Below, piece by piece: positions 1-64,000 of a stretch of DNA of 64,000 bases (position 1 is the stretch's first letter; each line of letters opens with the position of its first letter). Made by a program: the position numbers and the translations under genes. The DNA is from Helianthus annuus (lineage: Eukaryota; Streptophyta; Magnoliopsida; Asterales; Asteraceae), in contig NC_035449.2 in assembly GCF_002127325.2 (NCBI RefSeq), forward strand, positions 80,762,693 through 80,826,692, in the 5' to 3' direction. The notes below the pieces were generated by a model. That model saw only the letters and a program-made list of their open reading frames with translations. It did not search any database and was not told the origin of the DNA.

Positions 1-359
1 AGAATCACCAGATCTGTGAATCAACTAGATTCACAGTCAAACCCTAATTTGTCTCGATGTGAGAGAAACAAACAGAACACTTTAGAAAAAAAAATATCTC
101 AGTTATCAAGCAACTGAAACGGACCAACTGGGTTTTTATATTAGAGCACATGCGGGTTACCCGGGTTGTTATAACAACCCGGTCTTCAAACATCTTCAAC
201 AGCAACCAAGCTTTCTAGTCCAGCCCATTAACCTTGTAAAGCCCACTTCTCTGATCTTGATAAAGCCCAACAACTCAGAACTCAATAGCCTCACAAAACA
301 ACATAAAACATAATATAAGCAAAATACTTGTACGATAGAAAACATGTGATGTTTTAACA
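1..359 (-). mobile_element. Partial LTR, Copia-like, 3' LTR side
   Basis: Read on the minus strand, a purine run (AAGTGAGGGGGG) is followed at once by TGTTAAAACATC, the usual polypurine-tract/LTR-start arrangement. A TATA-like ATATAAAAACCC follows inside the LTR (plus positions about 132-146). The other LTR end lies left of the window. No pol remnant was recognised to the right, so the Copia assignment rests on general style only and a short nonautonomous element is possible. Confidence 0.45.
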
Positions 360-371
360 CCCCCCTCACTT
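360..371 (-). other. Polypurine tract beside the partial LTR
   Basis: A G-rich purine run on the minus strand abuts the TG that would open the LTR. In LTR elements this run primes plus-strand DNA synthesis. A second, weaker candidate on the same strand is at about 2491-2504 (AAGATTGAGGGGG); no LTR pair could be tied to it. Confidence 0.4.
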
Positions 372-1318
372 TTATAACCAAACCCAACAACCATGTTTAC
401 TCCATTAGCCAAAGAGGTTAAGGAAACTTACAGTGCATTTTCTTTTTACTAAGACCGAAGAAGAAAGTAAACTGTCACACAGGGTCTATTTTATAAAAAA
501 ATACCATGAGCGAATTTTCACCTGGTAAAACTCCTCACAGGCGATAGACAACTACAACTTCCCAGCAGTGGAAATTTATTCAAGATTTTCAACAATACAC
601 CAAGATTCACAAGAACCGCTAACTGGAGCAAAATCTATATGATGACGCGATCAGAACTCCATGCAAAGAACTCTTCAAAGTTTAGTGTTCACAATAATCA
701 GAGCATCCTGCACATTCTTTTTAACCAACTTTTTTCAAGAAGACTCAAAACCCCAAAAACAAACATATCAAATTTCGTGGAACAAAAACTTTAACACTTT
801 ATTAATGCAAAGATTACACAAAACCTTACAAGAACAGACACAATCAACCAGATCTACACGACTACACTCAATCTCACGCATACAGATCATCAACATGACG
901 ATCTGCTTTAACTCTCAACAAGACTTAATGGACACCACAAACCTGAACATACGAGATCAAGATACGCCCTAAATCTCAGTTTCAATATGAAACTCTAGAG
1001 AGAAACAATGCAACGAGAGAAAAGATAGACCTATGTCAAGAATTGTTTTAAACTGCATAGCTAAGTCAAAACCTTTGCTAATAGAGATGCAAATTTCTGG
1101 ATGGATCTTAACATTTATATGTTGTACAAGAAAAATGGGTCAAGGACATATATTCATTTTATATAAAAACAAGCCACTTAGTCTCCAAAAAATTGGTTGA
1201 TAAAAAAGTGAAAACTATGATGTATAACATCGTAATACTGACACAACTACCAAGAAAATTTTCCCTAATTGGATAACGAAATTTAAATTCAAAACCAAGG
1301 AAAAATAACATCATTAGA

Positions 1319-1437
1319 CATATACCAACTTTTGACAATGACCAGAAACACAAAACCATATGAGTAACAATGACTCACTCGATTCAATAGCCATATGAGA
1401 AACATATCTCATAAAACCAAATAGTCACAAGACTATA
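1319..1437 (+). repeat. 119-bp direct repeat, copy 1
   Basis: This runs from CATATACCAACTTTTGAC to CAAGACTATA and recurs without visible mismatch at 2963-3081, 1644 bp downstream, in the same orientation. Neither copy ends in TG/CA. Confidence 0.85.
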
Positions 1438-1549
1438 GAACCTCAGAACAGCAGAAGAATATCATCTGAAAATTTGAATCACATGAATCAATAAAGATAT
1501 CAGAAAACAATCATACAATATATTCCAATTATCAAAGAAACATACGATC

Positions 1550-1905
1550 AGCACTACGATCTTGAGAACTTAGATTCGATCAATACAAGAATCTAATGAT
1601 AGCTCTAACCAGTGCAGCTACAGAACAAGTCTATAAAAAAATCAGATCAACAACACGAAGAACCGATTGAAACCAACACTACGATCTAACGGGACTAGAC
1701 TCAACAACACGAAGAACCTACAAACGACCCTAGACCAGTGAGGAAGAAAAACGAGCATCACCTAGACCAGTGAACTAACATCACTACGATCGGCGATGAA
1801 ATCTCAAAAAACGAATAAGAAACAAATAAGATCACCAACACGATGATCCTACACAAGCCTCACTACGGTCAGACTCAAAACGTTTAGAATCCTAGACCAG
1901 TGAGA
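1550..1905 (+). repeat. Interspersed short-motif cluster
   Basis: CACTACGATC-like words recur near 1551, 1678, 1782 and 1861; CCTAGACCAGTGA near 1729, 1758 and 1891; and ACACGAAGAACC near 1650 and 1694. Units are not in strict tandem. This looks like a degenerate repeat array such as those in retroelement untranslated regions. Confidence 0.6.
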
Positions 1906-2962
1906 TAAAGGAAAACACCATCGAAGAATACAACTTCAAGATAGCATAACCTTTACAAAAAAAAAAACATTCACACAGTGATTCCAATAACCAAAGGAAT
2001 ACATGATTGTTCAAGAATCATTAGATACAAAAATACATATGATTCAAAATGAAAACACATGATTCAAGTCACATTTGATAAAACGGAAATCACACGACTA
2101 TACATCAGATCGGAAAATACAAGCAAAAAATAACTTTTAGGTAGGCAACAAAAACATGAGTTTTAATCCCTTAAAGATTATTTGTCACATAAAAAAACAC
2201 GTAGTTCAATAACCAAGAAAAGAGCACACACATGTATACTTTTGTTGAACATTTTAACATGTTTGAGGTTTGAAACTTACTCAACATAAAACATACTCTT
2301 TACTAGCAGGGACACAATGATGGATCTACACGTTAAAAAACTTTAAAATCATCGACAACAGAAGATAACCCTACATCCTTGTGTAATAGTCATGTGTAAT
2401 AACAAGAAAGCACATGAACTCAATAGCACAAGAATACAAGAAAAAAGAATAAGAGTAAGATTGTTGAATTCATATTTTGACACATTATATCATGCCCCCT
2501 CAATCTTATTATGATATCACAACAGACCTTTTTTTTTTACTCGTCTTAACACACTAACTTCTTGATAAAGACATCATTAAAAAACAGAGCAAGTATCATC
2601 ACAAAATATGAATCTAAAATCGAACAACATACTCAACCAAAACTGACCAATATATCTAATAACAAACTCAGATTTTATAAGTTTTTCATTAAAAAATAAT
2701 GCATATAGATCCCATTATGGAACATACAGAACCAAAAAAACCACAATCAACTTGAAAGACGACCTTATAGAAAGCATGTTCTAGCCACTATTTTTCTCTT
2801 TGTCTCTTTGCTTGCAAGAATATAATATTTAGATTAACAATAGAGTTGGAGAATTAAATGAAGATCTATTTACAGTTATTGAGGTTTTCTTCAAATAGAT
2901 ATTTCTTTACATTGGATTAACCATGTCATATAGCGGAAGCAATAACCAAGAATTAACCATGT

Positions 2963-3081
2963 CATATACCAACTTTTGACAATGACCAGAAACACAAAAC
3001 CATATGAGTAACAATGACTCACTCGATTCAATAGCCATATGAGAAACATATCTCATAAAACCAAATAGTCACAAGACTATA
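2963..3081 (+). repeat. 119-bp direct repeat, copy 2
   Basis: Second copy of the repeat at 1319-1437. Just left of it, ATTAACCATGTCATATA occurs twice about 33 bp apart (about 2918 and 2951), so this end sits next to a further small duplication. Confidence 0.85.
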
Positions 3082-5767
3082 ACAGAGTTAAAAAAAATCC
3101 ATAAAACACAAAATCAACCTGAATATGGTGAACCAAAATTCTGCCCCCGTCAAACGAACACACCCCATACGGGAGATGTAGCAAAAAAAATGTTATATAC
3201 CGCCACACATTACTTGCAAAGACTCGCGCCACCATAGGAAATTTCCCAGTTGTTAAAACCTATAACACACGCAAAACTCATACCCTCTCCAAACCAAAAC
3301 CAAACCCACACACACCAAAATGTAGACCCCTCAAAACTCAATCCATGTACTAATGAACAGAGCACTTACATATATAGTAAACCACCCATAGAAAGAGCAC
3401 ATCAAGGTGCTGTGCAAATATACTCATCAGAAATTGAGCAAAGAATTCGCAGATCTATTCCCCATGCCCAGTAATAGATATTCTCCTTGTATAATCAGCC
3501 TGAAAAAACCCAAAAAGTAATGTCCCAAAACATATCATGAAATAAATAACACTGTCTTAATATATTGTTCTCTTGATTTCTTCTTTATCTAATATAGTTC
3601 CATATAGAACGTTTACTTAACTAAAATAGATACTTCTGAAAATAATATTAGCATAGAAGAAAAGGTGTGCAAATACAAACCATGGCTACAAAACCTATTT
3701 TTCACTTTTATTCTTAAAAAACCCTTTGTTATATAAATATATGAACTTACCTCATTATATATAGATATATAACCCAAAATATTATAAAAGCAGGTTATAT
3801 CACGTTTGAGATTATACCCATATGAGCATTACTCTGTATTTAGCCAATCTACTCATACAAAAAGATTCAAAAGGAAAACTTAACCTCTTATTGCTATGCT
3901 TAGTTATTCCAAATATCATTCGAGGGTACTGCACACATCTACAAATTATAAATATTTAGTAATGAAGATCTAAAAATTATAGAACCCGCATTGAAAAATC
4001 GACTAAATAACTCACGTTGAAGATTCTCCTAGTTTTTCCCTTTTGACCACTCATATTTATTACAATTCATGAAATATACCAGCACTTACCACAACAGAAG
4101 AATACGATTGTTTGACCGTACTCGTTTCTTGTCACAACTTACTTAAAGGGCTTTCTTTTTAATTCCAAGCTTCTTGAGTTACCTTATCTTAGTCTTTGAG
4201 ATTTATCCTCTTGGAAACCTATCTTAATACAAACACCAAATGAAAAAAAAAAAAAAGAACATTTCATCTCAAACAAATGCAGATATAATGTACAAAAAAT
4301 ATTGTTTTTATAAGAAATATAACTGAATAAAGACAACTATAGGGAGGGACACTCAATATTGTTTTTATAATAAATGTAATTGAAAGTGATGAACCTGTCT
4401 AACACGTCGGAAAACCAATATAATGATATGAACTTGTATCATCCGTCTGAAAAATTTTCAAATGAAATATGAGCCAGCATTCAGAATGTTCTTCAAAGAA
4501 ATGTACACAAATTGACCATACTGGGCCATCTTCATTGGATTTAGTAAGTTAACATGTGGATCATTTATCTTGTAATTAATCACTGTATTCGCTTGTCCGA
4601 TCAGTTAAACCAGAAACCACTCACACAATCGATTTAAATGGACCACCAGGTTTTTGATGAAACAACTACACTTTTAACATCTGTTTGGAATCACTTAATT
4701 TCTTGACACCGTAGGATTCCCGCATCTATACAACACAACCTCTCACTACCTTTATTCATGTGCAATCTTCCACGATAGATTGCAATGATCGGGTAGGTCT
4801 CTGAGGTTAAAAATGACCAAACTGTATGTATGACTCTAGTTGCACATCTCTTCATCTGCATGTATGATTTTAGGATTATTTTTGTCATTTTCAGCATGCA
4901 TGCCACTGCAAAAGTTCTTCCGGTGCATTCTTGACCTGCATGAAGAAAAGTCGAGTTCAGCTGCAGTCTTAGAATCACCACACGCGAGAGCATTTTGTGG
5001 TAATTCCAAAATAAATAACACACTTTTTAACAAATTATCAAGCTTGAACAGTTCTATACACGGGTATAAAAAGGTTCAATCCCCATAATACCCTTGTAAA
5101 TTAGTTACATTAGCATGTATCCGTTTTCTCTCAAATATATACCATGCTTCTTTCCTACAAATTAGAAACTTCTTTTTTTCTTCTTCACAAAAACTTATTT
5201 AATAATTCAATACATTGCAATACTATTTAAACCCAACTTTACAAACCAAACAACACTCTTTTATCAATCATCCATTACCATTCCACCCACTATCACACCT
5301 ATACCCATAGGATGCGATACCATGTTCTCTCATATAACTATACGTTTTCTGAAGTATGTATTTATTGTTTTACAAAACCTCACATAAACCTATACGTTTG
5401 AGGGGTAAAGATAACAACATTCCGCACAACATATGAACGAAAACAAACAAACAAAAAACAAACTTGTTGCTAGCATAGGATCTACAACGAACTCTCAAGT
5501 TCCTTCGAGAAGTTTTTCTAGTAAAGTGGACCATTGATCCGTAATGGGTAATTTTCGTACATATACAGTTTATCACCTGTAAACTTCACGGGTTGGGCCA
5601 TTTAAACAGGTTAAATAAGTACGCATATCTCATTATTGTATTTCTTAAGAAGGTTAAACATGTTAAATGAGTGCGCATATCTCATTATTGTATTTCTTAA
5701 GATGATAAGCACCCGTGTAATATACAGGTTGAACAATGTAAATTTAAAAATTTATAACTCTGTGTAT

Positions 5768-5790
5768 AATATATATATATATATATATAA
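5768..5790. repeat. TA dinucleotide microsatellite
   Basis: About ten uninterrupted TA units in an A/T-rich context. Confidence 0.9.
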
Positions 5791-7215
5791 AATCTATATA
5801 TAAATGAAATCAAATAAAGAAAAACATTAAATTAAAATTTAAATAGTACAGATAATATAATGTAATCTAATAATATATAACAAACTAATGCAAATAAAAT
5901 AATGCAAAGGGAATACCGAATCAAATCATATAAGATGACTTGGTTGGAGTTGCACACATGTTGTTGTTGAGAACGAGTATTGTAATCCGTTGGTCCAACA
6001 TAAGACATACAATTATTTATATTTCATCTTAATATACCAGATAAAAACAGGTTAAAACGGAATAAGTCTGGGCATTACCCATGGAAACCAAATGATGAAT
6101 ATAATTTCATAAAATTTATTGATCGTTAACTAACCTTGTGCCAAGACGCAACCACCAGGCCACATATCTATTGTGTTAAAGGATAATAATGAAACTCGAA
6201 ACCCCAAATGTGCTGAAATAAACAAAAAACAGAACAAAGATTATAATTGAAAATGAAAAAGAATGTATGAAACAATACATAAACAAAATAATAAGAAAAC
6301 AGGTCAGTAGGAAGAGACCCGATTTGCATAATAATCCTTTGGAAGAGATCCTAACCGGAGTTTTGTATAATAAAACCTACACCGATAATCAAAATTCTTT
6401 TTTATTCATTGAACGTTCACATAAAACATGAAAGAACAAAAAATACCAAATATCAAAATCAAGAACTAAATTTAAACTCCAATAGAACCTATAGAACATT
6501 TGAATGACAACAAAGCGTACCTTAATGCACCATTATAAATACCATACCCAACTTCATACACCGTTGATAAAAGCCATATTATGAAGCCTAAAAGGACAAA
6601 TCACAAACAACATCACAGATCAACAAAATGATTCAAAATAATATCATGATCTACCTTTACTGAAACAAAATACAATAGTAAATATATAATTTAGTGATTT
6701 TCTTACCAGTAAAGAATCCATAATATGGCCCAACATTCCAAAAAAACTCAGCAAACCTAATTCCATGTAAACTCTAGCCGCAACTAAACAACCACAGTCA
6801 CGTCTCCTTCTGCCACCTCCCAATGCCACCATAGACCACCCATCTTCATCGGATGAAGACCGACCGCCACGCAAGCCTGGAAAAACGTGACAACAGCAAC
6901 CGTCCGTTCTGATTAGGAAAAATGAGACATGGAAAAACATGAAATAGTGAATAAATTAGAGGAAATGATTATCATATATGAACACAAACCGTCCGCTCTG
7001 ACCTTTAAGAACCCATTGACAGTGTGATTGAGGAGAGATTTCTCATATTGACAAAGAATTCAACATTCGAAGATAAAATTGAAACCATGAATCTCTTCCC
7101 CAACATCTTTAGTTCTTCGACAAAGCACAATCGATTAGCGTTTAAAGAAAAGAAACCAATGAGTTATAAAATTTATATCTTTTCTAGCTCACCAACGCAT
7201 CTGTTTACCACCATA

Positions 7216-7222
<7 letters not shown>

Positions 7223-7283
<61 letters not shown>
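7223..7283. repeat. Long TA dinucleotide microsatellite
   Basis: About 30 TA units, some 100 bp left of the start of element D. The 102-codon open frame across it is an artefact of the repeat. Confidence 0.95.
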
Positions 7284-7285
<2 letters not shown>

Positions 7286-7670
7286 CTAATCATCTCTTGA
7301 AAACGTTTTCCAAATTTTCATTCGTATTTTAAAAATAAATAAATGTTCTAGAATTTTGGGGATTCCTTAATATATGTTTGTGCTCTATGTAACACCACGT
7401 AAAAACGTGTCCAATTATATAAAGACACGTGTCCTAAACTCTAAATGTGTGAAAATTTGAGTTTAAAGGACTAAAGTTGACAACTGATGAAAATATGTAT
7501 GCCAAGGGACTAAAAGTGTCAACATGCTAATTTATGCCTTTGAGTGACCTTTTACCAAGTCCGAGACCTATATTGTTGAAACAAACTCTCGGGAAATAAT
7601 TAGCGATGCTTATAAAAGTTGAAGGACTAAAGGTGTCAAGTTTGAAAAATTTCATATTTCTGATCAACCT

Positions 7671-7777
7671 CTTACGGACCGCAAGGGCCAAGTCTTACGG
7701 TCTGTAAGGAGGGTACCTGGGCGATACAAGTTTAAATAGGTTACGGACCGTAAGGGGTCTGGCTTACGGTCCGTAAA
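7671..7777 (+). repeat. Four palindromes CTTACGGNCCGTAAG in D's LTR
   Basis: Copies are at 7671-7685, 7694-7708, 7741-7753 and 7763-7777, each a perfect or near-perfect palindrome with spacers of 8-32 bp. They lie in the presumed U3, about 175-280 bp upstream of the TATA box. Confidence 0.8.
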
Positions 7778-7951
7778 GCCTGTATCTGGGTAGAAAATTT
7801 TGGACCGCTGCAGGTTTTCATCTTTAACCGACTTTAACCCTTCTAGTTCGATACCTGGAGCTTGCAAACGGTTTTAGATTACAAATAGGACACATGTTAT
7901 CATCTGGGATCACTCCAAACACCTGCTTTGATCTTGTTCCATAGCAACTAT

Positions 7952-7976
7952 CTATATAAAGGCACTTAAGTTGCCT
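7952..7976 (+). promoter_or_regulatory. TATA box plus hairpin in D's LTR
   Basis: CTATATAAAGG lies about 565 bp into the LTR. It runs into an inverted repeat AAGGCA-CTTAAGT-TGCCTT. The position suits a core promoter; the transcription start is inferred, not seen. Confidence 0.55.
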
Positions 7977-10085
7977 TGTTCATTTGCTCATTCACTTGAA
8001 ACATTCACTACACTCTCATCTGGTGGTCTCTGATTAAGAAGGGAGCTCAAGTTTCTAGAAAAGATAGCTAGGACCCTTTGTAAGTGTCTTAGCCCCCTTC
8101 CTTAGTTCAGTTTTTAGTTTAAAAACCGAAAAGTCAAAGTTATCGTAATTTGACTTTGACTTTCGGTTTAAACTCAAATGGTCCAGCCACTGTCTGAATT
8201 GAATGTGGTTATGCGACCATAATTAGGTAGGTGATTAACCCTTAAAAGGTCACCTCCTAGTTATTTCGTTTGCCTAGTTAATTGTCGGGTCAAACTATTT
8301 ACTTAAAAAGTCAAACTGGACAGAACTATGATATATAATTAAAATTAATAATTCAGAGGTTATAAATTATATTTTAACACTCTAATAACTTAGTAATTAT
8401 TATTAGAACATGTTCAAACAGGTTCAACTCGACAATTCTAAGTCTAAGGCCGGTTCGCAACCGAAAGTCGCAAAAGCTTGACTTTTGCTTTGACTTTCAG
8501 TTCTGACCCGATTGAGCTTAATTCTTCCATGTTTAAGCTTCCATTAGGAGCACATTATGTTGTAGTATAACCCTCTGGAGTTTTACTACCTGGTCATTTA
8601 TACTTTGAATTATATGCTCATGTCCGTTATTATGCTTATAAATGCCCATTTTGCCCTTTTGACATATAAATGAGAATTTTGAAAAAGTGAGAGGACAAAA
8701 CCTTCATTACTGAGATATAAGTATGTCCCGAAATTTTGACCTCAGATTCTGGTCTCATACAGAAGTTATGCTCGATATCGTAAATTGAAAGTTTTTATTA
8801 ATTAAATTACGCTATCTTGCATAAGGCATGTTTAAACTTGGATTTTGACCCAAAACTCATTTCCTACGGTTAAGATATTTAAGGATTTTTAGGATTTTTG
8901 GTTAGAATATAAACTGACCATATCACTAAGTTCTTGTATAATTCGGTAAATGACGATAATACCTTTTTCATGCATAAAACGAGATTAACATAGGATTTGA
9001 ATGCCAAACCTTTTCCTACTGATATTATACAGTAAGTAAAATATTTTGAACACTTGAGACTGATCAAAATCTCAGATTTCCATAAACGTCTTAATTATCG
9101 TCAATTAGCGACTCTTATGCTAATTAGGTGCATAGTATGGTTTAAAACCATATTTAACACCTAAGACTTGTTACCTACTGAATTTTTAAATAAATTTTAA
9201 TATTATTACAGTAGGTATAAGTCATGAACTCAGACTTCCAAAAATGTCCTTAAAAGCATATGTGAAATGACCAAAATACCCTTTCGGGGCATAGTTTGGC
9301 CATAAATGGTAAACCTCACATATGTATGATATCTTACTGATGTAATGTGATAAAATAAATATTTTTACTGAATGTTTTAGAACAGAACCTCAGTTTATTA
9401 TAAAATCTCTTTTATAAACATAAAAATGACCAAAATGCCCTTACGGGACTTCAATTGGTTTTAAATACTTTTTGGGCATATATGTTAACATCCTACTGAT
9501 GTATTAACATATCCTAAGCATAATAACATTTGAGACCTGTATATAATTCATTTGGTTAACCGTTATGCAATTATGCGTTCGGATCGGCTTATGTAACTAG
9601 TTAACATAAAATAGCCGAAACGGGTTTAACCTTATCATTAAATCTTCAAAATCCAGAATGTATTTAGTTTACCCATATTATACAAGTATCCAAACTTGTC
9701 GGGTCTAAATCATATTCCATTCTGGTCTCTGCTTAATCTAGCGTTTAGAACCGTAAGGTATCTTTCAAACTAATCGGTCTAAGTCTTTGACTTAAATAAA
9801 GACCCGTTAGTATCATAATAGGTTAATAAACCTTCTATACAGATTGAGTAGCTTCAGTAGAAGGTATTTTCATAAAGCTTTAGGAAATATACGACTGAGT
9901 TACTTCTTACACATCTAGCTCAGGTAAATACTTTTAACTTATTTTCCGTTATACGGGCTTGGGATACGGTATTATAATAATACCGATTGGTCGGGTATGA
10001 AATCATTTAATCGGATTGTGATTAATAAATTTACATAAATCGTTTCAATCTGTTTTGTTTGATAACATAAACATTGGGGGTTAAT

Positions 10086-10447
10086 ACGACCGTTTCCTGG
10101 ATATACTCGGCTCATTTCATTTGAAAATGGCTACGACCTATGCACGGGGTGTAGGCATACACCCGACAGATGCAAATGCTAAATAACCCACATGTTGGGG
10201 ATAACTCCTTTGTGGGTTATATAAGTGGTGAGTTGGTTAATCATGACCGGCTTCCAAACCGGCCCCACGACCGTGTCCTGGATATACTCGGCTCATTTCA
10301 TTTGAAAATGGCTACGACCTATGCACGGGGTGTAGGCATACACCCGACAGATGCAGATGCTAAATAACCCACATGTTGGGGATAACTCCTTTGTGGGTTA
10401 TATAAGTGGTGAGTTGGTTAATCATGACCGGCTTCCAAACCGGCCCC
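10086..10447 (+). repeat. 181-bp tandem duplication in D's LTR
   Basis: Two units (10086-10266 and 10267-10447) are nearly identical. Each contains an inverted repeat GGGTGTA/TACACCC with a 4-base loop (10147-10164 in unit 1) and one of ATAACCCACA/TGTGGGTTAT with an 18-base loop (10183-10192 with 10211-10220, and 10364-10373 with 10392-10401). The small open frame across the units is not a gene. Confidence 0.9.
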
Positions 10448-11535
10448 AATTGTATGACAAACATGTAAAACTGTATACAAGATTATCTTAAATAATTGTC
10501 CCAAGTTATAAATGGTTTGTGCCTTGTGCACTTAAATCAATTTTCATAAATGTTTTCAAATGAGTCAGTTAATTGTATTTACCAGTGTAAACTGACGTAT
10601 TTTCCAAAGACTAAGTGACAGGTACCTCACGAAATTAGGCTGGAGCTATTCGGTGTCAAATAAGAGGATCTTGCAAATCCTTAGATGCCTGGAGTCTGTT
10701 ATTTCAATTTCTTGTATTTTTTTATGATCCGCCTGTGGATCTCTATTACAACCAAGTCTGTATATTCTTTTATTTGGACACTCGGACACTATGGCTTGTA
10801 ATAGTAATTATTCACCAAGCCTTCCGCTGTGCTATTATATTGTGTGTATTGACTATGATGATATCAACTACGTCACGATACTCCCAGCCGGGCCCACCGG
10901 TAATATGTGGAAATATCGGGGTGTGACAGTGTCACACCCCCAAAATCCACCATGCGGAGTATCACCGCTTGGAGGCGTGACATGACCAGGATCAAGCCAC
11001 CAATCATATTGAACAACGTATTTAAGTAAATAAAACCAACCACAATACAATTGGTGACCAAAAGGAAGTTAACCAAGTTCAATCTAAACAGCGGAAGCAT
11101 AAGACGTTAAACCAAAACATAAGTTCGTAGTTCATAAGTTTAAAGACCCAAAACATAAGTTTCATAAGTTCATAAAGTTTATTTATTGAGTACGGGACAT
11201 AACAGTTCGCATCCCACAACGGCCACCTCCATGTGCAAGCCCCATAGCGTCTAGCGACCTGCAAAGCATGTAACAACGAGTCAACAACAAAGTTGAGTGA
11301 GTTCACGGTTGGTTGTCCATTTTAGAGTTGTTTCCAAAAAACGTAGTTTAATCTTAATCAGCTATCCAGCCGTGGGGGTTACCCCATAGTTCGAAAACGT
11401 TTATCGGTTAACCATCCCATGTCCACCTTCCCTGGCTATCCTGCCCGGCACTCCGGCCGTGGGGGCTACCCCATTATTTAAACTACCGGACTCGTTTATC
11501 ATATCGACTACTAACGAAAATTAATTGTGCCCTAG

Positions 11536-11559
11536 CGTCGGTGTCTATCATCACTGACG
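11536..11559 (-). other. Hairpin with CTATCA loop in solo LTR B
   Basis: An 8-bp inverted repeat CGTCGGTG/CACTGACG (one G-T pair) encloses TCTATCAT. The equivalent site of LTR C has different arms but the same CTATCA loop core. Confidence 0.5.
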
Positions 11560-11617
11560 TGCCATAGTCCATTAGTACACGCCCGTCCGACTGGCACGGT
11601 GTGAGGTTTGTTAAACC

Positions 11618-11631
11618 TAATAGCGCTATTA
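11618..11631. other. 14-bp perfect palindrome TAATAGCGCTATTA
   Basis: Lies beside AAACCTAA, as does the matching palindrome GTAGCGCTAC of LTR C. A similar 12-bp palindrome occurs in solo LTR E. Confidence 0.7.
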
Positions 11632-13868
11632 ACTAATGACCCGCTCGCCATAGCCTCGGCGATTAAGTTGATACAAAAAGGGAGGGACTTCGCTGATAGA
11701 GTTCTAGTCCTGTAAGTCTAAGTACGTCCCAAGGACGAGGAATTCACATTCCTGAACGCGTCCCAAACGACGAGGAATCCCTATTCCTGAACCCATTCCC
11801 ATTCCCACCGGGAATTTACCATGCTTTGTAGAAAAGTGTGAACTCACCTCGGTTTGCTCGGTTAGATTAGTTACTCTAATAATCAGGAAATTAAGCACGT
11901 ACTAATAAGGTACAGATAACAATCAATTTCTCATGCACAACACGTATGGTTTATCTACCCATTACTTTTATCACATATCGCACAATTTAAACGTCAACGC
12001 ACTTTGTTAAGTTATATATTATTTTACCCTAAAATAGTATAACGGTAAAATAAAAAAATATTCACACAAGAGTTTTAGTATACAATATATATTTTAAATA
12101 TATGTTTATCAAATTTTATTTACGAAAGTCAACCTCCGATACTTGGTGTTTTGTTACAAAGATTATGGCGAAGTTTATATTCGGAAAGCAAGTTATAAAT
12201 ACACTCATAACGCTTGTTTTAGAAAAAATATTTTCTAAGTGTTGGGATTTTTAGAAAATTTCGCCAGAGTTTCCTTTGTAAATGGAGGTGTCCATGCTTA
12301 CTAGCATATCATTTTCTTTTCAAAAATTCATTTAAACAATTCTCAATCATCAACATACAATCTCTATTTATCAAACTTGTCAAAAACAAGCATAAACTAT
12401 AAACTTATGAACTTGAAAATTTATAAAAATATGTAGTAACTTACTAGCACACTTAGTAAGTCTTGTTACCTTTTAAAATGTGATTAGTTCTTTAAAAACT
12501 TTATTTTTAAAGACTTTATGTGTTTACAACTTCCACCATTTTTTCTAAAAATATTTCTTTGTGAACCTTTCTTATTACACAAGTGTTTATACACTGGTTT
12601 ATTTACCAAGAATGTGATTAGTTTATGTAAGATCCAAGTTCTAGTGAAACTCATATTTTTAACTTAGTTCTTTTGAAAAACCACTCATGGATCTTTAGAT
12701 CTACATGATTATAACCTACTTTGTTCTTTATTTTTCAAGAAATCACCCATTCATTCAAGTTCATAGTTTATGTGTGGATGATTCCATCATCCTACATCAT
12801 TCTTACTTTCTCATCTTGCTAGTTCATGTTTTTAATCATGATCTAGCAAGTCCATATGATGATCCATATCATTTTTACTAGCAAACAATAAACAACAAGC
12901 ATAACAACACAAGAATAACATGATTTCTTCATTATTTTAACACTACTTCATCACAAAGTTAGTTGATGTTCAAGACTTTGTTTGTGGTTCTTTAGAGTTC
13001 TTATCTTTTTGATCTTTAAGCATTATTAACCACTTAAACAAGATGTAAAAAGCAATGATCTAAGTTCTTACCACTAGTTCAAGACCAGGGAAGTTCAAGT
13101 GAAGAAATGTGGTGGATAAAAGAAGATGAGAGTGGTCCTTCAACTTCCGAACACACCGAGCTTCGTCGTATGCTTTCTAACACCTATGTGTGCACTTAGA
13201 ATGCTTGAAGATGATCAAGTGATGGTGGTGGTGGTGCTCTTGGGTTCGGCCTATCAAGAGGAAGAGAAGAGAGAGTGTGCGAAGTGTGATGTGTGTTGAA
13301 GGTGATGAATGGATGTTAGACTTGTGGTTTTATATATAGACCTCCAACACTCCAATAACCATTGTGTCTTATGTTTCCTTAGTACTATACACAATCCTAT
13401 AAATAATTTAAGAAAATCAAAGGGTGGGGCCACTACTAGAACCGGTTTGGGGGGGGGGTGGGGGTTGGTCTAGTTGGGTTTCAAGTGTTTAGTTAGTGCA
13501 TTATGGTGTGTTATTAAATATATAGTGTGTTAGGGTGTTCGGGGACCCTAACTAGCTCTGAAAAATAAAAACAATGTGTTTGACAATATTTTTGTGTTCC
13601 GGGTAAAGTCCGATTGTTCGGTTCGGTGTTGTTCCGTTAAAGTGCTTAATTAATCCGTAAAGTGTCTTTTATATATATTTTTGTAGCACTTTTAATTCTC
13701 AACACTTAGGAAAGCACACAAGACTCTTTAGTAACTTAACAAGCACATGTAAGTATAACACGGTAATCAGAAAGCAGTTAAGTAATTCCACACAGTCATC
13801 AAGCACTTTAATTATCATTAATAAGTTGTACGGAATACATGTAATTTCGAGGGTTGTCACAGACAGGT

Positions 13869-13881
13869 TGGTATCAGAGCC
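13869..13881 (+). other. Primer binding site of element D
   Basis: TGGTATCAGAGCC is complementary to the 3' end of plant initiator tRNA-Met. It lies just right of solo LTR B's target duplication; removing B restores the normal LTR/primer-site spacing. Confidence 0.85.
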
Positions 13882-14046
13882 AACATTGAGTGAATTAAAC
13901 ACTAGCCTTTTGTGTTTAATCTCAATGACACAATAAGCACATTCCTTAGACTTCCGAGTCTAGGCAAATGACCTAGGATTATTCTTAATTTTCCTTTTAT
14001 CGTTTATGTTTTGTTTTACTTGTTTTGACAGGCTTGCTAATTGAAA

Positions 14047-14274
14047 ATGTCGCCGCGCGTTTGAGGAAAAGGAAAAGGTCCTATGAGGGGAAGACCATCA
14101 GGCCATGCGGGACCCTCTCACAGGCGCACTCCATCCGCGTCTTTTTCTAGCTCCGATTCGCGAGACCACTGGGGACATTCATTTGAGCCCGCGAGACACT
14201 CGGTCTCGTTAAGTTCTTCACCATCATTTCACCCGTCCTTTGGGCCGCCTATTCAAGACGAGCCCCAGCATTCT
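14047..14274 (+). pseudogene. Element D proline-rich ORF, 5' part
   Basis: The frame starts at ATG 14047, has TGA at 14062-14064, and continues from a second ATG at 14083 until the Sirevirus insertion. The visible protein is basic at first (GKGKG, RGRPSG), then serine- and histidine-rich. Reading resumes in frame at 26190 once one copy of the ATTCT duplication is dropped. I recognise the style from Asteraceae retroelement proteins that precede gag; no catalytic domain is visible. Confidence 0.65.
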
Positions 14275-14396
14275 TGTTGGTGCATAATGTCTAAAGCCTG
14301 CGTCTTAGTCTTAGTTAATCAATGTATAGGGTCTAGTTTGGTTAATTATGTATTGTATAGGGGTTAAAGGGGTAATTGTATGGTTTTCATGTAAAG

Positions 14397-14432
14397 GTTT
14401 CGCTTATATGGACATGTCCATATAAGCGAAAC
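14397..14432. repeat. 36-bp perfect palindrome in the 5' LTR
   Basis: Each 18-base arm is GTTTCGCTTATATGGACA or its complement, with no spacer. It lies about 57 bp upstream of the TATA box, where a U3 control element would be. The 3' LTR copy is at 25857-25892. Confidence 0.9.
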
Positions 14433-14488
14433 TATTTGTTAAAAGGTTTCGCTTGTTTGGACTGTTCATATAAGCGAAACTAATCCCC

Positions 14489-14496
14489 TATAAATA
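14489..14496 (+). promoter_or_regulatory. TATA box of the Sirevirus LTR
   Basis: TATAAATA preceded by CCCC, unchanged in the 3' LTR at 25949-25956. It is about 215 bp into the LTR. Confidence 0.7.
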
Positions 14497-14726
14497 CCCC
14501 AAGTGTTTTCTCATTTTGTACGTCGATGTCACAAGTGTAGCTGACCTGCTGACCTTGTATTTCCTGAAAGTTGAATGAGAAAACGGTGTTAAACTGTATT
14601 ACTTCTGTTTCTACTCATTTCTTCTATAGTTTTGCTTTGATTCATGCCAAAAATGTATTTCCGCTACATTTTCGGTAGGTGCTAGCTCCGATTGTCTCAA
14701 ACGACGGTCAAACTCGGTCCTACAAT

Positions 14727-14739
14727 TGGTATCAGAGCC
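14727..14739 (+). other. Primer binding site of the Sirevirus element
   Basis: TGGTATCAGAGCC begins three bases after the LTR end and matches plant initiator tRNA-Met. Confidence 0.92.
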
Positions 14740-14914
14740 AGTTGTGAGCTAGGTGACCCGAATCAAGGCCTTTTTCAAGCACTTTGTGAGTTTCTGACAT
14801 TTCTGCCGGACAAAATGGACTGACAATTGGACATACTGTGTAAAAGTAACTAATAACAAACCCTTGAAAAGCTCAGACCTTAAATCAGCTTAAAAGTGAC
14901 CTAAAATGGCTCGA

Positions 14915-15325
14915 GAATAGGTTCCGCTTGTGTGTCCCCCTAGAGGTTGCGCTTATTTGGACCTGGAAATAAAAGGTTTCGCTCAAAAGGTTTCGCTTAT
15001 AGTGCCATTTCAGAAGGTTTCGCTTGTGGAGTTCCGCTTATTGTGACATTTCAGAAGGTTTCGCTTGTGGAAGTTCCGCTTATTGTGACATTTTAGAAGG
15101 TTTCGCTTATAAGTTCCGCTTCAAATGTCTTTGCTGAGGTTTCGTTTGAAGGGTTTCGCTTATTAGTCCTGAAGTAGTTCCGCTTTTGAGATCATTGTGT
15201 AGTTTCGCTTATCTGTACATCACCTGGTTTCGCTTATTGGGTTACTACTGAGTTTCGCTTATTTGGACAACTGAGTGTTTCGCTTATACGTACACTTAGT
15301 GTTTGGTTTCGCTTATTTGTCCTGT
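14915..15325 (+). repeat. GTTTCGCTTATT motif cluster in the leader
   Basis: More than a dozen variants of (G)TTTCGCTTAT or TTCCGCTT are spread through the untranslated leader between primer site and gag. This is the same word as the arm of the LTR palindrome. Another cluster lies near 24070-24290. Confidence 0.85.
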
Positions 15326-15469
15326 GTTAGTGAAAAATCTGTGTTTTTGAGCAGTTAGTCCGTTTTATACGCGATCAAGTATTGGAAACTTAGTCTGGGT
15401 TAAAAGTTTTTTGTCAGATACAACCTGTTAATCAAAAAGTTCAACATTGTTCGAGATTTGTCACTAAAA

Positions 15470-18400
15470 ATGGATAATCAAGATTTTTTCAACATGTTTG
15501 CGGGAAGTGGTGCGGCTATCCAAAGTCCAGCTAGTATCGTACAGAATGTCAACATGGAAAATGAATTGGGAACAATGCAAAAGCCACCCAAACTGATGAG
15601 CTTAGATGAATATGCTGGATGGTCCGGAAGGTTTAAAAATTGGGTTCAGGTCAACCATTTCGAGTGTTGGATGAAGATCGAAAAGAAATACGTACCTCCA
15701 GTTGATGGGCTCGGGATGGTTAAACATATTGGGAGTCTTACAGATACTGAGCAGACAGAGTTTAAAGCTGAAAAGAAAATGGTGAGCATCTTGCAGCAAG
15801 CCATTAAAGAAGACATCCTCGTATTGCTACAACATGACGAAAGTTCTCAGTCAATCTGGCAAGCGCTACAACTGAAGTTTAAAGGAAGTGTTTCTATGAT
15901 CAAGAGCAAAAAGGCGCTTATCAAGAAAGAATTCGATATTTTTACTGGGATCAAAGGAGAGTCAACAAAACAGTTAATCGAAAGATATTGCCACCTTGTA
16001 GTTGAAATGAAAAGATTAGAAATTGAAAAAACAAATGAAGAATGGATTGATAAACTTTGCGATGCACTTCCATATGATGAGTGGGGAATGTATCTTATGA
16101 AGCTGAAAAACAGTTCTGATTTTGTGAATCTCAATCTGAGTGCATTTATTGAAAAGATCGAAGCTCACGAGCTTGAGTTGTTGAAGATAAAGAAAATGAA
16201 TTCTGCTAGCATGCAACAAGATGTATCTTTATACTGCAAAGGCAGTCCTTCAGTTGTGAATCTTCAAAGTCCAAAGATACAAACAGGATTCAGTGCTGAT
16301 AACACTTCAAATGCTACATCAAGTTCTCATCAATCAAGCAGTTCAACACCTTTCGCGAATTTTGAGCCGAATGTCAAAGTTCAGGAACAGTCTTCGCCTC
16401 AAAGCTCTACCGGATCTAATCATCAGGCGTATGTTTCTAGAGTACAGTGTAATATCGCAGTGAACATCAAAAATGGAAAATAGATAACGGAAACTGCTGC
16501 GAAGCAACATATTGCACTACTCGCTTCCGTTCTCGAGGCATATGAAGGTCTAGTTGCTGGGAGAATTGGAAATCCGGACATGACAAAGGAGGACTATGAC
16601 CAAATAGACCCCGAGGAGCTTGAACTGATTGACATTAAATGGGGTATGGCAAGCCTAGTTCGTCGTGCTCAAAGATTCATGGAAATCACGGGAAGAAACA
16701 GTTTATCAGGTCCGGATCAGAAGTTGGGATTTGATAAGTCGAAAGTAACGTGTTTCAAGTGTAAAGAACGTGGTCATTTTAAACGAGAGTGTCCAAACCA
16801 TGAAGTCAACAATCACCAAAACCCGTTCACTAATGATTACTATCAACAGGCAATCTACCATCGACCGAATCAACAGCAAACTGTTCAAAGGCCACATATA
16901 GAAAATAAACCTGAAAAGGCATTGATTGTGAACCAAGATGATGAACAGGTAGCTGCAGTTTTTAGCTGGGATAAATATATCCCTGGTAGAGATGATCAGG
17001 CCATGATGGCAGAGGTGGTTGAGATTTCTGAGGTAGTGTCTGAACCAGAGATTATTGATGAAGTTGTTTCTGAAGTTGTTGAAGAGATTCCTACAGAAAA
17101 TGTTATAGATGTTGAGGAAATAGCAGCTGAAGTATACTACTATCAATCACAACAGGAGGAGTTAGTTTATACTATGAAATCAGTTTTGCCTCCTAATGTG
17201 TTTGATTATTTTGCAGGTTATTTCGAGGAACCAAGAACCGGATCTTGTCCTAGATTTGAGGAGAAGAAAGAAGCCGTCTTAAAAGTGATTGACGTGCCTA
17301 AAGAGATGACCGGAGAAGTTCTGAAAGACATTGCAGACAAAGCTCTAATGGGAAAGCTTAAAGAGGTAGATTCAGAACCTAAGGAGTCACAGTCTGTCGA
17401 TAAGGTGTCGGTTAACAAAGAGGAATCTGGAGTTCAGGAGGTCAAATCTGTCAAACATTCTGTGTCTGAGTCAAAGCATGTCGGTAAAACTGATTGTGAT
17501 GAAAAGATTGATGAAAAGGTTGTTCCAATCTCCGAAACGCCATGCTAACGTTGTTTACAACCGTGCGTGGAGTGTCTTGAAAAAGACACTAAGTATCGAG
17601 AATTGAAACATCATTCAGATATGATTAAGTTTGATCTTGAACAATTGAAAGAAGCTTATGATACCTTAGCCAGATCAATTAAGATGATTCAAAAAGAAAG
17701 TTTCGAAAATGATAAAGCTACTAAATTGGCTAAAGCTACACTGTTTGATAAACAAAAAGAAGTCAATTATCATCTTGACACAATTGCTTCACTAAGAAAA
17801 GAACTTGAATTGGCCAAGATAGAGAATGACAGGATTGATAAAAAGTTAATGAGCTATGTGGCTTCGTCTTATGTTTTGGAACAAATCGTCCCTCAACAGC
17901 CACATGCTACACCTGTTTTCAAGAGCGTTCCACCCCCAATGTGGAATCACTACACTCAGAAATATCCAGATGGGGTGGAAGCTGCTTTAAATCTTAAGCT
18001 GAAAACGATTGAGAGTGATTTACCTGACAACATTGATATCACTATCACTGCATCTGACACTGATAACGAATCTCAGGTTATCAAAAATGTTATCGATCAG
18101 GTGTTGGATGATGAAAGTGAGAAATCTGAGAAGGCTCAGTCTGAGAAGGCTGTCAGTGATTCTGAAGATGAAGGAAATTTCTTAGATCGATATGTACCGA
18201 AATCAGAAAAAAGTACGAATGATGATCCGATCATGGTGGTATACACTATGGTTGGAACTGACAAACTTTATTCCGACTTCGAGTACCCGCTTCAGAATGT
18301 CAAGATCGAAAGTGTCGAGAAAGTGTTTAAACTGGTTGAATTGAACATTAACGAAATTAATAACAATGAATTCTTTTCGAAACTGAAAAAGTCGTTTGTT

Positions 18401-19306
18401 ACTTCACGTCCCACAAGTTCGGAAAAGAATGATGGGGTTGGTAAAGGTCAAAACAAGAAAAATCATCTTAAAAACAAAGGAATTGGGTTTGAAAAGAAAA
18501 TGGCTAAACAAGTGGTTAAGCCAAAAGAAAAGATAAATGATGTTTTTGTTGCTGGTCCTAGTACTGAGGGTGAAAAGGAGTATATTTTTAGTCAAAAAGC
18601 TGTGGATGATTTCAATGCAGCACAGAAACTTAAAGAAGAAACGGCCAATTCTACTTTTGTCGAGTATGATAAAAGGGTGTGCTATCGCTGCAATGATATT
18701 GGACACATGGCAAAACAGTGTCAAAAAGTGTTTAAGAAACATGTTATTGAAAAACCAGTTCAAAAACAAATGATTGAGAAACCAAAGGTTGAAAAACCAA
18801 ATGTTCAAAAACAAAATGTTCAAAAACAAATGGTTCAAAAATCTCGACCTAAATCACCAGTTGTTTCAAAAGGTAAAAAGGAAATGGTTTCTCCGATCCG
18901 TATTTTGAATAGAGGTGAATCATTGAAGTCGGAGGATAAGCCGAAATCGACTTTCGAGATTGGCAAATCCTCTAAGACTAGCAAGACTTCAAAGTTTTAC
19001 CCCAAGACGAAAATTTTTGAAAATCAGTCGTGGATCGTGAAATCGAAACCGTCGGTTGAGATCAAGAAGATGGAGAACGTTTTGAAAAATGATTCAAATC
19101 TTTTTAAAGATGATGTGGTTGATTTTGAAAATGAAGTAGATAAGTTTCTTGATGAATTTCCTCCAATTACTAACAAAGTTAAAACAATTGTGAAAGAAGA
19201 GGTTCCAAATGTCACTTTTGATTTTCCAAAAACAAATGAAAAGTGTGATGTTGTGTTCGGGAGTATATCGGAAGTAAAGAAATCATGGGCCTCATTGTTT
19301 GAATAA
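15470..19306 (+). pseudogene. gag: Sirevirus gag with two zinc knuckles
   Basis: Gag forms the nucleocapsid particle that packages the element's RNA. The ATG at 15470 (MDNQDFF) is preferred to the upstream in-frame TTG. A single frame runs to 19306 but is broken by TAG at 16481-16483 and TAA at 17546-17548. A UBN2/Copia-type gag region lies at about 15580-16200. CCHC knuckles follow: CFKCKERGHFKREC near 16750 and CYRCNDIGHMAKQC near 18680. Between them are acidic and coiled-coil-like stretches, then Lys/Gln-rich repeats with VQKQ units (about 18755-18845). Length and double knuckle fit Sirevirus gag. Protease follows in another frame. Confidence 0.85.
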
Positions 19307-19314
19307 ATTGTTTT

Positions 19315-19755
19315 TGTCGGTTACAGGGGCTGCCCAAGTCAGTTCTATCAAGATGGATCATGGATAGTGGAGCCTCACGACATATGACTGGGACTTTAGC
19401 TCTTCTTTATGATGTTAAGTCAATCAATGGAAGCTATGTTGGGTTTGCAGGGAATCAAAGAGGAAGAATAGTCGGTCAAGGAACGCTTACAAACGGAGTG
19501 ATCTCATTTGACAAAGTGAACTATATCGTCGAGGTGGAAAACAACTTACTGAGTATATCACAGATTTGTGATAAAGATTTTAGTGTACATTTTACTAAAT
19601 CTGAATGTTTAGTGTTGAAACCAGGGTTTAAAATCCCTGATGAGTTGGTGTTGTTGTGCGCTCCGCGAGTAAATGATCTTTATATTTTGGACATGAGTGT
19701 CGCAACGCCAACAACTCATCAAAAACAGTGTTTTGTCACTAAGTCTAAATACTGA
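19315..19755 (+). pseudogene. pol: Sirevirus pol: aspartic protease
   Basis: The active-site motif MDSGASRHMTG is at 19360, in a frame shifted relative to gag. Copia protease cuts the Gag-Pol chain into mature proteins. LLSISQIC, typical of the protease C-terminal part, follows near 19545. The frame closes at 19753-19755, and the integrase zinc region continues in another frame, so a small indel lies near 19750. Confidence 0.85.
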
Positions 19756-20632
19756 AAAGGAATCCATAATGTGGCACCGGAAAATGGGTCACATTCACAT
19801 GCGAAAAATGATTTTTTTAGTACATAACGATTTAGTTGAGGGTGTTAATGTGAAAAACTTTCACTTACTTGATGATTGTATTGCATGTAAAAAGGGAAAG
19901 CAGACTCAGAAGTCACATCCACCGAAGATGCTCAACTCTATCAGGTTACCTCTTGAAAGATTGCACATGGATCTCTTCGGGCCTGTCAACGTCAAGAGCA
20001 TTAGCGGGGATTTATATTGTTTGGTGGTGACAGACGACTTTACGAGGTTTTCGTGGGTTGTGTGCTTAGAACGAAAAGATCAAACATTCGAGTCATTGAT
20101 GATGCTTTTTAAGAATATGGAAACGGTGTACAAACTGCCAATCCGGAGGATTCGAAGCGACAACGGAACGGAATTCAAGAACAACAAGATGTACGAGTTC
20201 TGCAACGAGAAGGGAATTCTTCATGAATTCAGTGCGCCGTACACACCACAGCAAAACGGCGTAGCTGAACGAAAAAATCGGACCCTGATCGAGACAGCCC
20301 GTACGATGTTAGCCGATTCCAAGCTGCCAATCTACTTCTGGAGTGAAGCAGTTTCAGCAGCCTGTTACACTTTGAATAGGGTTCTCACTGTCAAGAAATA
20401 CAAGAAGACTTGCTTTGAGCTGCTGCACCGTTACAAGCCAAATCTTGAGTTTTTAGAATCGTTTGGTTCGCCTTGCACGTTTATAGATGAAAATGGTAAA
20501 TTTGGAGCAAAAGCTAATGAGGGTTTCTTTGTAGGTTACGCAAGCCCGCTGAAGAGGGTGTTCGTACCATGCCTGGGGAAGGTGATTCAAGTCCAACACG
20601 TGGATTGTCAGAAGCACACTCCATCGCCATAA
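19749..20632 (+). pseudogene. pol: Sirevirus pol: integrase
   Basis: Integrase joins element DNA to the host chromosome. The N-terminal zinc motif is visible (WHRKMGH ... CIACKKGK, about 19770-19900). The DDE catalytic core follows: Asp in HMDLFGPV (about 19970), Asp in RSDNGTEF (about 20157) and Glu in QQNGVAERKNRT (about 20250). The Copia-type GFFVGY motif is at about 20521. The frame closes at 20630-20632 in the linker before RT, where homology shifts frame. Confidence 0.87.
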
Positions 20633-20758
20633 CTTCCCGGACAAAGATTCCTATTCGATTATGACAAACTCTGGGAGTCGTTTCAACTGCCTGTCGAGCC
20701 GAGTGATAAGGAACTAGCTTTTCTGTACCAGTAGCAGCAGTATACTTCACAAGAGCCT

Positions 20759-22712
20759 GTGTCTAGTCCGCTAGAAGTTTTTCGACCCACCGTGGGTACT
20801 CACGACAATGAAGCAGGGCCAAGTGGAACTACTCACGAACCACCAGAGGAACCAGCTCCATCATTTGACGTTTCTGACGACTCAGAGGAGGATCCCACGC
20901 CTACCTTTGACGAGGAGCTAAATGATACTTCGGAGGATGCTGTGGATCAAGCCGTTGATCTCGATATTTTGAATTTGGAATCGGAAGTAGTTGTGCCTGA
21001 CACGGTTATGCCACGGACGTTGTCTTATCATCCTTCAGAACAGATCATTGGTGACCTACAAAGTGGTGTCAAGACCCGACATCAAATAGACCAAGCTCTT
21101 ACTTGTTTTTACTCTTCTATTGCTGATATGCAGAAAGAAGTCTCACTTAAATGTTTCATTTTGCAGATAGAGCCCAGAACTTACAAAGAAGCATTGACCG
21201 AGGATAGCTGGGTGAATGCAATGCAGGAGGAGCTGCAACAGTTTGAAAAATTGGGTGTCTGGAGACGAAATGGGTGTTTAAGTGTAAGCGTGATGACAGA
21301 GGTATCGTGGTGAGAAACAAGGCACGACTTGTGGTTCAAGGCTTCAGTCAACAGGAAGGAATAGATTATGATGAAGTCTACGCGCCGGTTGCCAGACTTG
21401 AGGCAATTCGGATATTTCTAGCCTTTGCGTCGTGGAAAGATTTCAAAGTATATCAACTTGATGTCAAATCTGCCTTCCTGTACGGCACAATCAGAGAAGA
21501 AGTGTATGTGGGGCAACCGCCGGGGTTCACAGACCCACTGCACTAAAACAAGGTGTATCTACTGGACAAAGCGCTATACGGACTTCACCAGGCCCCGAGA
21601 GCCTGGTACGAGACGCTTTCGACATACTTGCTGGACAACGGGTTCACAAGAGGCACGGTAGACAGCACTTTGTTCACCAAGGAAGAAGCAGGCCACTTGT
21701 TGATTGTGCAGATATATGTTGACGATATCATTTTTGGATCCACCAACGATGACCTGTGCAAAGAATTTGAAAAGGTTATGAAGAAAAAGTTTGAGATGAG
21801 CTCAATGGGGGAGATGAAGTTCTTCCTCGGGCTACAGGTGGAACAAATGCCCGACGGAATCTTCATTCACCAGACGAAGTATGTAAAGGATGTGCTTGAT
21901 AAGTTCGACATGACAGATTGTAGTCCTGCATCCACCCCCCTCGCGCAGAATCATGGAATTTGTCCCGACGATCAAGGTGTGAAGATGGATGAGACATTGT
22001 ACCGATCAATCATCGGATCGTTGATGTATCTCACGGCTTCCCGTCCAGACATCATGTACCCGACGTGTCTCTGCGCCAGATATCAGTCGAATCCGAAGCA
22101 GTCACACCTGACTATAGTGAAACGTATTTTACGGTATTTGAAGGGTTGCCCAAGCATCGGCTTGTGGTACCCTCGATCGAGTGACTTTACTTTACTTTGT
22201 CTGGTTTCGTTGATTCTGATTTTGGTAGCTGTAAACAGAATGCTAAGTCCACCACTGCTGGGTGCCAGTTCTTCGGAACTCGACTTGTCACCTGGCAGTG
22301 CAAGAAACAAACTGCAGTAGCGCTCTCTACATGTGAGGCTGAGTATGTCTCGGCTTCTAGCTGTTGCTCGCAGATCCTTTGGATCCAACAGCAGATGCGC
22401 GACTTCGGTTTGCAATTCTTGGATACACCGATTTTCGTGGACAATGAAGCAGCCATTAATGTTACTAAAAATCCGGTTCACCATTCGAAAACTAAACACA
22501 TTGAAATCCGTCATCACTTTATCCGTGATTGTCATGAGAAAAAGTTAATTCGGATTGAACACGTTAACACCGATGATCAGAAAGCAGATTTTTACACTAA
22601 ACCATTCGACAAAAAGAGATTTTATTATCTTTTGAAATTAAACGGGATGAAGAATCTGCAATCTGGGAGGTTAATCGAATGTGAAGCCGAGTTGGGCGGC
22701 GATCTGACATGA
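20759..22712 (+). pseudogene. pol: Sirevirus pol: reverse transcriptase and RNase H
   Basis: These domains copy RNA into DNA and remove the RNA. An acidic linker is followed by TYKEAL..SWVNAMQEE (about 21180), then a small internal deletion and frameshift near 21255. The RT palm has YQLDVKSAFLYG (about 21452) and catalytic YVDDIIFG (about 21716). TAA interrupts it at 21544-21546. RNase H follows a further frameshift near 22190, with STCEAEY (about 22328) and the C-terminal TKHIEIRHHFIRD (about 22494). At least two frameshifts, one stop and one deletion make it inactive. Confidence 0.88.
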
Positions 22713-24559
22713 ACCTGTGTCGTGTTGTCAAATTTCTTTTGTACAGTTTTATTTTCTGCTTTTCGATAAAAACAAAAACACAAAAATATGTTTTAGTTTT
22801 AGGGGGAGAAATTCGCAGAAAAATACAAAAACAATAGAAAACCATAAAATCTAAAAACATCAGAAAAATTTCAAAAAAGAGTTGTGTAGAATAGGGGAAA
22901 TGATAGTACATCAGCTAGACGGACACAGTACCTAAAGATTTGTATTGTTTAAAATGCATTTAAGCAGTCTCGCTATAAGATGTGCTGATAGGTTTTTACA
23001 AAATTAGTAGATCAGTTTGGGATATACACATAAATTTCACTTGCGTTTACGTGGGGAACACCTCCAGGATATATAGGTAACCCCTGAAATCCTGTTTGAA
23101 AGGTCCCGTATTCTGAGATACTAGGTCTTTATGCTCAGTGATATCTGGGGTATTATCCCGGGACTTCTGCTGTATGGAAGTATTGACCTAGTCCCCGGAT
23201 AATACTTTCTGCAAAAACTTTGAAATATAAGCTCGCCCTCAGCATGCTGATGGAACAATAAAATTGATAGTCGCTGCTGTTGAAAACAAAAAATCCTCTA
23301 AAGGGGACATACCTTAAAGTCGAAGCCGTCATCTCTCTGCGTATACGGAAGTATCGACCTGAGCTCTCACGGCCCTCGCAATTACCCCTAAACAAATATC
23401 AGCTGTGGTATACTCACCTGTAAGACTGAATACTGGGGTCTGGATACGGGAGTATATACTGAGGTGGGACACATGTAAATGTTTAAGTCCTAAAATACTA
23501 ATTTAGTATCCTGAATAGATTGAAAATTGTGTGAGAATTTAAGAGGAACAATATATCAGCAATCTACGCGAATTGTTTAAAAGCTTAGTATGAAATAAAC
23601 AGCTTAACGGTGCTCGTGTCTGGTCGGCAGCTGATATGATCCCCTAACACACTCGCAAAAATATTGTGTGTACATAGTTTCAGTTTATCCAGTTAAAATC
23701 CAAAAAGATTTTCTTTTCTCATTTTATTTTTCGACAACCGATGTTGGGAATTGGAAGATCAAAGCCTAAGTGCAGAACATGTCAGTGTTTGACGAGAGAT
23801 GGGTAAACTGGAGATTGCTATACAGTGATTGGTATATTGTTTGAAAGTTAAAATGTGTTTGATTGTTTGAAATGTTCAAAAGTTCATTCATTTGAACTGC
23901 TTTCAGAAAGAAACGTCAGCAAACTTCATAAATCTGATCATCCAAGGCCATTAACTTGGACTTGGTGGGTTAATCAGTTGTCCAAGGTCATTGACTTGGA
24001 CTTGGTCAACTGAGTGTAACGGTGGTCAATCTGAAAAATGTCAAGAAGTTAAACTTTTGAAAACAAGTTAATAGTTTCGCTTATTTGTCACCCAAAACAA
24101 AGGTTTCGCTTTAATGGCTGTTTCAAAGTGTTTCGCTTATGGCTTCAAAGGAGGTTCCGCTAATTTGTCAATGGACACAAAAGCGAAACCTCATCACCTA
24201 TTTAAAGTCAGAGGTTTCGCTTATCTGTCACTTTTACCCTTTCGCTTGTACGTCACTTTCTCTCCGGCGATTTGAAGCGGAACCCTATTACGACCTTTTT
24301 CAAGTGTTGTGCTGCCCGATTTTCAACCGTTTTTGTTACGATATTAGTAGATTAATCATGGGCAAGGTAAGTCTTCGTTCAATTTGTTCGATTTCATGCT
24401 TGATTTGATATGTCGGCACCTCTTATAGAACTGAACATAGATTTAGGCTTGTTTATGTGAAATTGAAGCTTGAAAATGATCATATGCAGTTGATTTAGTG
24501 TATAGGTCATGATGATGTGTGTTAATTGCTTCAAAATTGTTGTATAGTGATGTTTGTTG
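22713..24559 (+). other. Sirevirus noncoding region between pol and the extra ORF
   Basis: No gene seen. TTTTAGGGGGAGAAA (about 22796-22810), just after pol, looks like a polypurine tract far from the 3' LTR; extra tracts are known in Sireviruses. A repeated CCAAGGYCATTRACTTGGACTTGG block occurs twice near 23941-24006, with internal CCAAG/CTTGG inverted repeats. GTTTCGCTTATT words cluster at about 24070-24290. ATGGGCAAG followed by donor-like GTAAGT is at 24358-24372. Confidence 0.7.
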
Positions 24560-25687
24560 ATGTCCGATTGTTACGGTTGTAGATCTAGGGTATTTGTTAA
24601 GTCAAAAACTGTGATTAACTACGACAGAGTTGAAATTGAAGACTGGACGGATGATGAAGATATGGTTGAAGATACTTCTAAGTATCCTACGCTTATGGAG
24701 TTCTTTGCTGAGGAGAATAGAGAAGAATTGAGGCAAAAAGTAGCTGAGGCAGTGAAAGATAAAAACTTCGAGAGCACTCAAAAGGAAATGGAAAAGGAAG
24801 ATAGATCGAAGTGGTTCAGAAAGAGTCACGAGAGAAAATTTAAAAGACCTTTGAAGTATTATCAGCGTGATCGAAGCGTATCTCTTGGTGATATCATAAG
24901 TTGGGGTTTCTTACCTCAGGTGAATGCGTATGCAATTAGAAGAGAGTGCGGAGTACAATACTTTGAACGTTTATATGACATCATGTCATTACCTTGGTGG
25001 GATGTGGATGAACTGCCGAAGGTTAGATGTTTGGATTACCCAGTTCGAAAGAATGATGTGGCTATGTGGGGTTACATTAAGTATGAGTCATTGAAAGAAT
25101 TTCGTATATGGAAGCCGCATCATCCAAAGCGTGTACAGAGGGTAGATCCAGATACCGGTGTTACAGAGACTATCCTTAATGTCAAGCCTCCGAGAACAAT
25201 GAAGACAATTCCAATGCCTCAGATGGAACAAGACTTTTATAAAGGCTTCATTGGATGGGTGCATAGTTGTATTTCAACCGAAGCAATAATTACTTACAGA
25301 GCAGGTGGGGAGATTCGAGAGATACATGTTTATGATCCCATGTGGCTTGTAAATTGCTCTACGAAAGATATAGAATGCCTTTTCATCAACAATATTCACT
25401 ATCAACCAGCAGATAGAGAACAAGCGCAGCAGTTTCAACGTGTTGTTTCCCTTTGCTTTCAGAAAAGTATCAATTCTGAGAGTAAATAGAAATCATCTTG
25501 GTGGTCGCTTGATGAGAAGATGAAAAGGAAAGCTAAACGTGAACGTCAAAAGCTTGAAGAAAAGAAAGGTACGTTTTTGAAGATGCAAGCTGAAGAAGAG
25601 AAAGCGAAGAAGAAAGAGAATGAACGAATAAGGATTGCGCTTGGTAGGAAGCCGAAGCCAAGGGAAGAGTCGTTCATAGCTGTTTGA
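24560..25687 (+). pseudogene. Extra ORF downstream of Sirevirus pol
   Basis: This frame lies between pol and the 3' LTR, where Sireviruses often carry an env-like gene. About 375 codons run from ATG 24560 to TGA 25687, with one TAG at 25487-25489. The N-terminal third is acidic then strongly charged. The middle has repeated aromatic motifs (LPWWDVDELP, DVAMWGYIKYESL, GFIGWVHSC). The C-terminal 65 residues are a Lys/Glu-rich probable coiled coil. I see no signal peptide or membrane segment, so an envelope function is not supported. Product unknown. Confidence 0.6.
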
Positions 25688-25734
25688 AGACCCAAAGACA
25701 AGACGAAGACTGCGGCTGTATCCAATGGGGAGTT

Positions 25735-26184
25735 TGTTGGTGCATAATGTCTAAAGCATGCGTCTTAGTCTTAGTTAATCAATGTATAGGGTCTAGTTTG
25801 GTTAATTATGTATTGTATAGGGGTTAAAGGGGTAATTGTTTGGTTTTCATGTAAAGGTTTCGCTTATATGGACATGTCCATATAAGCGAAACTATTTGTT
25901 AAAAGGTTTCGCTTGTTTGGACTTTTCATATAAGCGAAACTAATCCCCTATAAATACCCCAAGTGTTTTCTCATTTTGTACTTCGATGTCATAAGTGTAG
26001 CCGACCTGCTGACCTTGTATTTCCTGAAAGTTGAATGAGAAAACGGTGTTAAAGTGTATTACTTCTGTTTCTACTCATTTCTTCTATAGTTTTGCTTTGA
26101 TTCATGCCAAAAATGTATTTCCGCTACATTTTCGGTAGGTGCTAGCTCCGATTGTCTCAAACGACGGTCAAACTCGGTCCTACA
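25735..26184 (+). repeat. 3' LTR of the Sirevirus element
   Basis: 450 bp, same length as the 5' LTR, about 7 mismatches by eye. AATGGGGAG just upstream is the likely polypurine tract. The 36-bp palindrome is intact at 25857-25892. Confidence 0.95.
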
Positions 26185-27167
26185 ATTCTCATCATTCCCA
26201 ATATTCTCACCATTCTCACCATTCACACCACTATTTACACTCCCATTCTTTTCATCATTCTGACTCCACTTATTCCCCGACCCAATTTAACCCAAACGAC
26301 TATTGTAACGAACCATTGGGTTACAATCTATTAGGACCCGAGGACCACTTCTCCTAAGAGATGGAGATGGATGGCGATCCTGATCCAGAGCCGCCAACCG
26401 GGACACCAACTCACACCATCAGTATCTCCAGCGGTTCTCCTTACCAAGGATCGCCATATCAAGGCCCCGACTCATGGGCCGAAAGGTGGAACAAGTACGA
26501 ATGGGAATATACTCCTTCATTTCATAACTCTCCTCCTCAACCTCCATTGGAGGAACCGTATCTTCAAGCGGTTACTCCACCGCCTTTACCCGTTGAGGAA
26601 CCACCTCAACAACCATCACAACCACCTCCCGAGCCACCTAGGCGAAGGAGGAATGCACGAATGTCCGTGCGAGGGGGACCACGATTTAGTTCCCCTCAAG
26701 CTTCAAGCACATACCCTCCTATTCCCGAAGATCCATAGATGGGTGGACCTTCACATGCGGTGCCGAAAGATGATCCCCCGCTTGTTACTTCTGCACCACC
26801 GCCACCGCCAGTGGGTTTTGAAAACCCGATACCGACTTACCCAGGTTCGTCTGGGTATAACCCATTTGAATATCCAACTTCTACGGATTATGGATATCAA
26901 GCCCCTGCCCAAGATCCATATCTTGAGGCAGCACAATTTAATGCACTTTATCCTTCGCCGTTTCCTCCAGTTTACCCAACTGGATATCCAGTGCAAGGGT
27001 ATCAATACCCACCTTACCAACAACAACCTCCTCCTCCTCAACAAATTCAAACTCAACAACTTCTGTAGAGGTTGGACCAGGTTGAGCAAAAAGCGGACGA
27101 AACAAACAAAAAGCATAACAAATTTCTCAAGGGCCTTGCAAACCTCATAAAGGGCAAAAAGAAGTAG
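26185..27167 (+). pseudogene. Element D proline-rich ORF, 3' part
   Basis: The first five bases are the right ATTCT duplication. The reading continues that of 14047-14274 in one frame to TAG 27165-27167, with stops at 26355 (TAA), 26736 (TAG) and 27066 (TAG). It has a His/Ser repeat (HHSHHSHH), an acidic segment, long proline-rich tracts (PPPLPVEEPPQQPSQPPPEPP) then an Arg-rich RRRRNAR. It ends in a Lys-rich coiled-coil-like tail (about 27069-27164). No enzyme motif is seen. The gene sits before gag, recalling the extra ORF1 of Tat/Ogre Gypsy elements; that is a comparison of position only. Confidence 0.65.
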
Positions 27168-28130
27168 AAGTTTGTTTTATTTTATTTTGTATTGTAATTT
27201 CAATCAAGTCCCTACAAGGACATTTTATTTCTGTACTTAGTCCATGCATGGACTTATTTTCTTTTCTGTAGTCCCTGCATGGACAGTTTGTTATTTTAAG
27301 ACCCGTTTAGGGTATTCTTGTAATAGTCTAGTATTTTAGTGAAATTTCTTTTGGAAACTTTTATATGTATATTTTATTACATCATCTTGTTAATATCATT
27401 TCAATTTTCATTGATCTGCCAAAGAAATTTCAAAAAGAAGTTCTTAAAGGTATAACCTAGCCAAAATATTAATGGCTATGATGGTACAACCTTTTTAAGA
27501 CAATAAATTCTCTGTTAACATCTGAAAACATGTTAACATTCCTGGCTGTGTGACTTGAGAGACCACACTAGCTTCCAAAAGTACTTGGATCTTTCCAAGC
27601 TACCTTCATGGCCTATATGATCAATGCGAATCATGGCTATTAAACATCAATATGATGTATACATCAAAAGCATCCATTTGTGGTGTATGCCTACGAGCAA
27701 GGGTGTATTAAACACAATGATAGTTTTATTTTATAAACTTCTTGTCAAAAGGGCGATGAACTAATGTTCGACCCTTAAAGACCACTGATCCAAGAAATCA
27801 TTGGTTATGTTTTAATCGTCCTTGTGATAAGGCCTTCTGTGCCATCTGAATGTCCTTCGAGACGAGCCTTTTGTGCTATCTGAAAATGTCTTTTATGACA
27901 TTGACAGTTGTGACTTATGTCCCCTGTCTAATAACTGTAAAGGATTATATCCTATTGATTGCCAATAATGGTTCATTTGTAGCCTAGGCAAATCATGATC
28001 AAATAGATTCTTATTTGTTATCTAAAATGGTCTATATGGTTTATTAATGCCATGGCCATCTAATCATCAATGCGATGATTCATCATATAATCTAAATACA
28101 TCACTATTGTTTAATTTTAGTACACAAATC
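27168..28130 (+). other. Element D spacer between proline-rich ORF and gag
   Basis: No gene seen. Near the start are three related palindromes: GTCCCTACAAGGAC (27208-27221), the perfect 16-mer AGTCCATGCATGGACT (27239-27254) and GTCCCTGCATGGAC (27271-27284). The rest is AT-rich with short direct repeats such as AATCAATGCGATGATT-like words. Confidence 0.65.
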
Positions 28131-28581
28131 ATGGCTGGCTCTGACAAAGCAAACAGTCATCCTGTGGAAGGAAACAATAATAAACACAGCGGTTGCACAA
28201 GCTGTGGATAATATGTTTTAGGAGCCGAGTAATGTTCGGTCCAAAACTCATACGAAGTCCCTATCACATTCGCATACACTAAAGAAGGATGAGTCTCAAC
28301 ACTCATCTAATCAGAAAAGTGAACCAAAGAGGCAGTTTGTCCTCGATCAAACTCCCAGGTACAACAAGGGTTGTACCTATAAATATTTCGTCTCCTGTAA
28401 ACTGAGAGATTTAACGAGAGAAAAGGAGCAATCGACTGTATGAAATGGTTGGATGAAATGGAAACTGTGATTGACATTAGTGGGTGTGCTTAGGAAGACA
28501 TCTTCAAGTTTGTATCTCAATCTTTCAATGGTGATGCCCTAACATGGTGGAAAGCCTTGGTGCAGTCCACTGGAAAGGTTC
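28131..28581 (+). pseudogene. gag: Element D gag, N-terminal fragment
   Basis: ATG 28131 opens MAGSDKANSHPVEG, then frame shifts occur. The Gypsy gag core is clear from about 28430: WLDEMETVIDISGCA, a TAG at 28491-28493, then FVSQSFNGDALTWWKALVQ. The WW pair and spacing match the retrotransposon gag domain of C ([10 protein letters not shown]) and A (ALDWWTAERN). Element A's LTR begins at 28582 and cuts the gene; the left flank GGTTC should recur at the far end of that insertion. Confidence 0.75.
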
Positions 28582-28985
28582 TGTAACAACCCGCACATTC
28601 GTGCGTTTTTACTACTCGTTACACTCGTTACGCCTAGCACCAGAGATTCGAATCATAATGTAACTATATCGCATACATCGCTATATCGCAATATTTTTCG
28701 CATATTATCTCATATTTTATCGCTATCACATCACATTGTGCTTGCTGACAACCACGAAGATGTCGAGTGAGGACCAATCCTAACCTCCTTGATAGCCGTG
28801 ATGTGTCGCAGTGCAACTCATTACTCAAAACACACATTAACGTTCACGATGACATTGAGAGAGGACCTATTCTACCCTCCTCGATGACCGTGAAGCATCG
28901 TAAAGAAACGCATATTCGAAATGAAACCTAGTTATTGTATCGCAACTTTGAAATATGGATATGTATATACGACCCAACGTGGCTA

Positions 28986-28988
<3 letters not shown>

Positions 28989-29023
<35 letters not shown>
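28989..29023. repeat. TA microsatellite in A's 5' LTR
   Basis: About 17 TA units here but only about 5 at the same place in the second LTR (near 37768). This accounts for most of the length difference between the two LTRs. Confidence 0.9.
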
Positions 29024-29027
<4 letters not shown>

Positions 29028-29107
29028 ATGTGGATGAGAATGTGTAACCAAAACTATCGCAGCGCTTAACGAATGAAACAAAACATCGAAACGCAATTCA
29101 CCGGAGA

Positions 29108-30456
29108 CCACTGATCGAATGACTGGTCGATCGGATAGCCAACCGATCGGACAGCCATCCGATCCATGGCACTCCCTTCCCCTTTTCTCCTCCTCACCTA
29201 TAAATAACCCTTGTCACATCACTTGAACAGTGATGTGACAGCTCTCACTCGACCAGCACGCTTTGGGGTCATTTTCTCTCGATTTCTCGCAATTCTTGTA
29301 AGTTTCTACCCTAAATCTTGTACTTCTACGATCAACACGCACTCCTTCATCTTTTTCACCATCAAATCTCACTTTTTCACCGTTAAACCCTCGGATTTGA
29401 GCCGTTCCAAGGTGATGTCATCATGGAGTTCTTAGGAACAATGAAGTGTGACCTCATCTCATCAAGAACAGTCCAGATCTGATAGAATCCACGATGTATA
29501 AACACTAATCTCACCTAAATCTAAGTTTTCTAAGCTTTCTTCAAACTTTCCTAACTTATCACTCGAAACCGGTAGCAACAGAGATGACCGGCCTGTCGTG
29601 TTAAACACGAATAACCACGAATAACCTATAGCGAAGTGTCAGTTTGAGAACTGGTTCCTATCGACGAGATGACCGGCCTGTCGTGTTAAACACGAATAAC
29701 CACCAAGAACAGTTAACTGATCGGACGTGGTGATTCCCATCTGACCCAGTGACTCAGACCTGGTGGAGTTCCATTGTTTAGCTCATAGTCATACGTCTCG
29801 ATCAAATCGCAAAAACTTAACGAAATAGGCAAGATGTAAAACGATAAGATTGCGGGACGGGTTACCGTCCGATCGGATTGCCGTCCGATCGGACTGCCAC
29901 CCGACCGACCTGTAATCCGTTCGGGTTGCACTTGGGGTCAAGATTTAAACAAATTGTTAAACATTCAAGGATCTGAACAACGAACAGACTGCCGTCCAAT
30001 CGGATTGCTATCGGATTGAACGACCATCCGATCGGCTGACTCTTGGATCCTCAACACTGAAACGTTTTATAAATCTTCATCGCACATCAGTTCCAACGGA
30101 GTATCACCTGATCGGACTCCCACCCGATCGAGTAACCAGTCTGCTGTGAACATATCATCAACCAAAGTATCTTGCCAATCGGATCACCGTCCGATCGAAC
30201 AACCACCCGATCGAGTTGCCACCCGATCAACCAGCCGTTCGATCGACCGACCTGAAAGGTAGAGATACTACTCTGTTTTCAAAATGTTACAACGAAAACT
30301 TCAAAAGGCAAACCACCATACACAAACACATCTTTCCCAACGAGGTAGCAATCCAATCGAATGGTCACCCGATCGGATGTCCATCCTATCGGATAGTCAC
30401 CCGATCGACCAGCCACCTGATCGGATTGCCATTCGATCGGAGTAATGTCCGATCCA
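29108..30456. repeat. CGATCGG palindrome array in A's 5' LTR
   Basis: Dozens of variants of (C)CGATCGG(A), often as CCGATCGGATTGCC or ACCCGATCG, are scattered over about 1.3 kb in clusters near 29120-29165, 29870-30050 and 30100-30450. The second LTR has the matching array at about 40793-42150. Confidence 0.85.
29199..29240 (+). promoter_or_regulatory. TATA box and 11-bp hairpin in A's LTR
   Basis: CTATAAATAA (29199-29208) is followed by the perfect inverted repeat TGTCACATCAC/GTGATGTGACA (29212-29222 and 29230-29240) with a 7-base loop. The hairpin would span or adjoin the transcription start. In the second LTR the TATA box is at 40901-40910 and one arm has a single change. Confidence 0.65.
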
Positions 30457-31222
30457 CTGACACGCTGCTCCGTTTCACGCACTATTCACCGCTTACGCTA
30501 TCAATCTGAAATCAGGCTAATCTCAGACGCGCTCCCTTCAATCCAACCAAGTTGTGGTTGCTGCTTGCTGAGCACCGACTGTGAGTATACTTGAACCCTT
30601 TTTGCTTTTGCGCTTTTGGGTGTAACATATGTTTCTATCAAATCAAATCACATCAAATGCTTAAACTATTTATCACTTGCGAATGACCAATGTGCATAGT
30701 TATACGTGATGCTAATTACATATGTGCTAGGACTTATACTCGCAACGTCCCACCATGACTAGTATAGTACTATTACGCCCGACGGGGTCTAGTTTAGCAT
30801 CGGGATCGAAGCTCGAGGACTTAGCTGGTAGTATCAGTTTTGTGAGTATATATGTCGTGTATTACGTTTATCTATGTGGAAATTCGCAGCTTTTATCTAT
30901 CACACTATTACATATCTGACCTGTATACTCGCCAATACTTTTGTATTGACACTATTTTAATGTACGTTGCAGGTTTTGTCGCAGTCTACATCGAATCAAG
31001 CTAGGAAGTCTAGAAACTCGCCTAAAATGTAGGTTGTCGGATTTGTATTGTTCGAGAGGACAAGAAATCTGTGATAACTTATGTGATTATACTGATTGTT
31101 AGTATGGGATAACAAATGTAATAAATACTATCGCAATATAGTTGTTATGGATTCTCTTGAGCAATCTGATTCGCCTGGTGCCGCGCCCCGATGATTCCGC
31201 CATCGGTTGGGGTGTGACAGAT

Positions 31223-31235
31223 TGGTATCAGAGCC
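31223..31235 (+). other. Primer binding site of element A
   Basis: TGGTATCAGAGCC four bases after the LTR end; initiator tRNA-Met type. Copies of the same site at 35568-35580 and 42920-42932 mark duplicated leader segments. Confidence 0.92.
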
Positions 31236-31400
31236 ATAACTATAGGGAATTAGGAAAGACACGACCCAGTCCGAGTTTGTTGTCTTAGAAATGACCTAGT
31301 CTATAGTCTAAGTACCAACGGGCCGACTCGTGCGAACTTAGTAGGAATTACACGGGCCTATTTGATACTCTCGTTCGAATTCGCTAAAAATTACAACTTT

Positions 31401-31479
31401 GTGTGAACACCGCGTACTATAGCTTCACACGAAGAAGCCTTTCCTAAGGCTGAAATACTACTTAGCCTTTCCTAAGGCT
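31401..31479 (+). other. Three leader stem-loops, candidate packaging signal
   Basis: SL1 is GTGTGAA/TTCACAC (31401-31407, 31424-31430). SL2 and SL3 are two identical 16-mers AGCCTTTCCTAAGGCT (31436-31451 and 31464-31479), each able to form a 6-bp stem with a TCCT loop. All three recur in the leader copies at about 35750-35824 and 43100-43176. Position after the primer site and before gag fits a packaging or dimerisation element; that role is inferred. Confidence 0.6.
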
Positions 31480-32414
31480 GACACAATGCACACGTTTTCA
31501 AAAATACTCGCATAACGAAACCGAGTTATCCAGTCGAGACCAGGTGTGAAAACCAAGAACTCTCGATGAGATCGCTCACTCAGCCGCATATTTCTAGCAC
31601 GAGAACCTTTCATCGAGCTAGGAGTGACATCCACAACTCGACGAAAGTCTCCAATTCGAAATCTAGTGGAACTCACGAATTTATTCGGAAAGCATAACCA
31701 CAATTAGGAACGAAGTTGTTAAGTCAGCGGTGAAACCCGTATCTTAATAAACCGTTCCACTCTCTAAAATGGTTTTTGAAAAGCTCCCACCAAGGACTCG
31801 ACCATAACAACGACTCGAGCCACGCGATGACTAGGAAGATGAATGCCATGAGCTACATCCCAGTGGAAGCGCTAGCCTTCTAGGTCAACGCGCGTGCACG
31901 AACTTGTTGGGTATAGTTGGGTTACCTTGGGTAGTCGACGCCTAAAACACCCGAGGCACTCTGTCTTTTTTTCTAGCTTACGAATCGCCGATTTTACGCT
32001 TTATGGAATTTATTTACGCCTATGTAAGATTTTACGCTTTATCGATTTACCAAATTGTCGCTCCTTGTTTTACCAAACGCACAACTCGCACAGCCATCGC
32101 AATCTAAAACGAAGAACAAATGTTCACAACAAAACTAATGTCTAATTACTCGCTTACGCTCTCGCTCTTGCTCTCTCCCTCTCATCGCGTCCTCACGTAT
32201 TCTACACCGATATGTATGTGGGTAAGTATAAACTACAACTCCTTATATGTACAAAACGAATCAATTGTGTGAGAACTTAGGAATCTCGTGTCTCCTATGT
32301 GGCTCCTATGTGAAATCTATTATATTAATCGCTACAAGTATGATCGCGCTCAATCACATCGCAAAACTCAAAATCATTATGATCGAATCTCATTCCAAAT
32401 CTCTCTCTGTCTAG

Positions 32415-33536
32415 ATGCCTTCCAACAACTCTACCTCGAGACGAGCAGCTAGGAGAAGAGCCAAACGAAGCACCGATAAGAGGATTACCTCGCTTGTGGC
32501 CAAGGAAGTGGCCAAAGTCTTTCCTCAAATTGTCGCTTAAGTGCACTCTCTCAGCCACTCTCGAACCACAAAAGACGTCAAGACGGAAGCGCCGCAATCT
32601 GCTTTTCTCTACAAACACTTCAAAGCCTGTGATCTGATGGAATTCACGGGTGAAGGAGATGTGACCCAACTACTCCAGTGGTTCGATTCTATCGATGTTA
32701 CCCTTCGTCAAAGTGGGTGTCCCGATAGTTTTCATACTACTTGCGCAACCGGAGTATTTCAATCGCGAGCACTCGACTGGTGGACCGCCGAACGTAACAA
32801 ACGTGGAATCTCCGCAGCCTACTCTCTCTCTTGGGATGAGCTAAAGGAGCTCATGAAGAAAGAGTACTGCCCTCCCCACGAAGTCCAGAAGCTAGAAGAC
32901 GAAGTTTGGAAAATCAAGCAAGTCGAAGGTGAGAATGCTGGCTACACCGCAAGGTTTAAACAGCTTAGCATAATCTGCCCAAGTCAAGACAGCACTTCAG
33001 AAAAAGCCATTCCGAAATATATTCGCGGCTTGCCTGAGTGTGTGGGTGATTTTGTCAAAGCTGCAAGACCTGCTACCATTGAAGAAACCTACCGCTTAGC
33101 CGCAGAAATCAATGACAAACGAGTCTTGGACGGATTCTTCTCCAAGAATCCTGTCAAACAAGCTCATCAAGCAATCATCATCAATTCTTCTGATGATTCT
33201 TCTAGCAAATTTACCGACGAATCTTTTGAAGACTCCTCCAACGATGTCTATAGCGAATCATCAGACGAATCCACCGACGACACCGCATCATCTCAGGAAG
33301 CTCAGCCCAGCCGTAAACGAAAGACCATGAGCCCAGACTCTTCAACAACCGGACTGTCGCAACCAGAACCTCTCCGAGCAGCCCCAGTTCAATTGAAATG
33401 CACCTACAACGGAACTCATCCCCTGTGTTTCACGTGTACGTATCATCACCCGCCAGAAGCTAACTGTCGTTATTGCGCAAATTGCAACTGGTATGGTCAT
33501 CTTACGCAGCACTGCCGCACGGGACCGCAACCTTGA
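32415..33536 (+). pseudogene. gag: Element A gag
   Basis: The nucleocapsid-type protein of element A. The frame starts at ATG 32415 (MPSNNSTSRRAARRRAKR), has TAA at 32538-32540, then is open to TGA 33534-33536. The retrotransposon gag core covers about 32635-33120, with ALDWWTAERN and the ELMKKEYCPPHE motif. An Asp/Ser-rich acidic stretch follows (about 33180-33300), then one CCHC knuckle (CANCNWYGHLTQHC, about 33478-33520). Nothing resembling protease or RT follows. Without the early stop the protein would be about 373 residues. Confidence 0.85.
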
Positions 33537-33877
33537 GGAATTTCGGCAACAATCGCAGTCCCTCAGAAGTACTCCACAACATCGTTATTTTGCTTTTAAT
33601 GTTGTTGTAATAATACGACTCATCGCCGTCAATTTCTTGTATGTGTGGAAACTTATTCTATCTCTCGACGCATGTGGATTCTATTTCTCTCTTATACCCG
33701 CACACAATCTATATGCTAGCACTACGTATTATATAATGTATTTTACCCCCGCTATGCGTTCTTGAGATAAGGTACGATAAACGTGCAAGAATCAAATTAA
33801 TCACGGGTGCACACGGGATTACTTTGGTTAGTGCACGGAGATCGTAGTGAGTTTCAATGATGCCTTTACATTCAAGG

Positions 33878-33937
33878 CATGGTTAAGCGTGGTGGATACG
33901 CCGCTGGTACTTCCTATATATAAGCGTCTTGACCATG
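33878..33937 (+). other. Conserved-core hairpin, copy 1
   Basis: Arms CATGGTTAAGCG and CGTCTTGACCATG pair with one G-U type pair and a bulge. The loop carries GGTGGATACGCC and TACTTCCTATATATAAG, shared with the other four copies. Confidence 0.7.
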
Positions 33938-34189
33938 TCTGACAAAGTGTGACACCTAGTCACGGAACAGAGGCGTATGGTTGAAACATGATGGTGTTTC
34001 GCCATGCTAACCGAAGTTTTGTGAAGAAAGTGCCATATGGAGTTGGAACGTAGACCTATTGTACTATTGTGGTTATTTTCGACACACTATACTACATCAC
34101 AAGGCGTAACAATCTCAATCGCAACTTAAGCGTGTGATCAAAAGACTTTTCGTAAGTCAACACACTCGTAATCGCATTATCGCTAGAAT

Positions 34190-34610
34190 CTACCTCGCAA
34201 TCTCTATCGCTTATTATGGGTGTTTCGCAAACTCAATCGCTTATTGTGAGTTCGATCAATCACTTATTATGTGGCTCGAAATCGCAATCACAAATTATGT
34301 GAATCGCTACCGCTGGTTATCGCTTATTGTGTGAATCGCTATCACTTTTGGTGTGTCCTCGCTTAATCGCTTATGTGTGCGTACCGCTTGTTATGCATCG
34401 CTTATTACGTATGTATCGCTCTATCGCTTATCAGGGTATTGCTTGGTGTGGATCGCTTATCGTGGATCGCTAGACGAGTATCGTTAATCACTCGCCGCTT
34501 TTCGCTTTAGCGTACTTCACACCTACCTCATCGCTTCGATACTCTTATCGCCTATCGCTATCGCTTATCGCTATCGCTTATCGCTATCGTTATCTCTGTC
34601 GTCTGTGTTA
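34190..34610 (+). repeat. TATCGCT/ATCGCTTAT-rich repeat
   Basis: Irregular repetition of ATCGCTTAT and CTATCGCTTATCG, densest at 34545-34600, where it becomes a near-perfect 12-bp tandem. A shorter version lies at 36190-36235. Confidence 0.8.
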
Positions 34611-34649
34611 TGTTAGCACACATGACCTCGCTTCATGGAATGAAATTAT

Positions 34650-34710
34650 TATGGTTAAAACATGGTGGATACGCCGCTGGTACTTCCTATATATAAGTGT
34701 TTTAGCCATA
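34650..34710 (+). other. Conserved-core hairpin, copy 2
   Basis: Arms TATGGTTAAAACA (34650-34662) and TGTTTTAGCCATA (34698-34710) form 13 pairs, one of them G-U type, around the conserved core. Confidence 0.75.
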
Positions 34711-36289
34711 TCAGCAGTCTTTCGTGGAAAAAGGCCATGTAGGGTCTAATGTTAGTTAAAAATGTGGTGTTGTTTAATCTAATCAGATCAGGTCGCATGT
34801 TTCCATCGCTTACAACGCATCGCCTATCGCTTACCGCTTACGCTATCAATCTGAAATCAGGCTAATCTCAGACGCGCTCCCTTTAATTCAACCAAGTTGT
34901 GGTTGCTGCTTGCTGAGCACCGATTATGAGTATACTTGAACCCTTTTTGCTTTTGCGCTTTTGGGTGTAACATACGTTGCTATCAAATCAAATCACATCA
35001 AATGCTTAAACTATTTATCACTTACGAATGACCAATGTGCATAGTTATACGTGATGCTAATTACGTATGTGCTAGGACTTATACTCGCGACGTCCCACCA
35101 TGACTAGTATTGTACTATTGCGCCCGACGGGGTCTAGTTTAGCATCGGGATCGAAGCTCGAGGACTTAGCTGGTAGTATCAGTTTTGTGAGTATATATGT
35201 CGTGTATTACGTTTATCTATGTGGAAATTCACAGCTTTTGTCTATCACACTATTACATATCTGACCTGTATACTCACCAATACTTTTGTATTGACACTAT
35301 TTTAACGTATGTTGCAGGTTTTGTCGCAGTCTACATCGAATCAAGCTAGGAAGTCTAGAAACTTGCCTAAAATCCAGCCTGTCGGATTTGTATTGTTCGA
35401 GAGAACAAGAAATCTGTGATAACTTATGTGATTGTACTGATTGTTAGTATAGGATAACAAATGTAATAAATACTGTCGCAATATAGTTGTTATGGATTCT
35501 CTTGAGCAATCTGATTCGCCTAGTGCCGCGCCCCGATGATTCCGCCATCGGTTGGGGTGTGACAAATTGGTATCAGAGCCATAACTATAGGGAATTAGGA
35601 AAGACACGACCCAGTCCGGGTTTGTTGTCTTAGAAATGACCTAGTCTATAGTCTAAGTACGAACGGGCCGACTCGTGCGAACTTAGAAGGAATTGCACGG
35701 GCCTACTTGATACTCCCGTTCGAATTCGCTAAAAACTACAACTTTGTGTGAACACCGCGTACTATAGCTTCACACGAAGAAGCCTTTCCTAAGGCTGAAA
35801 TACTACTTAGCCTTTCCTAAGGCTGACACAATGCAGACGTTTTCGAAAATACTCGCATAACGAAACCAAGTGATCCAGTCGAGACCAGGTGTGAAAACCA
35901 AGAACTCTCGATGAGATCGCTCACTCAGCGTATACTTCTAGCACGAGAACCTTTCATCGAGCTAGGAGTGACATCTACAACTCGACGAAAGTCTCCAATT
36001 CGAAATCTAGTGGAACTCACGAATTTATGTGTGCGTACCGTTTGTTATGCATCGCTTATTACGTATGTATCGCTCTATCGCTTATCAGGGTATCGCTTGG
36101 TGTGGATCGCTTATCGTGGATCGCTAGACGAGTATCGTTAATCACTCGCTGCTTTTCGCTTTAACGCACTTCACACCTTCCTCATCGCTTCGATACTCTT
36201 ATCGCCTATCGCTATCGCTTATCGCTATCGTTATCTGTGTCGTCTGTGTCATGTTAGCACACATGACCTCGCTTCACGGAACGAAATTC

Positions 36290-36352
36290 ATATGGTTAAA
36301 ACATGGTGGGTACGCCGCTGGTACTTCCTATATATAAGTGTTTTAGCCATAT
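36290..36352 (+). other. Conserved-core hairpin, copy 3
   Basis: Arms ATATGGTTAAAACA (36290-36303) and TGTTTTAGCCATAT (36339-36352). The core reads GGTGGGTACGCC, one change from copy 2. It lies in the second S block. Confidence 0.75.
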
Positions 36353-36711
36353 CAGCAGACTTTCGTGGAAAAAGGCCATGTGGGGTCTAATATTAGTTAA
36401 AATTGTGGTGTTGTTTTATCTAATCAAATTAAGTCGCATGTTTCCATCGCTTACAACGCATCGCCTATCGCTTACCGCATATTGCTTTGCGCTTATCGTC
36501 GTCGTCTTTGCTTGTTATGTTGTGTTATGCTATCGAATTTTTGTGTACACTTACCCCACTCGCTTGTATCGCAAAACTGAGTTCGAAAACGGCTTCATCA
36601 CTCAGTTCGCCTTTCAAGACTTGATCCAACCCTTTCTCGCTTGGACCGAGTCATCGCAAATCTGCCTGTACTATGTCGACACGTATGACACTGCTTCACG
36701 AGACGGCAACC

Positions 36712-36774
36712 ATATGGCTAAAGCATGGTGGATACGCCGCTGGTACTTCCTATATATATGTGTTTTAACCATAT
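36712..36774 (+). other. Conserved-core hairpin, copy 4
   Basis: Arms ATATGGCTAAAGCA (36712-36725) and TGTTTTAACCATAT (36761-36774) pair with one mismatch and one G-U type pair. It lies outside the duplicated block, so it is an independent copy. Confidence 0.7.
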
Positions 36775-37350
36775 TGTCGAACTTTCATGGAAAAGTGCCA
36801 TGCGGGGCCGACCTTAAAATTTAAAATTATAGTATTATTAAAAGGCCTTGTTTACAACCAATTTTAAACTGATCTTCTTACGAATCTTTTCTAGCATTTA
36901 ATCAAAACCTTCGTACAAAACGAGATTATCTTATTACGTTGGAGTGACAATCGACTCAAGTCGCTGCCGCGTGACGATAAAATTTCGTAAAACGAGTTTT
37001 AATCACTTTAAAATCTTTTAGTAACCTAACCCAAAACCTTACTCATAGCGCTGGCATGAACATTGAAACAGTTTAACGCCGCACCGTGAGAAGATTTTCA
37101 CAAACAAGTTTTTCCTAATTAAGTCATCTTTTCGAAAATTTAAAACGCTCTGGGATCGCATTCTTGTGTGTGTTATCGCCTTTGATTATACAAATCGCTT
37201 TAACTTGTCGCTCTCGCTTAGCCTTCGCAATGCTCTCGCACATTGGATTCTCAATAGATCGCTCACCATCTCTTCGTTTCATCGTTTACTCGCTCGCACC
37301 AACTCTCGCGACCCTTCTTGTAGATTAATTTCAGGACGAAATTTCCTAAA

Positions 37351-37361
37351 GCAGGGGAGAC
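37351..37361 (+). other. Polypurine tract of element A
   Basis: GCAGGGGAGAC directly precedes the TG of the 3' LTR. The nearby sequence TTTCAGGACGAAATTTCC resembles that before the LTR of element C (TTCGGGACGAAATTTCC). Confidence 0.8.
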
Positions 37362-39727
37362 TGTAACAACCTGCACATTCGTGCGTTGTTACTACTCGTT
37401 ACACTCGTTATGCCTAGCATCAGAGATTCGAATCATAATGTAACTATATCACATACATCGCTATATCGCAATATTTTTTGCATATTATCGCATATTTTAT
37501 CGCTATCACATCACATTGTGCTTGCTGACAACTACGAAGATGTCGAGTGAGGACCAATCCTACCCTCCTTGATAGCCGTGATGTGTCGCAGTGCAACTCA
37601 TTACTCAAAACACACATTAACGTTCACGATGACATTGAGAGAGGACCTATTCTACCCTCCTTGATGACCGTGAAGCATCGCAAAGAAACGCATATTCGAA
37701 ACAAAACCCGGTTATTGTATCACAACTTTGAAAGATGGATATATACGACCCAACGTGGCTAATTATAATATATATATGAAAATGTGGATGAGAATGTGTA
37801 ACCAAAACTATCGCAGTGTGACACCTGTGTCACTTCAACCATCAAACAAATGCCAAACCAATGAAATATTGTGTTTCATACTTGGGATTTGTATAAATAT
37901 GTGCATCGTTTGCACATATCAATTCTTGTTCGATTTCAAGCTTTAAATCGCTTTCTGGAAGGTGATACGCGCACAGATAACCAGTTTAATGCAATGAACA
38001 CTCCGGAATAGTGAAATAGGCTTAACATACCTTAAATAACCTCCACATAACTTAGAAATAAGTTTTGGATGGTTTGGTGTGTTGAAATCAAGTTTGTTCG
38101 ATCGCAAGGACTAATTGTGTCAAACTACGAAACTATACCGATTTGTATACTAACGAACATTCTGGAACATGGACATACCCTAAATATCCTTTACATATCT
38201 TAGAAATAGGCTTTGAGGGGTTCGGTATGCTAAAATGAACTTATTTGATCAATAGAGACTAAAAGCGTCAAAAGTGCATAAGTTTGTATTTTCGCACATA
38301 TCTTACGTCCTGAATATATCCGGACATCCAAAAATTTATGTAATCATTAAAACATTTTATTTTAGTGATTGGCATGATAAAATTCCATTTTTCGCATAAT
38401 TTGGATCGTTTTTGCGTTCATTACGATTTCCGTTGTAATTAACCGAACAACGCAACCGTACGACCAAACGAACCGACATCCGAGATGTTTTTGAGCATAT
38501 TTTAAGTTCCCTGAGCTACTTGGATCAAGATTTGCTTGCGGGGACCCTTTGTAAGTATTCCTTCGTTCTTTTCTTTCGTTTTTTAGCTTAATAGTGAAAT
38601 TGCGTTTGACTTTCTGCATTGACCAGTTTATGGTCAACGCGAAGTTTGTTTGAACTTCGTAACGTGAGCATAATCACGATGGTTATAGTCCCTAGTGACT
38701 ATACCTACTGATTACCACGTTATCTAGGTTAGTGACGAGTCGTAGTTTCGGCCAAAATGCGTATTCTCGCGTATTTTGTAACCAAACTACTTTAAGGTAT
38801 CAAAACCGTTTGTTTTGATACCGAACCTGTTTTCTAACTTACCTAAACATGTTTTAGCATGTTTAGCTCGTCACTTTTAGATTAGTGCTTATTTAGAGTC
38901 GTAAGTCAAGCGGTCTAAACAACCGCTTAGGCTTTCGAACTAGACCCGTTTGGTTGATCATTAGGATCCGACCAAACATGTTTAGTGACCATAGTTGTAT
39001 AGGGAATAACCCTCCGAGGTTATACCTTATGGTAACTTCGTTTAAGTAGTTGTATGATAGGTAGTTTATATGCCTTAGGAAAATTACCAAAATACCCTTT
39101 TTATGCATAATTTATGTTTAAGCATATGTAACCCAAACTTTTATCACTTAACTGATTATGCAACATAATTAAACATGCTTAGGCATATAACACTTGTCAT
39201 AGGACTAGTTAGGAGGTCCGAACACGTTTTACGTGAACGACGCATTAAAGTAGCGCAAGCTACCTAAACGGGTCGTAATGGGTCGTAAGCACTTAGGTTA
39301 GGTTTCCTTTTAGTATGTAGGCCTTGTTAAACCATATCATATGAGTTCCCACACTCATTTGGTTACGAGACCTCATCCTATCTGATCTTCCGATTTAGGT
39401 CCGGTTTATTTATGTAGTTACCTATATTAGGTGCCGTTTATTCCGTGCTCCCTCTAGCTTGCTTGGTAGTTGTTCAAGACTTCTAAGCACTCTCAAGTGA
39501 GTACATAGTCCCCTCTTTTACTGTTTTCAAACTGTTTTGGGGTGAAGCATGTGTATCTATTTGTTATGTTCATGATTTCAAAAGTATAATTGATTATACA
39601 TATTAGTACTTATCTTTTGATAAACTGGATGATTATTTATGGTTTAAACTCTAATTTTTCAAAGATTATAAAAATTAATTGTTGGATAGTACTTATTTTA
39701 TGTTCACCAGACCGGTTGGTAGTATGA

Positions 39728-39739
39728 TATAGCGCTATA
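39728..39739. other. 12-bp palindrome TATAGCGCTATA in solo LTR E
   Basis: Followed by GGATTTGACACCCCATTCCTG. The sense strand of LTR C has its palindrome followed by TTAGGTTTGGCACCCTCACC, so the context is shared as well as the palindrome. Confidence 0.65.
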
Positions 39740-40158
39740 GGATTTGACACCCCATTCCTGTTGTCATGGAATGTCTGAAACCAATTTATTTTTCTCCATC
39801 CAAATAGGGATTGCCTTTGTGGTATTCCTATAGTCTCAAAGGTGTATTTTGATGCACTAGGTCTGAATGAATTCTTAAATCACATTATTTTTGTATATTT
39901 AGTTATACTCCCAAAAGTATAGTCTGATATGCTCTCATATGTGATATTGTACAAAACCAACATATATTTTCTTAATCATTAAAACATAGTTTAATATGTC
40001 ATTTTCAATCCAAAACATAGTTTAATATGTTATTTATAAATCCAAAGTATACTTTTAATGTACTACTGAAAATTATTATTTTTAACAACTAAAGTATATT
40101 TAATATACTATTTGTTTAACAATTAGGTTTTGGTTAGTGTTTAGATAACGGGACGAGT

Positions 40159-40227
40159 GTAATGTGATGAAAATATGGTAGATATGCCGCTGGTACTTCT
40201 TATATATAAGTGTTTTCATCACATTAC
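40159..40227 (+). other. Conserved-core hairpin, copy 5 (in solo LTR E)
   Basis: Arms GTAATGTGATGAAAATA (40159-40175) and TGTTTTCATCACATTAC (40211-40227) form 17 pairs with one G-U type pair. The outer arms share no sequence with copies 1-4, yet the core (GGTAGATATGCC, GCTGGTACTTC, TATATATAAG) is kept. Confidence 0.75.
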
Positions 40228-42916
40228 ATACCGTGGCGTTATTTAGTACACTTGGGTAAACGATTTTGAAACTGAAATATATTTTAATATATTACTTATT
40301 CGACGTTCTTAAAACCAAAGTATATTTTTGCATATACTATAAACCTTTTTATCAAAATATTTTTTTTTCAAACAATATATTTTATACAAACTCATTTTAC
40401 TTAATTATTTAATTATCTATGTATTATTATTCTATATCATCTGATTTCTTATAAATTTTAGTATGATTTATAAAAGAAAACCTTTTTCAAGGATCATGAC
40501 TACTTTTCTTAAACATTTTTCCTTAAACTTATAAGTCATGAATCATAAATCAATAAAACCTATGTATCTCACTGGCATTTTTATGCTGACGTACCTATTT
40601 TTATCTGATTTGTAATAGAACAAAGATTTCAATGATTCAATAAAATAAAATTATTTTATCCATGGTTGTGAAACAATGATTCTGTTACAACACTCCCCGA
40701 CGTTTCCACCACATCTTGTTGTTTTACGTGGTCGGGGTGTGACACGCAACGCTTAATGAACGAAACAAAACATCGAAACGCAATTCACCGGAGACCATTG
40801 ATCGAATGACTGGTCGATCGGACAGCCAACCGATTGGACAGCCAACCGATCGGACAACCATCCGATCCATGGCACTCCCTTCCCCTTTTCTCCTCCTCAC
40901 CTATAAATAGCCCTTGTCACATCACTTGAACAGCGATGTGACAGCTCTCACTCGACCAGCACGCTTTGGGGTCATTTTCTCTCGATTTCTCGCAATTCTT
41001 GTAAGTTTCTACCCTAAATCTTGTACTTCTACGATCAACACGCACTCCTTCATCTTTTTCACCATCAAATTTCACTTTTTCACCATTAAACCCTCGGATT
41101 TGAGTCGTTCCGAGGTGATGTCATCATGGAGTTCTTAGGAACACTGAAGTGTGACCTCATCTCATCAAGAACAGTCTAGATCTGATAGAATCCACGGTGT
41201 ATAAACACTAATCTCACCTAAATCTAAGACAAATCTAAGTTTTCTAAGCTTTCTTCAAACTTTCCTAACTTATCACTCGAAACCGGTAGCAACAGAGCTC
41301 GTACAGACCTTCTACTTTTCCTATAGCGAAGTGTCGGTTTGAGAACTGGTTCCTATCGACGAGATGACCGGCCTGTCGTGTTAAACACGAATAACCACCA
41401 AGAACAGTTAACTGATCGGACGGGGTGATTCCCATCTGACCCGGTGACTCAGACCTGGTGGAGTTCCATTGTTTAGTTCGTAGTCATAACGTCTCGATCA
41501 AATCGCAAAAACTTAACGAAATAGCCAAGATGAAAAACGATAAGATTGCGGGACGGGTTACCGTCCAATCGGATTGCCGTCCGATCGGACTGCCACCCGA
41601 TCTACCTGTAATCCGATCAGGTTGCACTTGGGGTCAAGACTTAAACAAATTTTCAAAGATTCAAGGATCTGAACAACGAACGGACTGCCGTCCGATCGGA
41701 TTGCTATCCGATCAAACGACCATCCGATCGGCTGACTCTTGGATCCTCAACACTGAAACGTTTTATAAATCTTCATCGCACATCAGTTCCAACGGAGTGT
41801 CACCCGATCGGACTGCCACCCGATCGAGTAACCAGTCTGCTGTGAACATATCATCAACCAAAGTATCTTGCCAATCGGATCACCATCCGATCGAACACCC
41901 ACCCGACCGAGTTGCCACCCGATCGACCGGCCGTTCGATCGACCGACCTGAAAAGTAGAGATACTACTCTGTTTTTCAAAATGCCACAACGAAAACTTCA
42001 AAAGGCAAACCACCATACACAAACACATCTTTCCCAACGAGGTAGCAATCCAATCGAATGGTCACCCGATCAGATGACCATCCGATCGGATAGTCACCCA
42101 ATCGACCAGCCACCCGATCGGATTGCCATCCGATCGGAGTAATGTCCGATCCACTGACACACTGCTCCGTTTCACGCACTATTCACCGCTTACGCTATCA
42201 ATCTGAAATCAGGCTAATCTCAGACGCGCTCCCTTCAATCCAACCAAGTCGTGGTTTCTGCTTGCTGAGCACCGACTGTGAGTATACTTGAACCCTGTTT
42301 GCTTTTGCGCTTTTGGGTGTAACATACGTTGCTATCAAATCAAATCACATCAAATGCTTAAACTATTTATCACTTGCGAATGACCAATGTGCATAGTTAT
42401 ACAAGATGCTAATTACCTATGTGCTAGGACTTATACTCTCGACGTCCCACCATGACTAGTATAGTACTATTGCGCCCGACGGGGTCTAGTTTAGCAATCG
42501 CGATCGAAGCTCGAGGACTTAGCTGGTAGTATCAGTTTTGTGAGTATATATGTCGTGTATTACGTTTATGTATGTGGAAATTCGCAGCTTTTATCTATCA
42601 CACTATTACATATCAAACCTGTATACTCGCCAATACTTTTGTATTAACACTATTTTAACGTATGTTGCAGGTTTTGTCGCAGCCTACATCGAATCAAGCT
42701 AGGAAGTCTAGAAACTCGCCTAAAATCTAGGTTGTCGGATTTTATTGTTCGAGAGGACAAGAAATCTGTGATAACTTATGTGATTGTACTGATTGTTAGT
42801 ATGGGATAACAAATGTAATAAATATTGTCGCAATATAGTTGTTATGGATTCTCTTGAGCAATCTAATTCGCCTAGTGCCGCGCCCCGATGATTCTGCCAT
42901 CGGTTGGGGTGTGACA

Positions 42917-43456
42917 GATTGGTATCAGAGCCATAACTATAGGGAATTAGGGAAGACACGACCTAGTTCGGGTTTGTTGTCTTAGAAATGACCTAGTCTA
43001 TAGTCTAAGTACCAACGGGCCGATTCGTGCGAACTTAGTAGGAATTGCACGGGCCTACTTGATACTCTCGTTCGAATTCGCTAAAAACTAAAACTTTGTG
43101 TGAACCCCGCGTACTATAGCTTCACACAAAGAAGCCTTTCCTAAGGCTGAAATACTACTTAGCCTTTCCTAAGGCTGACACAATGCACACGTTTTCGAAA
43201 ATACTCGCATAACGAAACCGAGTGATCCATTCAAGACCAGGTGTGAAAACCAAGAACTCTCGATGAGATCGCTCACTCAGCGCATATTTCTAGCACGAGA
43301 ACCTTTCATCGAGCTAGGAGTGACATCTACAACTCGACAAAAGTCTCCAATTCGAAATCTAGTGGAACTCACGAATTTATTCGGAAAGCGTAACCATAAT
43401 TAGGAACGAAGTTGTTAAGTCATGGGTGAAACCCATATCATAATAAACCGTTCCAC
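42917..43456 (+). other. Second primer site and leader (A')
   Basis: Colinear with A's leader at 31220-31760, including the primer site (42920-42932) and the three stem-loops (about 43100-43176). Similarity stops at CCGTTCCAC (43456), where gag zinc-knuckle sequence begins abruptly. Confidence 0.85.
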
Positions 43457-45495
43457 AAGCTAAACCTTGTGGGATCTGCAAGAAGAAAGGGCACAAGACT
43501 GTGGAGTGCCGAAACATCAAGGATGCGACCTGCTACGATTGCAACGAAAAGGGGCACATCAAGACTAATTGCCCTAAAAATGCTATGAAGCCTGATGAGG
43601 CAAAGAAAACCCATGCAAGGGTTTTTTAGATGAACGCAAGGGTGGCAGTGAACGACGATAACGTTATAACAGGTACCTTCCTCATTAATGATATTTATGC
43701 TAGAGTTTTATTTGATTCAGGTGCTGATAAGTCTTTTGTAGACCATAAGTTTAGTAAGTTACTGAATCTGCCTATTAAAACTCTAGACATAAAATATGAG
43801 GTAGAATTCACAGACGGTACCTTTGAAACTGCTTCAACTCGTCTTGATGGATGCCTATCCATTAAGAATCATTCTATCCCGCTATCCCTCTTGCCAATGA
43901 AATTGGCTGGGTTTGATGTAGGTTTAGGCATGGATTGGTTATCACATAACCAAGCCCAAATTGCTTGCGATAAGAAGCTAGTTAACATCAAAACCCCTTC
44001 TGGTGAATCCGTCACTATTCATGGAGATACACAATATGGTTTGCCCAACAATGTGACTATTCTCAAGGTATCGAAGTGTCTAAAGAGCGGATGTGTCATC
44101 TACATGGCACAAGTGACTATTGATGAACCAAAGCCCAAGATTGAAGATATTCCAATTATTTCCGAGTATATGTCTTTCCTGATGAATTACCTGGATTACC
44201 TCCTAAGAGGCAAGTTGAGTTCAGGATATACATTCTGCCAGGATCTGTACCAATTGCACGAGCTCCTTATCGTCTAGCGCCTACTGAAATGAAAGAGCTC
44301 AGTACTCAATTGGATGACTTACTGGAAAAAGGTTTCATACAACCCAGCTCTTCGCCTTGGGGAGCTCCTATATTGTTTGTCAAGAAGGATGGATCAATGC
44401 GGTTATGCATTGATTATCGTGAATTAAATAAGGTAACGATCAAGAATCGTTATCCTTTACCCAGGATCGACGACTTATTCGACCAACTCCAAGGGGCGAG
44501 CTTCTTCTCAAAGATTGATTTGAGATCAGGGTATCATCAACTCAAGGTTAGAACTGAAGATGTACCTAAGATAGCGTTCAGAACAAGGTATGGACATTAT
44601 GAGTTTTTAGTGATGCCTTTTGGGCTCACTAATGCACCTGCAGCATTCATGGACCTCATGAATCGAGTCTGCAAGCCATACTTGGATAAGTTTGTCATTG
44701 TCTTTATAGATGACATACTTATTTATTCTCGTAATCAAGTTGATCACGAGAAACACCTTCGATGTATCTTAAGATTGCTACGAAAAGAGAAGATGTATGC
44801 TAAATTCTCTAAGTGTGAGTTCTGGCTTCGCGAAGTCCAGTTCCTTGGACATGTTGTGAGTGAGCGTGGTATCCAAGTAGATCCCTCTAAAATAGAAGCT
44901 ATCATGAACTGGGAGGCACCAAAGACACCTATGGAGATTCGCAACTTTCTGGGATTAACCGGTTATAATAGGAGATTCATTGAGAACTTCTCAAGGATAG
45001 CTGCACCATTGACTTCTCTGACTCGCAAGAATGTAAAGTTTGATTGGGGTCCAAAACAACAAGAGTCTTTTGAGATTCTTAAACAGAAATTGAGCAATAC
45101 TCCGGTGTTGACATTGCCCGAAGGAATTGAACAGTTTGTCGTATATTGTGATGCTTCACACACCGGTATGGGTTGTGTACTTATGCAAAGAGGCAAAGTG
45201 ATTGTCTATGCATCACGACAACTAAAGGTGCACGAAAAGAATTACACCACCCACGATTTGGAGTTGGGTGCCGTTGTCTTCGCACTTAAGTTATGGAGAC
45301 ACTATTTATATGGAACTAAATGTGTGATCTATCCGGATTACAAAAGACTCCAACACCTATACAATCAAAAGGATCTCAATATGAGATAGCTCCGCTGGAT
45401 GGAGACTCTAAATGACTACAATTGTGAAATTCGCTACCATCCTGGCAAAGTGAATATAGTCGCTGATGCTCTAAGCCGAAAGGAAAGAGTCAAAC
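43457..45495 (+). pseudogene. pol: A' pol fragment: zinc knuckles, protease, RT, RNase H
   Basis: Two CCHC knuckles (CGICKKKGHKTVEC and CYDCNEKGHIKTNC, about 43470-43575) precede TAG at 43627-43629. Protease has an intact DSGAD (about 43718). A frameshift near 44170 precedes RT, which has [25 protein letters not shown] (here split by nothing) and catalytic FIDDILIYS (about 44702). RNase H has VVYCDAS (about 45137) but YTDHKSL of C reads YPDYKRL, followed by TAG at 45387-45389. It ends at ADALSRKE where element C is inserted. Most of gag is missing upstream. It is closest in style to Tekay-type chromoviruses. Confidence 0.88.
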
Positions 45496-47987
45496 TGTCA
45501 CACCCCCAAAATACCACTTAGGGAGTGTCCCTGATAGGCGTGTGACGTACTGACAATGAGCCACTAATTACATTGAACCCATATTAGATCTCGAAATAAA
45601 GTTCTCAACCATTAATAAATACCATCATAAGTTCATACTAAAACCAATACGTTCCGCGGAAGCAAAAGAAAACCAAAGTTAACTGTTTAAAACTAAAGTA
45701 TAGTATCAAGAATTCGGTCACATCAATCTCTCCAATCGACCCATGAATCACTCCGGCTTCTCCAGACAGCAAGTATCCAAATCCATGAAACCTAACAACC
45801 TGCGAGCATGCAACAAGTGTATCAGACAAAGCTGGCGAGTTCACAGTTTATGAAAACGTTTGTTACCAAGTGTTTAAAGCAGTTCATTAACATAAGCAAG
45901 TAATATTGATAATATCTCGATACTGAACAAGACGGCTCCTGATGTATGTGTTGCCCTTTCCCCAGTGCTCCTATCAAAGCACTGGGCCCGACTGGGTCAT
46001 TAGTTCACACCCGCCCTCTCTCAGGAACGGGGTGAGGGTGCCAAACCTAAGTAGCGCTACCAACTAATACCCGTTACCTCCTCGGTAACAATGAATGGGA
46101 CTTAAAAATGATAGAATGAGAATATTATCCAATATATACCCGTTTTTACCCAAAAGACTTATCCCTCCTCGGGATACCCACTGACTGTCCCAACCACCGG
46201 GACGCATGCTCAAAGTAGTGAACTCACCTTAGGTTGCTCGGTAAGACTAATGCACGTATTCCCAAGTTGATCAATTAGCTCCTAATGTGGTTACCACTAT
46301 CCGTTAGTATCTCATTTTCCCAAAACACGCATGAAAAATAACAACTTGTAACAATTACATGTAATCACTAAATAAGCATTTGGTTTTCATATATTCCACA
46401 TAGTACATGCACGTATCACCTAAACACTTCATGATACCACACAAGTCAATCAAACATGCTCTACCACTCGGAGTTTCATTCGCGGCCCAAGATTTCAGCA
46501 ATCCGGTCCATTTGGTGATCCATAAACCCAACCCTGGACCACTACTTAACGTGTAACGGGAACCGACTGCTGGCCCACAAGGCCGGCCTGGCTACTACAG
46601 TAACCTGTACCCAACCATGTTGTTCAACTGGGCCCAAACAGTCAACTAATCTATATGTATGCGTGTGCCTAGTGAGTATAATTAAATAAACTCATTCCAT
46701 AATTTCTAACAATTCATTAATAAGCAATAACCCGTACAATCTAGGTGTAACATGTTAAGGTATTTAATCCAAACAAAAGTCCAATTCATGTGCACAATAT
46801 TTATACCTGTGGTCCGGGGCTCAATTCAACATGTATTCTAAGGAACAATCGGAACATGCAATCATAGTAACACCCTTACAGTTTAACATGCATAATCCAC
46901 AACCATATTCATATTAGAAATAAAAACAACCAATCGAACATCCATCCAGGCAAACCATAATTCATATTAACCCTGATGCCTATAGATCACACAAACCGAA
47001 TCCAGATTTTCTAGCATTAAAACCTGCATCATAACAGGTTTATCAGGTACGGTTCAGCCAGCCTATCTTCATCATTCGGAAATTACGGGGTCGGTTTAAA
47101 TGAATAACAATCCATCTCCGATCATACCGACGCTACCGATTATCATAATCCCAAACAACAATTGCTTATTCGCATCACATTTACATTAAGCACATCACTG
47201 TTATGTCGATTTCCTATTATCATTTTATTAATTATTTCGACAATCAAATCTATTCATTTCATACACTATGATTCATATATAGCACACAATGAGATGGTTA
47301 ACAGGAATTCCTAATCATAATTCAACATGCAGTAACATACTCAGGTTTCTCACGGTTACACACGGCAAGATCACGAAGTCAAAGATTTGCATGAAGATAA
47401 TTTTTACTAACCAAGAGAGGAGTATTTTCCGATTGAAGCTTCTGCCACCGCTAGCCTTTGAAACGTGTAGGGTTTGCAAGGTATTGGGATATTCTATGAA
47501 GTGCTACGTAACTGATAGGGTTTGAGTATATGTTGCCTACCGAGTCACGTAATCTTCGGTGTGTGTAAATGACCTATTGTAACCGCCCCCCCCATCTATG
47601 CAATCATTTATCAAGTTTTACCCAGCCCACTAATGTTTCAATATGTGTTCGTGTGAATGATGAATGTGTGACAATTGCTCCCCTAGTCGGCCCATGTATG
47701 AGTAACAGGGCCCAAAGTAACAACCGACCCTAACAATGAGAGTGGACAGCCCATGATTACTTATATTGTACTTGTGTGAGTTTGCCTAAGATAATATGTA
47801 CAAATGAATGTTACTCAATGTGACTCAAGTTATTCGCACCCCGCACGCACCCAGTTGTCAGTCACGTTTAAAGTTAACACACAACATATAACATTTTAAA
47901 ATCAAGTACTGCGTAGAGAGGGAAAACAATGAGAGTTTTAGAATCGCTAACCAAACGACACTAACCTGAAATGTTCGAGTTGTCACA
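45496..47987 (-). repeat. 3' LTR of element C
   Basis: 2492 bp; sense strand opens TGTGACAACTCG and closes GGGGGTGTGACA. It holds palindrome GTAGCGCTAC (46051-46060) and hairpin CCCAGTGCT/AGCACTGGG (45961-45986) with a loop containing CTATCA. Confidence 0.92.
45961..45986 (-). other. 9-bp hairpin with CTATCA loop in LTR C
   Basis: Perfect arms CCCAGTGCT/AGCACTGGG enclose CCTATCAA. The 5' LTR has the identical hairpin near 53852. LTR B has different arms around the same loop core. Confidence 0.6.
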
Positions 47988-48128
47988 TCATCCCCAACTT
48001 GAAGGAAATTTCGTCCCGAAATTTGACACATAATCACAAAAGAATGAAGTGCGAATTCAAGGTTGTTGCGGATTTTGCTCAGGTGTTACATCATCCCCAA
48101 CTTGAAGAGGAATTTCGTCCCGAAATTC
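47988..48128 (-). repeat. Duplicated polypurine-tract region of element C
   Basis: Sense sequence with AATTTCGGGACGAAATT, then TTCAAGTTGGGGATGATGT occurs twice, at about 47985-48027 and 48085-48129. The inner copy is read as the last codons of pol (about 48075-48130); the outer one abuts the LTR. Confidence 0.75.
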
Positions 48129-51100
48129 ACCAGCTTTACCAGATAGAGGTTTGTCTTTAGGAAAGAGGTGTGGATACTTGAGCTTCATTTGATCCTCCCG
48201 CTCCCACGTGAATTCCGGTCCATGCCTTGAATTCCAACGGACCCTAACAATTGGAATTCGACTGTGTTTATGCACCTTGACCTCCCGATCCATGATCTCA
48301 ATAGGCTCTTCAACAAACTGAAGCTTGTCATCAATCTTGAGTTCTTGAAATGGTACAACTAGTGTTTCGTCAACCAAACACTTCTTCAACTATGAAACGT
48401 GAAAGACATCGTGAACATTGCCCAGTTCTGCAGGCAACTCAAGCTTGTAAGCGACTTTACCGATATGCTCCAAAATTCTAAACGGTCCAACATAACGTGG
48501 ATTAACCTTCCCGCGCTTCCCAAAGCGCACGACACCCTTCCACGGCGAAATTTTCAACATCACACGATCATTAACCTCGAACTCCAAGGGCTTTCTACGC
48601 TTGTCAGCGTAGCTCTTTTGACGATCACGCGCCCTTGCCATACGATTCCTGATCTGAACAATATTTTGTGAAGTTTCAAGAATGAGCTCAGGACCTGTGA
48701 GTTGACTGTCACCCACCTCAGCCCAACAGAGAGGTGAACGGCATTTCCGCCCGTACAATGCTTCGAATGGAGCTGCCTGAATACTAGTGTGGTAGCTGTT
48801 ATTGTAGGAGAACTCGATCAATGGCAAGTGTTTCTCTCATCCTTTCCCAAAATCAATCACACATGCCCGAAGCATGTCTTCAAGTGTCTGAATGGTGCGC
48901 TCGCTTTGACCATCCGTTTGGGGGTGATAAGCGGTACTCATATCGAGTTGTGAACCAAACGATTTATGCATTGACTGCCATAACTCAGAAGTGAAACGCG
49001 GATCTCGATCTGAGATGATAGAAGTTGGCACCCCGTGTCTAGAAATCACCTCTTTAAGATATATTGCTGCCAGTTGAGAGAACTTGTCTGTTTCTTTGAT
49101 TGCCAGAAAATGTGCTGACTTCGTGAGACAGTCAACAATCACCCAAATAGTATCGTTTCCAGCTTGAGTTCTCGGTAACCCTGTAACGAAATCCATGGCG
49201 ATCTGCTCCCACTTCCACGTGGGTATCTCTGGCTGCTGAAGTAGACCCGAAGGCTTCTGATGCTCTGCTTTGACCCTAGCACAAGTCAAGCATTTACTCA
49301 CGTATGTGGCGATGAGAGCTTTCATATTCGGCCACCAATACAAAGCCTTAAGATCCTGATACATCTTATCCGATCCCAGATGAATAGAGTATCGTGACTT
49401 GTGCGCTTCATCCATCACAAGTTCTCTGAGATCACCAAATAGAGGAATCCATACTCTTTCCATAATATAAAAGATGCCATTAGATCTCTGCTCAAGCTGC
49501 TTTTTCATACCTCGTAAACCCTCAGCTTCGATGTTTTCTTCCTTCATTGCCTCAGTCTGAGCCATACGAATCTTATCAGGAAGGTTTGAGTGAATAGTGA
49601 GCTGTAATGCGCGAACACGTTTAGGCTTCGTCTCTTTTCGGCTAAGTGCATCAGCTACTACGTTTGCTTTACCCGGATGATACTTGATAGCACACTCATA
49701 ATCATTCAAAAGCTCTATCCAACGTCGTTGCCGCATATTCAATTCCTTCTGGTCGAAGATATGCTGAAGGCTTTTGTGATCGGTATAGATGGTGCATTTG
49801 GTACCGTACAGATAATGCCTCCAGATCTTCAACGCAAAAACCACAGCCCTTAACTCCAAGTCGTGAGTCGTATAGTTCCTCTCGTGCACCTTCAGCTGAC
49901 GAGAAGCATAAGCTATCACCTTCTCGCGTTGCATCAACACGCAACCGAGACCCTGAATCGAAGCATCACAATAAACCACAAAATCTCTGGTAGAGATAGA
50001 ATTGGCGCGCTGCATAATTTCTGTTTCAAAAGCTGGAAAGCATCCTCCTGTTTCGTTCCCCAAGAGTAAACAACGTTCTTCTGTGTCAAGGAGGTAAGTG
50101 GTTGAGCAATCCTCGAGAAATCCTGAATAAACCGACGATAATACCCTACAAGACCCAGGAATTGTCGCACCTTCGAAGGATTCTTTGGTGCCGCCCAATT
50201 CCTAATAGCATCGATCTTCGCAGGATCCACATGTATACCCATCTCGTTGATAATATGCCCAAGAAAGTGTACCTCCCGAATCCAGAAATCACACTTAGAA
50301 AACTTCGCGTAAAGCTGCTCCTTCCTCAAGAGTTCCAAGATAAGACGTAAATGCCGCTCGTGGTCCTCCTGGCTCTTGGAGTAAATCAGGATGTCGTCGA
50401 TGAAGACAATAACGAAGTCGTCAAGATACGGTTTGCACACGCGGTTCATGAGATCCATGAAGACCGCTGGTGCGTTAGTCAACCCAAACGGCATAACCAA
50501 AAACTCATAGTGGCCATACCGCGTCCGAAAAGCTGTTCTGGGAACATCCTACTCTCTAACCCGTACCTGATGATAACCCGACCTTAAGTCAATTTTAGAA
50601 TAGAAACTTGACCCTTGCAGCTGGTCAAACAGATCGTCGATACGAGGCAAAGGATAACGGTTTTTGACCGTTACCTTGTTGAGCTCGCGATAATCTATAC
50701 ACATCCGAAAGGACCCATCCTTCTTCTTCACAAATAGAACAGGGGCTCCCCAAGGCGAAGAGCTAGGTCGGATAAAACCCCTATCCAACAGCTCTTGGAG
50801 CTGATTTGACAACTCCTGCAATTCTCCTGGCGCGAGACGATAAGGAGCACGAGCAATCGGGGCTGCTCCTGGCACAAGGTCGATCTGAAATTCTACATGA
50901 CGGTGTGGAGGTAAACCAGGGAGTTCCTCAGGAAACACATCGGGAAACTCACGGACCACTGGAAAATCCGCGATCTTCCTTTCATCAGGCTGCGAATCAG
51001 TAACAAAGGCTAACATAGCAGGGTAACCCTTACGCAGACACTCCTGAGCCTTCATTGCCGAAATAATGCTAACCATGGCACCACTACGATGACCCTGAAC

Positions 51101-52608
51101 CGATAAAGATTCTCCGCTAGGGAGAGGAACACGTACGATTTTCTCTTTGCAGAGAATTTCCGCCTGATGTTTGGACAACCAGTCCATGCCGATAACCACA
51201 TCAAAACTTCCAAGAGTAATAGGGAGTAGATCAACGTCGAACACTTGACCCATGAGGTCGAGTTTGCACCCAACAAGAACGTGTGATACTTCAATAGTTT
51301 TACCATCGGCTATTTCAACTATGTGCTTAGTTACAAGAGGTGTAGGACTCGACCCTAACTGACGACTGAATCCCAAAGATACATAACTCCAATCGGCACC
51401 AGATTCGAATAAAATAGAAGCAAATGTACCATTTATCGAAAACGTACCAGTCACCACGTTGCCGTCATTTCGTGCCTCCCCAGCTCCAATAGTAAACACG
51501 CGCCCACGCGCGCCATTTCCCCCGTTGTTCCCATTGTTGTTCCCAGCATTGTTGTTATTCCCATTGTGATTACCACCTGCATTTTGATTCAGCTGAGGAC
51601 AGTCTCGCTTGATGTGACCCTCAGCACCACATTGAAAACAACCCTTACGAATACCCTGGTTCTGCTGAGGCTGCTGTCTACCTTGCTGTTGTGACGGCTG
51701 CGACTGGTTCGGGAGTAAAACCCTACAATCTCTGGCCAGGTGCCCCACTTTGTTGCACCGGTGACATGCCCGAGCACACTGCCCCCGATGATGGTAGTTG
51801 CACTTACTGCACTTCGGTAGTTTTCCAGCATAAGAACCCTGACCTGAACTGTTACCCTGATTCTGATTCACTAAGGAACACTGGCTGAAACTACAATTGC
51901 TGCCAGTATCCGCCCTTTTCTGTGAGTGTACTGAATTGGACGCCTTGTCCACATCTCTCCACTTACGCTTGCTGTCAGTAGTAGGGGTAGTAGCTGTAGT
52001 AGCGGCAGTAGTGGTAGCAGAAATACGTGGTGGCAGCGAATTGCTCTCCACCTCTTGATCAACGATCTTGTGAGCCAAACGAACAATCTGGGTTAAGTTA
52101 TTGAGGTTTGCTGCCGTAACCAAACCCTTCACCCGTGGAGGTAACCCCTTGATGAACAACTCAATTCTTCGAGGCATAGGTCGGGACAAATTCGGACACA
52201 AGTCAGCCAACTCATACGACCACTTCACGTATGCTTCAATCTCGGATCCCACCATTTTCAGATCATAATACTCGTTTTCTAATTTCTGTATTTCATCACG
52301 AGGACAATATTCCTCCATCATCAACTCTTTAAAGTCGTCCCACGTAGTGGCGTTCGCCGCCTCGATGCCCAACAGCTGAACTTGGGCATTCCACCATGTC
52401 AGGGCACCATCCTCGAGCGTGCCCGCAGCATACTTCACTCTGTCTCCAACCGGACAGTTACACATCGCAAATACGGAATCTGCCTTTTCGAACCAGCGCA
52501 AGAGTCCTACAGCCCCTTCAGTCCCACTGAAGGTCTGCGGCTTACAATCCATGAAGGTTTTGAACGTGCAAACAGGCAGATGATGCGGATTCTGTTGCAC
52601 CTGCTGAC
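48057..52608 (-). pseudogene. gag-pol: Element C gag-pol, main exon
   Basis: From the acceptor at 52608 leftwards: gag core ([10 protein letters not shown]), Gln/Asn-rich tail with knuckles [14 protein letters not shown] and [14 protein letters not shown], protease with ESGAD in place of the usual DSGA (catalytic Asp lost), RT with FIDDILIYS, RNase H (VVYCDAS, YTDHKSL), integrase with zinc region, Asp in MDFVTGLP, Asp in SDRDPRF and Glu in GQSERT, then a chromodomain (about 48090-48270). Breaks are TAG 50549-50551, a frameshift near 49990, TGA 48837-48839 and TAG 48390-48392. The chromodomain in this family directs insertion to marked chromatin. Confidence 0.92.
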
Positions 52609-52690
52609 CTATTAACGAAAGAACATAAAACAAACGGGTAAGACTCAAGCATGCGACACAAGGATAAAGAGTGTTTGGTACACATCGTAC
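52609..52690 (-). other. Predicted 82-bp intron in element C gag
   Basis: Starts GTACGATG and ends in a T-rich tract then TTAATAG. Removing it joins two gag frames in phase (…AYQAG + QQVQQN…), both phase 1. Without splicing, the N-terminal frame continues into unrelated residues and stops, and the main frame lacks an ATG start nearby. Confidence 0.6.
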
Positions 52691-52829
52691 CAGCCTGATA
52701 AGCCACTAAGGCTTCAGCCACGCGAGTGTTAATGAGATCGATTAACTCAGCCTGAGTCATAGCAATATGGCCACGTCCACCACCGCGGCCTCCACCACAT
52801 CCACCATTACGTCCGCCACGTCCGCTCAT
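52691..52829 (-). CDS. gag: Element C gag, first exon
   Basis: ATG at 52829 opens a Gly/Arg-rich start ([20 protein letters not shown]), then [24 protein letters not shown]. This is the usual N-terminus of Asteraceae Tekay gag as I recognise it. Continues at 52608 after the predicted intron. Confidence 0.75.
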
Positions 52830-53370
52830 GATTCTATATATGAGAAAAGGAAAGATTCAACATGCAAGTACAAGTAGGAGGCAAGCATTAGTATGATCTC
52901 CACAGATTTCTACGTTCTAGCATAACATCAACTAACAGAGCGGAATCCTTTGTCACACTTGTCAAGTTTCACTGGTACTCACATGCACCCCACATTATTA
53001 TTATGTGTGCACCCACAATAATAATCCAATTTGCATGTTCATCTCAGCTCCACTCAATTCGTGTTAGAAAGATTCCCCGAATTCAAACAATAAAGCAGGT
53101 GATGCCACAACATAGATCATGAAAGTTTCAAGAAAAGTTGCACTCTTAAAACACGTAACGTGGGTTGTCATCATATAAGTTCATACTGTTGTGCCAAATG
53201 TGCATTCACATGTAATGTTATCTAATAGCAAATACTAGAGATACTGTGCAATAGTAAATAAGAGACAAACCTTGTAGTCCGGAGCTGAGTGTCATGGTCG
53301 ATTGCGGATCAGTTCGGTTATAGTCTGGTTTTAAAAAAATCGTTTTAAAACCAAGTTCACTATAAGCAGT
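52830..53370 (-). other. Element C leader
   Basis: No gene seen between gag start and primer site. AT-rich, with no obvious repeated stem-loops like those of element A. Confidence 0.7.
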
Positions 53371-53383
53371 GGCTCTGATACCA
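53371..53383 (-). other. Primer binding site of element C
   Basis: The minus strand reads TGGTATCAGAGCC, three bases from the LTR end at 53387. It sets the element's orientation. Confidence 0.93.
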
Positions 53384-53386
53384 AAC

Positions 53387-54198
53387 TGTCACACCCCCAA
53401 AATACCACTTAGGGAGTGTCCCTGATAGGCGTGTGACGTACTGACAATGAGCCACTAATTACATTGAACCCATATTAGATCTCGAAATAAAGTTCTCAAC
53501 CATTAATAAATACCATCATAAGTTCATACTAAAACCAATACGTTCAGCGGAAGCAAAAGAAAACCAAAGTTAACTGTTTAAAACTAAAGTATAGTATCAA
53601 GAATTCGGTCACATCAATCTCTCCAATCGACCCATGAATCACTCCGGCTTCTCCAGACAGCAAGTATCCAAATCCATGAAACCTAATGACCTGCGAGCAT
53701 GCAACAAGTGTATCAGACAAAGCTGGCGAGTTCACAGTTTATGAAAACGTTTGTTACCAAGTGTTTAAAGCAGTTCATTAACATAAGCAAGTAATATTGA
53801 TAATATCTCGATACTGAACAAGACGGCTCCTGATGTATGTTTTGCCCTTTCCCCAGTGCTCCTATCAAAGCACTGGGCCCGACTGGGTCATTAGTTCACA
53901 CCCGCCCTCTCTCAGGAACGGGGTGAGGGTGCCAAACCTAAGTATCGCTACCAACTAATACCCGTTACCTCCTCGGTAACAATGAATGGGACTTAAAAAT
54001 GATAGAATGAGAATATTATCCAATATATACCCGTTTTTACCCAAAAGACTTATCCCTCCTTGGGATACCCACTGACTATCCCAACCACCGGGACGCATGC
54101 TCAAAGTAGTGAACTCACCTTAGGTTGCTCGGTAAGACTAATGCATGTATTCTCAAGTTGATCAATTAGCTCCTAATGTGGTTACCACTATTCGTTAG
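53387..54198 (-). repeat. 5' LTR of element C, truncated
   Basis: 812 bp colinear with 45496-46307 (about ten differences by eye, including loss of the GTAGCGCTAC palindrome near 53945). Similarity ends exactly where the Athila LTR starts. Confidence 0.93.
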
Positions 54199-55888
54199 TG
54201 ATGTGCGTGAAGTGTGATATATTTTAGATATATATTTAAGCCCTTTTTACACTTTTAGCCAAGTTTTAAATTTATAAAACACGATATTCACTAACACTAA
54301 ACACACATATGGGCAAGTGCACCCATCGTGGACGTAGTATAGTGTTGGTAAGATACCGAGGTCGTCCAAGGACACAAGAGCTTTTAATACCGGTTTATCC
54401 TCAACGTCTAACCAAATCAAAAAGTTAGAGAAATGTTTTAAACTAAAAAATAAAAACTAACTAAATGCTGAAAAGTAAAATAAAATAAAAACAGATAGAC
54501 AAGATGAATCACTTGGATCCGACATGTGTATTAGTATAACCTTTGATTATTTTCGCACTTTTGCACTTGTTTAAGAGATTATCTTAGTTATTGTAGTAGG
54601 CCCCTCTTTTGAAGGCGACGTTACCCTCAACCCAGTAGTTTGAGTCAGCAAGGATACAATCCTAAAGGGTCGGATTATTGAAAGATAATGAATTAAGTTA
54701 TTAATGCAAATTGTGGTAGGCCCCGCTTTTGGCGGTGACGTTACCCTCGGCTAAGTAGTCTGAGTCAGCAGGGATACAGTCCTAAATAGCCGGGTTATAG
54801 TATTAATAGTAGTTAACTTATGAGGGGGTCAAAGAGTTTGGATCCCCACCATCCAATACCTATGGGCATTGAAGGAGATCCTACTAAATTTGACCCAGGT
54901 CCCAAGCAGGACCTCTAAACGCTGAACAAGGGCAAGACCCTTACCAAACCGTTCCCTTAACCCCCGACCAGGTAGCCAACATATCTCCATATAGACCGTG
55001 GAGATATGAATGGTGAAAATCTTTTATTTTATATAGACAGTAAAATAATGCCAAGACACCACGGACAAACGATAAGGAAAGATCACCTTCAACATAAGTA
55101 ACTAGTTATTAAAGTCATTAACACAAAACCAAATAAAAAGTGCAAAAGATTAAAAATAAAAAGTATTATACTAAACACTTGTCTTCACCAAGTGATGTAA
55201 GAGACTTAGGCAAACATGGCCTTGATTGTCAAGAACTCTTACGATCAATCTTGGATCCCGAGACGACTCACACACTCTACGATGGACAATGGATGATGGT
55301 GGTGGATGATGGTGTTATGGTGGTGGTGGGTGGTGGATGAAGTGTGAGAGAGGTGGTGTGCCAAGGGATGAGAGAGAATGAAACCAAGCTCCTCTATTTA
55401 TAGGCTGAACAGAAGGCTGGACACGGCCCCGTGTCCGCTGGACACGGCCCCGTGCCCGTCTGACATTCTCTCTCTTCATTAATTGTAATTGCGAATTACA
55501 ATTAATGCGCCTGCTGTACTTTCACCACGCCCCCGTGCCCGCTGGACACGGCCCCGTGGTAGGCAATGGAAGCTTCTACTGGTTTGTCTTTTCTGCTGCT
55601 TCCTGGGCACGCCCCCGTGTTCGCTGGACACGGGGCGTGTTCAGACTTTGTTTCTTCTCCTTTGCCTTGGGAGGTGCCGTTGAGGGTCCGGGCAGTCCAC
55701 TTTTGTTCCTTTTCTTGTATTTATGCTAGAATTAGTTGTCTTTTTGCTTCTTTTGTGATTTTGAGCTCATTTCATCCTGAAAATACAAAAGGAAGACAAA
55801 AACATTCTTTTTCCAACATTAGTACTTAAAAAGGGTTAGTTTTATGCCTTAATTGATGTGATTTATATGTTGCATTTTACACACATCA
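54199..55888 (-). repeat. 3' LTR of the Athila element
   Basis: 1690 bp, bounded by inverted TGATGTG...CACATCA. A diverged 120-bp tandem pair lies at about 54591-54830 (GTAGGCCCC...GACGTTACCCTC...GAGTCAGCA). A minus-strand TATA box CCTATAAATAG is at 55391-55404. Palindromic GGACACGG motifs lie at 55419-55640. Confidence 0.88.
55391..55404 (-). promoter_or_regulatory. TATA box of the Athila LTR
   Basis: CCTATAAATAGAGG on the minus strand, about 490 bp into the LTR, with the palindrome pair some 15-50 bp upstream. Confidence 0.65.
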
Positions 55889-57793
55889 AATACCCCCACA
55901 CTTGAACTTTTGCTTGTCCTCAAGCAAAACTCTCTAAATGTGGCTTACACTCCCAAATGGAATAGGTAGAAGAGAAGGTTTTTTAGCTTGTCCTAGAGTG
56001 TCGGGAATCCAAGGTCTTTATAGGTTTTATTTTTATTTATTTACAATCCTATTCGTTATGATTTATTTTGAACGTTTCATAAGATAAATTACTTATTTGG
56101 GCATAGCATGCCTTATTAAAATTCCATTTATATACAAGTTCACATACCTCACGGGGGATCACTCAACACTCGGCCGAAGGTGTATATTTTAGTGAATCAC
56201 TCGAGAGCGGCACGGAACTTACGCCTTCCATAGGCTTGCCAAGCAATCAATCCTCCTCCTTTTTAACTTTTTACCTTTGTAAATATCAAGAGGACTTTTG
56301 GGTGAAGGGTTAGGCTTGGGTTAAAGGTGGGTGGTTGGGTTAGCGGTTAGTAAAAAGGGCTAAAATCGTAAAAAGCGTCGGTTTTCGTAAAATACCTTGT
56401 TTTTAGTGACTTTTTATTTTGAAGTATTTCTCCAAACAAGCTTTTATATAGCTTTTATTTGTTTTTGACTTCACCATATAAATTTTTTCTTTTCATCACA
56501 TAAAAAGGCGAGTTTACGAAAAACCGAGCTTGTTACTAAAATAAAGGGTGAAAAATAAAAAGGTTTTTGGTGGGTAAAAAGGGTTTTGGGGGTAATGAAA
56601 TGAAAGGTTTAGGCTCAAAGGGGCTATCTAGGGGGATTTTGGGTAGGTGATAAAAAAAATAAAAAATAATGGTTTTGAAAGAAAATGGTTAGTCCTAATG
56701 CCTCCATCATTTACTTACTTGGGTTTAAGTTGGTAAGGACCGGGAATGTATCGTCGTGGCAAGTTCTAGATTTGTAAGAACCGAGCGGCTATTCACACAA
56801 GAAACGAAAAATGAGCATTTAATCTAAAGATGTGTATATTTTTATGCTCAATAAAGGCTCAAAACTCACTTTTGTGGGAATGGGTTTTTATGTGATCAAG
56901 TATATATAATCGAATTTTTAACTAAGCTTGTCATGCCGTTTCATAATTTTCTTGTGTTGGTTCTTTTTATCATGACGCTATCGGTTGTAAACTTGTAAAA
57001 ATATAACCTTTTTAGAACTTGTTATTCCCAACTTAAACTAAGACAAGTAAATAATAAAAAAAATGAAAAAGTTTTTTGAAAAAAATTTGGGATGTTTAGC
57101 GGTTCCAATATAGTTTTGTGTAAGGCTTGTGTTTAGGATTTTGCAAAATTTCAAGGTTTTAACACCCCCCCCCCCACACACTTAAATTACACATTGTCCT
57201 CAATGTGTCCAAAAATAATGTTTTTGGTTGATTAGAATGTGTAAAGTGGGTTTAAAAGCAAAGATTTGTGTTACTGGCAGTCTGGACACGGCCCCGTGTC
57301 CAATGGACACGGCCTCGTGGTGAACTGCCAGTAACGAAAACTTACAGAAGGTGAACACGGGGGCGTGTCGGCTGGACACGGCCTCGTGTCTGGCAAAAAA
57401 ATTGCAGGTCAGTAGCCAAACAGCAGATCTGGGAGATGAACACGGGGGCGTGTCGGCTGCACACGTCCCCGTGTGGACAGTCTGTTAGCCTGAAAAATAG
57501 GTTTTTCTCCCGGTTTCTCCATCCTGGGGCTGCAAGTGCTAATGTTTTGCACTCTAACCCTTGTATTGCACCTGTTTAATCACTCAATACCAACCAACCA
57601 AGCACAAACCATCCTAATTTACCATTGTCAAGCATCATCCAAACATAAAGTAAAAATAAAACAAAGATAAAAAGTAGTTAGAGAAAGTAAATTGTTCGAC
57701 AAATGGCACGCAGGCCATGAATTGTTTGATAGATAGAAGGGCACTTAAACCTGTGGGCTCATCACCAACCAGCCCCTTGTTCCTCCAAGCCTC
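55889..57793 (-). other. Athila spacer between env-position ORF and 3' LTR
   Basis: No gene seen. The polypurine tract is at 55889-55904 (minus CAAGTGTGGGGGTATT). A second C-run, CCCCCCCCCACACACTTAAATT, at 57167-57188 reads as another purine tract on the minus strand. Confidence 0.7.
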
Positions 57794-58954
57794 CTACTCC
57801 ATGTCTTCATCACTACCATCACCTTCGCCCCCATGCCTCGCCATGTACTCCCGGATGCTACCTATATCATCTTGTATATCGTTAACGTTGCGCTCGATAG
57901 CTCCAACCCGGTGGTATGTGTTGTTGGCGAGATTGTAGGTGTTCCTGGTGCACATAAGGTTTTCCTGCAAAAGATCATGCAAACTTTGAAAGTTAGGAAA
58001 ACCGCCTCCTTGAGAGGAGGATTGACCCGGATCGCCTTGGGGTGGGTACTGAAAATGGGGAGGTGGTGCATGAAGAACTAGAGCCTCCTGCGGGTTCCAT
58101 GCATAGCCTTGCGTCCTTTGAAAGCTCACCGTCCCGTCCTCCGCTTCATAAAGCAAGTTCATGGCTCGGCAAATGTGGTAATCAACCCGTCCTGACCATG
58201 GACTCCTTTCGAAGGACCTTGGGATATTCGTGAAGTGCTTGAAAAGACGGTACACCCATCCTCCGAAGAAGATTGGTGTAGGAGCATGAGCAAGGCGGTT
58301 TAGGTGCATGTTTCGCAGTAGGAGGTAAGGAACATCGAGAGGCTTCTGGTTGTGGATGCAGTGAAGGACAACCAAATCTTTCAACCCAACAACGCCACTA
58401 CTGTCATGGCGTTGGTTCAGCGAGTACGTGAGGAGCCTGTGGATGTAGCGGTATAACGGGTCCCTCAGTTTGGTGCTTTTGGTGCTGCTCGGGTTGTAGA
58501 TTCCTTCACCTATTTGAGCCCATGCGGCTTGGCGTTCAGTTGCATCCAAGTCTCGTAATCCCCCAGTATTCTCTTCATTCCCCGCTTCTTCATCAATGTA
58601 TAGCCCAATGATAGATCCAAACTGTGCCATGGAGGTTCTGAACGTGGTCCCTCCACATCGAAATTCGACCGCCTCATGGTCAAACGGTTCGCATCTCGAG
58701 TTGAAAATGAAGGTGCTGTAGAACTCCATCGTGCATTGATGTACCGACCGTAGTCGGGTGGTCAATGCGACGTGCAGTGGACCCCTCACAATGTTGTTGA
58801 AGCGGTCAAGTTGATTCACCATGGTTAGCAAATCGGTACACGCCCGCCTTGGGTACTCTTCCGGTCTTGTTTGTAGAACCTCGTATCGTGCCCTAGCGTC
58901 TAGTTCATTTGCGTTAAACCTTGTGAATTTCGACATCTGAAAAGAATACATCAA
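57794..58954 (-). CDS. Athila downstream (env-position) ORF
   Basis: 386 codons, uninterrupted, starting MMYSFQMSKFTRFNA; the third Met may be the true start. It sits where Athila elements carry an env-like ORF. I see no signal peptide or clear membrane helix, so a membrane-protein role is not supported. The central part (QLDRFNNIVRGPLH to IGLYIDEE) resembles a domain I know from plant retroelement ORFs annotated as plant transposon protein. The C-terminal 60 residues (ERNVNDIQDDIGSIREYM, then acidic) look coiled-coil. Function unknown. Confidence 0.75.
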   Translation of the reverse strand: MMYSFQMSKFTRFNANELDARARYEVLQTRPEEYPRRACTDLLTMVNQLDRFNNIVRGPLHVALTTRLRSVHQCTMEFYSTFIFNSRCEPFDHEAVEFRCGGTTFRTSMAQFGSIIGLYIDEEAGNEENTGGLRDLDATERQAAWAQIGEGIYNPSSTKSTKLRDPLYRYIHRLLTYSLNQRHDSSGVVGLKDLVVLHCIHNQKPLDVPYLLLRNMHLNRLAHAPTPIFFGGWVYRLFKHFTNIPRSFERSPWSGRVDYHICRAMNLLYEAEDGTVSFQRTQGYAWNPQEALVLHAPPPHFQYPPQGDPGQSSSQGGGFPNFQSLHDLLQENLMCTRNTYNLANNTYHRVGAIERNVNDIQDDIGSIREYMARHGGEGDGSDEDME

Positions 58955-59715
58955 AAGTTAGTACGAAACAAGGAGAATTGGAGTGAAACTGCAAACAGTG
59001 GGCTGGACACGGCCCCGTGTTCAGCGGACACGGCCCCGTGTCCAGGCGTCTGTAACCCAAAAATTTCATTTTTCGTCCCGGTTTCGAAAACCTGAAAATT
59101 TTTAGCCCAATAGTAGCGGTTACCCCCGAAAATGAAACCCTAAGTGTCATTTTTCCCAAAACAAACCGTTTACCCTTTCAATTTCGTGTTTTTCGGTTCA
59201 AGAACAAGGGTTTGGGGTTTTAGTTGGGAATCGGACAAATCTATCAACAATACTTGCTTATTTACTTTCCACTACTCTAATCTAAACTACTACTAACAAA
59301 TTTCATCAAAAATTTTGAGTTCGATCCGGATGAACATGAAGAACCCTAGATTTTTCCCAATTTTTGATGTTTTAACTACATGCAAGTAACTAATCTAACT
59401 ACTAAGAAGGATAGAATCATACCTTGACGTTGTTAGATTCGGTGGTGACGTTGAAAAACTGCAGAAAATCGCCTCAAACCAGAGCGTTTTCGGCTAAACG
59501 GGGCGTGTGGAATGGTGTAACTGATAGGAAAAGAGGGTTTTATCCCGACAGTCGCCTCGACACGGCCCCGTGTCCAGCGGACACGGCCCCGTGCCGGGCA
59601 AAGTTTTTGAATTTTTTTTTATGTGCTCGTGTGCATGCCCCTTATTTCCGGAAAATGGTGAGAAGATTTACCAGTTTTTAAACGTACACTTACCTGTAAC
59701 ATGTCGGGTATGAAT
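58955..59715 (-). other. Athila spacer between pol and the downstream ORF
   Basis: No gene seen. Holds two of the GGACACGG palindrome pairs (59003-59044, 59556-59598). Confidence 0.7.
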
Positions 59716-62700
59716 TTATTCGTTAACCGTATGAAGTGAGATCTCCTCTTCCTCATCCTCAATGGATCCTCGGTAGAGTTTCAGCCGTTGGCCATTGACT
59801 TTAAATGGTGTCCCATTTCGAGTTTTAATTTCTGCTGCACCGTGTGGGAAGACATGGGTGACGGAAAAAGGTCCTGACCACCTAGATTTTAACTTACCAG
59901 GAAATAATCGAAGTCGTGAATTAAACAATAGAACTTGATCTCCTACCCGAAATTCATTGGATTTAATATATTTATCGTGTATATTTTTCATTCTTTCCTT
60001 ATAAATTTCGGAGTTAGAATATGCATAATTCCTTAACTCGTCTAATTCGTTTATTTGACAAAATCGATTTTTACCGGCATTTTCCAAATCTAAGTTTACG
60101 TTTTTTATTGCCCAGTAGGCTTTGTGAGCTATTTCTACTGGCAAGTGACAGCTTTTTCCATAGACGAGTTTATATGGGGTTGTGCCTATAGTGGTTTTAT
60201 AAGCAGTGCGAAAAGCCCATAAAGCGTCGTCTAATTTGTCGGCCCATTCTTTTTTATTTATTCCTACGGTTTTTTCAAGTATTCGTTTTAAACCTCGATT
60301 AGTCACTTCGGCTTGCCCATTTGTTTGAGGGTGATATGCTGTCGAGACCCTGTGATAGACCCCATACCTTGTTAATATTTTTTCGAGTTGATGATTGCAA
60401 AAATGGGTACCTCTATCACTTATCAAAGCCTTTGGTGTCCCGAAGCGAGAAAACATCTTTTTTAGAAATTTTACCACTACTCTCCCATCATTTGTTGGAA
60501 GAGCCTCGGCCTCTGCCCATTTAGACAAGTAATCGACCGCCACAAGTATATATTTGTTTCCCTTTGAAGGTGGGAAAGGCCCCATGAAATCGAGTCCCCA
60601 CACATCAAAGATTTCACAGACGAGAATGCCATTTTGAGGCATTTCGTTCTTGGAAGAAATATTACCTGATCTTTGGCAGGCATCGCATGTCTTTACAAGG
60701 TTTTGTGCATCCTTGTAAATGGTTGGCCAGTAAAATCCCGAGTCAAATACCTTTCGTGCGGTACTTGCGGCACCATGATGTCCTCCGTATGGACCTTCAT
60801 GACAATGACGGAGAATTCTTCGTGCTTCATTACCATGGACACACCTTCGGATGAGCTGGTCGGCACACATTTTGAAAAGATAGGGGTCTTCCCAAAAGTA
60901 ATGCTTTACATCAGCAAAGAATTTTTTTCTTTGATGATGTGGCCATCCTTTGGTGACTATACCGCTAGCTAAGAAATTAGCGTAGTCGGCGTACCATGGT
61001 TCTTGTCTACTTTCCATCATTTCCAAGGATTCCGTGGGAAATTTCTCGTTGATTTGCTCGTCTCTGGTTGTCTCCAAAGCTGGGTCTTCTAAGCGCGAGA
61101 GATGATCTGCAGCAGTGTTTTCTGCTCCTCTTTTGTCCTTGATTTCGATGTCGAATTCTTGGAGGAGTAGAATCCATCTGATCAAACGGGGTTTTGCGTC
61201 TTGCTTCTTGAAGAGGTACCTGATGGCTGCATGGTCTGTATAGACTACTGTTTTAGAAAGAACAAGATAAGAACGAAATTTATCAAAAGCAAACACCACT
61301 GCTAGTAATTCTTTTTCTGTAGTTGTATAATTTTCTTGTGCATCATTAAGAGTTTTACTAGCATAATAAATTGGGTGGAAATGCTTTTCTTTTCTTTGTC
61401 CCAAGACTGCTCCAACAGCAAAGTCACTTGCATCACACATGATTTCGAAAGGAAATTTCCAATCTGGCGCTATCATGATAGGTGCATTGACTAGCATTTC
61501 CTTGAGGGTTAGAAATGCTTGATTGCATTCCTTGTCAAAGATGAAGGGTGCATCTTTTTCAAGTAATTTTGTTAGAGGTCTTGAAATTTTTGAAAAGTCT
61601 TTGATAAACCTTCTATAGAATCCGGCATGTCCTAGGAAACTTCTGATTGCTCGTACGGAGGATGGAGGAGGTAATCGAGAAATAGTTTCTATTTTTGCTC
61701 GATCAACTTCCATTCCTTCGCTTGAGATTTTATGACCGAGTACTATTCCCTCTGTCACCATGAAATGGCATTTTTCCCAATTAAGGGCGAGGTTAGTCTC
61801 CTCACATCGGGATAGCATTCGTTCAAGATTATCGAGGCATTGGTCATATGAGTCTCCAAAGATGGAAAAGTCATCCATGAAGACTTCCATTGTCTTTTCG
61901 ATCATATCATGGAAAATGGCGACCATACAACGTTGGAATGTTGCAGGCGCATTACATAGACCGAATGGCATGCGTCGATATGCAAAAGTTCCGTAGGGAC
62001 ATGTGAAAGTTGTTTTCTCTTGGTCTTCTGGTGCTATCGTTATTTGAAAGTAACCTGAAAAACCATCTAAGAAACAATAAAATTTATGACCGGATAATCT
62101 TTCTAACATTTGATCAATGAAGGGTAAAGGGAAGTGGTCTTTCCTTGTTGCTTCATTTAATCGCCTATAATCTATACAAACTCTCCATCCTGTGACGGTT
62201 CTTGTTGGTATTAATTCATTTTTTTCGTTAGTTATTACCGTCATACCTCCTTTCTTTGGGACTACTTGAACGGGACTTACCCACGGGCTATCGGAGATAG
62301 GGTAGATTAGTCCGGCGTCGAGTAGTTTGATGACTTCATTCTTAACCACTTCTTGAACATTGGGGTTCACTCTTCGTTGTGGTTGAATTACCGTTTTGTA
62401 GTCATCGTTCATTAAAATTTTGTGCGTGCACATGGAAGGGCTTATTCCTTTAATATCTACAAGCTTCCAAGCGATCGCGTTTTTGTGTTTTTTAAGTAGG
62501 CTAATTAATTTTTCTTTTTCTAAATTACTTAATTTAGATGAAATAATTACAGGTAAACTACCATCTTTGCCTAGAAAAGCATATTCCAATCCTTTAGGAA
62601 GTTCTTTGAGCTCAACGGGTGGGTCTTTGGAAGACACCTTATTTTGTGGCTCATCTAGGTTAAGAATCTTAAAGGTTTGTTCTATGGCTATCTCTTCTTC

Positions 62701-64000
62701 AACAAAGTGGTCTTCTTCGTTGGTTGTATCGGGTGGTTCAGCTTCATCTTCAATTAGGGGGTCATTGTTGCCAAAAGGATATTTCATTGAACGCTCAAGA
62801 TCTATGCTCCTTTTGAATGCCCCTAATTGAAGAGGTAGATTGTTGAATTTCCGGTTTTTCAAAGCTTTATGAGTTTGTACAAAAGGTTTTCCCAAGACTA
62901 AGGGGGCGTCATCTAGGATGACGAAGTCGGTTGGGATTACCATTTGATTTGTTTGAACCAAAACATCTTCAACTACACCGATTGATTTCATTACTTTCCG
63001 ATCGGATAGAAAAATGGGTATTTGAAGTGGAGTAAAATCACTAACACTTAATTTTTCAAAAATGTAGTTAGGCAGTATGTTAACACAAAGATCCTTATCG
63101 ATGGTGATATTACTAATAAATGAATTTTGAAAGAAACATGGAACCGGTGTAATGTTAATTTCAAAAGGATCTTCTTTTATTAGCGAGGTTTGATCATTAG
63201 TTAACTTAACACTTACTAAGTCTTTGATTTTAGCACTAGTGTTTAACTCTTTTAAAAACTTAGCATGAGGGGTTATTAAACAATGATTTTCGAAAGTAGG
63301 TGACAAGAGAATAATTTCCTCAAAACTAGTCTCTTCTTGAATTTTAACATTATCGGACTCACCTTTTTCGTTGTTTAACTCATGTGTCGGTTTTTCACTT
63401 TCTTGTTCTTCCATTCTTACACTTTCAACTACCTCTACGTTATTATCAATTTTTAATTCTTCTCTTGGGCGGGATTCCTCTTCCCTTGCGCGAGATTCTT
63501 TTATATAACGTTCGATAGTTTTAAGTTTTTCCAATATCCTATTAGTTACTTCGGTGAGAGAAAAAGAATTTGGATCCTCAAAGCTTGAATCCGGTTGTTC
63601 GATCCTTGGTTCCTCATAATACTCATATGAAGTAGATGGTTCACACCATTGTTCTTCATTGTAAGTATATGATGGATAAGGGTCGAAACTTTGTTCTTCA
63701 TAGTACTCATATGAGGTGGGTTGTTCACGCCATGGTTCCTCATAATAAGAGTATGAAGGTGGTGGCTCATACCTTGAATCTTCAAAGTATGAGTATGAAG
63801 GCTCATACCTTGGTTCATCAAAATATGAGTATGAGGGAGGAGGTTCATACCTTTGGTCTTCATAGGATGTGTATGAAGTTGATGGCTCGTACCTGGGCTC
63901 CTCATAATGGTTGTATGAATTGGATGGTTGATATGAAGTATTATATTGAACCGAGCGTGTGTTACGACAATTAGTGCAATAATTACCCCTATAATCATCC
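59716..64000 (-). CDS. gag-pol: Athila gag-pol polyprotein, N-terminus outside window
   Basis: One frame is open from 63999 to the stop at 59716, about 1427 visible residues. The first 150 residues are Tyr/Glu/Pro-rich repeats. A degenerate protease region ([13 protein letters not shown]) follows. RT has [21 protein letters not shown] (near 62068) and catalytic VFMDDF (near 61875). RNase H has MCDAS (near 61430), TEKELLAV and YTDHAA. Integrase has zinc ligands ending CDACQRSG (near 60675), Asp in LDFMGPF (near 60590), Asp in SDRG (near 60415) and Glu in GQAE (near 60313). All catalytic motifs of RT and integrase look intact; no chromodomain. Confidence 0.92.
63560..63940 (-). repeat. Tyr/Glu/Pro-rich peptide repeats in Athila gag
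   Basis: Repeats of about 15-23 residues built on [14 protein letters not shown] and variants ([20 protein letters not shown]), at least seven units. DNA units also repeat (GAGTATGAAG, CATACCTTGG). CTNCRN just before them is a lone CxxC. Confidence 0.8.

Follow-up and report, generated by a model that had tools for sequence, protein, structure and literature searches.

Ty3/gypsy LTR retrotransposons of sunflower carry a structured cis element, a hairpin in which a nearly invariant tip is held on a main stem whose arms change from copy to copy while staying paired. The hairpin lies outside open reading frames in the elements whose context was read. Each element has one to five copies, which may sit within an LTR, as part of the leader that separates the primer-binding site (PBS) from gag, or after gag. 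Judging from sequence, we favour, at a probability of about 0.45, a position-flexible cis-acting RNA element that would act as a handle for a common RNA-binding protein, the likeliest candidate being an mRNA-export adaptor of the host.

Hairpin copies and their host elements in the window

The window, a 64-kb stretch of the Helianthus annuus genome, holds five copies of the hairpin, grouped here as repeat family D13 (Table 1). The original prediction had placed five copies with a core and complementary arms in two element families, and a check of the sequence confirmed both the copies and their hosts, element A and solo LTR E; genome-wide, more families carry the hairpin. A covariance model whose training set included all five window copies recovered these five and no others on the plus strand (E values of 1.8e-32 to 8.6e-21), and its three weak minus-strand matches (E values of 0.017 to 0.15) each correspond to one of these copies in antisense. 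At the tip, copy 3 has G6 for A6, with pairing retained as G·U, and copy 5 is the variant A4–T24. The place equivalent to that of copy 1 is occupied in a relative, L006.

Element A contains gag and no pol-sized frame. Its PBS is one that we take to be of tRNA-Met type, and its 5′ LTR has TATAAATA at 29199 in a TATA scan and no hairpin in a covariance-model scan. The post-gag region, which ends in a polypurine stretch ahead of the LTR start, is broken up by a chimeric stretch at about 34833–36027, made of an LTR end, a PBS and a leader. Solo LTR E, correctly named as such in the original prediction, is an insertion that splits the 3′ LTR of element A, and the empty site is visible in the 5′ LTR; copy 5 lies about 0.53 kb short of the 3′ end of solo LTR E.

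Table 1. Hairpin copies and host-element features, in window positions
Feature	Position	Tip core	Strand	Evidence
5′ LTR of element A	28581..31219		+	alignment to 3′ LTR; TATA scan
Primer-binding site TGGTATCAGAGCC of element A	31223..31235		+	sequence
gag open frame of element A	32541..33533		+	Pfam: Retrotrans_gag PF03732, Ty3_capsid PF19259
Internal region of element A past gag, with hairpins 1–4	33534..37360		+	
Hairpin copy 1, element A, 3′ of gag	33866..33952	33891–33924	+	sequence, covariance model; outermost pairs MFE prediction only
Hairpin copy 2, element A	34620..34740	34664–34697	+	sequence, covariance model; outermost pairs MFE prediction only
Hairpin copy 3, element A	36251..36393	36305–36338	+	sequence, covariance model; outermost pairs MFE prediction only
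Hairpin copy 4, element A	36675..36812	36727–36760	+	sequence, covariance model; outermost pairs MFE prediction only
3′ LTR of element A, split by solo LTR E	37361..42916		+	alignment
Solo LTR E	37817..40744		+	target duplication CGCAG/CGCAA (one mismatch)
Hairpin copy 5, within solo LTR E	40136..40252	40177–40210	+	sequence, covariance model; outermost pairs MFE prediction only

Abundance in the sunflower genome

Across one 3.01-Gb Helianthus annuus genome, for which all motif counts are lower bounds, a 39-base core occurs in at least 34,261 copies with up to three mismatches (reversed control, 0) and in at least 13,544 exact copies, and GCTGGTACTTC has at least 29,486 matches, compared with 1,052 when it is reversed. 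The tip, of about 35 bases, is kept across families whose surroundings are otherwise unalignable; between the 3-kb loci L012 and L013, for example, blastn finds a single match, 57 bp long and at the tip. Our hairpin set comprises 118 unique 138-mers, three more being cut off by locus ends. L008, L017 and L028 were left out, an 11-mer being present there and the hairpin absent. A 22-mer has no match in a viral contig collection; we take one 17-mer match in viral contigs and two 20-mer matches in genome contigs as chance, because in none of the three is the match flanked by the arms or set in the tip.

Arms of the main stem change while pairing is kept

Several lines of evidence support a conserved main stem. 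First, two-sided changes occur in 15 of 17 main-stem pairs and in 18 of 27 pairs over all helices in alignment A1 (42 rows), with a covariation of 0.363 compared with 0.187 after shuffling and none of 500 shuffles as high. This alignment consists of 44 representatives minus L051, L110, L137 and L138, plus two more window copies. The four omitted sequences have rearranged 3′ sides, which had been noticed before their exclusion was decided; because leaving them out favours pairing, the main-stem count was repeated on all 46 rows, giving 86.6% paired against 73.0% shuffled (0 of 500) and two-sided changes in 16 of 17 pairs, with 88.2% paired for the A1 rows by the same ungapped count.

Second, 16 positions pair in register in 90.9% of cases across the 118 hairpins, compared with 30–49% when the arms are slid. 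When arms were exchanged at random between 13 representatives, none of 100,000 trials paired as well as the real hairpins. Genome-wide, the inner main-stem pair is A–T in at least 13,544 copies, G–C in at least 440, G·T in at least 106 and A·C in at least 73. The claim that the arms differ yet remain complementary thus withstood both the count of two-sided changes and the arm swap, and neither of the outcomes that the original prediction had named against itself, chance-level complementarity of the arms and a lack of independent stem changes, was seen for the main stem.

On the other side, a stricter, phylogeny-aware null built on 81 sequences leaves a single pair out of 9,180 column pairs significant at E < 0.05 (E = 0.0009); the second-ranked pair (E = 0.6) lies outside the structure and the third is tip pair 4–24 (E = 0.9). 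This test is weak here because many columns share family history. For the outer helix, whose anchors are present in 72 of 104 hairpins, two of the four inner pairs have two-sided changes in alignment A1, and swapping arms among 16 representatives gave no excess, with 8,667 of 20,000 permutations equalling or exceeding the real value; we therefore call this helix complementary rather than covarying, those two inner pairs excepted.

Probable selection on the sense RNA

Real arms contain 113 G·U against 28 A·C pairs, compared with 175 against 100 in swapped arms, and the sense strand folds more stably than the antisense strand in 41 of 44 hairpins. The excess of G·U over A·C and the greater sense stability argue for selection on sense RNA rather than on a cruciform, so that the half of the original proposal that named a folded RNA is supported and the cruciform half is not. 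We infer sense-strand transcription of the hairpin and a role played by it as RNA. The same two asymmetries make a DNA hairpin or cruciform scarcely credible in place of a functional RNA fold, despite the long complementary arms, and we judge a small-RNA precursor equally so: three Rfam miRNA matches on copy 5 are weak (E values of 0.73, 1.1 and 4.9) and far below gathering scores, and it is the tip that is invariant rather than either arm. In 16 of the 44 hairpins folding z fails to drop below −3, and it is near 0 in several, such as L024, two of five L060 copies and two of three L006 copies; window copies 1 and 2 score −1.7 and −2.7 in this set, which is without copies 3 and 5.

Structure of the tip

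Within the tip, base 4 partners base 24 as G–C or A–T, changed on both sides: T24 is present in 96 of the first 100 listed among at least 3,570 GGTA copies, and G4 with T24 is rare (at least 193 copies genome-wide). The change at this pair may go back to one ancestral event. We propose a tip helix RGAUAC/GUA(CU)UCY around a GCCGCUG loop, in which the pairs beyond 4–24 are presumed, since they hardly vary. The helix rests on this one covarying pair and on invariance, not on energy, because RNAfold mostly prefers a GGTG/CGCC inner stem, which is the minimum-energy fold in most copies. When base 5 is changed with G4 and C24 kept (at least 111 copies), C23 stays in 95 of the first 100 listed, so that this pair is without compensation.

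Two earlier proposals for the core were rejected. The GGTG/CGCC inner stem does not hold, as CGCC is retained in 98 of the first 100 GGTA copies listed and base 24 changes to T instead; the paired change to GGTA/TGCC is indeed there in the letters of solo LTR E, but is not a conserved pair of the family. A third arm, ACTT/AAGT, would take up bases that belong to the tip helix.

Placement within Ty3/gypsy elements

The host elements are Ty3/gypsy LTR retrotransposons by LTR pairs, PBS and Pfam parts, taken together across different elements. Pfam identifies RVP_2 and gag in L060, RVT_1 and RT_RNaseH in L097 (one element with L060), and RT_RNaseH, Integrase_H2C2 and SH3_Tf2-1 in L095; a gag piece of L009 has no Pfam match. 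The hairpin lies 617–647 nt upstream of the PBS in 12 LTR pairs for which a PBS was found, occurs five times in the leader of L060 between PBS and gag, follows gag in element A and L006, and in L023 precedes a stretch matching the polypurine tract and LTR start of the window.

These positions bear on the suggestion that the TATA-like core is a promoter, with TATATATAAG as the LTR TATA box and the arms incidental. The conservation of TATATATAAG, the near-fixed place of the hairpin in many LTRs and L035, which has no other TATA-like box upstream of the hairpin, would all suit a promoter. Copies also lie past the PBS in the leader and after gag, however, the arms covary with a G·U bias, and three of the four LTR-type elements examined have TATAAATA upstream of the hairpin by 0.6–1.65 kb, at +1064 (L009), +1084 (L026) and about +1079 (L015) from the LTR start, L015 and L026 being one cluster. 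Because of the leader and post-gag copies and the upstream boxes, a promoter was rejected as the general role, and we hold a core promoter to be highly improbable.

Possible functions of the hairpin

As an RNA handle, the hairpin would sit where the element transcript is untranslated, and one trans-acting partner would read the tip there. Since the Gag proteins differ and the tip hardly does, we take this partner to be a host factor; it is predicted to be an mRNA-export adaptor, through which unspliced element RNA would leave the nucleus. The preference for export over packaging is a judgement, since the sequence does not name the partner.

In a packaging or dimerisation signal, Gag (nucleocapsid) would instead recognise the tip and so draw genomic RNA into particles, also from non-autonomous elements that have gag only. 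The five L060 copies occupy the classical place for such a signal, the leader near PBS and gag, and the tip has self-complementary GUAC and UAUAUAUA, which could be dimer contacts. In other elements the hairpin is in the LTR or, as in element A, 3′ of gag, and the near-identity of the tip contrasts with Gag identities over aligned pieces of 51% for element A and L060 (191 aa), 40% for L060 and L009 (52 aa) and 33% for element A and L009 (51 aa), which a common host partner fits better. We regard packaging as unlikely, though a serious competitor. A packaging signal bound by Gag is equally compatible with position flexibility and multiple copies, and the Ty3-type Gags of the families compared are related.

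We give little weight to a stability or translation element in untranslated RNA, such as a cap-independent enhancer or a decay shield. Its presence at both 5′ and 3′ positions, outside gag frames where context was read, would be in keeping with that role, and a factor of initiation or decay could be recruited by the structured tip; the hairpin has no Rfam likeness to a described element.

Returning to the export handle, a bolder version, which we hold more tentatively than the handle itself, is that one RNA 'passport' might serve many competing Ty3/gypsy families: a host adaptor would read the invariant tip of a module movable between LTR, leader and 3′ region, and no RNA transport (or packaging) element of a plant retrotransposon would have come before it. 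Being a defined and very abundant module with a near-invariant tip, the hairpin lends itself directly to use as bait or to deletion in a reporter. Should a single host protein read the tip, tens of thousands of retrotransposon copies would share a dependency on that protein.

Comparison with known systems

The window and five loci have no match in Rfam 15 at gathering score, the hammerhead ribozyme motif included, and nine matches at chance level only (E values of 0.73–7.7), in agreement with the earlier statement that no known ribozyme matches. No description of the hairpin was found in the literature searched, where a search by core letters returned one 13-base string only, in craniofacial and zebrafish work.

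A conserved core on covarying stems is nonetheless ribozyme-like, and tip bases 1–3 (GGU) could pair with loop bases 10–12 (GCC) in a pseudoknot. Retrozymes, reportedly plant LTR elements with hammerhead ribozymes, show that ribozymes are possible in such elements, and resemble the present case in having a conserved RNA motif in plant LTRs; the sunflower hairpin differs in lacking a hammerhead or other Rfam ribozyme match and in LTRs of 2.6–3.4 kb in the four elements with located ends. As the mRNA would be severed by the five copies that precede gag in L060, a new class of self-cleaving ribozyme seems very unlikely.

Retroviral packaging signals (Psi) are stem-loops near PBS and gag, often several, and in this the L060 leader is alike. 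Unlike Psi, the hairpin is also found in LTRs and after gag, with a tip near-invariant across divergent Gags.

In the CTE of MPMV, which lies outside genes, helical arms carry conserved bases that are unpaired. A 2025 review (PMC12786077) describes two further retroelement RNA transport elements, the RTE of IAP and the MTE of musD, and says that direct export studies for plant LTR retrotransposons are lacking and CAR-type export motifs uncertain. All three transport elements, compared with the hairpin in sequence through Rfam alone, are likewise cis-acting structured RNAs of LTR elements or retroviruses. They depend on NXF1, the receptor needed by known mammalian transport elements, binding of NXF1 or RBM15 being a mark of the type, whereas plants, according to the same review (PMC12786077), use TREX; this counts against the export reading. 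Unlike CTE, RTE and MTE, the sunflower tip is near-identical in several families, with at least 34,261 copies within three mismatches. Also as related in that review (PMC12786077), the structured 5′ leader of plant pararetroviruses recruits TREX. That leader, too, belongs to a plant reverse-transcribing element and is structured untranslated RNA tied to export, but spans about 482–608 nt, whereas the sunflower hairpin is a module of about 60–140 nt, repeated and placed at different sites.

Hairpin copies in the window and genome

The hairpin has a nearly invariant tip of about 35 bases, numbered from the start of the core, on a main stem of about 17 bp with varying but complementary arms. The five copies of the original prediction, hairpins 1–4 in the Ty3/gypsy element A and hairpin 5 in solo LTR E, are present with the sequences and at the places claimed, and a covariance model found only these on the + strand of the window, which corresponds to C17:80762693–80826692. 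Across the whole 3.01-Gb assembly (334 contigs), where all motif counts are lower bounds, the 11-mer GCTGGTACTTC occurs at least 29,486 times versus 1,052 for the reversed pattern; a 39-mer core occurs at least 13,544 times exactly and at least 34,261 times with up to 3 mismatches, versus 0 for the reversed control in each case. The counts span the genome, whereas every locus read in detail (L numbers) comes from the initial 77 Mb of contig C1; among the first 30, some of which overlap, 27 carry the hairpin and 3 the 11-mer alone. A diverged relative lies in an internal region between two loci with intact copies (L100:973–1116, E = 7.5e-07), and because its tip is strongly different, an older hairpin variant may exist.

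Covariation in the main stem

The arms of the main stem are complementary beyond chance, as originally proposed, in comparisons within this one genome. First, 13 representatives with at least 5 differences in the 5′ arm pair at 13.1 of 16 positions with their own arms versus 10.2 with swapped arms, a score reached in 0 of 100,000 permutations; stricter sets of 9, 7 and 6 representatives gave 23, 16 and 561 per 100,000. Second, pairing in register holds at 90.9% of positions in 118 hairpins, versus 30–49% at slides of 1–3. Third, a 42-row alignment of hairpins has two-sided changes in 15 of 17 main-stem pairs and a whole-structure covariation of 0.363, versus 0.187 when shuffled (0/500) and at most 0.130 when slid. 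With all 46 rows, two-sided changes reach 16 of 17 pairs, and an ungapped main-stem count finds 86.6% of cells paired versus 73.0% shuffled (0/500).

The innermost main-stem pair is A–T in 13,544 copies genome-wide, G–C in 440, G·T in 106 and A·C in 73, an odds ratio of about 770 that counts copies rather than independent events. Under our own phylogeny-aware null, a single pair is individually significant (E = 0.0009), the second-ranked pair lies outside the hairpin structure and tip pair 4–24 has E = 0.9. The outermost helix is 77% complementary in register but shows no excess of pairing over swapped arms.

Were DNA folding selected, G·T and A·C mismatches should be equally tolerated. The 86 distinct arm pairs, at 16 positions apiece, hold 1,125 Watson–Crick, 113 G·U, 28 A·C and 110 other cells; since swapped arms give G·U:A·C of 175:100, base composition accounts for part, not all, of this G·U bias. 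The sense fold is more stable than the antisense fold in 41 of 44 representatives (mean difference 10.8 kcal/mol), with a mean folding z of −3.7 and values below −3 in 28 of 44.

Pairing within the tip

Pair 4–9 of the original prediction fails: among the first 100 listed copies with A4, 98 lack it, as do four of the five such rows in the 42-row alignment. We read the tip helix as 4–24, 5–23, 6–22, 7–19, 8–18 and 9–17, with bases 20–21 bulged and a GCCGCUG loop. Of 3,418 copies with A4, 96 among the first 100 listed have T24, as do 19 of 20 fetched, whereas just 193 copies genome-wide combine G4 with T24. RNAalifold also gives 4–24, 5–23 and 6–22, but with other loop pairing; single-sequence folding mostly prefers the originally predicted stem. 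Counting against our tip helix, base 5 is changed, with G4 and C24 kept, in only 111 copies, and C23 is kept in 95 of the first 100 listed; these changes look like decay after insertion.

Host elements and hairpin position

Of 15 neighbouring copy pairs compared, 13 have near-identical flanks extending for 1.4 kb or more. In the 12 of these with a located primer-binding site (PBS), the match stops just before it, as would be expected of two LTRs, and the tip lies 617–647 nt upstream. Flanks of L053 and L054 share about 500 bp at 76%; L012 and L013 share a single 57-bp match, the tip. Elsewhere the hairpin is internal: L060 has five copies, all past its PBS (L060:660) and ahead of gag (about 2750), copies lie downstream of gag in element A and L006, and L023 and L040 have one between matches to the window's post-gag region and to its polypurine tract plus LTR start.

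The proteins are Ty3/gypsy by Pfam: gag and RVP_2 in L060, RVT_1 and RT_RNaseH in L097, RT_RNaseH and Integrase_H2C2 in L095, and gag and Ty3_capsid in the window; the gag piece of L009 had no Pfam match. Identity of aligned Gag pieces is 76% for A/L006, 67% for L009/L035, 51% for A/L060, 40% for L060/L009 and 33% for A/L009; the 40% and 33% figures come from alignments of only about 50 aa.

Element A and solo LTR E in the window
Feature	Position	Content
Element A 5′ LTR	28581–31219	
Element A PBS	31223–31235	
Element A gag	32541–33533	
Element A post-gag region, long		hairpins 1–4
Element A 3′ LTR	37361–42916	solo LTR E
Solo LTR E	37817–40744	hairpin 5

Element A showed no open frame of pol size in its internal region. 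E is indeed a solo LTR, as originally named; it sits inside A's 3′ LTR, and the empty site is visible in A's 5′ LTR. Within A's post-gag region, 34833–36027 holds an LTR end, PBS and leader flanked by a duplication of about 470 bases (34371–34840 and 36025–36481); it is a chimera, perhaps from template switching. From 42917, directly after A's 3′ LTR, comes another PBS and leader-like sequence, which suggests recombination between elements. Also in the window are two 300-base repeats, 100% identical and 7.9 kb apart (45491–45790 and 53382–53681), probably the LTRs of a young element, and a diverged, possibly coding, 42-base repeat array (63593–63921). LTRs of L032, L034, L035 and relatives carry tandem blocks of about 52 bases, detected as shifted self-matches about 0.6–0.9 kb upstream of the tip, and in some elements the 5′ and 3′ LTRs seem to hold different numbers of them.

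Predicted transcription

Among four LTR-type elements with upstream sequence fetched, three have a TATAAATA box 0.6–1.65 kb upstream of the tip which, counted from the start of the LTR, lies at +1064 (L009), +1084 (L026) and about +1079 (L015); these represent two families, as L015 and L026 form one cluster. In L035, where the beginning of the LTR is uncertain, none was found upstream. Further boxes occur at 37892 in solo LTR E and at +75 in L009; in L004, AATAAA follows the tip at a distance of 517 nt. From these upstream and downstream signals, the LTR hairpin is predicted to fall within R and to be present at each end of the RNA. Just before the LTR 3′ end, complementary CTCCCCGACG...GTGGTCGGGGTGTGACA (L035:2072–2125 and window 40690–40744) form a possible second stem.

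Proposed role

No Rfam family matches the hairpin, our literature search found no published account of it, and 'hairpin', 'palindrom' and 'stem-loop' are absent from PMC7730604 and PMC11656987. The tip is a candidate site for docking of a single RNA-binding protein common to the elements, because it is nearly fixed in the predicted sense RNA while the arms are free to change, because the hairpin occurs in one to five copies at varied places outside gag, and because the tip hardly differs between elements whose Gags have diverged. Packaging by Gag would be a close second to host export of the TREX type as its role. According to section 2.2 of PMC12786077, export of plant LTR-retrotransposon RNA has had no direct study to date. 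We would rank export first because all these families must share the partner and because plant elements are, as that source describes them, mostly intronless.
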